Of a DNA stretch of 64,000 nt, positions 1-64,000 are shown piece after piece. A program made the position numbers and the translations under genes. Each line of letters opens with the position of its first letter. Within the stretch, counting starts at the first letter, position 1. Below the pieces are notes generated by a model that was not told the origin of the DNA, did no database searches, and saw nothing but the letters and a program-made list of their open reading frames with translations. The stretch is from Aurantiacibacter luteus (GTDB lineage: Bacteria; Pseudomonadota; Alphaproteobacteria; Sphingomonadales; Sphingomonadaceae). The stretch spans positions 62,001 through 126,000 of the forward strand of contig NZ_LBHB01000003.1 of the NCBI RefSeq assembly GCF_001010945.1, given 5' to 3'.

Positions 1-903
1 GACCCCGTTCAGTCGCAGCCGGTCGTCGTAGAGCCACTGGGTCGGCCCCGGCCCGCCGATGGTGAGCATCGAGGGCACCGAATCGGCGTAGGACATGATC
101 CGCATCCTGAGCCACCCGGCATCGCCCGCGCGGCGGAAGCTCATCCAGTCGTCGATGGTGGTGCCCATGTCGGCCACCGCGGTCACGCCGTTTTCCAGCA
201 GGATGGCCTGAGCGTTGTAGAGCGCGAGGTCGCGGTCTTCGGGCAGCGGCGGCGGCACGGCATCGGCGACGAGGCTCATCGCCCCGTCGACCAGCACGCC
301 CGCGGGCGCGCGGCCCCCGGCACGGCGTTCGATGCGGCCGCCTGCCGGGTCGGGCGTGGCGGCGACGACATTTCCCGCCGTAAGAGCGAGCGAGTTGGCC
401 CAGCCCGCGTGGCCGTCCACCCGTTCCAGCCAGACCGGCCGGTCGGAGACGACGGCGTCGAGCTCGGCGGCGGTGGGGAAGCGGTCGAGACCCCAGCGCT
501 CCTGGTTCCAGCCGCGCCCGATGATCCAAGGCCGCTCCGGGTTGGCGGCGGCATAGGTGGCGATGCGCACCAGCGCGTCTTCGAGAGTGTTGGTCTCGGA
601 CAGGTCGAGCGTCAGCGTGCCGAGGCCGAGGCCCATGACGTGCATGTGCGCGTCGATGAAGCCCGGCACCATGACGCGGCCCTCGCCATCGACGCGGTAG
701 TCGATCTCGCGCGTGGGCCGGTCGCCACGGTCAAGCAGTTCCGAGATGCGCCCCTGCTCGTCCACCACAAGCCCGGCAAAGCGGTCGACGCGGCCCTCGG
801 CGTCTATGGAGATGCCCTCGACGTTGTCGATCCAGGTATCGGCCAGCGCGGCACCGGGGAGGGCGAGCAGCGCTGCGGCGCCGGCGAACAGGGCGAATTT
901 CAC
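1..903 (-). CDS. Amidohydrolase (YtcJ-like), 3' end cut by window edge
   Basis: Exported metal-dependent amidohydrolase, most like the YtcJ/Amidohydro_3 group. 301 residues are visible and the C-terminal part lies outside the window. The GTG start at 903 is chosen because it opens a Sec signal peptide ending in LPGAALA. The metal-binding HxH is seen in FIDAHMHV (His86 and His88), and the family motif GRGWNQERWG follows. The start codon overlaps the stop of the upstream dehydrogenase gene as GTGA, so the two are probably co-translated. The substrate cannot be told from sequence; members of this family act on varied amides or cyclic ureas. Confidence 0.85.
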   Translation of the reverse strand, partial: MKFALFAGAAALLALPGAALADTWIDNVEGISIDAEGRVDRFAGLVVDEQGRISELLDRGDRPTREIDYRVDGEGRVMVPGFIDAHMHVMGLGLGTLTLDLSETNTLEDALVRIATYAAANPERPWIIGRGWNQERWGLDRFPTAAELDAVVSDRPVWLERVDGHAGWANSLALTAGNVVAATPDPAGGRIERRAGGRAPAGVLVDGAMSLVADAVPPPLPEDRDLALYNAQAILLENGVTAVADMGTTIDDWMSFRRAGDAGWLRMRIMSYADSVPSMLTIGGPGPTQWLYDDRLRLNGV

Positions 904-1793
904 TGCGATTTTCCTTCCGGGAGATGTCGGATCAGCGCGCTGGTATCCTGCCGCGCTCCGCCCATGGCCTGCACCTGGGCATAGAACTGGTCGACGAGCG
1001 CCGCGGTCGGCAGCGAGAGGCCGAGGTCGCGCCCCTCGGCGAGCGCGATGGCGAGGTCCTTGCGCATCCAGTCGATGGCGAAGCCGAAATCGAATTCGCC
1101 CCTCACCATCGTCTGCCACCGGTTCTCCATCTGCCAGCTCTGCGCCGCGCCGCCCGAGATCGCCTCGAGCACCTTGTCGGTATCGACGCCGCTCGCCTGC
1201 GCCAGCCGCACGCCTTCCGAAAGCCCTGCAAGCACGCCCGCGATGCACAGCTGGTTAACCGCCTTGCAGGTCTGCCCCGCGCCCGCCTCGCCGATGTGCA
1301 CGATCCGCGCGGCGTAGGCCTGCAGGATCGGGGTCGCGGTCTCCATCGCCTGCTTGGAGCCGCCGCACATGATGGCGAGCTTGCCATTTTCCGCGCCCGC
1401 CTGCCCGCCGCTGACCGGGGCATCGACGAAATCGACATTCTGCTGGATCGCGGCATCGTGCAATTCGCGGGCGAGGGCGGGGGAGACGGTGGTGTGGTCG
1501 ATGAACAGCGCGGGATCGCCCATCGCCATCAGCGCGCCGTTCTCGCCCAGCATGACCTCCGCCACATCGTCGTCGTTGCCGAGACAGGCCATCACCACGT
1601 CGCATCCGGCGACCGCCTTTCGCACAGTGGGGGCGATGGCGACGTCCAATCCCTCGTCCGCCAGCCTGGCCTGCCAGGCTTCGGCCCGGCAGGCGGTGCG
1701 GTTGTAACCGGTGACTTCGTGACCCGCTCTGGCGAGGTGGCCGGCCATCGGCGCACCCATTACGCCCAAGCCAAGAAATGCGATCTTGCTCAT
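900..1793 (-). CDS. NAD(P)-dependent beta-hydroxyacid dehydrogenase (3-hydroxyisobutyrate dehydrogenase family)
   Basis: 297-residue cytosolic oxidoreductase. The N-terminal Rossmann motif GLGVMGAPMAGHL binds the dinucleotide, the substrate-contacting signature DAPVSGGQAGAENG lies near residue 120, and the catalytic lysine is in GQTCKAVNQL near residue 170. Length and motifs fit 3-hydroxyisobutyrate dehydrogenase, tartronate semialdehyde reductase and related enzymes. The exact substrate is not resolved. The ATG at 1793 (MSKIAFLG) is preferred over upstream in-frame starts because the Rossmann strand begins right there. The gene is divergent from ilvA across 103 bases and coupled to the downstream amidohydrolase. 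Confidence 0.9.
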   Translation of the reverse strand: MSKIAFLGLGVMGAPMAGHLARAGHEVTGYNRTACRAEAWQARLADEGLDVAIAPTVRKAVAGCDVVMACLGNDDDVAEVMLGENGALMAMGDPALFIDHTTVSPALARELHDAAIQQNVDFVDAPVSGGQAGAENGKLAIMCGGSKQAMETATPILQAYAARIVHIGEAGAGQTCKAVNQLCIAGVLAGLSEGVRLAQASGVDTDKVLEAISGGAAQSWQMENRWQTMVRGEFDFGFAIDWMRKDLAIALAEGRDLGLSLPTAALVDQFYAQVQAMGGARQDTSALIRHLPEGKSQ

Positions 1794-1896
1794 AGGGCGG
1801 GTCGATGCCGACAAAGCGCGCCAAAGGCAATCTTTGCCGCGGCGTAGGCAATGGCTATTCCTATGCCCGGCCCCCCGCGCTAGGCCCCCGGGCGTT

Positions 1897-3132
1897 ATGG
1901 ACCAACCGACCAGCCTCGCCCCGCAGCTCGATCTCGCCACCATCCGCGCGGCGGCGGACCGCATTGCCGGCGCCGTTGTCCGCACGCCGACCATGCATTC
2001 GATCACGCTGTCGAAGATCACCGGCGCCGATATCTGGCTGAAATTCGAAAATCAGCAGTTCACCGCCGCCTACAAGGAGCGCGGCGCGCTCAACGCCCTG
2101 TTGCAGCTGTCCGACGAGCAGCGCGCGCGCGGTGTTATCGCGGCCTCGGCGGGCAACCATTCGCAGGGCCTCAGCTACCACGGCACCCGGCTCGGCGTGC
2201 CCGTCCACATCGTCATGCCGCGCACCACCCCCGCGGTGAAGATCATGCAAACCGAGGCGGTCGGCGGGCAGGTGGTGCTGGAGGGGGAGACCTTCGACGA
2301 GGCCAGCGCCCACGCGCGCAAGCTGGAGGCGGAGATGGGCCTCACCTTCGTCCACCCGTTCGACGATCCGCACGTGGCCGCCGGGCAGGGCACCGTGGCG
2401 CTCGAACTGTTCGAGGACGCACCGCATCTCGACTGCATCGTGGTGCCGATCGGCGGCGGCGGGCTCATCAGCGGCATGGCGACGGTGGCCAAGGCACAGG
2501 CGTCGCCGGTCGAAGTGGTCGGGGTCGAAGCGCGGCTGTTTCCCAGCTCCTATAACGCCTTTCACGGCGAGGACCTGCCCTTCGGCGGCGACACGCTGGC
2601 AGAGGGCATCGCGGTGAAGGAGCCGGGCAAGTTCACCCAGGCAGTGATCGACGCCGTGGTGGACGACATCCTGCTGGTCGACGAACCGCGACTGGAAACC
2701 GCGGTCAGCCTGCTGTTGCAGATCGAGAAGACCGTAGTGGAAGGTGCGGGGGCGGCGGGGCTGGCGGCGGTGCTTGCCTATCCCGAGCGGTTCGCGGGCA
2801 AGTCCGTCGGCCTGGTGCTGTGCGGCGGCAACATCGATACCCGGCTGCTGGCCAACGTGCTGTTGCGCGACCTGGCGCGTTCTGGCCGGCTGGCGCGGCT
2901 CAGGATCACCCTGCAGGATCGCCCCGGCGCGCTGTTCAAGGTGATGGCCGAGTTCGACCGCCACGGTGTCAACATCATCGAGATCTACCACCAGCGTATC
3001 TTTACCCACCTGCCTGCCAAGGGGCTGGTGACCGACATCGAGTGCGAGGCGCGCGACCGTGGGCAGATCGAAGCGCTGATCGCCTCGCTGGCCGCGAAGG
3101 GCTACCAGGTGAGCGCGGTCGAACTCAACTGA
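1897..3132 (+). CDS. ilvA: Threonine ammonia-lyase with ACT domain
   Basis: PLP enzyme that deaminates L-threonine to 2-oxobutanoate, the first step towards isoleucine. 411 residues. The PLP lysine is Lys60 in AAYKERGA and the phosphate-binding loop GGGGLISG is near residue 186. A single ACT domain occupies about residues 330-411 (beginning around LRITLQDRPGALFKVM), so this is the shorter single-ACT form rather than the long E. coli IlvA with two regulatory repeats. The ATG at 1897 gives MDQPTSL; earlier in-frame codons would add an unrelated leader. A catabolic (TdcB-like) role is possible; the ACT domain favours feedback-regulated use. Confidence 0.9.
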   Translation: MDQPTSLAPQLDLATIRAAADRIAGAVVRTPTMHSITLSKITGADIWLKFENQQFTAAYKERGALNALLQLSDEQRARGVIAASAGNHSQGLSYHGTRLGVPVHIVMPRTTPAVKIMQTEAVGGQVVLEGETFDEASAHARKLEAEMGLTFVHPFDDPHVAAGQGTVALELFEDAPHLDCIVVPIGGGGLISGMATVAKAQASPVEVVGVEARLFPSSYNAFHGEDLPFGGDTLAEGIAVKEPGKFTQAVIDAVVDDILLVDEPRLETAVSLLLQIEKTVVEGAGAAGLAAVLAYPERFAGKSVGLVLCGGNIDTRLLANVLLRDLARSGRLARLRITLQDRPGALFKVMAEFDRHGVNIIEIYHQRIFTHLPAKGLVTDIECEARDRGQIEALIASLAAKGYQVSAVELN

Positions 3133-3294
3133 CCCGCTTTGGCCCATTAACTTCCATCGCGGCAGCCACTTGTGGAAATATTCTCCAATTGCCGCATCTT
3201 TTGTGGTTAACATGGTTCAACCGGACGATTCCCTCGTGCCATGAGGGCGTGTCCGTTCCGGACGCCTGACAGAGACAGAGGATCGCCCAGCGCA

Positions 3295-4149
3295 GTGACG
3301 GCTCCCGTTCGTTTTCCCCGGTTCTTCGTGACGAGCCCTGCGCCGTGCCCCTATCTTCCGGGCAAGACGGAGCGCAAGGTGTTCACCGAACTGCGCGGCC
3401 CTCATGCAGAGCAGCTGAACGATGCGCTCGGCCGCATCGGTTTTCGCCGCAGCCAGACCGTTGCCTATCGCCCCTCGTGCGCCGATTGCCGGGCCTGCGT
3501 GTCGGTGCGCGTGGCGGTGCGCGATTTCCGCCCTTCCAGCTCGCAGAAGCGCAACCTCAAGCGCAACGACGATCTCGTCAGCGCGGAATGCCGACCCTGG
3601 GCCACGGCGGAACAGTTCGAACTGTTGCAGAAATATCTCGAAGCGCGCCATCCCGGCGGGGGCATGGCGGCGATGGACGAGGTCGATTTCGCCGACATGG
3701 TCGAACACACCAGCGTATCGAGCTTTGTCGTTGAATATCGGGAAAGTTCTGGCAATGGTGGGGCGGGTCGTCTGGTCGCGGCGTGTCTGATGGACCGGCA
3801 GGGTGACGGGTTGTCGATGATATACTCGTTCTACGACCCGGAGTGTAAGGATCGTAGCGGGCTTGGGACCTACGTCATTCTCGACCATATTCGCCGCGCT
3901 GGTGCGGCCGCGCTGCCCTATGTCTATCTCGGCTATTGGGTCGAGGGGGCCGAGCGGATGCAGTACAAGGTCCGCTTCCGCCCGCTCGAAAGGCTCGGAC
4001 CCGACGGCTGGCGGCGCATGTCCGATGCCGAACAGGATGCCCTCATCCGCCGAGCCGCAGCCCGCGACGGGGTGGAACGCGTCCCTGCGCCCGACGGCGG
4101 ATCGAAGGACAACACCCCCGGTTTGCAGGCCGAATACAAGCTCACCTGA
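3295..4149 (+). CDS. bpt: Aspartate/glutamate leucyltransferase (Bpt, N-end rule)
   Basis: 284-residue aminoacyl-tRNA-protein transferase that attaches leucine from Leu-tRNA to proteins with N-terminal Asp or Glu, marking them for ClpAP. Family hallmarks are the N-terminal segment [17 protein letters not shown], the paired cysteines in [10 protein letters not shown], and [16 protein letters not shown] in the acyltransferase fold. The GTG at 3295 ([10 protein letters not shown]) is chosen because homologues begin at this point; the upstream ATG at 3241 would add 18 arginine-rich residues without family support. The stop is 13 bases before the proposed tamA start, so the two genes are probably co-transcribed. 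Confidence 0.88.
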
Positions 4150-4162
4150 CGCCATCCGCGCC

Positions 4163-6304
4163 TTGGCCTGCCGCTCCACCGCGCTCGCCGCCGCGCTGGC
4201 GCTCGCCGCCCAGCCGCTGCTGGTTGAGACGGCCCGCGCGCAGGACCGGCAGGACACGCCGAGCCTCGAGGACCTGATCCCCGATAGCGCGGTCGAAGAC
4301 CCCGAGGCATGGGCGGCGCAGGGCACCTCCGCCGAGGCGCAGGCCGAGGAAGATACCGCGCTGCCGCTCGATCCCGACGCGCCGCTCGACGAGAACCTGG
4401 TATCCATCCCCTGGCCCGAGCAGATCGACCTGCCCGAACTCGGGCCGCTGGAGCCCGATGCCGAGCCGGTCGAGTTCGTCACCTTCGAGGAGGAAATCCC
4501 GCCGCTCCCGATGGGCAGCGAGGAGCGCATATCGGACGAGCTGATCCTGGTATTCCCGAGCGAAAATTCGCTGTTCCCCGAACGCGACGAGTTCCTCGAC
4601 AGGTTCAAGGCGCTCTCGACCATCGAGGACCTCGACGACGACGACAACATCGCCCGCCTCGCCGTGCAGGCGCGCAGCGACCAGGCGCTTTTGGAAGAGA
4701 TGTTGCGCGTCTACGGCTATTATGACGCGCAGGTCATCCGTTCCGTCGGCAACGTCGTGGCGGAGGAAGAGCAGGACCTCGAGCGTCCGGCGGCGCGCTT
4801 CGATGTCATCCCCGGCGCACGTTACACCATCGGCGCGGTGGACCTCGGCAATCTCGCCGCGGCGGGCGACGACTACGAGATGCTGCGGCAGACCTTCGAG
4901 GTCTTTCCCGGCGACCCGATCTCGCTCGACGACATCAAGACCGAGCAGGCGGATCTCGACGTGGCGCTGGGCGAAAACGGTTTCCCCTTCGCCGCCATCG
5001 AGGAGCCCGAACTGCTCGTCGACCACGCGCGGGTGGAGGGCGACCTCACCATGGCAGTGGAGCCGGGCGGGCAGTACAACTTCGGCGTCGTTACTTCGAA
5101 CCTGCCGGACTTCCTCTCCGGCGATCACCTTAGCGACATCGCGCGCTGGGATCCCGGCGACATCTACCAGCGCAGCGACGAGATGGACCTGCGCCGGGCG
5201 ATTCTGGCGACCGGCATCGTCGGCTCCGTGCAGCTGACCCCGGTGGTGGTGGAGGAGCCGGTCGGCGACCAGCCGGGCACGGTCAACATCGCCGCCGAAC
5301 TGACTGAGGCGCCGCTGCGCACGCTGGCAGGCAACATCGGCTTCGGCACCGAGGAAGGCATCCGCGTCGAGGCGATGTGGGAACACCGCAACCTGTTCCC
5401 GCCCGAAGGGCTGCTGCGCCTGCGTGGCATCGCCGGCACGCAGGAACAGCTCGCCGGCATTACCTTCCGCAAGAACAACTTCGGCGGGCGCGACCGCATC
5501 CTGACGGTCGACGCCTTTGCCAGCACTATCGACTACGACCTTTACGATGCGCGCACCGTCTCGCTGGTGGCCAATTTCGAGCGGCTTAGTACGTTGTTGT
5601 TCCAGAAGGAATTCAGCTGGTCGGCCGGCCTCGAACTCGTCGCCTCGCAGGAGAGCGAAGTCGATATCGACGGCAATCCGCTGCGGCGCGAGACCTACTT
5701 CGTCGCCGCCCTGCCGCTCTTCGCGCAGATCGACCAGTCGGACGATCTGCTCGACCCGACGCGCGGCTTCCGCGCATCGCTGCGCCTCTCGCCAGAGGCA
5801 TCGGACAACGAGGGCGTGCAGAGCTTCTACGTCCGCAGCCAGGCGGACGCGAGCTACTACCAGTCCATCGGCGAGAGCACCGTGCTAGCGGGCCGTGTGC
5901 GCCTCGCAAGCATTCCGGGCGCAGAGCTTGAAGGCATCGCCCCTTCGCGCAGGCTTTATGCGGGTGGCGGGGGGTCGGTGCGCGGCTATGGTTATCGCTC
6001 GATTGGCCCGGTCAACGACTTCGGCATTCCCACGGGCGGTCGCAGCCTGGTCGAACTGAGCGCCGAGGCGCGCATCCGCACCGGCTTCCTCGACGGCGCG
6101 GTCAGCGTGGTGCCCTTCATCGATGCGGGCTCGGTCAGCGAGGGGCAGACGCCGGACTTTGGTACCATCAAGATCGGCGCGGGCGTGGGCGTGCGCTATG
6201 CCACCGGCTTCGGCCCGCTGCGCCTCGATGTCGCGGTGCCGCTGAACCGAGGCCCCAACGACAGCTGGGTGGCGGTCTACGTCGCGCTGGGGCAGGCCTT
6301 CTGA
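4163..6304 (+). CDS. tamA: TamA, BamA/Omp85-family outer-membrane assembly protein
   Basis: Outer-membrane subunit of the translocation and assembly module. About 713 residues: a signal peptide (ALAAALALAAQPLLVETARA), an acidic linker to about residue 140, POTRA domains to about residue 375, then a C-terminal surface-antigen beta-barrel containing the Omp85 motif RLYAGGGGSVRGYGY and ending in a Phe (ALGQAF). The start is uncertain. No ATG gives a sensible signal peptide, so TTG at 4163 is proposed. The stop overlaps the tamB start as TGATG, which firmly links the pair. Confidence 0.88.
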   Translation: MACRSTALAAALALAAQPLLVETARAQDRQDTPSLEDLIPDSAVEDPEAWAAQGTSAEAQAEEDTALPLDPDAPLDENLVSIPWPEQIDLPELGPLEPDAEPVEFVTFEEEIPPLPMGSEERISDELILVFPSENSLFPERDEFLDRFKALSTIEDLDDDDNIARLAVQARSDQALLEEMLRVYGYYDAQVIRSVGNVVAEEEQDLERPAARFDVIPGARYTIGAVDLGNLAAAGDDYEMLRQTFEVFPGDPISLDDIKTEQADLDVALGENGFPFAAIEEPELLVDHARVEGDLTMAVEPGGQYNFGVVTSNLPDFLSGDHLSDIARWDPGDIYQRSDEMDLRRAILATGIVGSVQLTPVVVEEPVGDQPGTVNIAAELTEAPLRTLAGNIGFGTEEGIRVEAMWEHRNLFPPEGLLRLRGIAGTQEQLAGITFRKNNFGGRDRILTVDAFASTIDYDLYDARTVSLVANFERLSTLLFQKEFSWSAGLELVASQESEVDIDGNPLRRETYFVAALPLFAQIDQSDDLLDPTRGFRASLRLSPEASDNEGVQSFYVRSQADASYYQSIGESTVLAGRVRLASIPGAELEGIAPSRRLYAGGGGSVRGYGYRSIGPVNDFGIPTGGRSLVELSAEARIRTGFLDGAVSVVPFIDAGSVSEGQTPDFGTIKIGAGVGVRYATGFGPLRLDVAVPLNRGPNDSWVAVYVALGQAF

Positions 6305-9300
6305 TGGCAGGCGAGGCGACAGCGGACGAGACGGTGGTGGTGGAGGATGCTCCGGCGCATCGCCGCCGCAGCGTGCCGCGCATCATCGCCAAGACCGTGG
6401 GCTGGATTCTGCTCGGGATCGTCGGCGTGTTCGTGCTCGCCGTCGCATTTCTCCACACCCCGCCCGGCCGCCAGTTCATTGTCGACGAGATCGCCAAGGT
6501 CGCACCCGCATCGGGCCTCAGCGTCGAGGTGGGCAGCATCGAGGGCTCGGTGCTGTGGAGTTCCACCTTGCACGACGTGAAGCTGCGCGATGCCAACGGC
6601 ACGCTGTTCCTCGAAATCCCCACGGTTGACCTCAACTGGCGACCCATCAACTGGTTCTTCGGCGGGCTCGACGTGCGCCACCTCGTCGCCACCGACGCGG
6701 TTCTCTACGCCATCCCGGAGCTGACTCCGGGCGATCCCGACGCGCCGATCCTGCCCGATTTCGACATCAGCGTGGATCGGTTCGTGATCGACAACATGAC
6801 CGTGGCCGAAGGATTGCTGGGCGAGGAGCGGACGATCGACTTCTCCGCCGAGGCGCAGATCCGCGACGGGCTGGTCTTCCTCGATTCGCAGGGCGTGTTC
6901 GAGGGCGGCGACGCCTTTACCGCGCTGGTCAACGCCGAGCCCGACGGCAATCGCTTCGACCTCGATTTCGACTGGCGCGCGCCTGCAGGCGGTTTCCTTG
7001 CGACGATGGTGGGGGCCGAGGAAAGCCTCGCCGTCACGCTGAAAGGCGACGGCACCTGGACCTCCTGGGCGGGCGACTTCCTCGCTGTGCAGGGCGGCAC
7101 CAGCCGTATCGCCGACTTCGACGTCTATAACGAGAGCGGCACCTACCGCATCGTCGGTAGCGCGCGGCCCGGCGGCTTCGTCGAGGGCCTGCCCGCCCGC
7201 GCGCTTGGAGAACTCGTCCAGCTGAGCGCGACCGGGACGCTGGAGGCCAGCGTGCTGGAAGGCGAATTCACCCTGCGCGGGCAGGGCGTGAATGCCGACG
7301 GTTCCGGCGCCATCGACCTAGCCGACAACGCCTTCGATGGCGTCGAGCTGCGCGCGCAATTGCTCGACGAAACCCTGTTCTCCGAGGACGTGTCGCTCAG
7401 CGGCGCGGAGATCGACCTCACGCTCGACGGGCCGTTCCGCGAACTGGTGATCCCCCACACCCTGCGCGTGGCGGAAATAGACGCGGGCGGCACGATTTTG
7501 ACCGATGTCGCCCAGCGCGGCACGCTGACCTACGACGGCACGCGCTTCGTGGTGCCGGTCGATGCGACGGTCGGCCGCGTGGTCAGCGGCAACGAGCTGT
7601 TCGATCCGCGCCTCGTCAACGGCACCATCGCGGGCACGCTCGTCTATGCCGGCAGCGAGATCCTGTCGGACAATCTCGCCGTCCGCTTCCAGGGATTGCA
7701 AGGCCGGTTGGGGCTAAACAGCAATCTCGAGACCGGGCTCACCCGCGTGACCGGGCCGATCAACATCGCCGACCTGCCGTTCGACGGTTTCGGCACGGTG
7801 GACGCAGGCGCGCGGATCGACTTCGCCATCGGCGGCGGTGCGCCCTGGCGGCTCGATGCCGAGGTCATGGGCAGGCTCGACCGGGTTACCAACGAGACGC
7901 TGACCAACCTCGCGGGCAGCAACATCCGCTTCGACGGCGGGCTGTCGCTGGGCGGGACGAGCCCGCTCGCGTTCCGCAACTTCAACGTCAACGCCAGCAA
8001 GCTGACGGCGCGGCTGGACGGGCGGGTGGAGGAAGGCCGCACCACGCTCGCGGGCTCCGGCCGGCACGTCGATTACGGCCCCTTCACGGTCGAGGCCGCC
8101 ATCGCCGCCGACGGCCCCCGCGCCACGCTGGTCTTCGCCGATCCGCTGCCGTCCGCAGGCCTCTCCAACGTGCGCGTCACCCTCGCGCCGACCGACAACG
8201 GGTTCGAGATCGAGACCAGCGGCGGATCGCTGCTCGGGCCGTTCGACGGGCTGCTCTACCTGAACATCGCCGCCAATGGCGACACCACCATCGACATCTC
8301 GCGCCTCGATGTGGCCGAGACGCGGGTGGAGGGCCTGCTGCGGCTGGTCGAGGGCGGCGTGGCGGGCGATCTCGCCCTCTCGCGCGGCGGTATCGACGGC
8401 ACCATCGCGCTCGCCGTGCGCGGCGGCGGGCAAGGCTTCGACATCGACCTGACCGCGCAGGACGCGCGCTTCGGTGGCGCGACCCCGCTCATCATCGCGC
8501 GCGGCCGGCTCGATGCAAGCGGGGTCATCGCCGAGGGCAACACCACCGTCACCGGCAACGCCAGCCTACAGGGGCTGCAGTACGGCCAGATCTTCATCGG
8601 CCGCCTTGCCGCGCGCGCCGAGGTCGTCAACGGCACCGGCCACTTCGACGCTGCGCTGACCGGGCGGCGCGGCAGCCGGTTCGAACTGCTCGTCAACGGC
8701 GATGCAACGCCCGACCGGATCGCGGTGGCGCTCGACGGTTCCTACGACGGGCGCGACATCACCATGCCGCGCCGCGCGGTGCTGACCAGGCTCGCCGACG
8801 GCGGGTGGGAGCTGCAGCGCACGCAGATCGGCTTCGGCGACGGCTTCGTGCAGGCCAGCGGCCGCTTCGGTGGCAGCCAGCCGGCGCAGGGCAACGTCAG
8901 CCTCGCGAACCTGCCGCTCGACATCTCCGACGTGCTGGCGGGTGAGCTGGGCGTGGGCGGCACCATGTCGGGCACGATCGACTTCGCCGGCGGAGCGAAC
9001 GGCCTGCCGACGGGCGAGGCGCGGCTGCGGATCGATGACTTCACCCGCTCGAGCGCGCTCCTCTCCTCGCGCCCGCTCGACGTGGCGCTGGTGGCGAACC
9101 TGTCGGAAACCCAGCTTCAGGCGCGCGCCGTCCTGTCCGACGGGCAGGGCGCGCAGGGGCGGCTGCAGGCGCGCATCGCCAACCTGCCGCAGTCGGGCGC
9201 GCTGACCGAGCGGCTCTATCGCGGCAACCTGGTGGGCCAGCTGCGCTACAACGGCGATGCCTCCGCACTGTGGCGACTGGCGGCCATCGACCTGCTCGAT

Positions 9301-10527
9301 ATCACCGGTCCGCTCACCGTGGCTGCCGACGTGACCGGCACGCTGGGCGATCCGCAGCTGCGCGGCTCGCTGCAAGGCGATGCCCTGCGGGTCAGGAGCG
9401 CGCTGACCGGCACCGACGTGACCGGGGTGCGGGCGCGCGGGCGCTTCACCGGGCCGCGCTTCAACCTCACCAGCTTTGCCGGCACCGCGCCCAATGGCGG
9501 GCGGGTGTCGGGCAGCGGTTTCGTGGACCTCGGCGGCATCACCGCCGAGCGCGGGCCGCAGATGGACATTCGCCTCGCCGCGGTGAACGCCGAGATCATG
9601 GACCTGGCCAACATGGGCGCGACGGTGACGGGCCCGATGCGCATCGTTTCGAGCGGCGTGGGCGGCACCATCGCCGGGCGGCTGCGCGCGAACGAGGCGC
9701 GCTGGCGGCTGGGCGGCGCGGCGGAAGCCATCGCCTCGCTGCCGCGTGTCCGCACCCGCGAAATCAACGCTCCTGCCGACCGGGCCCCCGCCCGCGCCGC
9801 CAGCGCGCCGTGGCGCTACCTCATCGACGTGAACGCGCCCGGCGGCATCATGGTCGACGGCATGGGGCTGGAGAGCGAGTGGCGCACCGACAACCTGCAG
9901 ATCCGCGGCACCACCGACGATCCGCGGCTCGATGGAAACGTCGAGGTCGTGCCGCGGCAGGGCAGCTACTCCTTCGCCGGGGTCCGCTTCGAGCTGACCC
10001 GGGGCGAAATCTTCTTCGACCAGAACGTGCCGATCGATCCGCGCATCGACCTTCTGGCGGAAACCGAGGTGGACAACCTCAGCGTCTCGGTCGCGGTGCG
10101 CGGCAACGCCAGCCAGCCCGACATCACCTTCTCCTCCATCCCGGCCCTGCCGGAGGAAGAGCTGCTGGCGCGGCTGCTGTTCGGCGGATCGATCACCAAC
10201 CTCTCGGCCACCGATGCCCTGCAATTGGGCGCGGCGGTGGCTTCCTTACGCGGTGGAAGCGGAGTCGGCCCGATCAACCAGTTGCGCGATGCCATCGGTC
10301 TCGACCGGCTGCGCATCGTCCCCGCCGACCCGGCGCTGGACCGCGGCACGGCCATCGCGCTGGGCAAGAACTTCGGCCGCCGCTTCTACGTCGAGATCAT
10401 CACCGACGGCGCTGGCTATTCGGCCACCAACGGCGAGTTCCGAGTGACCAGCTGGCTCAACCTGCTGGCGACGATCAGCACCATCGGGCGGCACAGCGTG
10501 GCGGCCGAATACCGGCGCGATTACTGA
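6304..10527 (+). CDS. tamB: TamB, translocation and assembly module inner-membrane protein
   Basis: 1407-residue AsmA-like/TamB protein with one N-terminal membrane anchor (about residues 33-56, TVGWILLGIVGVFVLAVAF), a very long beta-rich periplasmic body, and a C-terminal DUF490/TamB domain containing LLFGGSITNLSATDALQLG and ending EYRRDY. It bridges the inner and outer membranes with TamA and takes part in outer-membrane protein assembly or phospholipid transport (family knowledge). The ATG at 6304 overlaps the tamA stop. The gene ends before a bidirectional terminator shared with the convergent fasciclin gene. Confidence 0.93.
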   Translation: MAGEATADETVVVEDAPAHRRRSVPRIIAKTVGWILLGIVGVFVLAVAFLHTPPGRQFIVDEIAKVAPASGLSVEVGSIEGSVLWSSTLHDVKLRDANGTLFLEIPTVDLNWRPINWFFGGLDVRHLVATDAVLYAIPELTPGDPDAPILPDFDISVDRFVIDNMTVAEGLLGEERTIDFSAEAQIRDGLVFLDSQGVFEGGDAFTALVNAEPDGNRFDLDFDWRAPAGGFLATMVGAEESLAVTLKGDGTWTSWAGDFLAVQGGTSRIADFDVYNESGTYRIVGSARPGGFVEGLPARALGELVQLSATGTLEASVLEGEFTLRGQGVNADGSGAIDLADNAFDGVELRAQLLDETLFSEDVSLSGAEIDLTLDGPFRELVIPHTLRVAEIDAGGTILTDVAQRGTLTYDGTRFVVPVDATVGRVVSGNELFDPRLVNGTIAGTLVYAGSEILSDNLAVRFQGLQGRLGLNSNLETGLTRVTGPINIADLPFDGFGTVDAGARIDFAIGGGAPWRLDAEVMGRLDRVTNETLTNLAGSNIRFDGGLSLGGTSPLAFRNFNVNASKLTARLDGRVEEGRTTLAGSGRHVDYGPFTVEAAIAADGPRATLVFADPLPSAGLSNVRVTLAPTDNGFEIETSGGSLLGPFDGLLYLNIAANGDTTIDISRLDVAETRVEGLLRLVEGGVAGDLALSRGGIDGTIALAVRGGGQGFDIDLTAQDARFGGATPLIIARGRLDASGVIAEGNTTVTGNASLQGLQYGQIFIGRLAARAEVVNGTGHFDAALTGRRGSRFELLVNGDATPDRIAVALDGSYDGRDITMPRRAVLTRLADGGWELQRTQIGFGDGFVQASGRFGGSQPAQGNVSLANLPLDISDVLAGELGVGGTMSGTIDFAGGANGLPTGEARLRIDDFTRSSALLSSRPLDVALVANLSETQLQARAVLSDGQGAQGRLQARIANLPQSGALTERLYRGNLVGQLRYNGDASALWRLAAIDLLDITGPLTVAADVTGTLGDPQLRGSLQGDALRVRSALTGTDVTGVRARGRFTGPRFNLTSFAGTAPNGGRVSGSGFVDLGGITAERGPQMDIRLAAVNAEIMDLANMGATVTGPMRIVSSGVGGTIAGRLRANEARWRLGGAAEAIASLPRVRTREINAPADRAPARAASAPWRYLIDVNAPGGIMVDGMGLESEWRTDNLQIRGTTDDPRLDGNVEVVPRQGSYSFAGVRFELTRGEIFFDQNVPIDPRIDLLAETEVDNLSVSVAVRGNASQPDITFSSIPALPEEELLARLLFGGSITNLSATDALQLGAAVASLRGGSGVGPINQLRDAIGLDRLRIVPADPALDRGTAIALGKNFGRRFYVEIITDGAGYSATNGEFRVTSWLNLLATISTIGRHSVAAEYRRDY

Positions 10528-10553
10528 ACGGACCCGTGCCGAGCAGGCACGAA

Positions 10554-10586
10554 AAAGGGGAGCGGCCCGGCGGGCGGCTCCCCTTT
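10554..10586. terminator. Bidirectional terminator between tamB and the fasciclin gene
   Basis: Ten-base stem AAAGGGGAGC (10554-10563) pairs with GCTCCCCTTT (10577-10586). A run of five A on the left (10552-10556) gives a U-tract for minus-strand transcripts; the right side gives only CCCTTT. It lies between convergent genes and should serve both, with the better U-tract for the fasciclin operon. Confidence 0.8.
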
Positions 10587-10602
10587 GTCGTTGCCTTTAC
10601 GG

Positions 10603-11166
10603 TCAGCCTTCGGGATCAAAATCCGTCAGCACGGTATCGACAGGATAGACTACGCCGTTGGTGCCTTGCATCGATTGACCAAGCGTCGCCACCTGGTCGC
10701 CGTCCGTCTGCTTCACGGTCACGGCATCGCCGTCCTGCGTGAAGGTCAGCGTGCGCTCGCCCATCGTCTGCATTTCCACCGAACCGTCGCCCCGCTCGAG
10801 CGCGGCAGTGATGTCCTCGATCGTCATATAGCCGGGCACGATGTGGTCGCGCAGCACGGCGAGCAGCGCCGGACGCGCTTCCTCGCCCTCGAAATCGGGG
10901 CCGAGCGCAGCCATTGCCTCGTCGGTCGGGGCGAAGACGGTATAGGGCGCGTTCCCGTCGAAAGCGTCGGCGAGGCCGGCATCGTTCATCAGGTCCTTCA
11001 CCGTGTCGAGCCCATCGCCCGAGGCGATCAGCGCCGAGAGCGTCTCCGAACTCATCTCCGCGCCTTCACCGGTTGCCGCCGCTTCCTCGTCCACCGGATC
11101 GTAGGAGCAGGCGGAAAGGCCGAGCGCGAGGGCCGAAGCGAGTGCGAGGAAGCGGGCCTTGCCCAT
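10603..11166 (-). CDS. Fasciclin-domain lipoprotein
   Basis: Envelope lipoprotein of about 187 residues with a lipobox LSAC after a short hydrophobic segment and one fasciclin (FAS1) domain. FAS1 box features are visible: APYTVFAPTDEAMAAL near the middle and the H-box-like region TLTFTQDGDAVTV. FAS1 proteins are usually adhesion or matrix proteins. Two adjacent ATG codons (11169 and 11166) follow a GAGGGG ribosome site; 11166 has the better spacing. A GTG at 11181 overlaps the stop of the upstream gene (GTGA) and is an alternative start. It is co-transcribed with the Gly/Asn- and Tyr-rich secreted protein. Confidence 0.85.
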   Translation of the reverse strand: MGKARFLALASALALGLSACSYDPVDEEAAATGEGAEMSSETLSALIASGDGLDTVKDLMNDAGLADAFDGNAPYTVFAPTDEAMAALGPDFEGEEARPALLAVLRDHIVPGYMTIEDITAALERGDGSVEMQTMGERTLTFTQDGDAVTVKQTDGDQVATLGQSMQGTNGVVYPVDTVLTDFDPEG

Positions 11167-11177
11167 CATCGCGCCCC

Positions 11178-12281
11178 TCACAGCAGCAACTCGATAGCGG
11201 CCTGGACGAGCTGCGTCGTTGGGTCGACCTGGTACACGTAACCGTTGTTGTAACGGTAATAGCTGTCCGGCGTATCGTAATACTGGTCACGGTAGCTGTA
11301 AGGCACGTTGTAGGCATCATAACCGCGCGGCATTGGCTGGCCCACCACGAAGTCGTTGCCCGTCAGCAGCGCCGCGATCGACTGGATCGCCGAGGTCTGC
11401 GGGTCGAGGCGGTAGACCACGTTGTCGGCATAGCGGTAATCGTTGCCGAAACCGTAATAGTCCGAATAGTACCGCGGCATCGAGTTGTAGCCGTAATTCG
11501 ACGGCCACGGGTTGCCGACCGACAGCGCACCGCCGAACAGCGGGATGTAGCCGCCCACGCGGTTGCCGTCGTACCGCATCAGGTAACCGTCGTTGTAGTA
11601 GTAGTTGCCACTGTCGTAGCGCGACAGGCCCCACCAGTCGGGCGAGTAACGCGAGTAGCGGTCGCTATAGCGGTCCCAGTCGCCGCTCTGGCGCAGCTGG
11701 CCGGGAGGGTTACAGCCGTTGTTCTTGCGCGCGAGACCCGGCGGGCACCCGTCGAGCGGGGCGTAGTTGCGGGTGTTGACGTAATCGAAGAAATCGCCGT
11801 CGCGGTCGCGGTTCCAGTCGCGATAGTCGCGGCCGTAATCGGCGTAGCGACCGTCGCGCGTGTCGACTCGGTAGCCGTCGTTGCCGCGCGTTTCCACGCG
11901 GACGGCGCGGTCGGCGTTTCCGTTGCCGTTGCCATTCCCGGCATTCCCACGCGTTTGCGGACGCATGGCCTGGCCGTTGCCACCGCCGTTGCCGTTGCCG
12001 CGCGCATCATGCCCGCCACCGCGATTGCCGTTGCCGCGCATGTCCTGACCGCCGCCACCGCGATTGCCGTTGCCGTTGCCGTTGCCACGGTTGCCGCGCA
12101 TCTCCTGCCCGCCCCCGCGATTGTCGCGCTGGGCGTTGCCGTTGCCGCCGCCGCCGTTGCCTTGGGCCTGCTGGCCGTTGCCGCGACCCTGGCCGTTGCC
12201 GTTTCCGTTTCCGTTGCCCTGCGCGAGAGCGGGCGTTGCCGCCATCGCCAGTGCCGAGACTGTTGCTATCCAGAATTTCAT
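11178..12281 (-). CDS. Secreted Gly/Asn-rich and Tyr-rich protein, function unknown
   Basis: 367 residues, unrecognised. A clear signal peptide (FWIATVSALAMAATPALAQ) is followed by roughly 120 residues of low-complexity Gly-Asn repeats with Gln and Arg (GNGNGNGNGQGRGNGQ and similar). Then comes a Tyr/Arg/Asp-rich region and a C-terminal part with two similar segments: VVYRLDPQTSAIQSIAALL and, at the very end, YVYQVDPTTQLVQAAIELL. The ATG at 12281 is supported by an AAGGAG site 7 bases upstream. Composition suggests a disordered, possibly matrix or surface-associated protein; the fasciclin lipoprotein behind it fits that idea but does not prove it. Confidence 0.8.
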   Translation of the reverse strand: MKFWIATVSALAMAATPALAQGNGNGNGNGQGRGNGQQAQGNGGGGNGNAQRDNRGGGQEMRGNRGNGNGNGNRGGGGQDMRGNGNRGGGHDARGNGNGGGNGQAMRPQTRGNAGNGNGNGNADRAVRVETRGNDGYRVDTRDGRYADYGRDYRDWNRDRDGDFFDYVNTRNYAPLDGCPPGLARKNNGCNPPGQLRQSGDWDRYSDRYSRYSPDWWGLSRYDSGNYYYNDGYLMRYDGNRVGGYIPLFGGALSVGNPWPSNYGYNSMPRYYSDYYGFGNDYRYADNVVYRLDPQTSAIQSIAALLTGNDFVVGQPMPRGYDAYNVPYSYRDQYYDTPDSYYRYNNGYVYQVDPTTQLVQAAIELLL

Positions 12282-12366
12282 GGTTAGAACTCCTTTGCCC
12301 CATGAAACACGATACAATGGTGGTAAGTTCCGACCGAAGGTTAACCTCCGGCAACCCGCGACGAGT

Positions 12367-12981
12367 CTACCCGGGTTTGCGATAGAGCGCTGCTTCGGCG
12401 GCACGTCGGCGGACAAGGCCTTTCATGACGCGGCCGCCAGCGAAGCACCAGCGATCGAACTCACGCGACGCGCCCGCATGGTCGCCCGCCCTGTGCCTGC
12501 GGGTAAGCGTGGCGCGGGCGATCGCACCGGTGTTATAATGGAAACTGACCATGGCATCGAACTGGCTCTGGGTGGTCGGCGCGTCGCCGATGGCCGCCGC
12601 GACCTCGGCGGCATAACGGGCGAGATCGCTTTCGAGGCGCGCTTCGCACTCCGCCGCACTCCACACGGTGCCCTGGGCGATGCGCCCGCCGTGTACGTGG
12701 TCACGTCCCGTCGCGCCCCAGCCGATCGTCCATGGCGCGCCGCCGGTGCCGGGGTCGGGATAGGCTTCGAAAGCGCCGTCCGCGCGCCGCCTCGCGCAGC
12801 CCTCGAACCGCTTGATGAGAGCCACGCCTTCGGGCCCGATTTGCCACGGGGGAGCAGACGCGGCGCCCTCGTCCGACCGGCTCAGCCCGTCGAGCGCGGC
12901 GTCGATGGCATTGACCTCGCGCTGGCGCAGCGGGCGGCCGAGAAGGCGGCGGATGATGTCAAACACGGGCTTGCGGCGCAT
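12367..12981 (-). CDS. GH24 lysozyme (phage-type endolysin)
   Basis: 204-residue muramidase of glycoside hydrolase family 24, cleaving the MurNAc-GlcNAc bond of peptidoglycan. The likely catalytic triad is Glu60 (RFEGC), Asp76 (YPDPG) and Thr85 (TIGWG). Relative to T4 lysozyme there is an insert of about seven residues between Glu and Asp, seen as ARRRADG. No signal peptide or holin is visible. The ATG at 12981 has AGGAG six bases upstream. No other phage gene is nearby, so it may be a domesticated endolysin. It is divergent from the XRE regulator across 146 bases that carry that regulator's operators. Confidence 0.88.
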   Translation of the reverse strand: MRRKPVFDIIRRLLGRPLRQREVNAIDAALDGLSRSDEGAASAPPWQIGPEGVALIKRFEGCARRRADGAFEAYPDPGTGGAPWTIGWGATGRDHVHGGRIAQGTVWSAAECEARLESDLARYAAEVAAAIGDAPTTQSQFDAMVSFHYNTGAIARATLTRRHRAGDHAGASREFDRWCFAGGRVMKGLVRRRAAEAALYRKPG

Positions 12982-13059
12982 GGTGAGCTCCTGGAATGCG
13001 ATGTGGGGCGGCGGGGCTAGGCAGCAAGCACAGCTGTAGGAAAGGAGCTTGCGGTACTT

Positions 13060-13109
13060 GTAAAGAGCTCTTGACTGACAAGAGGTCTTTACAGTAAAGA
13101 GCTCTTTAC
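13060..13109. promoter_or_regulatory. Three phased operator palindromes overlapping a candidate XRE promoter
   Basis: Three 16-base palindromes stand 17 bases apart with one-base spacers: 13060-13075 (one mismatch to the best copy), 13077-13092 (three mismatches) and 13094-13109, a perfect GTAAAGAGCTCTTTAC. A candidate -35 TTGACT at 13071 overlaps copy 1, and TAAAGA at 13095, 18 bases downstream, overlaps copy 3. The array ends 18 bases before the regulator's GTG. Autorepression by the XRE protein is the simplest reading; the divergent lysozyme promoter may also be affected. Confidence 0.75.
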
Positions 13110-13127
13110 AGGCAGGTTGGAGATTCG

Positions 13128-13334
13128 GTGAAGAACCGCGTGAAGGAACACCGCGAGCGGGCGGGCTGGAGCCAGGGCGAACTCGCCCGGCGGCTCGGCG
13201 TGTCGCGGCAGACGATCAACGCGGTGGAGACCGACAAGTACGATCCCAGCCTGCCGCTGGCGCTGCGCATGGCGAAGCTGTTCGCCGTTGCCGTTCCGGA
13301 CCTTTTCATCGACGAGTGGGAGCCCGAGGCATGA
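13128..13334 (+). CDS. XRE-family helix-turn-helix regulator
   Basis: 68-residue DNA-binding protein that is almost entirely one HTH_3 domain (WSQGELARRLGVSRQTINAV as the turn-helix part). It resembles small YozG/PlcR-like repressors that are paired with membrane proteins. The GTG start at 13128 is the only one that keeps the full first helix. Its stop overlaps the start of the downstream membrane-protein gene (ATGA). Palindromic operators immediately upstream suggest it represses its own operon. Confidence 0.88.
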   Translation: MKNRVKEHRERAGWSQGELARRLGVSRQTINAVETDKYDPSLPLALRMAKLFAVAVPDLFIDEWEPEA

Positions 13335-13996
13335 CCGACACGACGACCAACATCGAAGCCGCCGACCGCAAGCGCCGCCTGAAGAAGACCGCCTTTGCCC
13401 TCTTTCTGGGCGGCGTCGTCGGCTTTCTCGGCGCGATGGCGGGGATGGAACTGGCCGACAGCGGAGCTTTTGGCGCCTTCGATCCCTCGCGCGAAATCGC
13501 GCTGCTGGTGGCCATCCTCTACGCCATTACCGGGCTCGGCATACTCGCCGGTATCGCCTTCCCGCGCGCCGGAGCGACGTTCCTCAATGTCGAGGATGCC
13601 GACGAACTCCGCGAACAGCGCGCCATGCTGACCATGAGCGGGCTCGGCATGACCCTGATGGGCGCGGCGCTTGCGGTGGTGGCGCTTGGCGGTGCCGACG
13701 GCGCGATAGCGCCGGGCACTGCCGTGGCCCTGTACGCCGTATTGAGCGTTGCTGCCGTCGTGCTCTCGGTGAAGACCTTGAAGCTGCAGGACGAACTGAT
13801 GCGCGCCGTCGGCCGGCAGACCGGTATGGTCGCCTTCTACCTGCTGGCGCTGATCGGCGGCACTTGGGCCATGCTCGCCCACCTCGGCTTCGTGGCCGCT
13901 CCCGCGCCCCTCGACTGGCTGACGATGATCTGGTCGCTGATGCTGCTCGCCGCGTTCATCGTGGTGGCGCAGAAGGGCATGATGGTAATGCGTTGA
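13331..13996 (+). CDS. Six-helix membrane protein co-transcribed with the XRE regulator
   Basis: 221 residues, function unknown. About six transmembrane helices are visible: residues 20-40, 58-80, 97-120, 128-150, 163-186 and 195-218. The ATG at 13331 overlaps the regulator stop. XRE-plus-membrane-protein pairs of this style are common in sphingomonads, but their role is not established. A diverged 3' fragment of a homologous gene is found again at 14887-14952. Confidence 0.82.
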   Translation: MTDTTTNIEAADRKRRLKKTAFALFLGGVVGFLGAMAGMELADSGAFGAFDPSREIALLVAILYAITGLGILAGIAFPRAGATFLNVEDADELREQRAMLTMSGLGMTLMGAALAVVALGGADGAIAPGTAVALYAVLSVAAVVLSVKTLKLQDELMRAVGRQTGMVAFYLLALIGGTWAMLAHLGFVAAPAPLDWLTMIWSLMLLAAFIVVAQKGMMVMR

Positions 13997-14058
13997 AACT
14001 TAATCGGGCGTTCATGCGCGGGCGCAAGGATTGGGGTCAGGTTTTCAGGGGACCACAC

Positions 14059-14715
14059 ATGAACAGGACATTCGCCGGCGCCGCGCTCGCCGCCATTTGC
14101 ATTCCCGCCGCGCCCGTCGCCGCGCAGGATGCGGAGTGGGTTTCCACCCTCGAGGGGCGCGCGCCTGCCGAAATGGGCCTGGTCCTGCTGGGAGAGCGCG
14201 ACCATGCCGAGATCGTCGAGATCGTCGACCGGACGATGGGCATGACGCCCCCGGGAATGCGCGACTACGCCTTGTTGGAGCGTCCCGTGCGGATGGGCGA
14301 TGCCTGCCAGCGCGTGCGCTGGGACGTGACGGCGGGGATTTCCGATGGCCTTTCGACCCGCTCGGCCTATGCCCGTCGCCAGGTCGCACTTGCGCCTGCC
14401 GACCCTTGCGAATTTGCCGACTATGCGACCCTCGCAGATGGGATCGAGGACGAGCAGGGCGTTGAATTGTTGCGCATGGCGAGCGCGCTGCACGAAACCG
14501 GCCGTCCGCTGGAATGCGGCGACGAGACCGCATCGGACCTCTGCCGCACCGACAACTACCTCCGCCTGCAACTGCGCTACCTGACCGCCACCCGCATCGC
14601 GCGCGACGGCGACAGCACGGTGGTCTGGTTCGGCGAGCCCTTCACCGAGGTCCGCGTGCCCGACGACGAGGGATCTCCGATCGCCGTCGTGCGCCGGGTT
14701 CCCGCGGTATTCTGA
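14059..14715 (+). CDS. Secreted four-cysteine protein, copy 1, function unknown
   Basis: 218 residues with a signal peptide (FAGAALAAICIPAAPVAAQ). The mature part has four cysteines in CQRVRWDV, PCEFADY and LECGDETASDLC. All four, and the motifs around them, are kept in the neighbouring gene at 14985, so these are paralogues or xenologues of one unnamed family, and two disulfides are plausible. Overall identity between the two is low outside the motifs. The ATG at 14059 is the only start in front of the signal peptide. No family was recognised. Confidence 0.78.
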   Translation: MNRTFAGAALAAICIPAAPVAAQDAEWVSTLEGRAPAEMGLVLLGERDHAEIVEIVDRTMGMTPPGMRDYALLERPVRMGDACQRVRWDVTAGISDGLSTRSAYARRQVALAPADPCEFADYATLADGIEDEQGVELLRMASALHETGRPLECGDETASDLCRTDNYLRLQLRYLTATRIARDGDSTVVWFGEPFTEVRVPDDEGSPIAVVRRVPAVF

Positions 14716-14717
14716 CG

Positions 14718-14748
14718 AAAAAAAGGCCGCCCGGTTTCCCGGGCGGCC
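14718..14748. terminator. Perfect hairpin terminator (ancestral glnA-type)
   Basis: Ten-base perfect stem GGCCGCCCGG (14725-14734) with CCGGGCGGCC (14739-14748), loop TTTC, next to seven A at 14718-14724. It reads best as a terminator for minus-strand transcription, although only a glnA stub now lies behind it. A degenerate copy stands behind the intact glnA at 15671-15698. Confidence 0.85.
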
Positions 14749-14776
14749 CTCTTGATCCGGTTACCGGTAGCGCTGG

Positions 14777-14880
14777 TTACATGCTGTAATAGAGATCGAA
14801 TTCCACCGCGCTCGGGGTGGTTTCGACGCGCATGACCTCTTCCCACTTCAGCACGATGTACGCGTCGATCTGGTCCTTGG
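14777..14880 (-). pseudogene. 3' fragment of glnA (last about 34 codons)
   Basis: Matches the last 104 bases of the intact glnA (15725-15828) at 95 of 104 positions. Read on the minus strand it gives [18 protein letters not shown] and continues to the same C-terminus and stop, with one amino-acid change (Glu to Val). Eight of the nine differences fall in third codon positions and are silent, so the fragment diverged while it was still part of a working gene. It has no start, no 5' part and no promoter. Confidence 0.85.
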
Positions 14881-14886
14881 CGATGC

Positions 14887-14952
14887 TCTGGTCGCTGATT
14901 GCGCGCCGCTTTCATCGTGGTGGCTAGGAGGGGCATCGTGGGCATGCGTTGA
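14887..14952 (+). pseudogene. 3' fragment of the six-helix membrane-protein gene
   Basis: Resembles the end of the membrane-protein gene at 13331-13996. From 14899 it reads LRAAFIVVARRGIVGMR and stops, against LLAAFIVVAQKGMMVMR in the intact gene. About 42 of the last 54 bases agree. A two-base deletion near 14898 breaks the frame with the few matching bases before it. Together with the glnA fragment it marks a recombination junction at about 14881-14888. Confidence 0.75.
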
Positions 14953-14984
14953 CAGGCACCGCTGACGCGACCAGATTTTTGGCC

Positions 14985-15659
14985 ATGATACTGCGGACCC
15001 TGACTACCGGCATCATTTTGCTGGCCTTGGCGCGAGGCGCCGCGGCGCAGGATGTGGATCTTTCCTGGCGGGATCTCGACGGCCTTACTCCGGCGCAGAT
15101 CGGTGACCGGGCGCTTGCCGGGCTCGACCATGAAGAGATCGTAGCGATCGAGGTGAACAGGGCCGCCTTGACTGCCCAAGGCGAGCATCGCGTCTTGCTT
15201 CACGAACTGCCCAAGCGATTGGGGGAGGTGGGATGCGTGAGGACGGTGTGGGATGTCACCCTACTGGACGCGCCCGACGTTTCGGAGCGGCATCGTCAAA
15301 TGGCCCTCGCAGGCCGCAGAAGCGCAAAGCGTGTCGCATATTCACCGGACCGTCCATGTTTGTTTGCCGATTTCGTCAGGGTTAGCGGCATATCTCCAGA
15401 ACAGGCTATGGCGGGACTGGCACATCTCGCCGAGTGGCGATCGCAAGAGCGCGCGTTGGAGTGTGGTGACACCTCTGGCTCCGACATCTGCACGAGGCCG
15501 CAGGCAGCCATTTCCATGGCTCGTCAGACGGCGCCGCTGGTGATCGGACGTGAAGGGGCGGAATGGTGGTACGCGTTGCGGCCGGGGACACGGCTGCGCT
15601 TGGCCGACGATCTGACTGCGCCCGCGCGGCTGGAATTGCGGATACCTGTGCCCTTCTAG
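14985..15659 (+). CDS. Secreted four-cysteine protein, copy 2, function unknown
   Basis: 224 residues with a signal peptide (RTLTTGIILLALARGAAAQ) and the same four mature cysteines as the copy at 14059: GCVRTVWDV, RPCLFADF and LECGDTSGSDIC. It sits in the same relative place, after the end of a membrane-protein gene and before a convergent glnA. The two proteins are much more different than the flanking fragments, so they probably come from different lineages or evolve fast. The ATG at 14985 gives the best signal peptide. No family was recognised. Confidence 0.76.
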   Translation: MILRTLTTGIILLALARGAAAQDVDLSWRDLDGLTPAQIGDRALAGLDHEEIVAIEVNRAALTAQGEHRVLLHELPKRLGEVGCVRTVWDVTLLDAPDVSERHRQMALAGRRSAKRVAYSPDRPCLFADFVRVSGISPEQAMAGLAHLAEWRSQERALECGDTSGSDICTRPQAAISMARQTAPLVIGREGAEWWYALRPGTRLRLADDLTAPARLELRIPVPF

Positions 15660-15670
15660 CGAGAAGCGAA

Positions 15671-15698
15671 AGGGCCGCCCGGTTTCCCGAGCGACCCT
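15671..15698 (-). terminator. Degenerate glnA terminator
   Basis: A GGGCCGCCCGG stem (15672-15682) faces CCGAGCGACCC (15687-15697) with two A-C mismatches, and the U-tract on the minus strand is weak (CCCTTTCGCTTC). It lies 27 bases after the glnA stop and aligns with the perfect hairpin at 14718-14748. Confidence 0.6.
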
Positions 15699-15724
15699 CC
15701 TGATCCGGTTACCGGCAGCGCAGG

Positions 15725-17134
15725 TTACATGCTGTAGTAGAGGTCGAACTCCACCGCGCTCGGCGTCGTCTCGACGCGCATGACCTCTTCCCACTTGAGC
15801 TCGATGTAGGCGTCGATCTGGTCCTTGGTGAAGACGTCGCCGGCGAGCAGGAACTCGTGGTCCTTTTCCAGCTCGGTCAGCGCCTCGCGCAAGCTGCCGC
15901 ACACGGTCGGCACTTCCTTCAACTCCTCGGGCGGCAGGTCGTAGAGGTTCTTGTCCATCGCCTCGCCGGGATGGATCTTGTTCTGGATGCCGTCGAGACC
16001 CGCCATCAGCAGCGCGGCATAGGCGAGGTAGGGGTTGGCCATCGCGTCGGGGAAGCGGAACTCCACGCGCTTGGCCTTTTCGCCCGAACCGTAGGGAATG
16101 CGGCACGATGCCGAGCGGTTGCGCGCCGAGTAGGCGAGCAGTACCGGCGCCTCGAACCCCGGAACCAGCCGCTTGTAGCTGTTGGTGGTGGGGTTGGTGA
16201 AGGCGTTCAGCGCCTTGGCGTGCTTGATGACGCCGCCGATGTAGTAGAGGCAGTTGTCCGACAGCCCGGCATAGCCGTTGCCGGCAAAGGTCGGCTTGCC
16301 GCCGTCCCAGATCGACATGTGGGTGTGCATGCCGCTGCCGTTGTCGTCCTTGATCGGCTTGGGCATGAAGGTCGCCGTCTTGCCGTAGGCGTGGGCGACC
16401 TGGTGCACGACGTACTTGTAGATCTGCATGCGGTCGGCGGTCTGCACCAGGGTGCCGAAGGTGAGGCCGAGCTCGTGCTGCGCGGCGGCCACCTCGTGGT
16501 GGTGCTTGTCGCAGGGCAGGCCCATTTCCAGCATGGTCGAGACCATCTCGCCGCGAATGTCGACGGCGCTGTCGATCGGGGCGACGGGGAAATAGCCGCC
16601 CTTCACGCGCGGGCGATGCGCCATGTTGCCGCTGTCGTAGTCGGTGCCGGTATTGGTCGGCAGTTCCACGTCATCGATCTGGAAGCCCGAACCGGCATAG
16701 CCGTCCTCGAAGCGGACGTCGTCGAACATGAAGAACTCGGCTTCCGGGCCGACATAGACGGTGTCGCCGATGCCGGTGGACTTGAGGTAGGCCTCGGCAC
16801 GCTTGGCTGTGGTGCGCGGGTCGCGGCCGTAGCCTTCGCCCGTGCTCGGCTCCACGATGTCGCAGTTGACGATCATCATCGGGGTGGCGCTGAACGGGTC
16901 CATCCACACCTCCTCGAGGTCGGGCTTCAGGATCATGTCGCTCTCGTTGATGGCCTTCCACCCGGCGATGGAGGAGCCGTCGAACATCAGGCCTTCTTCA
17001 AGCTGGTCCTCGTCGAGCGCGCTCGCGACCATCGAGAGGTGCTGCCACTTGCCCTTGGGATCGGTGAAGCGAAGGTCGACCCACTCGATCTCCTCGTCCT
17101 TGATGCGCTTGATGATGTCGGATGCCTTGGACAT
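15725..17134 (-). CDS. glnA: Glutamine synthetase, type I
   Basis: 469-residue dodecameric GSI that makes glutamine from glutamate, ammonia and ATP. Seen: the N-terminal latch region [10 protein letters not shown], the ATP-binding segment [20 protein letters not shown], and the adenylylation loop [10 protein letters not shown] with the target Tyr near residue 398, so GlnE-type control is likely. The ATG at 17134 begins MSKASDIIK, a usual GSI start. It follows glnB by 46 bases on the same strand, the standard alphaproteobacterial glnBA order. Its 3' end is duplicated as a stub at 14777-14880. Confidence 0.96.
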
Positions 17135-17180
17135 GTCGTATTCCTTCAGATGGGTGTTCGATGATTGGGGTGGGGCGCTC

Positions 17181-17657
<477 letters not shown>

Positions 17658-17754
17658 TTACCGCAGTCGGCGGAAGATTCGTGCGCAGCTGCCTGACGCT
17701 CGGCGAAAGGCGTGGGCAATCGACGTGCAGTGCTGCCCAAACCTTGGGCAGGGG

Positions 17755-18681
17755 TCAGACCCGGAGGCCGGCGAGTTCGTCCGTTCCCGCCATCAGGTTC
17801 AGGCACTGCACCGCAGCCCCGCTCGCGCCCTTGCCGAGATTGTCGAGCATGGCGACGAGCCGCGCGCGGCTGCCGTCGGCACTGCCCAGCACCCACAGGT
17901 CGAGGCGATCGGACGGCGGCACACCTTCGCGCAGCACCAGTTCCGACGGCGCGCCCTCGTGCACGGTGACGAGGCGCGAGGCCTCGTAATAGCGGGCGAG
18001 TTCGGCGCGCAGGCGGTCGGGCGCGGCGGCGGTGCGCATGGCCGAAACCGGCAGCGGCACCTCCACCAGCATCCCGCGGAAGGCCGGGACCACCGAGGGC
18101 GCGAAGACCGGGGTGTGGTTGACGCCCGACTTGGCCTGCATCTCGGGCAGGTGCTTGTGGTCGAGGGAGAGGGCGTAGGTACGGAAGGCGAGATCGTCTT
18201 CCTCGCCGTAGCGCGCGATCAGGCTCTTGCCGCCGCCCGAATAGCCGGAGACGGCGTTGACGGTGTAGGGCCAGTCGCGCGGCAGCAGCCCGGCGCGCAC
18301 CAGCGGGGCCATCAGCGCTATGAACCCGGTTGGATAGCACCCGGGGTTCGATACCCGGCTGGCCTGCGCCACCACGCCGGGGCCGACGATCTCGGGAAAG
18401 CCGTAAATCCACCCCGGCGCGGTGCGGTGCGCGCTGGAGGCATCGATGATGCGCGTGCCGGCATCGGGCGCGAGCATGGCCACAGCCTCGCGCGCGGCTT
18501 CGTCGGGCAGGCACAGGATGGCGAAATCGGCAAAGTCGAGCGCTGACTTGCGGCAGGCGGGATCCTTGCGCTCGGCATCGGATAGCTGGATCAGCTCGAA
18601 CTCGTCGCGCCCCGCCAGCCGCTCGCGGATCTCGATGCCGGTGGTGCCCTCGGCACCGTCGATGAATAGGTTATAGGCCAT
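17755..18681 (-). CDS. argC: N-acetyl-gamma-glutamyl-phosphate reductase (short type)
   Basis: 308 residues. Reduces N-acetylglutamyl phosphate to the semialdehyde in arginine synthesis. An N-terminal dinucleotide-binding region (IDGAEGTTGIEI) is followed by the catalytic Cys115 in SNPGCYPTG and the GYSGGGKS loop. The length matches the short (type 2) ArgC, not the 345-residue form. The ATG at 18681 overlaps the stop of the upstream SH3 gene (TGATG). The 235 bases between it and glnB hold the sigma-54-like site and no gene that I can support. Confidence 0.92.
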   Translation of the reverse strand: MAYNLFIDGAEGTTGIEIRERLAGRDEFELIQLSDAERKDPACRKSALDFADFAILCLPDEAAREAVAMLAPDAGTRIIDASSAHRTAPGWIYGFPEIVGPGVVAQASRVSNPGCYPTGFIALMAPLVRAGLLPRDWPYTVNAVSGYSGGGKSLIARYGEEDDLAFRTYALSLDHKHLPEMQAKSGVNHTPVFAPSVVPAFRGMLVEVPLPVSAMRTAAAPDRLRAELARYYEASRLVTVHEGAPSELVLREGVPPSDRLDLWVLGSADGSRARLVAMLDNLGKGASGAAVQCLNLMAGTDELAGLRV

Positions 18682-19052
18682 CAGCCCAGCATTTCGAGCC
18701 GGTCCGCCCGCACGTATCCCACCGGGCCTTCCAGCGACAGGCAGCCCCAGGCCCACTTGCCCGCCACGTCGAGCACCTCGAAGCTGTCGCCTTCCATCAG
18801 CGTGCACAGTTCCTCGGCGCCATCACGCGCATCGGCCAGCAGCGGCGCCCCGCCGGGCATGACGGTCCGCGGCTGGGGTACGGCGTAGTGGGGGACAAAA
18901 TGCGTGCCGACGAGGCCGACGTGCGCAAGGTCGCCGCGCAGCGGTACCCGCCGCGGATCGACGCGCGCCTGCGGCCCGGCGAGTGTGTAGGGCCCATGCG
19001 GGTGCGAGGGCGCGAGCCCGGCGTCGCTGGTCGGATTGTCGGTCTGGCTCAA
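18681..19052 (-). CDS. Small SH3-like domain protein
   Basis: 123 residues, predicted cytosolic. The last 60 residues form a bacterial SH3-like fold (from LLADARDGAEELCTLMEGDS to VGYVRADRL), similar to the SH3 domains that precede NlpC/P60 peptidases, but no peptidase domain is present. TTG at 19052 is proposed because a stop lies just upstream in frame; a later start is possible. An inverted repeat (AAGCGCCGCT at 19051-19060 with AGCGGCGCTT at 19086-19095) covers the start region. Translationally coupled to argC, though no functional link is evident. Confidence 0.65.
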   Translation of the reverse strand: MSQTDNPTSDAGLAPSHPHGPYTLAGPQARVDPRRVPLRGDLAHVGLVGTHFVPHYAVPQPRTVMPGGAPLLADARDGAEELCTLMEGDSFEVLDVAGKWAWGCLSLEGPVGYVRADRLEMLG

Positions 19053-19222
19053 GCGCCGCTCACATCAACTCTGTTGCCCCGTCCAAGCGGCGCTTAGACC
19101 GTGGATTGCGGCGGGGCAACCCATGCCGCCGGGAGGCTCGCCACACGGCCTTTGCCGTTGCGGCGGATGTCTCCAGATTGTAACATGATGAAAATGTATG
19201 GTGACTTGGGGGGGATATGCCG

Positions 19223-20179
19223 ATGGCCTACCTGCTTGCCGAGGGACACGAGCCCCATGCCGAAAGGCGCCGCGCCATACTTCGCGCCCATCCCGAGATT
19301 CGCGACTTGCTGGGGCCCGAGCCGCGCACCTTTTGGTGCATCGCGCTGGTGTGGCTGGCGCAGATGGCCGCCGCCGCGCTGGCTGCGCAACTTCCGGTCT
19401 GGGCCATGGTGCTCGCCGCCTACTGCGTGGGCGCGGTCGTCGCGCTGGCGCTATGGACGCTGCTGCACGAATGCACGCACGACCTGGTGTTCGGCACGGT
19501 GCGCGCGAACCGGATGCTGGGCCTTGTCGCCTCGCTGCCGCTGGTGCTGCCGGTGGCCGAGAGTTTCCGCAAGTATCACCTCCTGCATCACCGCCACCCG
19601 GGCGACCCCGTCCTCGACGGTGACGTGGCGAGCGCTTGGGAGTGCCGGCTGGTCGGCAACAGTGCGTGGCGCAAGGCGCTGTGGCTGATGGCAGGGCCCC
19701 TCATGCAGTCCTTGCGGCCCGGGCGGATGACAGGGGTTCCGCTGGCCGACCGCGCCATGGTGACCAACCTTCTGGCGCAACTGGTATTCGACCTTGCCGT
19801 GGTCGCGCTGCTCGGCTGGCAGGCGCTCGCTTACCTGTTTCTGGCCAATTGCTTCGCCCTGGGGCTGCACCCGCTCGGCGGGCGCTGGATCCAGGAGCAC
19901 TATGCGCTTGCGCCGGGGCAGGAGACGTTCTCCTACTACGGGCCGATGAATCGCGCGGTTTTCAACGCCGGCTACCACGTCGAGCATCACGACATGCCCC
20001 GCATCCCGTGGAACCGGCTGCCGCGCCTGCGCGTCACCGCCAGCGAATTCTACGATGGGCTGTACGCCCACCGCTCGTGGAGCGCGCTGCTGTTGCGTTT
20101 CATCACTGATCCGGCGATCACGCTGGAGAGCCGGATGGTCCGGCCTGCGAATGCGCCGAATGAGGTCAGGCCCGCATGA
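19223..20179 (+). CDS. DES1-like sphingolipid/fatty-acid desaturase
   Basis: 318-residue integral membrane di-iron desaturase. The N-terminus (EPHAERRRAILRAHPEIRDL) matches the Lipid_DES domain of sphingolipid delta-4 desaturases. Three histidine boxes are present: His82-ECT-His86, His119-LL-His122-His123, and His252-VE-His255-His256. The segment ETFSYYGPMN and then GYHVEHHDMPRIPW closely follow the eukaryotic DES1 pattern. Four or more membrane helices. The ATG at 19223 is 7 bases after a GGGGGGGA site; the ATG at 19217 is only one base away from it. It is coupled to dgkA. Ceramide or sphingoid-base desaturation is inferred, not shown. Confidence 0.88.
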   Translation: MAYLLAEGHEPHAERRRAILRAHPEIRDLLGPEPRTFWCIALVWLAQMAAAALAAQLPVWAMVLAAYCVGAVVALALWTLLHECTHDLVFGTVRANRMLGLVASLPLVLPVAESFRKYHLLHHRHPGDPVLDGDVASAWECRLVGNSAWRKALWLMAGPLMQSLRPGRMTGVPLADRAMVTNLLAQLVFDLAVVALLGWQALAYLFLANCFALGLHPLGGRWIQEHYALAPGQETFSYYGPMNRAVFNAGYHVEHHDMPRIPWNRLPRLRVTASEFYDGLYAHRSWSALLLRFITDPAITLESRMVRPANAPNEVRPA

Positions 20180-20532
20180 AGAATTCCTCGCTGCTGGGCC
20201 GCACGCGGTTCAGCCTCAATGGCTGGAGCACCGCATGGCGCAGCGAGGGGAGCCTGCGCCTGCACGTCGCCGTCTCGCTCGTCGCGATGGCCGCGCTGGC
20301 CATGGCGGGGGCGAGCGCGTGGTGGCTGGCCGTGGTCGCCTTCGCCGTCGCCGCGTGCTGGGCGGTGGAACTGCTCAACGCCGCGATCGAGGCGCTGTGC
20401 GATACGCTGCACCCCGAACACCACCCCGGCATAGGCGCGACCAAGGACATCGCCTCGGCCGCCGCCTTTACCGTGAATATGGGACTTTTCGTGCTGGTCG
20501 CGCTGGCGCTCTACGTCGCGCTTCAGCCGTAG
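20176..20532 (+). CDS. dgkA: Diacylglycerol kinase
   Basis: 118-residue prokaryotic diacylglycerol kinase, an inner-membrane enzyme with three helices that recycles diacylglycerol to phosphatidate. Family motifs: ELLNAAIEALCDTLHPEHHP and ATKDIASAAAF, where the Glu and Asn of the active site sit. The ATG at 20176 overlaps the desaturase stop (ATGA), so both belong to one lipid-modifying operon. The last 10 bases overlap the end of the convergent aminopeptidase gene. Confidence 0.9.
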   Translation: MKNSSLLGRTRFSLNGWSTAWRSEGSLRLHVAVSLVAMAALAMAGASAWWLAVVAFAVAACWAVELLNAAIEALCDTLHPEHHPGIGATKDIASAAAFTVNMGLFVLVALALYVALQP

Positions 20533-21905
20533 CGGCCGCGCAGCATGTGGAAGGCGGCGCGCAGCCCCAGCGCCGCGCCACCCTTGGGCCTGCCGGGCTT
20601 GGGGAAGGGCCGCCAGGCAAAGGTATCGAAGTGCGCCCAGTCAATCCCCTCGCCCACGAACCTGTCGAGGAAGCTCGCCGCCACGCTCGCCCCGGCAAAG
20701 GCGTTGGTGTGGGCGTTGGAGGTATCGGCGATGTCGGACTTGAGCCACTCGGCATAGCCTTCGTGGATCGGCAGCCGCCAGGGCGCATCGTCGTGGGCCC
20801 CGCCCGCTTCGAGGAGCTGGTCGGCGGTCTGGTCGCGGCGGGCGAAGAGGGCGGGCAGGTCAGGCCCCACGGCCACGCGAGCGGCGCCGGTCAGCGTGGC
20901 GAAGTCGATGATGAGGTCGGGGTCGCTCTCGCTGGCGAGGGTGAGCGCGTCGCCGAGGATGAGCCGCCCCTCGGCATCGGTATTGCCGATCTCCACCGTC
21001 AGCCCCTTGCGGCTGTCCAGCACGTCGCCGGGGCGAAAGGCGTTGGAGGAGATGGCGTTCTCCACCGCGGGCACGACGCAATGCAGCCGCACCTTGAGGC
21101 CGGTCTGCATGATGAGCTCGCTGAGCGCCAGCGCGTGCGCCGCGCCGCCCATGTCCTTCTTCATCAGCAGCATCCCGGTAGAGCTCTTGATGTCGAGCCC
21201 GCCCGAATCGAAGGTCACGCCCTTGCCGACGATCGCCACGCGCGGGTGGGCGGGGTCGCCCCATTCGAAGTGGATGAGGCGCGGGGCGTGCTTGCGCGCG
21301 GCGGCGCGGCCGACGGCGTGGACCATGGGGAAACCCGTTTCCAGCGCGTCGCCCTGCACCACCTCCAGCTTCGCGCCGTGCGCCTTGGCGATGCGCCCGG
21401 CCTCTTCCTCCAGCGCGGCGGGGCCCATGTCTTCGGCGGGGGTGTTGACGAGATCGGCGACGAGCATGGCGGCGCGCGCCTCCGCCTGCATTAGCGCGAT
21501 CTTTGCCACGTCCTGCGTCAGCAGCACGCGCGGACCCTCGGCTTCCTCGTCCTTGCGGTAAGGGGTGAAGCGGTATTGCGCCGTCTGCCAGCCGAACAGG
21601 CCGGGGCCGGGCTGGGTGCCTTCGAGGCGGTAGGTACCTGCGGGCAGCTCTTCCGCCAGGCGGGCGAGGCACCAGCTGGAAAGCTCGTCCGGATTGGCGA
21701 CGCCGCCGACCGCGAACCAGCCCTCTCCCTCGGGCACGATGCCGACCTGGTAGCCGCCGCCGTTGAACTTCTGCGCCGCCAGTGCCGCGCGCTGCGGCCC
21801 GCTCAGGCCCTTGGCGAAGGCATCGAAGCTGTCCTTGTTGACGAGGTGGATGGCGATGGCGTCCTGCCCACGGTCGGGCTGGATCAGGTCGGTGTCTCGG
21901 CTCAT
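20523..21905 (-). CDS. Leucyl aminopeptidase family protein (M17)
   Basis: 460-residue cytosolic M17 metallo-aminopeptidase that removes N-terminal residues from peptides. The dizinc site is formed by residues in VGKGVTFDSGGLDIKSS and the signature NTDAEGRL; the active-site lysine is in LLMKKDMGG. The N-terminal domain is short and divergent. The ATG at 21905 (MSRDTDLIQPD) is the last start before the conserved fold and lies 46 bases from the divergent lipoprotein gene. Confidence 0.92.
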   Translation of the reverse strand: MSRDTDLIQPDRGQDAIAIHLVNKDSFDAFAKGLSGPQRAALAAQKFNGGGYQVGIVPEGEGWFAVGGVANPDELSSWCLARLAEELPAGTYRLEGTQPGPGLFGWQTAQYRFTPYRKDEEAEGPRVLLTQDVAKIALMQAEARAAMLVADLVNTPAEDMGPAALEEEAGRIAKAHGAKLEVVQGDALETGFPMVHAVGRAAARKHAPRLIHFEWGDPAHPRVAIVGKGVTFDSGGLDIKSSTGMLLMKKDMGGAAHALALSELIMQTGLKVRLHCVVPAVENAISSNAFRPGDVLDSRKGLTVEIGNTDAEGRLILGDALTLASESDPDLIIDFATLTGAARVAVGPDLPALFARRDQTADQLLEAGGAHDDAPWRLPIHEGYAEWLKSDIADTSNAHTNAFAGASVAASFLDRFVGEGIDWAHFDTFAWRPFPKPGRPKGGAALGLRAAFHMLRGRYG

Positions 21906-21951
21906 GGAATATCGCTTGCCGTTTTCCTTGCGCTTTGGAAAGGGTGCGGAC

Positions 21952-22794
21952 GTGACCTCGCGACGATTCACCTGGCTGGCGGTTCCCCCGTTGCTGGCCA
22001 TTGCCGCCTCGCTGGGTGGCTGCGACCGGTTGTTCGGCACCGCGCCCGATCCCGTCGCCACGCCCTCTCCCAGCGCCGCGCCCACACCCTCCGCTTCCGC
22101 CGCCGCGACCGCCAGCGTCGACGGTGCCAAGCAGGTGCGCGAGGAAACCGACACCTTCCTGTTCGAATATTCCTGGCCGACCGAGGCGGGCGAAATCCCG
22201 GCGCTGGCACAGTGGCTGCAGACTAGGCTCGACCGGAAGCGCGAACAGCTGGCAAACGACGCGCGGCGCGGGCGCGAGGCGGCGCGCGGCAACGGTTTCC
22301 CGTTCAACCAGTATTCCTCCGACACGAAGTGGACCGTGGTGGCCGATATTCCCGGCTGGCTTAGCATGTCGGCCGAACTGTCCAGCTACGAGGGCGGGGC
22401 GCACGGCAATTTCGGTTATGACACGATGGTATGGGACAAGACCCGCAACGTGGCGCTGGAGCCGATCGGCTTCTTCACCTCCGCCGAGGCGCTCGACGGA
22501 GTTCTGGGCGAGCGATTGTGCGAGGAACTGAACGCCGAGCGCGCCCGGCGTCGCCGCGATGCCGTGCCCGAGGGGACGGACGACCTGTTCAATGCCTGCG
22601 TCACCCCCGACGAGACGAACGTGCTGCTCGGGTCCGAAAGCGGCGAGAAATTCGACCGCATCGGCATCCAGATCGCGCCCTATATCGCCGGCCCCTGGGC
22701 CGAGGGCACTTACGACTTCAGCTTCGATGTCGACGACGATATCCTTGCCATCGTGCGACCCGAATACCGCGAGGCCTTCGCCCAGCGCAATTGA
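21952..22794 (+). CDS. Lipoprotein with DUF4163/RsiV-like (DUF3298) domains
   Basis: 280 residues. A lipoprotein signal peptide ends in LGGC; a Ser/Pro/Ala-rich linker follows, then a PdaC/RsiV-type domain pair with the characteristic SYEGGAHGNFGYDTMVWD and a C-terminal part rich in acids. RsiV relatives bind lysozyme or peptidoglycan fragments, but most proteobacterial members have no known role. The GTG at 21952 is chosen because it places the lipobox correctly and has GAAAGGG seven bases upstream; an ATG at 21904 would add a leader that overlaps the opposite gene. Confidence 0.8.
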   Translation: MTSRRFTWLAVPPLLAIAASLGGCDRLFGTAPDPVATPSPSAAPTPSASAAATASVDGAKQVREETDTFLFEYSWPTEAGEIPALAQWLQTRLDRKREQLANDARRGREAARGNGFPFNQYSSDTKWTVVADIPGWLSMSAELSSYEGGAHGNFGYDTMVWDKTRNVALEPIGFFTSAEALDGVLGERLCEELNAERARRRRDAVPEGTDDLFNACVTPDETNVLLGSESGEKFDRIGIQIAPYIAGPWAEGTYDFSFDVDDDILAIVRPEYREAFAQRN

Positions 22795-22849
22795 GCCGCT
22801 CTTCCGGCGCCACTCGCATTTCCCGCGTTCTTGCCCTACATGGGCGGGC

Positions 22850-23674
22850 ATGACGCAATACCAGCACGTGACCGCCGACACCTCCATCTACCGCGACGGC
22901 ACCATCAAGCTCCACGGGCCCGAGGGGTTCGAGGGGATGAGGAAGGCCGGCCAGCTCGCCGCCGCCATCCTCGACGAGATGGCCGGCATGGTGCAGCCCG
23001 GCGTCAGCACCGAGGAGCTGGACCGCAAGGTGCGCGAGATGACGCTCGATGGCGGCGCCGTGCCCGCGACGCTCGGCTACCGTGGCTACACCCACTCGTG
23101 CTGCATCAGCATCAACCACGTGGTCTGCCACGGCATCCCCAGCGACAAGCGGCTGAAGGACGGCGACATCGTCAACATCGACGTGACCCCGCTGCTCGAC
23201 GGCTGGCACGGCGATACCAGCCGCATGTATTTCGCTGGCGAGCCCTCGATCAAGGCGAAGCGGCTGGTCGAGGTGACCTACGAATGCTTGATGATCGGTA
23301 TCGCCGAGGCGAAGCCGGGGGCGCGGCTGGGCAATATCGGCGCGGCGATCCAGGCCCATGCCGAGCGCCAACGCTACGGCGTCGTGCGCGATTTCTGCGG
23401 CCATGGCCTCGGCCGCCTGTTCCACGACGCGCCCGAGGTGGTCCACGCCGCCCGCGCGGGAACGGGGCCCGAACTGAAGCCCGGCATGTTCATGACCATC
23501 GAGCCGATGATCAATCTCGGCCGCCCGGCGGTGAAGCTGCTCAACGACGGCTGGACCGCGGTGACCCGCGACAAGAGCCTGTCGGCCCAGTTCGAGCACT
23601 CGATCGGCATCACCGACGAAGGCTGCGAGATCTTTACGCAGAGCGCCAAGGGGCTGCACCAGCCGCCTTATTGA
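22850..23674 (+). CDS. map: Methionine aminopeptidase, type I
   Basis: 274-residue MetAP that removes initiator methionine. Metal ligands appear in order: Asp in NIDVTPLLDGWHGDTSRM (two Asp), His in CGHGLGRLFHDAP, Glu in MTIEPM and Glu near QFEHSIGI. Substrate-pocket Cys is in THSCCISINHVVCHGIP. Compared with the usual 250-264 residues it has an N-terminal extension of about 15. The ATG at 22850 is the natural start. No operon partner is certain. Confidence 0.95.
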   Translation: MTQYQHVTADTSIYRDGTIKLHGPEGFEGMRKAGQLAAAILDEMAGMVQPGVSTEELDRKVREMTLDGGAVPATLGYRGYTHSCCISINHVVCHGIPSDKRLKDGDIVNIDVTPLLDGWHGDTSRMYFAGEPSIKAKRLVEVTYECLMIGIAEAKPGARLGNIGAAIQAHAERQRYGVVRDFCGHGLGRLFHDAPEVVHAARAGTGPELKPGMFMTIEPMINLGRPAVKLLNDGWTAVTRDKSLSAQFEHSIGITDEGCEIFTQSAKGLHQPPY

Positions 23675-23718
23675 TCGCGCGCGGCACTTAGTCGTGGGCC
23701 CGGCGTTGACCGGGTTCC

Positions 23719-24963
23719 ATGTACGAATTCGACAGCTATCACATTCTGCTGGCCGGTGCCGGCGCGATCATCATCGCGTCCTACTGGCTGCCGCGCTTCT
23801 TTTCCGGGCGTGAGCCGGCCGCCGCGCCCGTGCTGATCCTGACGGGCCTGCTGCTGTTCCTGTTCGTACCCGGAATGCCCGCTGCCATCGACCCGCTGCA
23901 AAACCCGCGCGTGTGGGAGGTGACGGCGGAACTCGCCGTCATCATCGGCCTGTTCGGCGTGGGCCTCAGGATCGACAAGCTGTTCGGTCACGGCCTGTGG
24001 ACGCCAACCCTGCGGCTGTTAATACTGGGCATGCCGCTCACCATCATCTCGCTGGCGCTGTTCGGATGGTGGGCGGCGGGCATGACGCTGGCAGGCGGGC
24101 TGCTGCTTGGCGCCATCCTCGCCCCGACCGACCCGGTGCTGGCGGGCGACGTGCAGGTCGGCCCCCCGCTCGAGGGCGGCGAGCATCCGGTGCGCTATGC
24201 GCTGACGACCGAGGCGGGCCTCAACGATGGGCTCGCCTTTCCGTTCGTCCACCTCGGCGTGGCGATCGCCACCGCTGGCGCGGTGACCGGCGGGCTGCTG
24301 GCCGAATGGGCGCTGATCGACGTCGCCTACCGCATCGCCGTGGGCGCGCTGGGCGGTGCGGCGGCGGGCTGGTTGCTCGGCCGCATCCTGTTCTTCTGGC
24401 CGCGCTCCAACGCGCTCTCGCAGACCCAATCGGGCGTCATCGCCTTTGCCGGGGTGATCTTCGCCTACGGCATGACCGAACTGATCGAGGGCTACGGCTT
24501 CATCGCCGCCTTCGTGGCCGGACTGGTTCTGCGCCGGGTGGAATCGGAGGACCATTTCCACGAGCGGCTGCACAGCTTCTCCGAGGCGCTCGAACACACG
24601 CTCACCGCCATCATCCTCGTCGCGCTGGGCGCGGCGATCCCCTTGCTGTGGCCATACCTCGACTGGAGCCACGCGCTGATCGGCCTGGCGCTTATCTTCG
24701 TCATCCGTCCGATTTTCGGCTGGCTGTCGCTGGCGGGCGCGGGGCTCAAGACGCGCGAGCGATGGACCGTGGCCCTTTACGGCATCCGCGGCATCGGCTC
24801 GATCTACTACCTTGCCTACGCTGGCCACCACGTGGAGCTAGTGGACGAGGGCGCGCTATGGGCGACGGTGGCCTTTACCATCGTCGTCTCCGCCTTCGTC
24901 CACGGCCTCAGCGCAGGTGTCGCGGTGGGCCGGGCGACCGGCGAAGAGGAAGTCCCCGCCTAA
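23719..24963 (+). CDS. Cation:proton antiporter (CPA1/NhaP-like)
   Basis: 414-residue inner-membrane antiporter with about 12 helices. The unwound transport-site region is seen in LAPTDPVLAGDVQ and TTEAGLNDGLAFPF, where the Asp residues of the ion site (ND type, electroneutral CPA1) lie. It likely exchanges Na+ or K+ for H+ for pH and salt control, which would suit a marine organism. The TAA stop overlaps the TAG of the convergent ccmB in the same four bases, and no terminator is visible between them. Confidence 0.88.
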   Translation: MYEFDSYHILLAGAGAIIIASYWLPRFFSGREPAAAPVLILTGLLLFLFVPGMPAAIDPLQNPRVWEVTAELAVIIGLFGVGLRIDKLFGHGLWTPTLRLLILGMPLTIISLALFGWWAAGMTLAGGLLLGAILAPTDPVLAGDVQVGPPLEGGEHPVRYALTTEAGLNDGLAFPFVHLGVAIATAGAVTGGLLAEWALIDVAYRIAVGALGGAAAGWLLGRILFFWPRSNALSQTQSGVIAFAGVIFAYGMTELIEGYGFIAAFVAGLVLRRVESEDHFHERLHSFSEALEHTLTAIILVALGAAIPLLWPYLDWSHALIGLALIFVIRPIFGWLSLAGAGLKTRERWTVALYGIRGIGSIYYLAYAGHHVELVDEGALWATVAFTIVVSAFVHGLSAGVAVGRATGEEEVPA

Positions 24964-25619
24964 CCCTCGCGCGCCGCACGGATCGCCGCGCCGCCCGCAA
25001 ACGGTGCGATGGCGGCGAGCAGCAGGCTGATCGCCGCGCACAGCGTCAGCCCACCTTGGCCGCCGGTCGCCAGCGCACCTGCGCCGAACACCAGCAACGG
25101 CACCGCCAGCGGGATCACCAGCAGCCCGGCGAGCGCCGTCCCGCCGCGCAGGCCAACGGTCAGCGCGGCGATGATGACGCCGATGGCAGCGAGGCCGGGG
25201 GTGCCCGCCAGCAGGCCCAGTTCGAGCACGCGCAGCGTCGCGCCATCGAGGCCGAGCAGGGCGCTTGCGGGGAGCGCCGCCAGCATGAGCAAGGGCCCGA
25301 AGCTGAGCCAGTGGGCCAGCATCCGCACCGCCACCGCCAGTTCCTCCGATATGCCGCGCAAGGCCAGCTGGTCGACGAAGCCGGTCCCCAGGTCGGGCGC
25401 GAAGAGGCGGTCCAGCGGCAAGATTGCGGCGAGAAGCGCGGCGACCCAGATCACCCCGCCGCCGGTGCGCGCCAGCAGAGCGGCATCCGGCCCCACGGCG
25501 AAGGGGAAGAGCATGGCAACGGCGAGGAAGAACAGCAGCGGCAGCAGCGTGCTCCCTCTCCCGCTGCCGGGCAGCAGCAGCACGAGGTCGCGGCGCAGCA
25601 GGGTGAGCGCCGTGGTCAT
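24960..25619 (-). CDS. ccmB: Heme exporter protein CcmB
   Basis: 219 residues, six membrane helices. Membrane subunit of the CcmAB(CD) ABC transporter needed to release holo-CcmE in cytochrome c maturation. Recognised by N-terminal LLRRDLVLLLPG, the conserved AALLAAILPLDRLFAPDLGTG region and GLAAIGVIIAALTVGLRGG. The ATG overlaps the ccmA stop (ATGA). Other ccm genes are not in the window. Confidence 0.9.
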   Translation of the reverse strand: MTTALTLLRRDLVLLLPGSGRGSTLLPLLFFLAVAMLFPFAVGPDAALLARTGGGVIWVAALLAAILPLDRLFAPDLGTGFVDQLALRGISEELAVAVRMLAHWLSFGPLLMLAALPASALLGLDGATLRVLELGLLAGTPGLAAIGVIIAALTVGLRGGTALAGLLVIPLAVPLLVFGAGALATGGQGGLTLCAAISLLLAAIAPFAGGAAIRAAREG

Positions 25620-26188
25620 GCGGCGTGGTCCGGCAGGTGGAAGGTTCGGCCCGAGGCGAGGGCGAAGGGCTGGTGGCTGGCGATCACCGCCACCCCGCCT
25701 GCGCCGAGGTGCTCGGCCACCATTGCTTCCACCAGCGCCGCGCCGGCAGCGTCGAGCCCGTTGAGAGGCTCGTCGAGCAGCCAGATGGGTGCGCCCTGAC
25801 CGGTCAGCCGGGCGAGCGCGGCGCGTTTGCGCTGGCCTGTGGAGAGGTAGCGCACCGGCACGTCGATGAGGTCGGCAAGACCGAGCGCCTCAAGGTCCGC
25901 TGAGCCGCCGTCGAGCCGCTCCCAGAAGGCCAGCGCCCGTCCCAGCGGCAGGTGCTCGTCGAAAGCCAGGCGGCCGTCGACCAGCGCCGCCGCGCCCGCC
26001 CGCTCCACGCTGCCAGCGAATGGCCGCAAGAGACCGGCGAGGATGCGGATCAGGCTCGACTTGCCGCAGCCGTTGGGTCCGGTCACGTGCAGTGCCTTGC
26101 CGCTTTCCAGCGCGAACGAAACCCCGCGAAACAGCACCCGGTCGCCGCGGCGGCATGCGAGATCGAGCGCGGAAAGGCAGGCATCCAT
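25616..26188 (-). CDS. ccmA: Heme ABC exporter ATP-binding protein CcmA
   Basis: 190-residue ABC ATPase for cytochrome c maturation, short as usual for CcmA. Walker A is GPNGCGKS (37-44), the ABC signature YLSTGQRKRAALARL (Thr replaces the usual Gly-neighbouring Gly/Ser pattern found in many CcmA), and Walker B IWLLDEPLNGLD. The ATG at 26188 (MDACLSALDLACRRGDR) fits CcmA starts. It is divergent from the permease gene, and its stop overlaps ccmB. Confidence 0.92.
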   Translation of the reverse strand: MDACLSALDLACRRGDRVLFRGVSFALESGKALHVTGPNGCGKSSLIRILAGLLRPFAGSVERAGAAALVDGRLAFDEHLPLGRALAFWERLDGGSADLEALGLADLIDVPVRYLSTGQRKRAALARLTGQGAPIWLLDEPLNGLDAAGAALVEAMVAEHLGAGGVAVIASHQPFALASGRTFHLPDHAA

Positions 26189-26280
26189 GCACGGCAGCGA
26201 TAGAGAGCCGCGCCCGAACTGCCAAGCGGTGCCAGTACACCCTACTTGCCAAAGCCCGCTCTGCGCCGCACCAAGGCGCG

Positions 26281-27654
26281 ATGGACAACGAAACAACGAC
26301 GATCGGCGAAAACGTGCGATCGAGAGGCCACCTGCTGCGCGTGCTGGGCGTGGTCTTCGGCCTTGCCGCCGTGGTCGGATCGGTCATCGGGCAGGGCATC
26401 CTGCGCTCGCCCGGCGTGGTGGCGGAAGCGACGGGGTCTGAGACGCTCATCGTCGCGCTGTGGATCGCGGGCGCGCTGCTCAACTGCCTGCTGGCGCTGG
26501 GCTTCGCCGAGCTCGGCGCGGCCATACCGCAGGCGGGCGGACCCTTTGCCTTTGCGCGCCGCGCCTTCGGGCCGAAGACCGCGCTGCTGGTCGCCTGCAT
26601 CATGTTCGTCGCGCTCTATTCCAGCCTCGCCTACCTCGCCTTCGTGGTCGGAGAATTCCTCGTCCGCCTCGGCGTAGGCGGCGGCGCGATAGAGCCGCAG
26701 TGGTTCGGCATCGCCGCGCTGGCGCTGTTCGCGCTGGTCAACGCGCTCGGCACGCGCATCAGCGGGGCGAGCCAGGTGCTGCTCTCGACCGTCAAGGGGC
26801 TCGTGCTGATCGGCCTCGTCATCGTGCTCTTCGCCAGCCCCGGTGCCACGGTGGAGGCGGGCGGCGAGGTGCTGCGCGGCGGCTGGCTGCCCATCGGCAC
26901 GGCGCTGCTCGTCATCCTGACGACTTACGACGGCTGGTGGAACGTCGTCATGTACGGCGAGGAAGTGAAGGACCCGGGCCGCACCATCCCGCGCGCGCTG
27001 TTCGGCGGTATCCTGGGTGTGGCGGTGATCTACGTCCTCGTGAACCTCGCCATGCTGCACGTCCTGACGCCTGAGCAGATGGCCGGCTCCACCCTCGTCG
27101 CCGCCGATGCCGCGGGGGCAATGTTCGGGGAGCAGGCGGACTTCGCGCTGACCTGCTTCGGCGTGCTGTCGGTGGGGGCGATCACCAACCTGATGGTGAT
27201 GAACTACACCCGCTTCACCTATGCCTTTGCGAGAGCCGGCCTGCTGCCGGCCGCGCTCGCCACGGTGAGCCGCAATGGCACCCCCATCCGCGCCATGCTG
27301 CTGCCGGTCATCGCCGCGTCGGTCTTCATCCTGACGGGCAGCTACAGCGAGCTCGTGAGCCTCGCGCAGACGGTGTGGCTGGTGGTCTTCATCCTCGTCA
27401 ACGCCGCGGTCATCGCGCTTCGCCGCCGCGAGCCCGACCTGCCGCGCCCGTTCCGCGTGCCGCTCTACCCGGTTTCCATCTGGGCGGCGCAGCTGGTGCT
27501 GGTGGCGCTGCTCGTCATCTTCATCGCGCAGGACCCGTGGTATTCGCTCGCCGGCTTCGTGCTGTCGGCCGCGCTGTGGGCGGGCTACCTTCTGCTTGCG
27601 CGGGCCAGCGGCGAGCCCCATTTCGGCGCGATCGACGCGGAGGACCTGCAATGA
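26281..27654 (+). CDS. APC-family amino acid permease
   Basis: 457 residues, about 12 helices, amino acid-polyamine-organocation superfamily. The helix 1 substrate-binding break is visible as [13 protein letters not shown], and helix 6 around [21 protein letters not shown] is typical of LAT/ethanolamine-like members. The ATG at 26281 (MDNETTT) is used because the N-terminus is otherwise out of family. The stop overlaps phhB (ATGA); that link hints at aromatic amino acid use, but the substrate cannot be assigned. Confidence 0.85.
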
Positions 27655-27944
27655 GCGTGACAAGGCTGACCCGGGCCGAGGCCGAGGGCGAGATGGCGAC
27701 ACTCGAGGGTTGGGAGTTCAGCCGAGAAGGCGAGGCCATCCGCCGCTTCTTTAAGTTCGCCGACTTCGTGGAGGCCTGGGGCTTCATGAACCGCGTGGCG
27801 CTGCTGGCGGAAAAAGCCGACCACCATCCCGAGTGGTCCAACGTCTACAACCGCGTGGAGATCGAACTGACCACGCACGACTGCGACGGGCTTTCCCACC
27901 GCGACTTCGAACTGGCGAGCGCCATCGATGCGCTGATGCGGTGA
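27651..27944 (+). CDS. phhB: 4a-hydroxytetrahydrobiopterin dehydratase
   Basis: 97-residue pterin-4a-carbinolamine dehydratase, which recycles the pterin cofactor of phenylalanine hydroxylase. The signature is [20 protein letters not shown] with the His pair and the acidic partner, preceded by [15 protein letters not shown]. Length is normal. The ATG overlaps the permease stop. No phenylalanine hydroxylase gene is in the window. The SDR gene converges four bases downstream. Confidence 0.93.
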
Positions 27945-27948
27945 GCGG

Positions 27949-28806
27949 CTAGCCGCTCGCGGCACGCCCCTCGCTGTGCTCGTGCGCGTCGGCCAGCGCG
28001 CGCGCGCGGCGGCGCAGGAGCCAAGGCATCCACTTGGCAACGCGGGCGAGCTTGCGCGCCGTCTTGCCGACGAGGAAATGCGTGCGCCGCTCGGAGTGCA
28101 CCGCGTCCCACGCCGCCTGCGCGACCACCTCCACCGGCGTGAACTCCAGCCCCGCCTGCACCACGGCATCGCGGATCGGCGTGTTGCGGCTGCGGTTGGG
28201 CGCGGCCTGCAGCAGCGGCGTGTCGATGAAGCTGGGCATCAACGAGCGCGAGCGAATGCCGTAGGGCGCCCATTCGGCATCGAGGCTTTCGGTCATCGAG
28301 CGCACCCCGGCCTTGGTCGCACCGTAGATCGACTGGTTGGCCATGCCGTGGATGGCCGCCGCGCTGGCGGTATTGAGCAGGCACGATCCGGGCGCGGCCT
28401 TCATCAGGTATGGGAAGGCGGCCTTGGCGCCGTAGAACACCGCGCGCAGATTGACGTCGAGCAACAGGTCGAGCTCCTCGTGCGTCACCTCGCTCAAGGG
28501 GCCGCCCGAGGGCAGGCCGGCGTTGTTGGCGACCACATCGATGCGGCCCTCGTTGAACGCCGCGAACTGGCCGAGCGCCTCGTCCCAGCCTTGGCGGTCG
28601 GTGACGTCGAAGCGGTAGGCGTGGCAGCGACCCTCGGGCAGCATGGCCTTCGTCTCGTCCAGCCCCGCCTGGTTGCGATCCGCGATGCCGACCAGCCACC
28701 CCTCGGCGGCGAACCTGATTGCGATGGCCCGCCCGATGCCGGATCCGCCGCCGGTGATGAAGATGCTCTTTTGCTGCAATGCCAGTCTCCCGCTCGGCAT
28801 TCCCAT
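27949..28806 (-). CDS. Short-chain dehydrogenase/reductase
   Basis: 285-residue classical SDR. Cofactor motif TGGGSGIGRA, NNAG motif (VVANNAG), and the catalytic Ser, then Tyr and Lys in SIYGATKAG. The C-terminus is extended and basic (KTARKLARVAKWMPWLLRRRARALA), suggesting membrane association. The substrate is unknown. ATG codons at 28806 and 28800 and a TTG at 28779, which has a better ribosome site, are all possible starts. A dispersed repeat begins four bases upstream of 28806. Confidence 0.85.
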   Translation of the reverse strand: MGMPSGRLALQQKSIFITGGGSGIGRAIAIRFAAEGWLVGIADRNQAGLDETKAMLPEGRCHAYRFDVTDRQGWDEALGQFAAFNEGRIDVVANNAGLPSGGPLSEVTHEELDLLLDVNLRAVFYGAKAAFPYLMKAAPGSCLLNTASAAAIHGMANQSIYGATKAGVRSMTESLDAEWAPYGIRSRSLMPSFIDTPLLQAAPNRSRNTPIRDAVVQAGLEFTPVEVVAQAAWDAVHSERRTHFLVGKTARKLARVAKWMPWLLRRRARALADAHEHSEGRAASG

Positions 28807-28809
28807 TAC

Positions 28810-28834
28810 CCGCTCGTCCTGAGCTTGTCGAAGG
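28810..28834 (-). repeat. Dispersed 25-base repeat, copy A
   Basis: Copy of a repeat with core CTTCGACAAGCTCAG, here on the minus strand. It faces copy B (28874-28898) as an inverted pair: 23 of 25 bases match, 39 bases apart, so the transcript could form a long hairpin. The element is a widespread intergenic repeat type in alphaproteobacteria (general knowledge). Confidence 0.8.
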
Positions 28835-28873
28835 ACTGCTTTCCTCTTTTGTCCATCGAAGGAGAAGGACGAC

Positions 28874-28898
28874 CCTTCGACAAGCTCAGGGTGAGCGG
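28874..28898 (+). repeat. Dispersed 25-base repeat, copy B
   Basis: Plus-strand copy with core CTTCGACAAGCTCAG followed by GGTGAGCGG. It pairs with copy A and runs directly into a 22-base tandem repeat. Confidence 0.8.
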
Positions 28899-28944
28899 GT
28901 TGGGGGCTTAGGGTGAGCGGGGTGGGGGCTTAGGGTGAGCTGGG
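28888..28944. repeat. 22-base tandem repeat, 2.6 copies
   Basis: Unit AGGGTGAGCGGG(T/G)TGGGGGCTT starts at 28888, 28910 and 28932 (the last incomplete). Its first bases are the end of dispersed repeat copy B, so it seems to have grown from that copy. It lies just after the S9 peptidase stop. Confidence 0.8.
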
Positions 28945-28965
28945 CAGGGCGGACGGCTGGGTTTT

Positions 28966-30933
28966 CTACAACCCCTTCACGAACTCCCGCCCCGTGCGGA
29001 TGTCCGCCGTGGAGGCTGCCAGCGTGTCGCCCACCGGCTCGGCGCGGCCGCCCAGCACCTCGGCGAGGAAGTTCTCGGTAATGGCGTTGAAGGCGATGTT
29101 GTTTTCCGGGCGGGCGAAGCCGTGGCCTTCGTCGGGGAACAGCACGTAGGTGACGGGCACGCCGTCGCGCTCCATGGCCTCGACGATCTGGTCGCTCTCC
29201 GCCTGCTTCACCCGCGGGTCGTTGGCGCCCTGGCCGATCAGCAGCGGGCGCACGATGTCCTTGGCGCGGTAGAGCGGGCTCGCGTCCTTCAGTGCCTGCA
29301 GGCCCTCGGGAGTGGATGGGTCGCCCATGCGTTCGTGGAACTGCTTCACCAGCGGCTCCCAGTAGGGCGGGATGGTTTCCAGCAGCGTCTCGAGGTTCGA
29401 GGGGCCGACGATGTCCACCCCGCAGGCGAAGACCTCGGGCGTCATGGCGAGGCCAACGAGCGTGGCATAGCCGCCGTAGCTGCCGCCCATGATTGCCACC
29501 TTGTCGCGGCTCGCCACGCCGCGCTCCACCGCCCAGTCGACGGCATCGAGCAGGTCGTCGTGCATCTTGCCCGACCATTCGAGATTGGCCGCGTTCACGA
29601 AAGCCTTGCCGAAGCCCATTGAGCCGCGGAAGTTGACGCTGAGCACCGCGTTGCCGCGGTTGGCCAGCCACTGGTGCTGGCGGTTGAACCCATATCCGTC
29701 GCGCGCCCAGGGCCCGCCGTGGACCAGCAGCACCATGGGCACGGGCGCACCCGGCACACCGTCGCCGTCGGCATCGCAGCCGGGCGGCAGGGTGAGGTAG
29801 CTCGGCAGCGTCAGCCCGTCGCGCGCGGGGATCTCCACCGTGTGCATGGGTTGGAGCGGCGCGCCTTCCAGTTCGGGCTTGGTGACGTAGAATTTCGTCA
29901 GCTTCATCGCGTCGCGGTCGAACAGGTAGCTGGCGATGGGGCCGGTCAGCGGGTCGTTCCAGACCAGCCAGCGGCGGTCGTCGTCGGTGCGCGACTGCAC
30001 GCCGAAGTCGCCCTCGAACTGTTCGCGCAGGAAGGCGAAGGCGGCCTTCAGGTCCTCGTCGAGAAAGTGGTGCTCGGTACGCAGATAGGTGGCGGTCCAG
30101 CCCTGGATCACGCCGGTCTTCGGATGGCGCAGGGTATGGCCGATATCAGCGCGCGCGTCCTCGGCGATCAGCGTGCGTGTGCCGGTGGCGACATCCTCGG
30201 CATAGATCGCCGCGGTGTCGCGCCCGCGGCTGTCGGTCCAGTAGAGCGTGCTGCCGTCGGTGGTGTAACCCGCCATGCCGGTGATGAGCGCGTCCTCGAG
30301 ACCGGTCGTCTCGCGGGGCTCCTCGGCCACCACGCCGCCTGTGATCTCGTGCATGTCGTTGCCGCCCGCCGCGTTCTGGCGCACGGCCCAGCGCAGCGTC
30401 AGGCTGTCGTCCGCCTCGAACCCGGCCCATTCGTTGTTCTCGAAGACCAGCGTGGTCTCGCCGGTGTTCAAGTCGAGAAGGTGGACGTCGTGAAAGCGAG
30501 GGTCGCGGTTGTTGAGGCCGATCAGCAGCTTGTCGCGCTGCGTTTCCGATCCGCCGACCACCTGCACGCGCGTGTTCTCGAACGGGGTCAGGCATTTTTC
30601 CTCGCCGCCGTTCTCAATGCCTTCCAGGCCCACCTGGTAGAGCAGGTAGTTCTCGTCCCCGTCGCGGTCGCGGATGTAGAGCAGGCTGCCGCTGTCGGGC
30701 GCCCAGAAATACTGCGGGATGGGCCGGCCCTCGGCGGCGGTCATGCGGCGCACGTCGCTCTCGTCGTCGGCGCCAATGGAATCGAAAGGCGCCATGAACA
30801 CGTTCATCACCCCCTGCCACGGGGCCATCCAGCTGACCCACTTGCCATCGGGGCTGATCTTGCCGCCGGAGCGGCTGGGATTGCCGAACAGGTGATCGCG
30901 GGGGATGAGCGGCGTGGTGTCGAGATCGGTCAT
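28966..30933 (-). CDS. S9-family peptidase (prolyl oligopeptidase/acylaminoacyl peptidase type)
   Basis: 655-residue serine peptidase. The N-terminal two-thirds is a beta-propeller of WD-like repeats (DGKWVSWM and similar); the C-terminal alpha/beta hydrolase has Ser485 in GGSYGGYA, Asp in GANDPR and His in DEGHGF. No signal peptide is visible, so a cytosolic role on short peptides is likely. The ATG at 30933 is supported by an AGGGAGA site and starts MTDLDTTPLIPRDHLFGNP, as in homologues; longer upstream frames belong to the next gene. Confidence 0.92.
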   Translation of the reverse strand: MTDLDTTPLIPRDHLFGNPSRSGGKISPDGKWVSWMAPWQGVMNVFMAPFDSIGADDESDVRRMTAAEGRPIPQYFWAPDSGSLLYIRDRDGDENYLLYQVGLEGIENGGEEKCLTPFENTRVQVVGGSETQRDKLLIGLNNRDPRFHDVHLLDLNTGETTLVFENNEWAGFEADDSLTLRWAVRQNAAGGNDMHEITGGVVAEEPRETTGLEDALITGMAGYTTDGSTLYWTDSRGRDTAAIYAEDVATGTRTLIAEDARADIGHTLRHPKTGVIQGWTATYLRTEHHFLDEDLKAAFAFLREQFEGDFGVQSRTDDDRRWLVWNDPLTGPIASYLFDRDAMKLTKFYVTKPELEGAPLQPMHTVEIPARDGLTLPSYLTLPPGCDADGDGVPGAPVPMVLLVHGGPWARDGYGFNRQHQWLANRGNAVLSVNFRGSMGFGKAFVNAANLEWSGKMHDDLLDAVDWAVERGVASRDKVAIMGGSYGGYATLVGLAMTPEVFACGVDIVGPSNLETLLETIPPYWEPLVKQFHERMGDPSTPEGLQALKDASPLYRAKDIVRPLLIGQGANDPRVKQAESDQIVEAMERDGVPVTYVLFPDEGHGFARPENNIAFNAITENFLAEVLGGRAEPVGDTLAASTADIRTGREFVKGL

Positions 30934-30977
30934 GGGGTCTCCCTGTCGGCCCGGTGGGGCTGGTCCCGCCCGGACAG

Positions 30978-32243
30978 TTAGGAAGCGTGGCGCCGGTTTC
31001 CAACCGGCGGCGCGGCGAGCGCGGCGGCGACGCGGTCCAGCACGGTCGCCTGCTGGCGTTCCCAGCAAAAGGTGTTGCGCGCGGCGGTTAGCGCGGCGGC
31101 GCGGGCGGCGGCGAGGCGGGCGGGGTCCTGCACCAGCCCCTCGATCGCGGCGGCGAGCGAGGCGGCATCGTCCGGCTCGCAGGTGGAGATGGCATCGGGC
31201 ACCGCGCTGGCGATCTCCGCCTGACCGGCCGTGCGCGTGGCGACGACGGCCAGCCCGCCGAGCAGGTAGTGAAACAGCTTGTTGGTCACCGTCAGGTCGC
31301 GGCTGGGCGGGTCGGTCGCCTCCAGCGCCAGCCCGATGTCGTGTTCGGCGATGCGGCTGAGCAGTTCGCCGGGCGGGACGAGGCCGTGCAGGTGGAGGCG
31401 GTGGCCGCGTGCGGCGGGGAAGCGGGCGCGCAGCCAGGCCTCGTCGGCAGCGGATACGTCCCCGCGCAGGTGCAGGTCCACCGGCGTCACGACCAGCGCC
31501 AGCGCATCGCACAGCGCCTCCAGTCCGCGGCCGGGCCCTATGGTCTGGGAGACCCAGTGGAGCGAGGGCAGGCGCCCGTCACCCTCCGCCCGGTCCCTTG
31601 CCAGCCCGTCGAGCGCCGCGCGGTCGGACCAGGGAAAGACGTTGTAGACCACGCCCGGCACCGGCCCGCCGCTCGCCTCGGCCAGCGCGCCTGCCAGCGC
31701 CTGCGAGGTCGTGACCGCCATGCCGCCCCGGCGCACGGCGGCCCTTTCCGCGCGCGCCAGCCAGCCGACGGGGCGATGCAGGCGCGCTTCGGGGAGCAGG
31801 TCCTGCGAATACCAGTCCTCGATATCGACACCCGTGCGAAGACCGTCGCGGGCGAGGGCGTCGGCGACGGCGAGCCCCACTTCCTGGTGCCCGATGGTGA
31901 GGTCCGCACCCAGCTGCCGTGCCAGTCGCACCGTCCGCTTCACGCCATAACCCAGTGCGCGCGGCGCGAGCGCAGGCAGTTGGCGAAAGCCGCGCATGGC
32001 CGCGAACCGCTCGGCGCGAAAGGCCAGCGGGGCTGGCGCTGGAGAGGTGAGGTCCGCCGTGGTGACGACCCCAAAGGCTGCGCTCGCTGCGATCTCGGCA
32101 TCGCGCGCGGCCCAGTCGGCGCTCAATACCGGGCGCAGCACGGTGACGCGGTAGTCTGCCTCCGCCAGCGCGCCCGCCTCCTTCACCACGCGCGGATTGC
32201 GGCACAGCGGCGCCCCGGTGGCGATGGTGATCGTGGCGGGCAT
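30978..32243 (-). CDS. Glycosyltransferase, GT4-like
   Basis: 421 residues, GT-B fold. The N-terminal acceptor domain begins TITIATGAPLCRNPRVVKEA; the C-terminal nucleotide-sugar domain shows LHWVSQTIGPGRGLEAL and the acidic-rich segment VTNKLFHYLLGGLAVVATRT, equivalent to the E-x7-E region. Donor and acceptor are unknown; no polysaccharide cluster surrounds it. The ATG at 32243 is chosen because the Rossmann strand begins at once. It reads into the S9 peptidase gene after 44 bases and may be co-transcribed with it. Confidence 0.8.
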   Translation of the reverse strand: MPATITIATGAPLCRNPRVVKEAGALAEADYRVTVLRPVLSADWAARDAEIAASAAFGVVTTADLTSPAPAPLAFRAERFAAMRGFRQLPALAPRALGYGVKRTVRLARQLGADLTIGHQEVGLAVADALARDGLRTGVDIEDWYSQDLLPEARLHRPVGWLARAERAAVRRGGMAVTTSQALAGALAEASGGPVPGVVYNVFPWSDRAALDGLARDRAEGDGRLPSLHWVSQTIGPGRGLEALCDALALVVTPVDLHLRGDVSAADEAWLRARFPAARGHRLHLHGLVPPGELLSRIAEHDIGLALEATDPPSRDLTVTNKLFHYLLGGLAVVATRTAGQAEIASAVPDAISTCEPDDAASLAAAIEGLVQDPARLAAARAAALTAARNTFCWERQQATVLDRVAAALAAPPVGNRRHAS

Positions 32244-32253
32244 GGGGCGGGTT

Positions 32254-32871
32254 CTACAGCGCGGGGTTGTTGTAGCAATGCCAGGTGAAGATCGCGGTGG
32301 CCCCGCGATGCGGCCGCCACGGTTCGGCCAGCGCACGGGTGGCCTTTTCGTCGGGGCGATCCGGCAGGCCGAGAATGCGGCCGATCCCGGCCATTACGGC
32401 CAGGTCGCCGGCAGGCCAGATGTCGGGGCGGCCCTCGGCGAACAGCAGGTAGATTTCCGCCGACCAGCGGCCGATGCCCTTGATCTTCACGAGCTCGGCA
32501 ATGGCCTCCTCGTCGTCGTCGGGCAGGTCGTCGAAATCGACCTCGCCCGCGTGGACGAGCTCGCACAGGCTGCGTGCATAGCCCTGCTTCTGGCGCGAGA
32601 GGCCACAGGCGCGCAAGGTGTCGAAATCGCGTTCGAGCAGGGCGGCGGGCGCGAAACCCGCGCCCAGTTCCGCCTCCAGCTTGTTCCACATGCTCGCCGC
32701 CGCCGCCACGCTCACCTGCTGGCCGACGATGGTGCGCAGCATGGTCATGTACCCGGTCGGGCGGATGCGCGGTTCGGGGTATCCGGCCAGCGCCAGCGCG
32801 CGCGCGATGGCGGGCTCGCGCACGGCGACCTCATCCAGCGAGGTGCGAATCTGTTCTGCCGTGAGACCCAT
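32254..32871 (-). CDS. alkA: DNA-3-methyladenine glycosylase II (AlkA-type, HhH-GPD)
   Basis: 205-residue base-excision repair glycosylase that removes alkylated purines. The helix-hairpin-helix [13 protein letters not shown] and the catalytic Asp156 in PAGDLAV are both present. It lacks the extra N-terminal domain of E. coli AlkA and the iron-sulfur cluster cysteines of Nth/MutY. Start ATG at 32871. The gap to the glycosyltransferase gene is 10 bases. Confidence 0.9.
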
Positions 32872-32939
32872 GCGCGCCTTCTTGCCAACTGCGGCGCGCT
32901 TGCCTAGCAGCCGCTCACAGCAGCGCCAGAGGAATTGCC

Positions 32940-33257
32940 ATGCCCAAACTCACCGTCGTCACCCGCGCAGGCGAGGAATCCACGCTCGATGTCGCCAGCG
33001 GCCTGACCGTAATGGAAGCCATCCGCGACAACGGCTTCGACGAGCTGCTTGCGCTGTGCGGCGGGTGCTGTTCGTGCGCCACCTGCCACGTCCATGTCGA
33101 TCCGGCCTTCGCCGACCGCCTGCCGCCGATGAGCGAGGACGAGGACGACCTGCTCGATTCCAGCGACCACCGCGACGCGACCAGCCGCCTGTCGTGCCAG
33201 ATCCCCTTCACCGACGCCCTCGACGGGCTGAAGGTGCGGATCGCCGAAGAGGACTAA
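32940..33257 (+). CDS. 2Fe-2S ferredoxin, adrenodoxin type
   Basis: 105-residue [2Fe-2S] ferredoxin. Cluster ligands Cys40, Cys46 and Cys49 (C-x5-C-x2-C) and Cys86. Vertebrate/putidaredoxin type, which in bacteria serves P450s or iron-sulfur assembly. No P450, reductase or isc genes are adjacent, so the electron partner is unknown. An AGAGGAA ribosome site precedes the ATG. It is divergent from alkA across 68 bases. Confidence 0.93.
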
Positions 33258-33327
33258 AGCTGGCAGCGGGGTCTGCCCAAGGAGGATTAGGTTGCGCGGC
33301 GAATCGCCCGCTCCTAACTCTGCCGCC

Positions 33328-34341
33328 ATGACCTCGCCTCCCGCCCGCGCCAGTGCCCTCGATCTCATCGGCAATACGCCCATCGTCCTGCTCGAGGGCG
33401 CGAGCGAGGCGGCGGGGTGCGAGATTTGGGGCAAGTGCGAATTCGCCAACCCCGGCGCATCGGTGAAGGACCGCGCGGCGCTGTGGATCGTGCGCGACGC
33501 GGAGAAGCGCGGCGAGCTGCGACCCGGCGGCACCGTGGTGGAGGGCACGGCGGGCAACACCGGCATCGGCATCGCGTTGGTGGCCAACGCGCTCGGCTAC
33601 AAGTGCGTGATCGTGATGCCGGACAACCAGTCGCAGGAAAAGATGGCCACCCTGCGGGCGCTGGGCGCGGAGCTCGTCACCGTGCCGCCGACCAAGTTCG
33701 CCGATCCCGCGCACTTCGTCCACACCAGTCGCCGCATCGCGGAAGAGACCGAGAACGCCATCTGGGCCAACCAGTTCGACAACGTCGCCAACCGCCGCGC
33801 CCATATCGAAAGCACCGCGCCCGAAATCTGGGAGCAGCTGGAAGGCCGGGTGGACGGCTTCACCTGCGCGGTCGGCACCGGCGGCACGCTGGCGGGCACG
33901 GGCATGGGCCTGCGCGAAAAGGACGAGAACGTGCGCATCGCGCTGACCGACCCCTACGGCGCGGCGCTGTTCAACTACTATGCCCACGGCGAGCTCAAGG
34001 CCGAGGGCAGCTCGGTCGCCGAGGGTATCGGGCAGGGCCGCATCACCGCCAACTTGGAAGGGCTGGAGGTCGACACCCAGTTCCGCGTCTCCGACGAGGA
34101 GGGGCTCCAATGGGTCGCCCGGCTGCTGCGCGAGGAGGGGCTGTGCCTGGGCCTGTCGAGCGGCATCAACGTGGCGGGCGCCGTGATGCTCGGGCGGCAA
34201 CTGGTGGCCGAAGGGCGCGAGGATCCGCGCGTGGCGACGATCCTGTGCGACACCGGCTTCCGTTACCTTTCCACGCTCTACAACGCCGAGTGGCTGCGCG
34301 AGAAGGGCCTGCCGGTCTTCGACTGGCTACGTTCATCCTGA
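33328..34341 (+). CDS. cysK: Cysteine synthase (O-acetylserine sulfhydrylase family)
   Basis: 337-residue fold-type II PLP enzyme. PLP lysine Lys47 in NPGASVKDRA, the substrate loop EGTAGNTGIGI and the phosphate-binding GTGGTLAGTG. It makes cysteine from O-acetylserine and sulfide. The C-terminus is longer than in E. coli CysK and the segment STLYNAEWLREKGL resembles the CysK2/YrhA-like branch, so a variant acceptor cannot be excluded. The ATG at 33328 starts MTSPPARASALDLIGNTP. Confidence 0.88.
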   Translation: MTSPPARASALDLIGNTPIVLLEGASEAAGCEIWGKCEFANPGASVKDRAALWIVRDAEKRGELRPGGTVVEGTAGNTGIGIALVANALGYKCVIVMPDNQSQEKMATLRALGAELVTVPPTKFADPAHFVHTSRRIAEETENAIWANQFDNVANRRAHIESTAPEIWEQLEGRVDGFTCAVGTGGTLAGTGMGLREKDENVRIALTDPYGAALFNYYAHGELKAEGSSVAEGIGQGRITANLEGLEVDTQFRVSDEEGLQWVARLLREEGLCLGLSSGINVAGAVMLGRQLVAEGREDPRVATILCDTGFRYLSTLYNAEWLREKGLPVFDWLRSS

Positions 34342-34359
34342 TCCACTAGACCTGCGCGC

Positions 34360-34731
34360 ATGGCCCTCGACCCCTTCGAAATCCTCAAGCGCGCCGCGGG
34401 CGACGATGAAACCACGCCGAGCACGCCGCTGGGCGGCACGCGGGCCGAGCGCCTGCAGCGCCTGCAGATCGGCGTGTTCGGTATCCTTGCCATGGTCCTG
34501 CTGGTGGGCTTGGCCGACGTGGTCACCAGTCGCCTCGCCATGACCGAAGCCGCCGCCGTGCCCGAGGCCGCGCCCACGGTCGAGGCGACGGAGACGGCGA
34601 TCCCGCGCGACCCGCTCGTCGATGCCGGTGTCGCGCCCGAAGTGCCGGCGACCGATGGCGAGCCGGGTACCGCGCCCGCCGCGCCCGCACCGGCTGTGCC
34701 GAGGACGGGACAGAATGCGCCGTTGCAATAG
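34360..34731 (+). CDS. Hypothetical single-pass membrane protein
   Basis: 123 residues, no family recognised. A soluble N-terminus with DPFEILKRAAG, one membrane helix at about residues 37-55, then an Ala/Pro/Glu-rich low-complexity tail. Its 3' end overlaps the next gene by 17 bases, which suggests a joint product or complex. The gene is 18 bases after cysK. Confidence 0.7.
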   Translation: MALDPFEILKRAAGDDETTPSTPLGGTRAERLQRLQIGVFGILAMVLLVGLADVVTSRLAMTEAAAVPEAAPTVEATETAIPRDPLVDAGVAPEVPATDGEPGTAPAAPAPAVPRTGQNAPLQ

Positions 34732-35581
34732 TCTGCTCGCCGCCGCGGCTGCCGCGCTGCTCGCCTGCGTGCCCGCCGCCGCGCAGGACGCAGGCCCTGC
34801 CGCCGAGCCCGGGCGCGCCGAAATCGCGCTGATGGGCACCGTTCCGCTCTACTGGGGCGAGGCGGGGGATTTCGACGAACTGCTAACCGGCACCGCGCCG
34901 GTCCACTGGGCTCGCGCGGTGATCGAGAGCCACGGCCATCCGGTCCCGCTCGACTACCTGAGTGCGAAGGCGCTCGCGCCGTACCGCTACCTCGTCATGG
35001 CCCAGCCGCGCGGGCTTACGGGGGAGGAGAACGTCGCGCTCGATGCCTGGGTAAGAGGCGGCGGTCGCCTGCTGCTGTTCGCCGACCCGCTGATGACCGG
35101 CGAATCGCGCTTCCACCTCGGCGACCGGCGCAGGCCGCAGGACGTGACGCTGCTTTCGCCGATCCTCACACACTGGGGGCTGGAACTGAGATTCGACGCT
35201 TCGCAGCCCGACGGCCCTGCCAGCGTCGATCACTTGGGCGAGACGATCCCGGTCAACATGCGCGGGACCTTTGCGGGGATCGACGGGCACGAGGAATGCG
35301 CTGTGGTAGGCGACGGCCTGCTGGCCCATTGCGCCATCGGCACGGGCGAAGCGCTGCTGGTGGCCGACGCCGCGCTGCTCGACATCGCCTCGCCTCCAGC
35401 AGGTGCGCCAAGCGCCCTCGAGTCGCTGATGCGGCACATCTTCCCCGCGCTTGCGAGCGATACCGGGGAAATTGCGGGACGGGCCGGGGAAACGCCCGCA
35501 GGCGCCGGCGAAAACGACGAGATTCCGCCGATTTCCGACGCCGGGGAAAGCGTCGATGGACGGAAACGGTCTCCGGGATAG
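34715..35581 (+). CDS. Exported GldG/DUF4350-like protein
   Basis: 288 residues with a signal peptide (RRCNSLLAAAAAALLACVPAAAQ region). The body resembles the IFT52/GldG-like domain found in ABC-associated proteins: YRYLVMAQPRGLTGEENVAL and WVRGGGRLLLFADPLMTGE. The C-terminal 50 residues are acidic and Gly-rich. Function unknown. The ATG at 34715 lies inside the previous gene, so translation is probably coupled. No ABC transporter genes are adjacent. It precedes the dcw promoter region by about 30 bases. Confidence 0.72.
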   Translation: MRRCNSLLAAAAAALLACVPAAAQDAGPAAEPGRAEIALMGTVPLYWGEAGDFDELLTGTAPVHWARAVIESHGHPVPLDYLSAKALAPYRYLVMAQPRGLTGEENVALDAWVRGGGRLLLFADPLMTGESRFHLGDRRRPQDVTLLSPILTHWGLELRFDASQPDGPASVDHLGETIPVNMRGTFAGIDGHEECAVVGDGLLAHCAIGTGEALLVADAALLDIASPPAGAPSALESLMRHIFPALASDTGEIAGRAGETPAGAGENDEIPPISDAGESVDGRKRSPG

Positions 35582-35610
35582 GCAAAAACAAACAGCGATT
35601 TACCACGTTA

Positions 35611-35645
35611 TCCCATAAATTCCCGCAAATTCCCCTTCCATCCCG
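35611..35645. promoter_or_regulatory. Candidate MraZ operator: four GGGA repeats at 10-base spacing
   Basis: TCCC starts at 35611, 35621, 35631 and 35641, that is, four GGGA motifs on the minus strand with an exact 10-base period. They lie about 145-175 bases before mraZ. In E. coli MraZ binds TGGGN repeats with five-base spacers (period 10) in its own promoter; here the orientation is opposite and the base before GGG varies. Confidence 0.55.
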
Positions 35646-35786
35646 CTTTGTGCGGGGTTATGACGTTAACTCATCGGACAAGCCTGCCGGGTCGCGTCTC
35701 CATGCGAGGCGACCGGGCCGCGTATTCGCGCGGCTCGCGACGGGGAAGGCGTGTTCACGGGGAAGTGCGAAGCGGGGACTTGGCGG

Positions 35787-36284
35787 GTGGCGCAGCGGCC
35801 TACGGGATATGGAGGACAGGGCTTTTCGCTTCGCGGCGAAAAGGATCGCTTCGTCCTGCCCCCGGCCTTCCGCAAGGATTTCGCCGACAAGGGCGACGAC
35901 CGCGTCCTCTGCCTCGCCAAGCATGAGCGCTGGCCCTGCCTCAAGGGCTTCAGCCTCTCGCTGACCGAAACCTTCGAACAGATGCTCGACCGCGAGGAAG
36001 AGGCCGCGCTGCGCCGCCAGCAGGACTTCGACCGCGAGCTGCGCGGTATGCAGCTGTGGGGCTTCGTCGAGGTGCCTTTCGATGCCAGCGGCCGCTTCGT
36101 GCTGCCCGAGCACATCGCCGACCTCGGCGATGTGGGCGATGCGCTGTATTTCCAGGGCGGCACGCCGTTCCTCACCCTGTGGAACCCCGACCGGCTGGCG
36201 CAGATGGGCACCGGCTGGGAACAGGCGCAGGCCAATTGCCGCACGCTGGAAACCGCCGCCCGCGCGAAGGGGAAGGGCAAGTGA
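35787..36284 (+). CDS. mraZ: Transcriptional regulator MraZ
   Basis: 165-residue protein with two SpoVT/AbrB-like halves ([20 protein letters not shown] and [15 protein letters not shown]), first gene of the dcw cluster. It represses the cluster in E. coli. The GTG at 35787 ([16 protein letters not shown]) fits sphingomonad starts; a GTG at 35751 would add 12 residues. The stop overlaps rsmH (GTGA). Confidence 0.9.
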
Positions 36285-37237
36285 CCGCCGCCGTCCCGCA
36301 CATTCCCGTCCTACTGGGTGAAGTCGTCGCCGCGCTGTCTCCGCAGCCGGGCGACGTCGTCATCGACGCGACCTTCGGCGCGGGCGGCTATACCCGCGCC
36401 TTTCTCGATGCCGGGGCGACGGTCCATGCCTTCGACCGCGATCCGGACGCCATCGCCGCCGGCCGCGAGTGGCCCGAGACCAGGGGCGAATCCCCGCGCC
36501 TGGTCCTCCACCCGCGCCGCTTTTCCGAAATGGTGGCCAGCATGGCCGAGGCCGGCATCGCCCGCGTCGACGGCATCGCGATGGACATCGGCGTGTCCTC
36601 CATGCAGCTCGACCAGGCAGAGCGCGGCTTCGCCTTTTCCTCGAACGGCCCGCTCGACATGACGATGAGCCGCTCGGGTCCCACGGCGGCCGACTTCGTC
36701 AACGAGGCCGAGGCCGACGAGATTGCCGACGTCCTCTACCGCTACGGCGAGGAGCGGCAGTCGCGCCGCGTCGCCCGCGCCATCGTCGCCGCGCGCCCGC
36801 TTGCGACCACGGGCGAACTGGCGCAGGTGGTCAGGAAGGCGCTGGGCTTTCGTCCCGGCGACAAGAAGGACCCCGCGACCCGCAGCTTTCAGGCGATCCG
36901 CATCCACGTGAACGGCGAGCTGGACGAGCTCGAGACCGGGCTGTCCGCCGCCGAGGCACTGCTGAAGGACGGCGGCCGTCTCGCCGTGGTGACGTTCCAC
37001 AGCCTGGAGGACCGCATCGTGAAGCAGTTCTTTCGCGACGCGGCGAACCTGAACCCGCGCGCTTCGCGCTACCTGCCCGAGATGCAGGACGCGACGCCCG
37101 CGCGCTTCGAGAGCGTGACCAAGGCCATCCGCCCTTCCGCCGCCGAGATTGAGCGCAATCCGCGCGCGCGGTCCTCCACCCTGCGCGCCGCCACCCGCAC
37201 CGCCGCCCCCGCCGCCTCCAAGGAGTATGCCGCATGA
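36281..37237 (+). CDS. rsmH: 16S rRNA (cytosine-1402-N4)-methyltransferase RsmH
   Basis: 318-residue SAM-dependent methyltransferase acting on 16S rRNA C1402. The SAM motif is [14 protein letters not shown], followed by family signatures [23 protein letters not shown] and [11 protein letters not shown]. The GTG start at 36281 overlaps the mraZ stop. The C-terminal tail is Ala-rich and ends in KEYAA, overlapping ftsL. Confidence 0.96.
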
Positions 37238-37764
37238 CGCCCGCATCCCGCATTCGCCGCATCGGCTGGATCGCCGTGCTCACGGTATGCCTGGCGCTCT
37301 ACACGGTGTTGCACGTCAAGGTGAACGCGGTGCGCGCCGACGTCGTAAATGCCGAGCGGCGCATCGTGGCGCTGGAGGAAAGCAACCTGCTGCTCGAGAC
37401 GGAATTCCTGACCCGCACCAACCAGTTGCAGCTGGCGGCGTGGAACCGCGTGGACTTCGGCTTCCAGTCGCCCGAGGCTGGCCAGTTCATCGAAGACAAC
37501 CGCCAGCTCGCCAGCTTCGGCAAGCCGCGCGGGGCCGACGCGCCCGAACCCATCCGCCTTGCCGGCCTGCGCTCGGGAGAGGATGTGCCGGAATTCCCGC
37601 GGCTGGTCTCGCCTCTGACCGGCCGCCCGGTCGACGAGGACGTGCTCGGCACCGAGGCGGACGAGGACGGCGGCAGCCACCTCGCCGTGACCGTCGCGCC
37701 CGGCCCGCTGCGGATGCCCATCGTGGGCCCGCATTTCGCCGTCACGGAGGTCGCCGCCCGGTGA
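37234..37764 (+). CDS. ftsL: Cell division protein FtsL
   Basis: 176-residue bitopic inner-membrane protein. A short cytosolic N-terminus, one membrane helix (about residues 9-27), then a coiled-coil stretch ([20 protein letters not shown]) expected to pair with FtsB. It is longer than typical FtsL (about 100-120); the last 90 residues are acidic and Pro-rich without recognised domains. Assigned by position between rsmH and ftsI and by topology. Overlaps both neighbours by four bases. Confidence 0.82.
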
Positions 37765-39524
37765 ACAGTCTCGCCGTCCCCAGCACGCTCGTTCCCGCCA
37801 CCGGCGGAACGCTCGACTTCCGTCGCCGCTCGCTGCTGATGGCGCGCCTGCGCGTGCTGATGGTGGCGGCGGGCTTCCTGCTCGTCGCCTTCATAGCGCT
37901 GGTGCGGATCGCCTGGATCGGCGTGGCGCAGCCCGGGCACGAGGTGCGCTCGATGGCCGATGCGCTGCTGCCCCCGCGCGGCGAGATCACCGACCGCAAC
38001 GGCGTGCCGCTCGCGCGTGCGTTCCCTGCCTATGCGCTGTGGTTCAACCCCGATGCCATGAGCGAGGGTGGCGACGGCGGCCCACCGCTGGTCAAGACGC
38101 CCGAGCAGATCGCCACCGAATTGCGCGCCATCTTCCCCGATCTCGACACCTACGAGGTGACGCAGCAGCTCGCATCGGGACGCGCGGGCTACATCCGCCG
38201 CCGCGTGCTGCCCGAGGATGCCAACAAGGTGATGGCCATCGGCGAGCTGGCGCTGGAGCTGCCGCAGGAAGAGGATCGGCATTATCCGCAGGGCTCGCTC
38301 GCCGCGCACGTGCTCGGCTACGTCGGCGCCGACGACAATGGCCGCGTGGGTATGGAAGAGGTGCTGAACGAGCGCCTGAGCAATCCCGCCACGCGCGGCG
38401 AGCCGGTCGCGCTCTCGATCGACATGCGCGTGCAGGGCGCGCTGGAGGACGAGCTGGCGAGCGGGATGCGCTCGGTCAACGCGGTGGGCGCTGCGGGCAT
38501 CGTGCTCGACGTCGATACCGGTGAAGTGCTGGCGCTCGCCTCGCTGCCGGAATTCGATCCCAATGCCGTTACCAGCGCCGACGTGCGCGTGACGAACGAG
38601 CAGCACGCGAGGGGCGAGGTACCGCGTGCCTTCAACCGCGTGACCAACCAAGTCTACGAGCTCGGCTCCACCTTCAAGCCGCTGACGGTCGCCGCCGCCA
38701 TCGACAGCGGCGCGGTGACCAACCTCGCCAAGCGCTACAACGCCGCACCGCTGCCGGTGGCGGGCTTCACCATCCGCGATTCGCACCCGCTCGGCGCGTC
38801 GCTCAACATTCCCGAAATCCTGATACACTCGTCGAACATCGGCACCGCCCATGTGGTCGACGACATGGGCCCGGCGACGCTGCGGCGCTACATGGTCGAT
38901 CTCGGCATGAACGAGCGGCCGTACATCGAGCTGCCCGCGCGCGGCTTCCCGATCTGGGCGAGCGGCGACTGGCCGCGCATCCGCGCCATGACGGTGGGCT
39001 ACGGCCACGGCATCGCGGTAACTCCGCTGCACCTCGCATCCGCCTATGCCGCGATGGTCAACGGCGGCGTCTGGCGTCCGGCCACGCTGCACAAGCTTGC
39101 GCCGGGCGAGGCGCCGCGCGGCCGCCGGGTGTTCAAGGCCAGCACCAGCGCCCGCATGAACCAGCTGCTGCGGATGATCGCGGTCTACGGCACGGGCCGC
39201 AATGCCGATGCGCCGGGCTTCCGCGTCGGCGGCAAGACGGGCAGCGCGGAAAAGCCCTCGAGCGGCGGCTATGCCCGCTCCTCGCTGGTTTCCACCTTTG
39301 CCGCGGCCTTCCCGATGGACAATCCGCGCTACGTCGTCATCGCCATGCTCGACGAGCCCCAAGGCACCGTCGCCAGCAGCTTCCAGCGCACCGCCGCCTG
39401 GAACGCCGCGCCCATCGTGGGCCGCCTCGTGCCGCGCATCGGACCGCAGCTCGGCGTCCTTCCCGATGCCGACCGCGACATCGACCTGACCGATCTCAAG
39501 CCGCTCGTCGGGGATACCGACTGA
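37761..39524 (+). CDS. ftsI: Peptidoglycan D,D-transpeptidase FtsI (PBP3)
   Basis: 587-residue septal transpeptidase. A membrane anchor at about residues 30-50, the PBP dimerisation domain (PPRGEITDRNGVPLA), then the transpeptidase domain with Ser303 in GSTFK, SSN (IHSSNIGTAH) and KTG (VGGKTGSAEK). GTG start at 37761 overlapping the ftsL stop. Works with FtsW to make septal wall. Stop overlaps murE as TGATG. Confidence 0.96.
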   Translation: MNSLAVPSTLVPATGGTLDFRRRSLLMARLRVLMVAAGFLLVAFIALVRIAWIGVAQPGHEVRSMADALLPPRGEITDRNGVPLARAFPAYALWFNPDAMSEGGDGGPPLVKTPEQIATELRAIFPDLDTYEVTQQLASGRAGYIRRRVLPEDANKVMAIGELALELPQEEDRHYPQGSLAAHVLGYVGADDNGRVGMEEVLNERLSNPATRGEPVALSIDMRVQGALEDELASGMRSVNAVGAAGIVLDVDTGEVLALASLPEFDPNAVTSADVRVTNEQHARGEVPRAFNRVTNQVYELGSTFKPLTVAAAIDSGAVTNLAKRYNAAPLPVAGFTIRDSHPLGASLNIPEILIHSSNIGTAHVVDDMGPATLRRYMVDLGMNERPYIELPARGFPIWASGDWPRIRAMTVGYGHGIAVTPLHLASAYAAMVNGGVWRPATLHKLAPGEAPRGRRVFKASTSARMNQLLRMIAVYGTGRNADAPGFRVGGKTGSAEKPSSGGYARSSLVSTFAAAFPMDNPRYVVIAMLDEPQGTVASSFQRTAAWNAAPIVGRLVPRIGPQLGVLPDADRDIDLTDLKPLVGDTD

Positions 39525-41002
39525 TGCGCCTCGCCGATTTCGCCAGCGAGCTGGGGATCGACGCGGGGCCGGGCGGCGACACGCCGATCACCGGCTTCGC
39601 CATCGATCACCGCAAGGTCGCGCCCGGCAACGTGTTCGGTGCCTTCCAGGGCGCGGCGGTGAACGGGGAAGATTTCATCGAAGCCGCCGTCGCCAGCGGC
39701 GCGGTCGCCGTGGTCGCCCGGCCCGAAGCCAGGGTCGAGGGTGCGCTGCACCTCGCGGGCGAAGTCCCGCGCCAGCTCTTCGCGCGGCTCGCGAGCCGGT
39801 TCTACCGCCCGACGCCGCAGGTCGTCGTGGCGGTCACCGGCACCAACGGCAAGACCTCCACGGTCGAGATGACCCGGCAGATCTGGCGCATGGCGGGAGA
39901 ACGCGCGGCGAGCATCGGCACGCTCGGCGTCACCACGCCGGACGAGAGCGTTTCCACCGGCCTCACCACGCCCGACATCGTCACCTTCCTCGGCAACAAC
40001 ACCGGCCTCGCGCGCGAGGGTGTGACGCACGTCGCCTACGAGGCCAGCAGCCACGGCCTCAGCCAGTACCGCAACGAGGGCCTGCCGGTGATGGCCGGGG
40101 CCTTTACCAACCTTTCCCGCGATCACCTCGACTATCACAAGGACATGGAGGACTACTTCGCCGCCAAGATGCGGCTGTTCTCCGAGGTGGTCGACGACGG
40201 CGGCAGTGCGGTGATCTGGGCCGACGACGAATGGTCGGCCCGCGCCATCGAGGTGGCGAAGACGCGCGGTCTCCGGCTGTTCACCGTGGGCGCGAAGGGC
40301 GCCGCGGATGCGGGCGGGATCAATCTCATTGCCCGTACGCCCAGCCCTCTGGGGCAGGAGCTGAAGATCGTCCACGCCGGCCAGGCCCACGCCATCCGAC
40401 TGCCGCTGATCGGCGCCTACCAGGTGGCGAACGCGCTGGTCGCCGCGGGTCTCGCGCTCGTCACCGGCACACCCGCGGCGCAGGTGTTCGACGCCGTCGC
40501 CCGGCTGCAACCCGTTCGCGGGCGGCTGGAGCGGGCCGTCATTACCCAGGCCGGCGCGCCGGTCTACATTGACTACGCCCATACGCCCGATGCGCTCGCT
40601 GCCGCCATCGCCGCGCTGCGCCCGCACGTCTCGGGCCGGCTCATTACCGTGTTCGGCGCGGGCGGCGACCGCGACCAGGGCAAGCGCGCGCCGATGGGCG
40701 AGGCGGCCGTGGCAGGCAGCGATCTCGTCATCGTTACCGACGACAATCCGCGCGGCGAAGACGCCGCCGCCATCCGCCGGGCCGTGATGCAGGGCGCCGC
40801 GGGCGCGCGCGAGGTCGAAGGCCGCCGCGCCGCCATCGCCGCCGCCGTGGCCGAGGCGGGCAAAGACGACATCGTGCTCGTCGCGGGTAAGGGACACGAA
40901 CAGGGACAGATCGTGGGTTCGGGAGAGAATATGCGGGTTTTGCCCTTCGATGACGTGACCGTGGCGCGCGAATGCGCCGCCGAACTGGCGGTGAAGCGAT
41001 GA
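39524..41002 (+). CDS. murE: UDP-MurNAc-L-Ala-D-Glu:meso-DAP ligase MurE
   Basis: 492-residue Mur ligase adding the third residue of the stem peptide. P-loop TGTNGKTSTVE, the carbamylated-lysine region, and DNPRGED, whose DNPR motif marks meso-diaminopimelate specificity. ATG at 39524 overlapping ftsI. Domains run UDP-binding, ATPase, then C-terminal Rossmann. Coupled to murF by ATGA. Confidence 0.96.
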   Translation: MRLADFASELGIDAGPGGDTPITGFAIDHRKVAPGNVFGAFQGAAVNGEDFIEAAVASGAVAVVARPEARVEGALHLAGEVPRQLFARLASRFYRPTPQVVVAVTGTNGKTSTVEMTRQIWRMAGERAASIGTLGVTTPDESVSTGLTTPDIVTFLGNNTGLAREGVTHVAYEASSHGLSQYRNEGLPVMAGAFTNLSRDHLDYHKDMEDYFAAKMRLFSEVVDDGGSAVIWADDEWSARAIEVAKTRGLRLFTVGAKGAADAGGINLIARTPSPLGQELKIVHAGQAHAIRLPLIGAYQVANALVAAGLALVTGTPAAQVFDAVARLQPVRGRLERAVITQAGAPVYIDYAHTPDALAAAIAALRPHVSGRLITVFGAGGDRDQGKRAPMGEAAVAGSDLVIVTDDNPRGEDAAAIRRAVMQGAAGAREVEGRRAAIAAAVAEAGKDDIVLVAGKGHEQGQIVGSGENMRVLPFDDVTVARECAAELAVKR

Positions 41003-42456
41003 GCGCGCTCGCGAAGACCCTGCGCTGGCCGCGCAAGCGCGACGATGCGCAGCGCCTCGCCCTTTGGACCTCCACCGAGATCGCGGCCGCTACCGGCGGC
41101 ACCGCTTATGGTGAATTTCAGGTTAGCGGCGTGGAGATGGACAGCCGCGACGTGGTGGCGGGCGACCTGTTCGTGGCGCTGAAGGGCGAGGCGATGGACG
41201 GCCATCGCTTCGTCGATACGGCCTTTGCCAATGGCGCCGCCGCCGCGCTGGTCGATCGCCCGGTCGACTTTCCGCACGTGCTCGTAGAGGATACGACCGA
41301 AGCGCTCCACGCGCTCGCCCGCGCCGCGCGCGAGAGGGCCACGGCTCGCGTCGTCGGCGTCACGGGCTCGGTGGGCAAGACCGGGGTCAAGGAGGCGATC
41401 TTCACCGCGCTCGAGCGTTCCAGCCGAGGCGCCGCGCACCGCAGCGTGCGCAGCTACAACAACCACGTCGGCGTGCCGCTCAGCCTGTCGCGGATGCCCG
41501 CGAAGAGCCGCTTCGGCGTGTTCGAGATGGGGATGAACCACGCGGGCGAGATCGCCGGGCTGACCGCCCACGTGCGCCCGCATGTCGCCGTCGTCACCAC
41601 CATCGCGCCCGCGCACATCGAGAACCTCGGCAGCGAGGAAGCGATCGCCGATGCCAAGGCGGAAATCTTCGCCGGGCTGCAGAAGGGCGGCACGGCCGTC
41701 ATCCCCGCCGACAGCCCGCATTTCGAGCGACTGCGCGATGCGGCCAAGGCGCAGGGCGCCAAGGTCGTTGCCTTCGGACGCGGCGCGCATGCCGACATGC
41801 GCCTGCTCGATGCCATTCCGCGCGTGGAGGGCGGGGCGCTGGTCACCGCCGCCATGGGCGACCTTCGCCTTTGCTACACCGTCGCCGAGCCGGGCGAGCA
41901 CTGGATCGACAATTCGCTGTGCGTGATGGCCGCGGTCCATGCCGCGGGCGGAGACCTGGGTGCTGCCGGCCTCGCGCTCGCCGAGATGGGCGGCCTGAAA
42001 GGACGAGGTGCGCGCCTGCGTGCAAAGGTTCCCGGCGGCCATGCGCTGGTCATCGACGAGAGCTACAACGCCAACCCCGCCTCCATGCGCGCAACGCTCG
42101 CGCAGCTCGGCCAGACGCCCGCAACCCGCCGCGTCGCCGTGCTCGGCAGCATGAAGGAGCTGGGCGACTTCGCCGATCGCTTCCACGCCCAGCTCGCTGC
42201 GCCCGTGGCCGATGCGGGCGTGGACTACGCGGTGCTGGTGGGCCCGGAGATGCTGGCGCTGGCACGCGAGATGGGGAAACTTCCCCGCGATACGCTTGGC
42301 AATCGCTTTTCCTACGCCCATTGCGAAAACGCGGGCGAAGCCATTGCGGCACTGCAGGAGTTCGGCCTTGCCGGCGGAGACGTCGTGCTCGTCAAGGGAT
42401 CGAATTCGGTGGGGCTTTCGCGCGTCGTGGACCACTTTGCCGCCAGGGAAGGCTGA
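40999..42456 (+). CDS. murF: UDP-MurNAc-tripeptide:D-Ala-D-Ala ligase MurF
   Basis: 485-residue ligase that adds D-Ala-D-Ala and completes the UDP-MurNAc pentapeptide. P-loop [13 protein letters not shown], the conserved [10 protein letters not shown] and [11 protein letters not shown], and the C-terminal [13 protein letters not shown]. The ATG at 40999 overlaps the murE stop. The gap to mraY is 11 bases, one of the few non-overlapping joints of the cluster. Confidence 0.96.
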
Positions 42457-42467
42457 CCCCAGGGCCG

Positions 42468-43538
42468 ATGTTCTATTTCCTCGCCGAGATGCTGGATTTC
42501 GAGGGTATCCTCAATCTCGTCCGATATCAGACCTTCCGCGCCGGTGCCGCCATGATGACGGCGCTGATCATCGGCCTCGTCATCGGTCCGCGCTTCATCC
42601 GCATCCTGCGCGTGCGGCAGGGCAAGGGCCAGCCGATCCGCACGGACGGCCCGCAGACCCACCTCGCCAAGGTCGGCACGCCGACCATGGGCGGGCTGAT
42701 GATCCTGACCGCGCTGACGATTTCCATGCTGCTGTGGATGGACCTTGCCAGCCCCTTCGTCTGGGCCTGCCTGGCCGTGACGATGGGCTTCGGTCTCATC
42801 GGCTTCCTCGACGATTACGACAAGGTCACCAAGCGCAGCCATCGCGGCGTATCGGGCAAGGTCCGCCTGCTGCTGGAATTCGCCGTGGCGGGGGTCGCCA
42901 GCTACCTCATCGTCAGCAACATCAGCACCAGCCTCTACGTCCCCTTCGTGTTCAACGAGGCGATTCCGATGGGCTGGTTCTACTACGTCTTCGCCGCCTT
43001 CGTGATCGTGGGAGCGGGCAACGCGGTGAACCTGACGGACGGGCTGGACGGCCTTGCCACCATGCCGGTGGTGATCGCGGCGGGCGCATTCTTGCTGATC
43101 TGCTACCTCGTCGGCCGCGTCGACTTTTCCGGATACCTCGGCATCCCGCACGTGCCGATGGCGGGAGAGCTTGCCATCATGTGCGCGGCGATCATGGGAT
43201 CGGGCCTGGCCTTCCTGTGGTTCAACGCCCCGCCCGCCGCCGTGTTCATGGGCGATACCGGTAGCCTCGCGCTCGGCGGCGCGCTGGGGGCCATCGCGGT
43301 CGCCAGCCACCACGAGATCGTGCTCGCCATCATCGGCGGCCTGTTCGTGCTCGAGGCCGCGAGCGTCATCATTCAGGTGTTCTGGTTCAAGCGCACGGGC
43401 CGCCGCGTCTTCCGCATGGCCCCGATCCACCACCACTTCGAGCAGCTCGGCTGGTCGGAGAGCAAGGTGGTGATCCGCTTCTGGATCATCGCCATCGTGC
43501 TCGCCGTGCTCGGCCTCGCCACGTTGAAGCTGCGGTGA
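42468..43538 (+). CDS. mraY: Phospho-N-acetylmuramoyl-pentapeptide transferase MraY
   Basis: 356 residues, ten membrane helices; transfers phospho-MurNAc-pentapeptide to undecaprenyl phosphate, making lipid I. Signatures: [19 protein letters not shown] with the catalytic Asp pair, [25 protein letters not shown] and the APIHHHFE histidine loop. ATG at 42468 after an AGGG site. The stop overlaps murD (GTGA). Confidence 0.97.
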
Positions 43539-44905
43539 TTACCGGCAGCGCCTTTGCCGGGAAGCGCTACTGCGTGCTGGGCCTCGCGCGGTCCGGCATG
43601 GCCGCGGTAGAAAGCCTGCTGGCGAGCGGCGCCGAGGTGACCGCCTGGGATCGCCGTGTCGAGCCACGAGAGGAGCTGGCTGGCCGCGTCACCCTGGCCG
43701 ATCCGTTGGAAATCGACCTTGCCGGGTTCGACGGCGTGGTCGTTTCTCCCGGCGTGCCGCTCAACACTCATCCTCTTCGCGAGCGGGCGGCGGCCGCGGG
43801 CGTGCCGATCGTCGGCGATATCGAACTCTTCGCGCTCGCCCGGCCTGACCTGCCGCCGCACCGGGTGATCGGCATCACCGGCACCAACGGCAAGTCGACC
43901 ACCACCGCGCTTGTCCATCACCTGCTGGCGCAGGCGGGCGTCCCCGCGCGGCTGGGCGGCAACATCGGCCTGCCCATCCTCGGCGAGGAGCCGCTGGAGC
44001 AAGGCGGGGTCTATGTGCTCGAATTGTCGAGCTACCAGATCGACCTCACCCGCTCGCTCGCCTGCGAGGCGGCGGCGCTGATCAACATCACCCCCGACCA
44101 CCTCGACCGCTACGACGATTTCGCGGCCTATGCCTTTGCCAAGGGGCGGCTGATGGCGATGCAGGGCAGCGGGCAATTCGCCGTGTTCGGCTGCGAGGAT
44201 GCCCCCACCAGCGCCGTGCAGCAGGCCGAAGCCGCGCGCCGCGCGCCGGGCCGCGCCGTGTGCGTCGACAGCTGGGCCTGGTCCGCCTGGCAGAAGGACT
44301 GGCCGAGCCTTCAGGGCCCGCACAACCTGCAGAACGCCGCCATCGCCGCCGCGCTTGTGCAGGAGATGGGCGTCTCGCGCGAGGCGGTCCACGCGGGTCT
44401 CAAGACGTTTGCCGGGCTGCCGCACCGGATGGAGCGGGTGGCGACGTCGCGCGGCATCTTGTTCGTCAACGACAGCAAGGCCACCAACCCCGCCTCCACC
44501 GCGCCCGCGCTGGCCGCCTTTCCGCCGGAGGGCGGACACCCGCGCATTCACTGGATCGCCGGCGGCCTCGCCAAGGAGGACAACCTCCACGACTGCCAGC
44601 CCTACTTGGGCAACGTCGCGGCGGTCTATACCATCGGCGAGGCGGGGGAGATGTTCGCGCGCATCCTCGAGCCGCGTGTCGAGGTGGAACGCTGCGAATT
44701 CCTCGCCGAGGCGGTGCGCCGGGCGGTGGGCAGGGCCAGGGCGGGCGACGTGGTGATGCTCAGCCCCGCCTGCGCCAGTTTCGACCAGTTCCGCGACTTC
44801 GAGGTACGCGGGCAGACATTCCGCGAGCTGGTGGCCGAGCTCGGCTGCGGCGGCGACCGCGCCGCCTGCGGGCTTGACACCGCGACGACAGGGGCAAGTG
44901 CATGA
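43535..44905 (+). CDS. murD: UDP-MurNAc-L-alanine:D-glutamate ligase MurD
   Basis: 456-residue Mur ligase adding D-glutamate. N-terminal UDP domain ([15 protein letters not shown]), P-loop [15 protein letters not shown], catalytic-site ELSSYQID and [10 protein letters not shown], and the C-terminal [14 protein letters not shown] start at 43535. Overlaps mraY and ftsW by four bases each. Confidence 0.96.
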
Positions 44906-46131
44906 GCGGCAGGCCGATCTTCATTCCCCGTCCGGGCGAGCGCAAGGGCCCCTCCGGCCAGCCGCGCCTTGCCCGCGACTGGCGCCGCGACCTCAGGATC
45001 TGGTGGCGCGAGATCGACCATTGGCTGTTGGGGCTGGTGCTGGCGCTGATGGCGGCCGGCACGCTGGCCGTGGCCGCGGCCTCGCCCGCCAGCGCCCACC
45101 GCCTGTCCACCGACGAGACGACCCTGCCCGCGCTCTACTTCTTCTGGGCGCACCTGCGCTGGCAATTCGTCGGGCTGATCGTGCTGTTCGGCACCTCGAT
45201 GGTCGCCAGCCGCGAACTCAGGCGCGGTGCGATCCTGCTGGGCGCGGCCATGCTGGTGGGCCTGCTGCTGGTGCCCGTCGTGGGCAGCGAGATCAACGGC
45301 GCGCGGCGCTGGCTCAACCTCGGCTTCTCGCTCCAGCCGAGCGAGTTCCTGAAGCCCGCCTTCGCGCTGATCCTCGCCTGGGTGCTGTCGTGGAAGGTGC
45401 GCGACGAGACCTTGCCTGTAATGCCCATCACCGCCGCCTTCGTCGGCCTGATCGGGGTGCTGCTGATGATGCAGCCCGACCTCGGCTCGGCCATCCTGTT
45501 CGCGGGCTGCTGGATGGTGATGGTGGTGGTCGCCGGGCTGCCGCTGCAACGGCTTGGCTACCTCTCGGGCGCGGGCGTCGGGCTGCTGGTGCTGGCCTAC
45601 CTGTTCTACGACAACGCCCGCAACCGCATCGACACCTTCCTCGGCGGGCCGACCGCCTACGACCATGTCGATCTCGCCAGCCGCACGCTGGGCGGCGGGG
45701 GCTGGTTCGGCACCGGTTTCTGGCTGGGCCGGGAAAAGCTGCGCCTGCCCGAAGCCCATACCGACTACATCTTTTCCGTCATCGGTGAGGAATTCGGTCT
45801 GATCGCCTGCGGTCTGATCGTGGTGCTCTACCTCGCCATCGTGCTGCGCGTGCTGGTGCGACTGGTCGACGAGGACCGGCTCTACATGATCCTCGCCGCC
45901 AGTGGCCTGACCGCGCTGATCGGCGGGCAGGCCTTCATCAACATCCTCGTCAACCTGCAGCTGTTCCCCAGTAAGGGCATGACGCTGCCGCTGGTGAGCT
46001 ATGGCGGCAGCTCAACCATCGCCATCTGCCTGACCGTGGGCATGCTGCTGGCGGTGACGCGGCGCAACCCGTACCTGGAGCGCGAGCCCTTCGACCTCGC
46101 CGCCGGTTTCGAGCGGGAGGAACAGGCATGA
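44902..46131 (+). CDS. ftsW: Lipid II polymerase FtsW
   Basis: 409-residue SEDS-family glycosyltransferase of the divisome, about ten helices. Family motifs: [35 protein letters not shown] with the catalytic-region Asp, and [11 protein letters not shown]. An N-terminal basic cytosolic segment of about 40 residues precedes helix 1. ATG at 44902 overlapping murD. Partner of FtsI. Confidence 0.96.
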
Positions 46132-47339
46132 GCGGCGCCGAAGTCCCTCGCAGTTCGCGCCATTTCGTGCTGGCAGCCGGTGGCACCGGCGGGCACCTGA
46201 CGCCCGCCTTCGCGCTGGCGCACGAGCTGGAGCGGCGCGGCCACCACGTGGCGCTGGTCACCGACGAGCGCGGGGCGAATATTCCCGGCAAGCCCGATTT
46301 CCTCACTGCCCACGTCCTGCCGGCGGGCCGCTTCGGCAAGAATCCGCTCGGCTGGCCCAGGGCGATCATGGCCGTGCTCAAGGGCCGGGCGATGGCGAAG
46401 CGGCTTTACGAGACGGTGCAGCCCAGCGCCGTCATCGGGTTCGGCGGCTATCCTGCGGTGCCCGCGCTGCTCGGCGCGCAGGCGATGGACATTCCCACCG
46501 TCGTCCACGAACAGAACGCCGTGCTGGGCCGGGTCAACCGCCTGTTCGCGGGCCGCGTGAACGCGATAGCTACCGCCTATGGCGAGGTCGACCGCCTGAA
46601 GACGAAGCACAGTGCCAAGGTCCACCTCGTCGGCAACCCGGTGCGCCCCGGCGTTCTGGCGCTGCGCGACGAGCCGTTTCCGCCGTTCATGGAAGACGGC
46701 ATCTTTCGCGTGCTCGTGACCGGCGGCAGCCAGGGCGCGCGCGTCCTGAGCGAGGTGGTGCCCGACGGGCTCTCCATGCTCCCGCCCGCGCTCAGGAGCC
46801 GGTTGCAGGTCACCCAGCAGTGCCGCGCGGAAGACCTCGAGGCGGTCCGCAATCGCTATGCCAGCCACGGCATCCCCGCCGAACTCGCGACCTATTTCGA
46901 GGACATGGCCGCCACGCTGGCGGACGCGCACCTGTTCATCGGCCGCGCGGGAGCCTCGACCATCGCGGAACTGACCGCCGTCGGCCGCCCGGCCATCCTC
47001 GTGCCGCTGCCCATCGCCACCGACGATCACCAGGCCGCCAACACGCGCGAGATGGTGAAGGCGGGCGGGGCGCGCTCGATCCGCCAGTCGCGGTTCGAGG
47101 CGAAGGAGCTGGCCAAGCAGATCAACGCGATGGCGCTGCGCCCCGACACCCTCGCCACCGCCGCCCACGCCGCGTGGAACTGCGGCCGTCCGCAGGCCGC
47201 CAGCGACCTCGCCGACCTCGTCGAGAGCTTCGGCGGGGCGGACATGATGGAGGTCATCCGCGTGGGCGCGAACAATGCGCGCGGGGCCAGCCAGGGCGCG
47301 GAAGTCGGGCAGGGTGCTGCCAGGGAGAGCGCCCGATGA
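46128..47339 (+). CDS. murG: Lipid II synthase MurG
   Basis: 403-residue GT28 glycosyltransferase that adds GlcNAc to lipid I on the inner face of the membrane. N-terminal [31 protein letters not shown] and the UDP-GlcNAc site [19 protein letters not shown]. The C-terminus extends about 30 residues beyond E. coli MurG. ATG at 46128 overlapping ftsW; stop overlaps murC. Confidence 0.96.
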
Positions 47340-48772
47340 AAGCCATCGGCACCGAGATCGGCACGATCCACTTCGTCGGCATCGGCGGCATCGGCATGTC
47401 CGGCATTGCCGAGGTCATGCACAATCTTGGCTACAGCGTGCAAGGCTCCGACATGAGTGCCAGCGCCCGGGTCGAGGCCCTGCGCGCGCAGGGCATTCCC
47501 GTCGCCATCGGCCATGCCGCCGAGAACCTGGGCGATGCGGCGGTCGTCGTCACCTCCACCGCGGTCAAGCGCACCAACCCGGAAGTAGCCGCCGCCCTCG
47601 ACGCGCGCGTGCCCGTGGTGCGCCGCGCGGAAATGCTGGCCGAGCTCATGCGCCTCAAGCAGACGGTCGCGGTCGCGGGCACGCACGGCAAGACCACGAC
47701 GACCAGCATGGTCGCCGCGCTGCTCGATGCGGGCGGGGTCGATCCCACGGTCATCAACGGCGGCATTATCGAGAGCTATGGCTCCAACGCCCGGCTCGGC
47801 GCGAGCGAGTGGATGGTGGTGGAGGCCGACGAGAGCGACGGCAGCTTCCTGCGCCTCGACGGCACCATCGCCGTCGTCACCAATATCGATCCCGAACATC
47901 TCGACCACTACGGCAGCTTCGACGCGGTGAAGGATGCCTTCGTCCAGTTCATCGAAAACGTGCCCTTCTACGGCGCGGCTGTGCTGTGCCTCGACCATGA
48001 CGAGGTCAGGAACGTCATCGCCAAGGTGCGCGACCGGCGCGTCATCACCTACGGCTTCTCCCCCCATGCCGACGTGCGGGCCGAGAACGTCTCCCCTGAC
48101 GGCGGCACCACGCATTTCGACGCGGTGCAGACCGCGCGCGACTGCAGCGAGGTCCGGATCGACAACATCGCGCTCCCCATGCCCGGCCGCCACAACGTGC
48201 AGAACGCCTGCGCCGCCATCGCCGTGGCACTGGAGATGGGCGTCGACCACGATGCCATCCGCACCGGCTTCGCCCGCTTCGGCGGGGTCAAGCGCCGCTT
48301 CACCCGCGTCGGGCAGATCGACATGGGCGAAGGGGTGGGCGTCGAGGTGATCGACGACTACGCCCACCATCCGGTGGAGATCCGCGCCGTCCTCTCCGCC
48401 GCTCGCGATGCGGCCAAGGGTAGGGTCGTCGCCGTGGTCCAGCCGCACCGCTACACCCGCCTGCGCGACCTGCTGGAGGACTTCCAGGGCGCCTTTGCCG
48501 ACGCCGATCTCGTCTATGCCGCGCCGGTCTATCCTGCCGGGGAAGATCCGATCGAGGGCGTGGACGAGCACTCGCTCGTCTCCGGCCTGAAGGCGCGCGG
48601 TCATCGCCGGGCCGAGGCCGTGAGCGGCCCCGGAGACCTTGCCGAGAAACTGAGCGAAACGCTCTCGCCGGGCGACATGGTCGTGTGCCTGGGCGCAGGC
48701 GATATCACCAAGTGGGCCGCAACCCTCGCCGCCGACGTCACCGAATTCCGCAGCCGGGCGGGAGCGGCCTGA
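47336..48772 (+). CDS. murC: UDP-MurNAc:L-alanine ligase MurC
   Basis: 478-residue ligase starting stem-peptide assembly. N-terminal [16 protein letters not shown] dinucleotide-like fold, P-loop [25 protein letters not shown] and the C-terminal [17 protein letters not shown] at 47336 (MKAIGTEIG). Its stop overlaps murB as TGATG. Confidence 0.97.
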
Positions 48773-49749
48773 TGCCGTATCAGCCGAACGACGACCAATG
48801 GATGGCCGAAGCACCCGGCAGCGACGAGGAGCCCGCCGGCACCTCCGGCTGGGTACCGCAGGGCGCGCGCGGCTCGCTCACGCGCAACGCCCCGCTCGCC
48901 AAGCTGGTCTGGTTCAAGAGCGGCGGTGCGGCTGACTGGCTGTTCGAGCCCGCCGATATCGAGGACCTGACGAGCTTCCTCTCCGCGCTGGAGCCCGGCA
49001 CGCCGGTGATGGCGCTGGGCCTCGGCTCCAACCTCATCATCCGCGACGGCGGCGTGCCCGGCGTGGTGGTGCGGCTGGGCAAGCCCTTTGCAGGCGTCGA
49101 GGTGAAGCGCGACTGCGTGATCGAATGCGGCGGCGGCGCGCCCGGCATCCTCGTCGCCAGCCAGGCGCGTGACGCAGGCATCGCCGGGCTGGAGTTCCTG
49201 CGCGGCATTCCCGGCACGGTCGGCGGCTTCGTTCGCATGAACGGCGGCGCCTACGGGCGCGAGGTCGCCGACGTGCTGATCGACTGCGACGTGGTGCTGC
49301 CCGATGGCAACTCCATCAACCTGCCCGTCAGCGACCTCGACTACACCTACCGCCACTCGCGCCTGCCCGAGGGCGCAATCGTCGTTTCCGCCCGTTTTCA
49401 GGGCACGAAGGGCGATCCGGCGGAAATCGGCGCGGAAATGGACCGGATCGCCGAAGCACGCGAGAATTCCCAGCCGCTGCGCACCAAGACCGGCGGCTCC
49501 ACATTCAAGAACCCACCCCCTGAATCATCCGGGGGACAAAAGGCGTGGCAGCTGGTCGATGCGGCCGGATGCCGGGGCCTGAAGAAAGGTGACGCGCAGG
49601 TGAGCGAGAAGCACGCCAATTTCCTCATCAACACGGGCGATGCGACCAGCGGCGACATCGAAGGGCTGGGCGAGGAAGTCCGCCGCCGCGTGAGCGAGGC
49701 GACGGGCGTCGCGCTCGAATGGGAAATCCAGCGGGTGGGGCGGCCCTGA
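48772..49749 (+). CDS. murB: UDP-N-acetylenolpyruvoylglucosamine reductase MurB
   Basis: 325-residue FAD enzyme reducing UDP-GlcNAc-enolpyruvate to UDP-MurNAc. FAD-binding GLGSNLIIRDGG and GIPGTVGGFVRMNGGAYG, catalytic Ser in GGSTFKNP and the Glu in VSEKHANFLIN. It has an N-terminal extension of about 30 residues. It is followed by 125 non-coding bases holding a dispersed repeat, where this cluster is otherwise continuous. Confidence 0.95.
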   Translation: MPYQPNDDQWMAEAPGSDEEPAGTSGWVPQGARGSLTRNAPLAKLVWFKSGGAADWLFEPADIEDLTSFLSALEPGTPVMALGLGSNLIIRDGGVPGVVVRLGKPFAGVEVKRDCVIECGGGAPGILVASQARDAGIAGLEFLRGIPGTVGGFVRMNGGAYGREVADVLIDCDVVLPDGNSINLPVSDLDYTYRHSRLPEGAIVVSARFQGTKGDPAEIGAEMDRIAEARENSQPLRTKTGGSTFKNPPPESSGGQKAWQLVDAAGCRGLKKGDAQVSEKHANFLINTGDATSGDIEGLGEEVRRRVSEATGVALEWEIQRVGRP

Positions 49750-49839
49750 TGGTAGGTAAAATGAAACCGATTACCCTGAAATTGTCGGAGGGCTGCCTTT
49801 CTCTTGCATGGCGTTGTGACCTCAAGAAAGAACGGCAGG

Positions 49840-49864
49840 GCTTCGACAAGCTCAGCCTGAGCGG
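49840..49864 (+). repeat. Dispersed 25-base repeat, copy C, between murB and ddl
   Basis: Third copy of the element seen at 28.8 kb, with the same core CTTCGACAAGCTCAG and 22 of 25 bases equal to copy B. The 125-base gap around it contains no gene and is the longest break inside the mraZ-ftsA run. Confidence 0.8.
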
Positions 49865-49874
49865 AAATCTCTAA

Positions 49875-50831
49875 ATGTTGCTTGATCGTGCATATCACGT
49901 CCTCGTCCTCATGGGCGGCTGGGCGAACGAGCGCGAGGTCTCGCTCATGTCCGGCAACGGCGTCGCCGATGCGCTGGAGAGCGCAGGCCACCGAGTCACC
50001 CGGCTCGACATGGACCGCGACGTCGCCGCGCGCATCGCCGAGGCGGCGCCAGACGTCGTCTTCAACGCGCTCCACGGCGTGCCGGGAGAAGACGGGACGG
50101 TGCAGGGCATGCTCGACCTGATGGGCGTGCCCTATACCCATTCGGGCCTCGCCACCTCGGTCGTCGCCATCGACAAGGAGCTGACCAAGCAGGCGCTCGT
50201 CCCCCACGGCGTGCCCATGCCCGGCGGCCGCATCGTGACGAGCGAGGAGCTGTACGAAGCCGACCCCATCGCGCGGCCCTATGTGCTGAAACCCGTGAAC
50301 GAAGGCAGCAGCGTGGGCGTCGCCATCGTGACGGCGGACAGCAACGTCGGCAACCCCATCGCCCGCGATGCCAGGGGGCCGTGGCAGCAGTTCGACCGCC
50401 TGCTCGCCGAACCCTACATCCGCGGGCGCGAGCTGACCGCCGCCGTGATCGACACCGAGGAGGGCGTGCGCGCGCTCGGCGTCACCGAGCTCATCATCGA
50501 CACCGGCTTCTACGATTTCGAGCACAAGTACACCGACGGCAAGACCACCCACGTCTTCCCCGCCGACATTCCCGACAACATCGCCGCGTTGTGCCGCCGC
50601 TACGCCGTGCGCGCGCACAAGGTGCTGGGCTGCCACGGCACCAGCCGCACGGATTTCCGCTGGGACGACGAGCGCGGCGAAGACGGGCTGTTCGTGCTGG
50701 AGACGAACACCCAGCCCGGCATGACGCCACTCAGCCTCGTGCCCGAACAGGCGCGGCATTGCGGCATCGAATACCCGGAACTGTGCGAGATGATTGTCGA
50801 GGACGCGCTGCGCCGCGCCGGAAAGCTTTAG
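49875..50831 (+). CDS. ddl: D-alanine-D-alanine ligase
   Basis: 318-residue ATP-grasp ligase making the D-Ala-D-Ala that MurF uses. Seen: LMGGWANEREVSLMSG, NALHGVPGEDGTVQGMLD, KPVNEGSSVGV and the C-terminal VLETNTQPGMTPLSLVPEQA. Start ATG at 49875 (MLLDRAYHVLVLMGG) is inferred from the first strand; the segment before it is repeat-derived. The gap to ftsQ is four bases. Confidence 0.95.
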   Translation: MLLDRAYHVLVLMGGWANEREVSLMSGNGVADALESAGHRVTRLDMDRDVAARIAEAAPDVVFNALHGVPGEDGTVQGMLDLMGVPYTHSGLATSVVAIDKELTKQALVPHGVPMPGGRIVTSEELYEADPIARPYVLKPVNEGSSVGVAIVTADSNVGNPIARDARGPWQQFDRLLAEPYIRGRELTAAVIDTEEGVRALGVTELIIDTGFYDFEHKYTDGKTTHVFPADIPDNIAALCRRYAVRAHKVLGCHGTSRTDFRWDDERGEDGLFVLETNTQPGMTPLSLVPEQARHCGIEYPELCEMIVEDALRRAGKL

Positions 50832-50835
50832 TCAC

Positions 50836-51747
50836 GTGGCGCGCAAGGTCACCCGCAAGCAGACCGGCGTGCGCCGGCAGGCCCGCGCGCAAGGCACGCA
50901 GCGGCGGGTGGCGGGTGCGCGGAGCCGCGGCCGCTCGCTGCTCGGCAGTGCGCTGGCCCTGCTGCCCTTTACCGAGGACCAGCTGCAAAAGACCTTCGTC
51001 GTCCTGATCCTGGGCGGCGCGCTGGTGCTGGCAGTGGTCGTCGCAAAGGTTTCCGGCGCGACCGAGGTGATGTCGGAACGCATGGGCCTGATGGCCGCCA
51101 ATGCCGGCTTCAAGGTGCAGTACGTGCAGCCGAGCGGCGTCGAGCGCATGAACGTCGCCACTATCTACGAACGCGCCCTGGGCCAGCAGGATCTCGCCAT
51201 GACGCACGTCGATCTCGAAGGATTGCGCGGCGAGCTGCTGACCCTGCCGTGGGTCAGGGACGCGCGCGTCTCGCGCCAGCTGCCCGCCACCCTGCGCGTC
51301 GATATCGTCGAGCGCCAGCCCCACGCCGTGCTTGCCCGTCCCGACCGGCTGATGCTGATCGATGCCACCGGCCGCGAGCTGGAACCCGTCAGCCGCGACG
51401 AGGCGCGCGAATACCTGCTGATCGAGGGGCCGGGCGCGCAGGACCGGGTGGAGGACCTGACCCGCCTGCTCGACGCCGCACCCGCGTTGCAAAGCCAGGT
51501 CAAGGAAGCTGAGTGGGTCGGCAACCGACGCTGGAACCTCACCTTTGCCACCGACCAGCGCCTCGCGCTGCCCGAAGGCGAGGACCGCGCTGCGGCGGCC
51601 TTCATCAGCTTTGCCCAGGCCGACGGCGTGCATCGCCTGATCGGCGGCAAGGCGACGGCCTTCGACATGCGCAACGCGCCGCGCATGTACATGACCGTGC
51701 CCGAGCGCGAGACGGCACAGGAAGTGGCGATGGGGGGCGAGGGCTGA
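50836..51747 (+). CDS. ftsQ: Cell division protein FtsQ
   Basis: 303-residue bitopic divisome protein. A very basic cytosolic N-terminus (ARKVTRKQTGVRRQARAQ), one membrane helix at about residues 55-75, a POTRA domain beginning about residue 95 and the FtsQ domain (LPWVRDARVSRQLPATLRVD). GTG at 50836 is the start nearest ddl. Stop overlaps ftsA as TGATG. Confidence 0.92.
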   Translation: MARKVTRKQTGVRRQARAQGTQRRVAGARSRGRSLLGSALALLPFTEDQLQKTFVVLILGGALVLAVVVAKVSGATEVMSERMGLMAANAGFKVQYVQPSGVERMNVATIYERALGQQDLAMTHVDLEGLRGELLTLPWVRDARVSRQLPATLRVDIVERQPHAVLARPDRLMLIDATGRELEPVSRDEAREYLLIEGPGAQDRVEDLTRLLDAAPALQSQVKEAEWVGNRRWNLTFATDQRLALPEGEDRAAAAFISFAQADGVHRLIGGKATAFDMRNAPRMYMTVPERETAQEVAMGGEG

Positions 51748-53054
51748 TGGCGAGCCAGCAGCGCATCGCCCGCGTTTTCGGCGCGATCAACGTCGGCAGC
51801 TTTCGCATCTCGGCGATTATCGCCGGGATCACCGAGGACGGCGAACTGCAGGTCCTCGGCAGCGGCCACCGCGCCAGCCAGGGCATCAGCCGCGGCTACG
51901 TGGTGGACATGGGCGCGGCGACCTATGCCGTGCGCGACGCGCTGGAGCGGGCGGAGAAGCTCGCGGGCACCAGCGTCGACGCGGTGTGGATCGGGTGTTC
52001 GGGCGCGGGTCTCGCCAGCGAGATCCGCCCGGTCGAGATACCCATCGGCGGGCGACGGATCGAGGAAGAGGACATTGAGGCGCTACTGGTGGCCGCGCGC
52101 GACGTGATCGCGCCCGACGGCCGCAGCGTGCTTCACGCCCAGCCCGCCTGCTATTTCCTCGACGGTGCGCACGGCGTCGCCAACCCCAAGGACCTGCACG
52201 CCGAACGGCTGGGCGTCGACGTCCACGTCATGCTCGCCGACGGCGCGCCGATCCGCAACGTGACCGAGGCGGTGCAAAACGCGCACCTGGAGGTCGAAGG
52301 CGTCGTCGCCTCGCCGCTCGCCACCGGCTACGCCTGCCTGACGGAGGAGGAGCGTGACCTCGGCGTCGCCATCGTCGAGTTCGGCGGCGAGGTTACCAAC
52401 GTCTCGGTCTATGCCGCCGGGATGCTGCTTGGCCTGAAGGCCATTCCCAAGGGATCGAGCGACATCACCGATGCCATCGCCAGCGCGTTCTCCATCCGCC
52501 GTTTCCAGGCAGAGCGGCTGAAGTGCGTGTCCGGTTCGGCGGTCGCGAGCCCGACCGACCACCGCGAGATGATCCCCGTCACCGCGCCGGGAGAGGAAGG
52601 CCGCGGCCCCGTGGCGCGCGGCGCGGACGACCGCAACGAGGTGCCGCGCGCCGAACTGATCGGAGTCATCACCGGCGAGCTCGACCAGCTTATGCGCGAG
52701 ATCGGGCGCGCGCTCGAAGGCATGGGCTTCCTCGGCAGCCAGCCCAAGAGCGGCAAGGCGGCGCGCGCGCGGCAGGTGGTGCTGACGGGAGGCGGCGCGG
52801 AGCTGGCGGGCCTCGCCGACTACGCCCAGAGCGTGCTCGGCGTGCCGGTGCGGATCGGCCGCCCCGTGGCGCTGAAGGGTCTGCCCGAGGCACACACCAC
52901 GCCCGGTTTCGCCACGCTGGCGGGCCTCGTGCTTTACGCCGTCGAGGACCCGGTCGACATCCGCTCCATCGGGTCGAAGACCACGATCACCTCCAGCTAC
53001 GGCCCCGTCGCCACGGTGCTGCGTATCTGGCGGGCCATGCGGGAGTATTTCTGA
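51747..53054 (+). CDS. ftsA: Cell division protein FtsA (with substituted nucleotide motifs)
   Basis: 435-residue actin-like tether of FtsZ to the membrane, identified by position, fold motifs (ASPLATGYACLTEEERDLG, VVLTGGGAELAGL) and the C-terminal amphipathic tail IWRAMREYF. The phosphate-1 motif reads AINVGSFRIS, with Asn15 where Asp is usual, and the phosphate-2 motif reads VEFGGEVTN, with Glu211 and Asn218 where Asp is usual. ATP may therefore be bound without hydrolysis, or not bound. ATG at 51747. Confidence 0.92.
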   Translation: MASQQRIARVFGAINVGSFRISAIIAGITEDGELQVLGSGHRASQGISRGYVVDMGAATYAVRDALERAEKLAGTSVDAVWIGCSGAGLASEIRPVEIPIGGRRIEEEDIEALLVAARDVIAPDGRSVLHAQPACYFLDGAHGVANPKDLHAERLGVDVHVMLADGAPIRNVTEAVQNAHLEVEGVVASPLATGYACLTEEERDLGVAIVEFGGEVTNVSVYAAGMLLGLKAIPKGSSDITDAIASAFSIRRFQAERLKCVSGSAVASPTDHREMIPVTAPGEEGRGPVARGADDRNEVPRAELIGVITGELDQLMREIGRALEGMGFLGSQPKSGKAARARQVVLTGGGAELAGLADYAQSVLGVPVRIGRPVALKGLPEAHTTPGFATLAGLVLYAVEDPVDIRSIGSKTTITSSYGPVATVLRIWRAMREYF

Positions 53055-53192
53055 CATGCCCGCCGCCGGTGCCGCCAGTGCTTGCAGGCCGCGCCTAGCT
53101 GTGGATACAGGCGCAAATACATTCACGCCGCAATACGGATTGTGGCAAGGTGAACGACAAGTAACTCTATTTCCCTCCGGGAGTGTATCACG

Positions 53193-54875
53193 ATGAGCAT
53201 CAATATCGGCCCGCCCAGCGTCGAGGAACTTCGCCCCCGCATCACCGTGATCGGCGTGGGCGGCGCGGGCGGCAACGCCATCGCCAACATGATCGAGAGC
53301 GAGATCGAGGGGGTCGACTTTATCGTCGCCAACACCGACGCGCAGGCGCTCAACACCTCGGTGGCGGAGCACCGCATCCAGCTCGGGCCGGACATCACGC
53401 AGGGCCTCGGCGCCGGTTCGCGGCCCGAGGTCGGCCGCGCTGCCGCGGAGGAGACCGTCTCCGACATCGAGCAGGCGCTCGACGGGGTGAACATGGTCTT
53501 CATCGCCGCGGGCATGGGCGGCGGCACCGGCACCGGCGCCGCGCCGGTCATCGCCAAGGCCGCGCGCGACAAGGGCATCCTCACAGTGGGCGTCGTCACC
53601 AAGCCCTTCCTGTTCGAAGGCACGCGCCGGATGCGCGCCGCCGAGAGCGGGATCGAGGAACTGCAGAAGAACGTCGACACGCTGATCGTCATTCCCAACC
53701 AGAACCTGTTCCTGGTCGCCAAGGCGGACACGACCTTCAAGGAAGCCTTCCTGCTCGCCGACGAGGTGCTGCAGCAGGGCGTGCGCTCGATCACCGACCT
53801 GATGGTGATGCCGGGCCTCATCAACCTCGACTTCGCCGACGTGCGCTCGGTCATGGGCGAGATGGGCAAGGCGATGATGGGCACGGGCGAGGGCGAGGGC
53901 GAGAACCGCGCGCTTGAGGCCGCCGAACGCGCCATCGCCAACCCGCTGCTCGACGGCGTGTCGATGCAGGGCGCCAAGGGCGTGATTATCTCGATCATCG
54001 GCGGCGAGGACATGAAGCTGCTCGAGGTGGACGAGGCCGCGAACCACATCCGCGAGCTGGTCGACCCCGAAGCGAACATCATCTGGGGCTCGGCGTTCAA
54101 TCCCGATCTCGACGGCAAGATCCGCGTCAGCGTGGTCGCCACGGGTATCGAGCAGACCGGCGAGCAGGCCGAGAATGCCGCTCGTCCGCTCGATCTCACC
54201 ACCCAGCGGGGCATGGCCGGGATGAGCGGGATGGGCGGCGGCATGGGCAGGGGCCCGGCGCGCCCGTCGATCCCGATCCCCGCGGAAGACGATTTCTCCG
54301 ATGAGGAAGAGACGCTCGATCTCGGCGCGATGGACGAGGCCGAGCCTGCTCCGGCACCTGCTGCGGAGCCGGTCGCCGAGCCCGCCGACGACAGCGCCTA
54401 CGGTGCGCAGGACGACGACGGCTACGGCGATGCCGCGGACGAGGACGACGACACGCTCGACCTGGCACCGCCCGCCGAGCCCGCGCCCGCTGGCCGAGAG
54501 CCGGTGGCTGCGGACGAAACCTACGCCGCCGACGATTTCGACGACGATTTCGCGGACGACGATGCCGGGGCGGACGAACTGCTGCTCGATGCCACGCGCC
54601 TTGCGGAGGCCGACGAGCCGGTACAGCCCGCGGGCGGTCGCCGCGCGCGGATGCTCGGCGGCGCCGCCGGGGGCCAGGACGCAGGGGCCGCGCCCGCTAC
54701 GCCCCCCGCTCCCCCGGCGCCCCCGCCACCCTCTTCGGGCGGCAGCACGCTGTTCGAGCGCATGGCTAATCTCTCGCGCCAGGGCTCGGCAGACGACGAG
54801 GACGATGACGACGACGGTGACGGCGGCGGCTCGATGCGCATCCCGCGCTTCCTCGGCCGCCAGAACAACCAGTAG
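53193..54875 (+). CDS. ftsZ: Cell division protein FtsZ with long acidic linker
   Basis: 560-residue tubulin-like GTPase forming the Z-ring. GTP-binding [11 protein letters not shown] and the tubulin signature [10 protein letters not shown]; the T7 synergy loop [11 protein letters not shown]. The globular core ends near residue 325; then a linker of about 210 residues, strongly Asp/Glu/Ala/Pro-rich, and a conserved C-terminal peptide [10 protein letters not shown] that should bind FtsA. The 138 bases after ftsA probably hold an own promoter. ATG at 53193. Confidence 0.97.
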
Positions 54876-54959
54876 TCGCGTATCCCGCCCCCTTCCTCGC
54901 GCACTGGTCGCGAGCCGGGGGCGGGCCGTCACAATCGTTCTCACGAGGTTCAGTTAGCC

Positions 54960-56666
54960 ATGTATAGGGCGCGCGTGATGATCCGGTCGCGTTCCCTCCT
55001 GCTCGTCGCCGCGCTGGCGGTGCCTCCCCTCGTTCCCGTTGCCGCCACAGCGCAGCAGGAGGTGGTGCAGGCCCTGCCCGACCCGGCGCAGGGCGAGCTG
55101 GCGGCGGCGCTGCAACGCCTCTCGCGCAATCCCAACTCCGTGCCTGCGCTGGTCGATGCCGGCCGCGCCTCGCTGACGCTGGGCGACGTATCGGGCGCGC
55201 TCGGTTTCCTTAACCGCGCGCAGGCGATCGATCCCGACGACGGACGCGTGCTGAGCGCGCTCGCGCTCGTCGCCGTGCGCCGGGGCGAGGCGGTGACGGC
55301 GATCCAGCTGTTCGACAACGCCGAGGCGGCGGGCGTGCAGATGGGGCCCTATGCGGGCGACCGCGGCCTTGCCTACGACCTGGCCGGGCAGCCGGCGCGG
55401 GCGCAGCGCTTCTATCGCCAGGCGCTCTCGCGCGAGGAAAGCGCCGAGATCGTGCGACGGCTGGCGCTGAGTTATGCCATCTCGGGAGATGCCGCGGCGT
55501 CGGAGACCACGCTCTTGCCGCTCCTGCAGCGGCAGGACCGCGCCGCTTTTCGCACCCGCGCCTTTGCCCTCGCCATCCTTGGGCGCGACGAGGAGGCGGT
55601 GTCGATCGCCACGACCATGCTGCCCGCGCGCCTGTCGGACCGGCTCGAGCCATACCTGCGCTTCATGACCCGCCTGACCGACGCCCAGCAGGCTGCCGCG
55701 GCCAATCTCGGGCGCTTCCCCACCAGCAGCGAAATGGGCCGCGACACGCCGCAGATCGCCGCGCTGGATAGGCCCGCGCCTGCGCCCGCGCCGCAATCCG
55801 TAAGCAGCGGCGACCGGCTGACCCCGGCGGGCGAACCGCTTGGCCGCCAGCAGGCGACATCGCAGCCGGTCGTGCAGCAGCTTCCGGCGCAGCAGGCCGT
55901 GGTCCAGCAGCCGGTCGTCCAGCAACCGGTCGTCCAGCAACCCGTGCAGCAGGCCGCCGCCACGCCGCCGCCTTCCCGCAGCGGCGAACTGCCCGCTATC
56001 GAGTCGACCGAAATCGCCGCCTCGCAGACGCCCCAGCGCCCCGTCCAGCCCGCGCTGGCAGAGGTCGTCGCGGCACAACAGGCCCAGCCGTCGCCCGCGC
56101 CCGAGCCCGTCGTGGTTGCCTCGCTCGGCGAGCCCGCCAGCTTCCCGCCTGCCGGGGAAGCTCGGCCCTCGTTCTCGGTCGGCCAGCCGGTGGCAGCGGA
56201 TCCCGCGCCCTCGCGCGAGCAGATCGGCTTGTCCGAGGCCTTTGCCGACTTCTCCCTCGCCACGACCCTACCCGTGGTGCCGAGCGCCGGGGCGGTCGAC
56301 ATCCGTACCATCGAGCCGCGCCGCGATCCGCCGCCGGTGCGAGCGGAGGCTGCGCCCGCGCCGGCCGCCCGTCCCGCGCCGCCGCCGCCGCCCGCGCACC
56401 CCAGCCGCATCTGGGTGCAGGTGGCGACCGGTCAGGACCTCGCCGCCTTCCGCTTCGACTGGCGGCGGCTGGTGCGCAATTCCGACGGCGCGCTGGAGGG
56501 CCGCGATGCATTCACCGCGCCGTGGAACGCGACCAATCGCCTGCTCACCGGGCCCTTCGATTCGGCCCGCGAGGCCAACGAATTCGTCACCCGCCTGGGC
56601 GCGGCTGGCATCTCCGCCTTCCGCTTCACCAGCACGGCGGGCGAGGAAATCCGGCCCTTGCGGTAA
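54960..56666 (+). CDS. Exported TPR and SPOR domain protein
   Basis: 568 residues. Signal peptide (SLLLVAALAVPPLVPVAATA), tetratricopeptide-like repeats over about residues 40-240 (DPDDGRVLSALALVAVRRGE), a long Pro/Gln/Ala-rich disordered region with five-residue PVVQQ repeats (coding repeat at 55898-55950), and a C-terminal SPOR-like domain (SRIWVQVATGQDLAAFRFDW). SPOR domains bind denuded septal peptidoglycan, so a division-site role is likely. It lies 84 bases after ftsZ. ATG at 54960 or 54978. Confidence 0.82.
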   Translation: MYRARVMIRSRSLLLVAALAVPPLVPVAATAQQEVVQALPDPAQGELAAALQRLSRNPNSVPALVDAGRASLTLGDVSGALGFLNRAQAIDPDDGRVLSALALVAVRRGEAVTAIQLFDNAEAAGVQMGPYAGDRGLAYDLAGQPARAQRFYRQALSREESAEIVRRLALSYAISGDAAASETTLLPLLQRQDRAAFRTRAFALAILGRDEEAVSIATTMLPARLSDRLEPYLRFMTRLTDAQQAAAANLGRFPTSSEMGRDTPQIAALDRPAPAPAPQSVSSGDRLTPAGEPLGRQQATSQPVVQQLPAQQAVVQQPVVQQPVVQQPVQQAAATPPPSRSGELPAIESTEIAASQTPQRPVQPALAEVVAAQQAQPSPAPEPVVVASLGEPASFPPAGEARPSFSVGQPVAADPAPSREQIGLSEAFADFSLATTLPVVPSAGAVDIRTIEPRRDPPPVRAEAAPAPAARPAPPPPPAHPSRIWVQVATGQDLAAFRFDWRRLVRNSDGALEGRDAFTAPWNATNRLLTGPFDSAREANEFVTRLGAAGISAFRFTSTAGEEIRPLR

Positions 56667-56817
56667 AGCCGCGCGGCCCCTCGGCGGCGCAGCTTTTCCC
56701 ACACCTTGCCAACAGGCCAGATGAGTTTTGCCCGACCGTTTTCGGACCCCCCGATTGCGCGGATCGTGCCTGACGACGCATTAAGCATGGCATGACGACG
56801 GGACGCGGAAAGCAGCC

Positions 56818-57324
56818 ATGAACACGCAGCGCCACACCTTCGAGGAGGGCGAGGATGCTGCCCCCGTGGAAATGCTCGCGGCGATGTTCGACGCGCACGG
56901 CTGGTCCTGGGAACAGGTCTCGGAGGACGAGGTCTGCGGCGAGATCCCCGGCAGTTGGACGACCTACCAGCTGCGCGCGATCTGGCGGCGCGAGGATCAC
57001 GTGCTGCAACTGCTGTGCCTGCCCGAAGTGCGCGTGGCCGAGAACAAGCGGCAGGTCGCCTTCGAGCTGCTCGCGCTGATCAACGAACAGCTCTGGCTCG
57101 GCCACTTCGACATCTGGTCGCAGGGCGGCGTGCTGCTCTATCGCCACGGGCTGATGCTGGGCGACGACGGGATGCTGAGCCTCGACATGGCGCAGCTCGC
57201 CATCGACACCGCGATTGCCGAATGCGACCGCTTCTACCCCGCCTTCCAGTTCGTCCTTTGGAGCGACAAGGGCCCGCGGGAGGCACTCGACGCGGCACTG
57301 GTCGACGCCGCGGGCGAGGCGTAG
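56818..57324 (+). CDS. YbjN-family protein
   Basis: 168-residue cytosolic YbjN domain protein with the features VEMLAAMFDAHGWSWE, LLALINEQLWLGHFDIW and LLYRHGLML. The fold resembles type III secretion chaperones; function is mostly unknown (E. coli YbjN affects motility and stress). ATG at 56818. It ends 12 bases before proC and is probably co-transcribed. The 151 bases upstream show no gene. Confidence 0.88.
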   Translation: MNTQRHTFEEGEDAAPVEMLAAMFDAHGWSWEQVSEDEVCGEIPGSWTTYQLRAIWRREDHVLQLLCLPEVRVAENKRQVAFELLALINEQLWLGHFDIWSQGGVLLYRHGLMLGDDGMLSLDMAQLAIDTAIAECDRFYPAFQFVLWSDKGPREALDAALVDAAGEA

Positions 57325-57336
57325 AAACGGCGCACC

Positions 57337-58143
57337 ATGGCGCACGAATCGGTCCTCATCGTCGGCTGCGGCAACATGGCGGGCGCCATGCTGGAAGGCT
57401 GGCTGGCGGGCGGGCTCGCGCCGGACCGCTTCACCGTCGTCACGCCCATGCGCGAAAGCGTGCCCGGGGATGTGGACCTCTTGCGCGAGGTGCCCGAAGG
57501 CCGAACCTTCGACACTGTGGTTCTGGGCTTCAAGCCGCACATGCTGGCCGCCATCGCGCCCACGCTACAGGGCGTTGCCGGTGCGGGCACGAGCGTGCTC
57601 TCGGTCCTCGCGGGCGTGGAGCTGCCCAGCCTCAGACGGCATTTTCCCCAGGCAGGCGCGGTGGTGCGGGTCATGCCGAACCTCGCCTGCGCGCTCGGCA
57701 AGTCGCCCGTCGCGCTGGCGCAGGAGGGGCTGGACGATGGCGCTGAGGCGGCACTGGTGCAGTTTCTCGAGCCGCTCGGCACGCCCGAATGGGTGGCGGA
57801 GGATCGCTTCGACCTCGTCACCGCGCTGGCAGGCAGCGGCCCGGCCTTTGTCTATCGCTTCATCGATGCGCTGGGGGCCGCCGCCCAGCGGCTCGGCTTG
57901 CCGCCGGAGCAGGCCTGCACCCTCGCCATCGCCATGACCGAGGGCGCGGCGGCGCTGGCGGCGCGATCCGAGCACGGGCCGGGCAGGCTCGCCGACATGG
58001 TCGCCAGCCCCGGCGGGGTGACGCGCAAGGGGCTGGACGTACTCGACGAGGACGAGGCGCTGACCCAGCTCGTCACCAAAACCTTGCGCGCAGCGCGCGA
58101 TCGCAGCGCTGAAATGGCCCGCGAGGCGCGGGATCGCGGTTAA
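57337..58143 (+). CDS. proC: Pyrroline-5-carboxylate reductase
   Basis: 268-residue NAD(P)H enzyme, last step of proline synthesis. Rossmann motif IVGCGNMAGAMLEG, RVMPNLACALGKSP and the catalytic signature GSGPAFVYRFIDAL through SPGGVTRKGLD. ATG at 57337. proB is about 3.6 kb away on the same strand; proA is not in the window. Confidence 0.94.
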   Translation: MAHESVLIVGCGNMAGAMLEGWLAGGLAPDRFTVVTPMRESVPGDVDLLREVPEGRTFDTVVLGFKPHMLAAIAPTLQGVAGAGTSVLSVLAGVELPSLRRHFPQAGAVVRVMPNLACALGKSPVALAQEGLDDGAEAALVQFLEPLGTPEWVAEDRFDLVTALAGSGPAFVYRFIDALGAAAQRLGLPPEQACTLAIAMTEGAAALAARSEHGPGRLADMVASPGGVTRKGLDVLDEDEALTQLVTKTLRAARDRSAEMAREARDRG

Positions 58144-58255
58144 CGTCGCGCCGCCGAAAAACCCCCGGTTTCGCTTGAAATTTCGCCGACCAAGGGCAAT
58201 ATTGCGACTAATCCGGTCCGCTTTGTGAGACCGGGAGACCAGGAGTTTGGAAACA

Positions 58256-59026
58256 ATGGCAAACTGGAACGAGAACCGGACCCGGCAGGGCTTCGGCACC
58301 GCTCCCGGCCAGATGGGCGACGTCACCTCGCGCACCACGATGGACGCGGGTCTGCGTGGGCACATGCTCTCGATCTACAACTACATGGCTTCGGGCGTGC
58401 TACTCACCGGCATCGTCGCACTGCTTACGTGGCAGAGCGGGCTCGCCGCCGAGATCATGACCGGGCCGATGCGCTGGATCGTCGCGCTTTCGCCGCTGGC
58501 CATCGTGTTCGCGATGAGCTTCGGGCGCGACCGCTTTTCCACCGGCACCCTGCAGCTTATGTTCTGGGCCTTTGCCGTGCTGATGGGCCTGTCGCTGTCG
58601 TCTGTTTTCGCGATCTACACCGGCGCTTCCATCGCCACGACCTTCTTCGCCACGGCCAGCGGTTTCGCCGCGCTCAGCCTGTGGGGCTATACCACGAAGA
58701 AGGACATTTCGGGCTGGGGCAGCTTCCTGATCGTCGGCGTGATCGGTCTGCTGGTCGCGATGATCGCCAACATGTTCATCCAGTCCTCGGGTCTGGCCAT
58801 GGCGATTCCGTTCATCGGCGTGCTGATCTTCGCGGGCCTCACCGCCTACGACACGCAGCGCCTGAAGCACGAGTACCTGATGGTGCGCCAGGCCGGCATG
58901 ACCAACCCCGCCGTCGCTGCCGCCTATCCTGTGGGCAAGATGGTGATCCTTGGCGCGCTGACGTTGTACCTCGATTTCGTCAACATGTTCACCTTCCTGC
59001 TGCAGTTCATGGGCAGCCGCGAGTAG
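58256..59026 (+). CDS. Bax inhibitor-1/YccA family membrane protein
   Basis: 256 residues, seven membrane helices, UPF0005/BI-1 (TMBIM) family, with the C-terminal GLTAYDTQRLKHEY and ALTLYLDFVNMFTFLLQF that include the di-aspartyl pH-sensor area. Bacterial relatives conduct Ca2+ or protect membrane proteins. ATG at 58256 follows AGGAG by 10 bases; an upstream TTG at 58247 would be too close. A strong terminator follows. Confidence 0.9.
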   Translation: MANWNENRTRQGFGTAPGQMGDVTSRTTMDAGLRGHMLSIYNYMASGVLLTGIVALLTWQSGLAAEIMTGPMRWIVALSPLAIVFAMSFGRDRFSTGTLQLMFWAFAVLMGLSLSSVFAIYTGASIATTFFATASGFAALSLWGYTTKKDISGWGSFLIVGVIGLLVAMIANMFIQSSGLAMAIPFIGVLIFAGLTAYDTQRLKHEYLMVRQAGMTNPAVAAAYPVGKMVILGALTLYLDFVNMFTFLLQFMGSRE

Positions 59027-59071
59027 GCTGCCGCGACAAGGTCCGATTGTTGCAATCGGGACTCACATTCG

Positions 59072-59105
59072 TGCCCGGGGAGCATAAACGCTTCCCGGGC
59101 ATTTT
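59072..59105 (+). terminator. Rho-independent terminator after the BI-1 gene
   Basis: Twelve-base stem TGCCCGGGGAGC (59072-59083) with GCTTCCCGGGCA (59090-59101), one G-U pair, six-base loop, followed by TTTTCTTT. A second hairpin just before it (CCGATTG, loop TTG, CAATCGG, at 59043-59059) may add to it. Confidence 0.9.
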
Positions 59106-59189
59106 CTTTGTCCGTCCGGGGCGTTAGTCATCACCGCTTCAGGGACGGGAGGGGAAAGTTTCGTCCCAGCATAGGAAGCCAAGCGCATC

Positions 59190-60119
59190 ATGACCAAGCC
59201 GCCGATTACCATCCGCACCATCGCCGTGCGGGCGGTCGCCACAGCCACCGCCGTCGCCATGCTGGCGGCCTGCGCCACCCCGCCGCCACCGCCGCCACCC
59301 CCGCCGCCGCCGCCGCCCCCACCGCCGGTGGTCGAAGCCGTGCCCTACCGTCCGCTGCCGCCGCCGCAGGCCGCCTACCAGATGGACCTGCCGATGAAGG
59401 ATTCGCTAGGCAACCGGGTCACGGTCAACACCGCGCTGACCACCGACGAGGCCGTGTGGCATTTCCGGTCCGGCTGGAACGTCGCCGCGCTCAACTGCAC
59501 CCGTCCCGAGGACCAGGCTATCATCGATACCTACGCGCAGATGCTGCGCGCCGAGGCCTCGCGCCTCAATTCGGCGAACAATGCCGTCGATGCGCGCTAT
59601 CGCAGCGATGCGGGCGGTGATCGGCGCGCGGCCCTGCTCGCGCGTGAGACTCACGCGACCAGCGTCTACAACTACTTCGCCACGCCCGGCGCGCGGCGCG
59701 AGCTGTGCACGGCCGCGCTGGCGGTGGCGAACGACTATGCCGCCGCCCGGCCGACCGACTTCGACAGCTTCGCCATTGCCGGCCTGCAGCGCTACGAGAT
59801 GGCGTTCGAACGGTTCTTCCAGGCCTACGAGGAATACCAGGCCGCATCGACCGCGTGGGACCAGCGATATGGCGCACGTTACGGCGCCTCGCAGCCCGGC
59901 TGGGTCGCGCTCTACGGTACGGCTGCCCAGCAGCGTGCGGCGGGCGTGGCCGGCGTGGGTGCCTTCCCCGACGATCCGATTTCCGTTCCCGACGGCGAAA
60001 CCGGCGCCGCGGTGCCGGTCATCCCGGTCGACGAGACGAACGCGGGAACGCCCGTGGTGCAGCCGCTGCCGGGCAATACCGGCGTGGTCGTGCCGCCCGC
60101 GCAGCCCAGCGGTAACTAA
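59190..60119 (+). CDS. Lipoprotein with polyproline stretch, function unknown
   Basis: 309 residues. Lipobox LAAC after a hydrophobic segment, then 16 consecutive prolines that should span the periplasm or wall and may need EF-P for translation. The helical body is rich in Tyr and Ala (QAYEEYQAASTAWDQRYG) and the tail is Pro/Val/Gly-rich. No family recognised. ATG at 59190. A GC-rich hairpin lies after the stop. Confidence 0.78.
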   Translation: MTKPPITIRTIAVRAVATATAVAMLAACATPPPPPPPPPPPPPPPPVVEAVPYRPLPPPQAAYQMDLPMKDSLGNRVTVNTALTTDEAVWHFRSGWNVAALNCTRPEDQAIIDTYAQMLRAEASRLNSANNAVDARYRSDAGGDRRAALLARETHATSVYNYFATPGARRELCTAALAVANDYAAARPTDFDSFAIAGLQRYEMAFERFFQAYEEYQAASTAWDQRYGARYGASQPGWVALYGTAAQQRAAGVAGVGAFPDDPISVPDGETGAAVPVIPVDETNAGTPVVQPLPGNTGVVVPPAQPSGN

Positions 60120-60125
60120 GGCGAA

Positions 60126-60151
60126 AGGGGAAGGGGATTTTCCCCTTCCCT
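60126..60151 (+). terminator. Hairpin after the polyproline lipoprotein gene
   Basis: AGGGGAAGGGGA (60126-60137) pairs with TCCCCTTCCCT (60141-60151) with one bulge. There is no U-tract beyond it, so termination strength is uncertain. Confidence 0.6.
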
Positions 60152-60230
60152 GTGCCGACAAGTCTCGCTAAGGAGCGCGCCTTCGCCGCATCGCCCACCC
60201 GGGTTCGCGGCTAAGTCAGGACACTGGAAC

Positions 60231-61711
<1,481 letters not shown>

Positions 61712-61729
61712 GGCGCTAGGGCGGCAAGC

Positions 61730-62851
61730 GTGACCATCGCCGACCCATCGCAGCTCGCCAGCGCCCGCCGCCTCGTGGTGAAGGTCGGCTCCGCCCTGCT
61801 GGTCGAGCGCGGAAGCCCTCGCGTCGAATGGCTGGCCTCGCTCGCCGCCGATATCGCCATGCTGCGCGCAAAGGGCGTGGAGGTCATCGTCGTCTCGTCC
61901 GGCGCCATCGCGCTCGGCGCGGCGCGGCTGGGACTTGCAAAGGGCGGGCGCGGCAGCCTTGCCGACGCGCAAGCCGCGGCCTCGGTCGGGCAGGTGGACC
62001 TGGCGCGGCTGTGGTGCGACGCGCTCGCGCCCCACGGGCTGACCGCCGCGCAGATGCTCGTCACCATCGGCGACCTCGAGGATCGTCGCCGCTACCTCAA
62101 TGCCGCCGCCACGCTGGCGCGGCTGGTGGAGGCGGGCGCGATCCCCGTGGTCAACGAGAACGATTCGGTCGCCACCGAGGAAATTCGTTTCGGCGACAAC
62201 GACCGCCTCGCCGCGCGCGTGGCACAAGCGGCAGGGGCGGAGGCGGTGCTGCTGCTCTCGGACGTCGACGGCCTCTACGACCGCTCGCCGAAGGAGCCGG
62301 GCGCGGCGCTGGTCCCGCGCGTGGAAGGCGTCACCCCGGAAATCGTCGCGATGGCGGACGGCGGCTCCTCGTCGGGCCTGGGATCGGGCGGGATGCTCGC
62401 CAAGCTGCAGGCAGCGCGTATCGCCGAACGGGCGGGCATCGCGCTCGTCATCGCCAACGGCACGGCCTCCTCGCCCGTCGCCGCCTTGCTTGCGAGCGGC
62501 ACTGGCACGCTGTTCGTGCCGCAGGCCGATGCCAGCGCGCGCAAGGCCTGGCTCGGCGGGCGTCTCGCGCCATCGGGCGTCATCACCGTGGACGCTGGCT
62601 GCGTCGAGGCGCTGGGCAAGGGCGCGAGCCTGCTGGCACCCGGCATGACCGCTGTGGACGGCGATTTCGCACGCGGCGACCTCGTCGCCATGCATGGGCC
62701 GAAGGGCGAACGGCTGGGGCAGGGGCTGGTCGAATATACCGCCGCCGAATGCCGCGCGATCCTGGGCCTGAAGCAGGAGGCGCAGGCGGAGCGCCTCGGC
62801 TATGCCCCGCGCGCCGCCGTGATCCACCGCGACCACATGGTGCGCGAATGA
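61730..62851 (+). CDS. proB: Glutamate 5-kinase
   Basis: 373-residue kinase for the first step of proline synthesis. Amino acid kinase domain (VVKVGSALLV, VVSSGAIALGA, NENDSVATEEIRFGDND) and a C-terminal PUA domain from about residue 280. It is normally feedback-inhibited by proline. GTG at 61730 is chosen because it leads directly into the kinase fold. The stop overlaps the epimerase-like gene (ATGA). Confidence 0.95.
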   Translation: MTIADPSQLASARRLVVKVGSALLVERGSPRVEWLASLAADIAMLRAKGVEVIVVSSGAIALGAARLGLAKGGRGSLADAQAAASVGQVDLARLWCDALAPHGLTAAQMLVTIGDLEDRRRYLNAAATLARLVEAGAIPVVNENDSVATEEIRFGDNDRLAARVAQAAGAEAVLLLSDVDGLYDRSPKEPGAALVPRVEGVTPEIVAMADGGSSSGLGSGGMLAKLQAARIAERAGIALVIANGTASSPVAALLASGTGTLFVPQADASARKAWLGGRLAPSGVITVDAGCVEALGKGASLLAPGMTAVDGDFARGDLVAMHGPKGERLGQGLVEYTAAECRAILGLKQEAQAERLGYAPRAAVIHRDHMVRE

Positions 62852-63756
62852 GGCTGGCGCTGACAGGTGGCACCGGCTTCGTCGGGCAGGCGGTGCTGGA
62901 CGAGGCGGGCCGGCGCGGCTGGCAGGTCACGGCGCTTGCCCGCCGCGACATGGCTCCGCGCGAAGGCGTGGACTGGGTGCGCGGCGACCTTGCCGATCAT
63001 GCCGCGCTCGCCCGGCTCGCCCAAGGTGCCGACGCCGTGCTGCACGTCGCGGGCGTGGTCAGCGCGCCCGACAAGGCGGGCTTTGCAGCGGGCAATGTCG
63101 ATGGCACGCGGGCCGTGGTCGATGCCGCGCGCGATGCCGGTGTTGCCCGTTTCGTCCACGTCTCCTCGCTCGCCGCGCGCGAACCCGGCCTGTCGGACTA
63201 CGGCCACTCCAAGCGCCTCGCTGAAGAGGTGGTGCAGGTCAGCGGGCTCGACTGGACCGTGGTGCGCCCGCCCGCGATTTACGGCCCGCGCGATACGGAG
63301 ATGTTCGAGCTGTTTCGCGCCGCGCGCTGGTGCGTGCTGCCGATGCCGCCCCGAGGCCGCGCTTCCTACATTCATGTCGAGGACCTGGCGCGGCTGCTGC
63401 TCGACCTCGTCCCGGCCCGGGAGGCTGCGAGCGGTCGCATCTTCGAGCCCGACGACGGCCATGCGGGCGGATGGAGCCACCAGGACGTCGGCCATGCCAT
63501 CGGTCGGGCCGTGGGCCGCCGTGTCTGGGCGCCCAGCCTGCCGGGCCGCCTTCTGACCGCTGCCGCGCGCCTCGATCGCAAGCTGCGCGGAGACAAGGCG
63601 AAGCTTACGCCCGACCGCGCCCGCTACATGGCCCACCCAGACTGGACCGCGCGTGCCGAGCGCGCCGTGCCCGGCGACATCTGGCAGCCGCGGATCGGGT
63701 TGGAGGCCGGTCTTGCCGAGACCGCGCGCTGGTATGGCGAGGCCGGCTGGCTGTAA
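62848..63756 (+). CDS. NAD-dependent epimerase/dehydratase-like protein
   Basis: 302-residue extended SDR. NAD motif TGGTGFVGQAV, a Ser in HVSSLAARE and the catalytic Tyr-Lys in YGHSKRLAEE, then VVRPPAIYGPRD. This subgroup resembles NDUFA9-like or sugar-nucleotide epimerases of unknown substrate. ATG at 62848 overlapping proB; the pairing does not reveal a role in proline metabolism. Confidence 0.88.
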   Translation: MRLALTGGTGFVGQAVLDEAGRRGWQVTALARRDMAPREGVDWVRGDLADHAALARLAQGADAVLHVAGVVSAPDKAGFAAGNVDGTRAVVDAARDAGVARFVHVSSLAAREPGLSDYGHSKRLAEEVVQVSGLDWTVVRPPAIYGPRDTEMFELFRAARWCVLPMPPRGRASYIHVEDLARLLLDLVPAREAASGRIFEPDDGHAGGWSHQDVGHAIGRAVGRRVWAPSLPGRLLTAAARLDRKLRGDKAKLTPDRARYMAHPDWTARAERAVPGDIWQPRIGLEAGLAETARWYGEAGWL

Positions 63757-63858
63757 TCCTCGCAAATGTAAACGGAAATGGCTTGCCACGGCGGGCGGGT
63801 TTGATACGTTGCGCCGTCTGTCCGGTATGGGAGCCGGACCGTTTATGAGGGGGATTTC

Positions 63859-64000
63859 ATGGCAAAGAGGGCAAAGCCCGTTTCGCGTCGTTCGTTCGTA
63901 GCGCTGGTCACCGGCGCGGCGGCAGCTTCGGTGGTTGCGGTGCCGGCAATGGCGCAGCGCACCGGTCGTACGGACAGCGACGCCAACGACCGGGCCGGCT
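63859..64000 (+). CDS. Exported protein with Tat-like signal, cut by window end
   Basis: Only 47 residues are visible. A twin-arginine-like signal (SRRSFVALVTGAAAASVVAV) ends in an AMAQ cleavage site, followed by RTGRTDSDANDRAG. GAGGGGG six bases upstream supports the ATG at 63859. The product cannot be named from this part. The 102 bases before it show no gene. Confidence 0.75.
   Translation, partial: MAKRAKPVSRRSFVALVTGAAAASVVAVPAMAQRTGRTDSDANDRAG

Follow-up and report, generated by a model that had tools for sequence, protein, structure and literature searches.

Organization of the locus

Did the two tandem genes for secreted proteins next to glnA in Aurantiacibacter luteus arise by duplication within one lineage, or were they already distinct alleles when they met? 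Tandem paralogues are readily mistaken for local duplicates. The window analyzed, that is, the whole stretch of DNA under study, is 64,000 nucleotides long. The locus occurs once in the 2.89 Mb genome (G000, 22 contigs), within the 214 kb contig C17, and its second match to glnA is the gene fragment described below.

An intact membrane-protein gene (P0003, 221 aa; positions 13331–13996, plus strand), assigned as such by eye and having no Pfam or NCBIfam match, is followed by the gene for secreted protein 1 (P0001, 218 aa; copy 1, type I; 14059–14715, plus strand), whose signal peptide was recognized by eye. Next come a terminator-like hairpin with its T-run on the minus strand (14720–14753) and a 3' stub of glnA (14777–14880, minus strand) of 34 triplets, including the stop, plus 2 bases. 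The second unit consists of a 3' stub of the membrane gene (14881–14952, plus strand; aligned to 13923–13996), the open frame of secreted protein 2 (P0002, 224 aa; copy 2, type II; 14985–15659, plus strand), another hairpin (15669–15700) and the intact glnA (15725–17134, minus strand), encoding a type I glutamine synthetase of 469 aa (TIGR00653, 643 bits at a cut-off of 429).

Re-reading of the sequence agreed with the earlier note that the order membrane gene, secreted protein, hairpin and glnA occurs twice in succession and that copy 1 ends in a glnA 3' fragment, which aligns with the intact 3' end (15725–15828) without gaps. The membrane-gene fragment opening copy 2 is also present, but it starts at 14881 rather than at 14887, and the join, previously placed at about 14881–14888, lies slightly to the left, between 14880 and 14881.

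The locus in related genomes

The genus was searched in 40 Aurantiacibacter genomes including G000, 33 of which were at least 90% complete, at an E value of 0.001 or less. The secreted gene was found in four of them: G000, G004, G023 and G012 (3 of the 39 besides G000). A comparison with relatives had been proposed as a check, and it revealed no tandem in the three congeners having the gene: G004, G023 and G012 each carry a single copy in the same slot, with the membrane gene on one side and glnA on the other. A scan of named genomes returned two loci, in Aurantiacibacter sediminis and Aurantiacibacter sp. D1-12, which were taken as G012 and G023. In a search for a donor among 397 genomes of the family (even draw), matches were obtained in 9 (G000 and G023 among them, G004 and G012 not), and no donor locus was found.

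Homologues of the membrane gene are encoded in 20 of the 40 genus genomes, including G000, and the G004 homologue is 72% identical. By our own reading, glnA lies within about 200 bases in 12 of these 20 genomes and something intervenes in 8. The eight occupied slots contain the secreted gene in four cases and other open frames in G022, G016, G027 and G007. The slot thus accepts varied cargo. The other cargo (loci L058 in G022, L045 in G016, L044 in G027, L053 in G007 and L072 in G097) includes antiporter-like genes, as judged by eye. The slot protein of G022 has an HELCH motif and looks metallopeptidase-like by eye, while the slot of G097, a member of another genus, holds an antiporter-like gene (by eye) together with a distant homologue of the secreted protein.

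Silent divergence of the glnA stub

The glnA stub differs from the intact gene at 9 of 104 bases, and 8 of these differences are silent third-position changes, exactly as first described; the sole non-silent difference is Glu to Val. The earlier expectation that plain duplication followed by decay should scatter changes over all codon positions, unlike in the stub, was borne out by simulation, in which a duplicated stub evolved neutrally and glnA near-silently, held to 9 differences, under 12 mutation models with 3,000 draws. Whichever of the 12 models was used, no more than 0 to 0.3% of draws yielded one or no non-silent codon, and 0.1 to 1.1% yielded at least 8 third-position changes. The rarity of the silent pattern argues that most stub differences arose while both pieces belonged to working genes. 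This simulation, the main test of the stub, is unpolarised and concerns a small sample of 104 bases and 9 changes. The eight silent differences per 34 codons between the stub and the intact gene are of the same size as the divergence between G000 and G004 (mean 6.1, range 1–10 per 34 codons).

Polarization via G004 assigned 7 of the 9 changes to the stub side, 6 of them silent (P = 0.0002). It was not relied on as evidence, because at 5 of the 7 sites between 6 and 25 of 34 other loci have the same base as the stub, and some of these bases may be retained old ones. Only two bases are unique to the stub, one silent and one non-silent, which gives no statistical power.

Signals for the placement of the stub conflict. 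Two silent sites of the stub carry the base most common in the genus (20 and 25 of 34 loci), while G000 and G004 share a different base, which is not expected of a duplicate younger than the G004 split and suggests that the stub line split off before changes common to G000 and G004. In contrast, the stub and the intact glnA of G000 both end in a Met codon, which among the 35 glnA genes compared is found only in that of G000, and the following 24 bases of the stub match G000 at 22 positions, with G004 differing from each of the two at 11. Divergence in this flank (2 of 24) is lower than at the silent sites (8 of about 19, p = 0.013). The Met end and the flank point to a donor closer than G004, contrary to the two silent sites and to the tree of the 104-base fragment; these signals would be brought into line if stub and gene had subsequently exchanged their terminal bases.

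The glnA tree comprised 23 of 35 loci (25 were picked, and G035 and G026 were removed for length) and was midpoint-rooted only for drawing. It joined G000 with G004 (100/100) and set G023 and G012 across a 100/99 split. In a tree of the 104 bases, a check that had been suggested for the glnA 3' ends, the stub groups with G000 and G004 (96/79), and its placement with G023 and G012 is rejected (AU p = 0.026). Within this group the tree joins G000 to G004 (59/81), but 104 columns are too few, and the Met codon and flank disagree. Placing the stub with this tree was abandoned: the constraint uniting it with G000 costs 8.7 log units and is not rejected (p = 0.285).

Two types of the secreted protein

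BLASTP of the two secreted proteins as a single pair gave E = 2e-22, with 65 identities over 204 positions, so they are homologous. Their identity is 31–36%, and Cys 83, 117, 153 and 162 (P0001 numbering) are invariant across five sequences. Secreted protein 1 is 48% identical to the products of the G023 and G012 genes. In a protein tree of 10 rows, which did not include the weak G257 and G070 matches, copy 1 groups with G023 and G012 (98/97), and copy 2, a long branch flagged by the program, groups weakly with G004 (69/62). Forcing copies 1 and 2 as sisters loses 10.4 log units and is borderline (AU p = 0.053); forcing both together with G004 gives AU p = 0.047. The separate tree proposed for these proteins thus leaves the copies unpaired, with firm grouping of copy 1 elsewhere, but rejects their sisterhood only at the borderline. 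Neither are the copies mutual nearest relatives in every part of the locus: the secreted genes separate in the best tree, and the glnA ends give the conflicting signals described above.

At the nucleotide level, the two secreted genes agree at 52% of first and 50% of second codon positions, compared with 91% identity between the stub and glnA. If there had been one local duplication, the stub would set the clock at 9 of 104 (95% interval 4 to 16%). With about half of positions 1 and 2 changed, a single duplication would need change several-fold faster than neutral across the whole gene. Further, GC3 is 0.70 in copy 2 and 0.68 in the G004 gene, and the spacer between the membrane gene and the secreted gene measures 32 bases in copy 2 and 31 in G004, versus 62 in copy 1, 78 in G023 and 72 in G012.

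As to membership in a toxin or immunity family, the secreted proteins had no matches in Pfam, NCBIfam or PADLOC at the cut-offs used, and no clear fold match. An AlphaFold model (four sequences) had a mean pLDDT of 73; Foldseek returned no match at an E value of 0.001 or less, and VIA reached at most Z = 4.7, over 61 residues. Naming the protein by its fold was dropped, since the model was uninformative on function.

Membrane-gene stub and the join

The membrane-gene stub differs from 13923–13996 by 11 substitutions and a 2-base deletion. Unlike in the glnA stub, the substitutions are spread over codon positions 1, 2 and 3 (3, 4 and 4, respectively); changes at positions 1 and 2 amount to 7 of 48 versus 1 of 69 in the glnA stub (Fisher p = 0.008). 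Such uneven decay suggests either that the fast-changing membrane-gene ends differed between the lines beforehand or that the stubs died in two events. In 60-base windows the intact membrane gene is mostly 65–77% identical to that of G004, and 83% and 93% identical in two windows at the 3' end (13861–13980). This rise, to 93% at 13921–13980, may hint at a recombination tract.

The join fuses the 3' ends of two unrelated genes, glnA and the membrane gene, without extended homology, and in the present-day sequences microhomology is absent at the exact join. In its neighborhood (14867–14893), the 9-mer GATCTGGTC occurs near the break points in both parent genes, and the product retains both occurrences, the second with one mismatch. 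Among random pairs, 0.6 to 2.5% have a 9-base parental match at the break points, the share varying with the interval used; the 9-mer lies within 15 bases of the join but is offset and does not contain it. G000 has a gene of the ComEC family, as do 10 of 14 control genomes, so it carries little weight.

Origin of the tandem pair

The locus is probably a chimeric tandem pair, in which DNA that had been taken up was joined by homology at one end and illegitimately at the other, placing one allele beside another. A separate history of the parts is supported by the data, and the recombination steps are inferred. One lineage would have carried the membrane gene, a type II secreted gene and glnA, and a related lineage the membrane gene, a type I gene and glnA. 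DNA of one would have entered the other and recombined by homology at one end, within the membrane gene or glnA, while at the other end the glnA 3' end would have been fused illegitimately to the membrane-gene 3' end. Due to the illegitimate end, the incoming allele would be added beside the resident one and not replace it, and two truncated ends would persist as stubs. We lean towards copy 2 as the resident and copy 1 as the incoming allele, because in spacer length, GC3 and, weakly, tree position copy 2 is close to the G004 locus.

The proposal of the earlier note that the copies diverged in separate lineages before joining withstands most of the checks suggested there and is supported by the silent pattern and the secreted-protein tree. 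It is qualified by the borderline AU value, the decay of the membrane stub at all codon positions and the different grouping of the stub, with G000 and G004, and of copy 1, with G023 and G012. The last discrepancy implies that either type I had reached the donor line earlier or the two types are ancient and common to several species. A further-reaching picture, which we hold to be unlikely, is that the slot is an exchange hot spot where diversifying selection maintains two old allele classes of the secreted gene in different species, and that this strain captured both side by side, leaving the stub as a datable fossil of the capture.

Two other histories appear improbable, to the same degree. 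An ancient tandem array, with differential loss per species and a stub end refreshed from the intact glnA by gene conversion, accounts for the deep split between types I and II and for a flank less diverged than the silent sites; neutral decay would, however, resume after each conversion, contrary to the silent pattern, and all three relatives with the gene have a single copy. The other is an in-lineage duplication followed, as a second event, by replacement of the copy 1 secreted gene with a foreign allele via homologous flanks. It fits the different affinities of copy 1, with G023 and G012, and of the stub, with G000 and G004, as well as the unequal decay of the two stubs, but leaves the near-silent changes in the glnA stub unexplained. 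A plain tandem duplication in one lineage with subsequent stub decay and secreted-gene divergence, although in line with the identically repeated gene order, the shared Met end and 22 of 24 following bases, the membrane stub changed at every codon position and the sister AU p of 0.053, is the least probable history in view of the nearly silent-only glnA stub changes, secreted genes much more diverged than the stub and the grouping of copy 1 with G023 and G012.

Comparison with known allele additions

The proposed allele addition resembles homology-facilitated illegitimate recombination (HFIR), described as adding DNA to the chromosome through one homologous and one illegitimate end, with inserts of about 1 kb on average (PMC3240628). 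In that description the join mostly has 3–10 bp of microhomology and comes with a deletion of similar size, whereas here the exact join has no microhomology in the present-day sequences, the 9-mer is offset and no large deletion is evident; moreover, the proposed incoming DNA was homologous to the locus at both ends. In the type VI immunity gene arrays of Vibrio cholerae, as reported, one slot collects new alleles next to older ones, 3' remnants are left, alleles of the same genome do not cluster, and an HFIR-like event was proposed (PMC5361080). The Aurantiacibacter locus shares the proposed addition of allele beside allele in one slot, the 3' remnants and the non-clustering copies, but one of its stubs derives from a housekeeping gene, and the likeness comes without a demonstrated secretion system or toxin–immunity pair. 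Merodiploids of Streptococcus pneumoniae likewise have two alleles in tandem from a small fragment: uptake leads to a tandem duplication with two alleles per chromosome (PMC3784515). The model given there needs a chromosomal repeat such as IS861, and no such repeat was seen at our locus; the same report notes one small duplication without flanking repeats, of unclear mechanism.

The locus is probably a further case of allele addition, an already known kind of event, here with a readable fossil. Silent changes in a small, defunct piece of a housekeeping gene appear to record that the copies were already distinct alleles on meeting. Reading flanking stubs likewise could tell duplication from allele capture at other loci. 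A literature search on glnA fragments yielded nothing relevant.

Hairpins and neighboring features

The fold z of the copy 1 hairpin is –5.5 on the minus strand and –2.7 on the plus strand, and that of the copy 2 hairpin is –3.3 on the minus strand. A consensus terminator scan listed neither hairpin; its single terminator-like site was at 15040, while shuffles averaged 1.5, and a promoter scan gave no promoter-like sites. The core of the copy 2 hairpin recurs in 24 of 34 other loci, each time no more than 120 bases past glnA. Between the hairpin and the glnA end, both copies contain CCGGTTACCGG (14753–14776 and 15701–15724), a stretch more conserved between the copies than silent sites and missing in G004. 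An open frame near the locus, at 12367–12981 on the minus strand, resembles a phage-type lysozyme when judged by eye.
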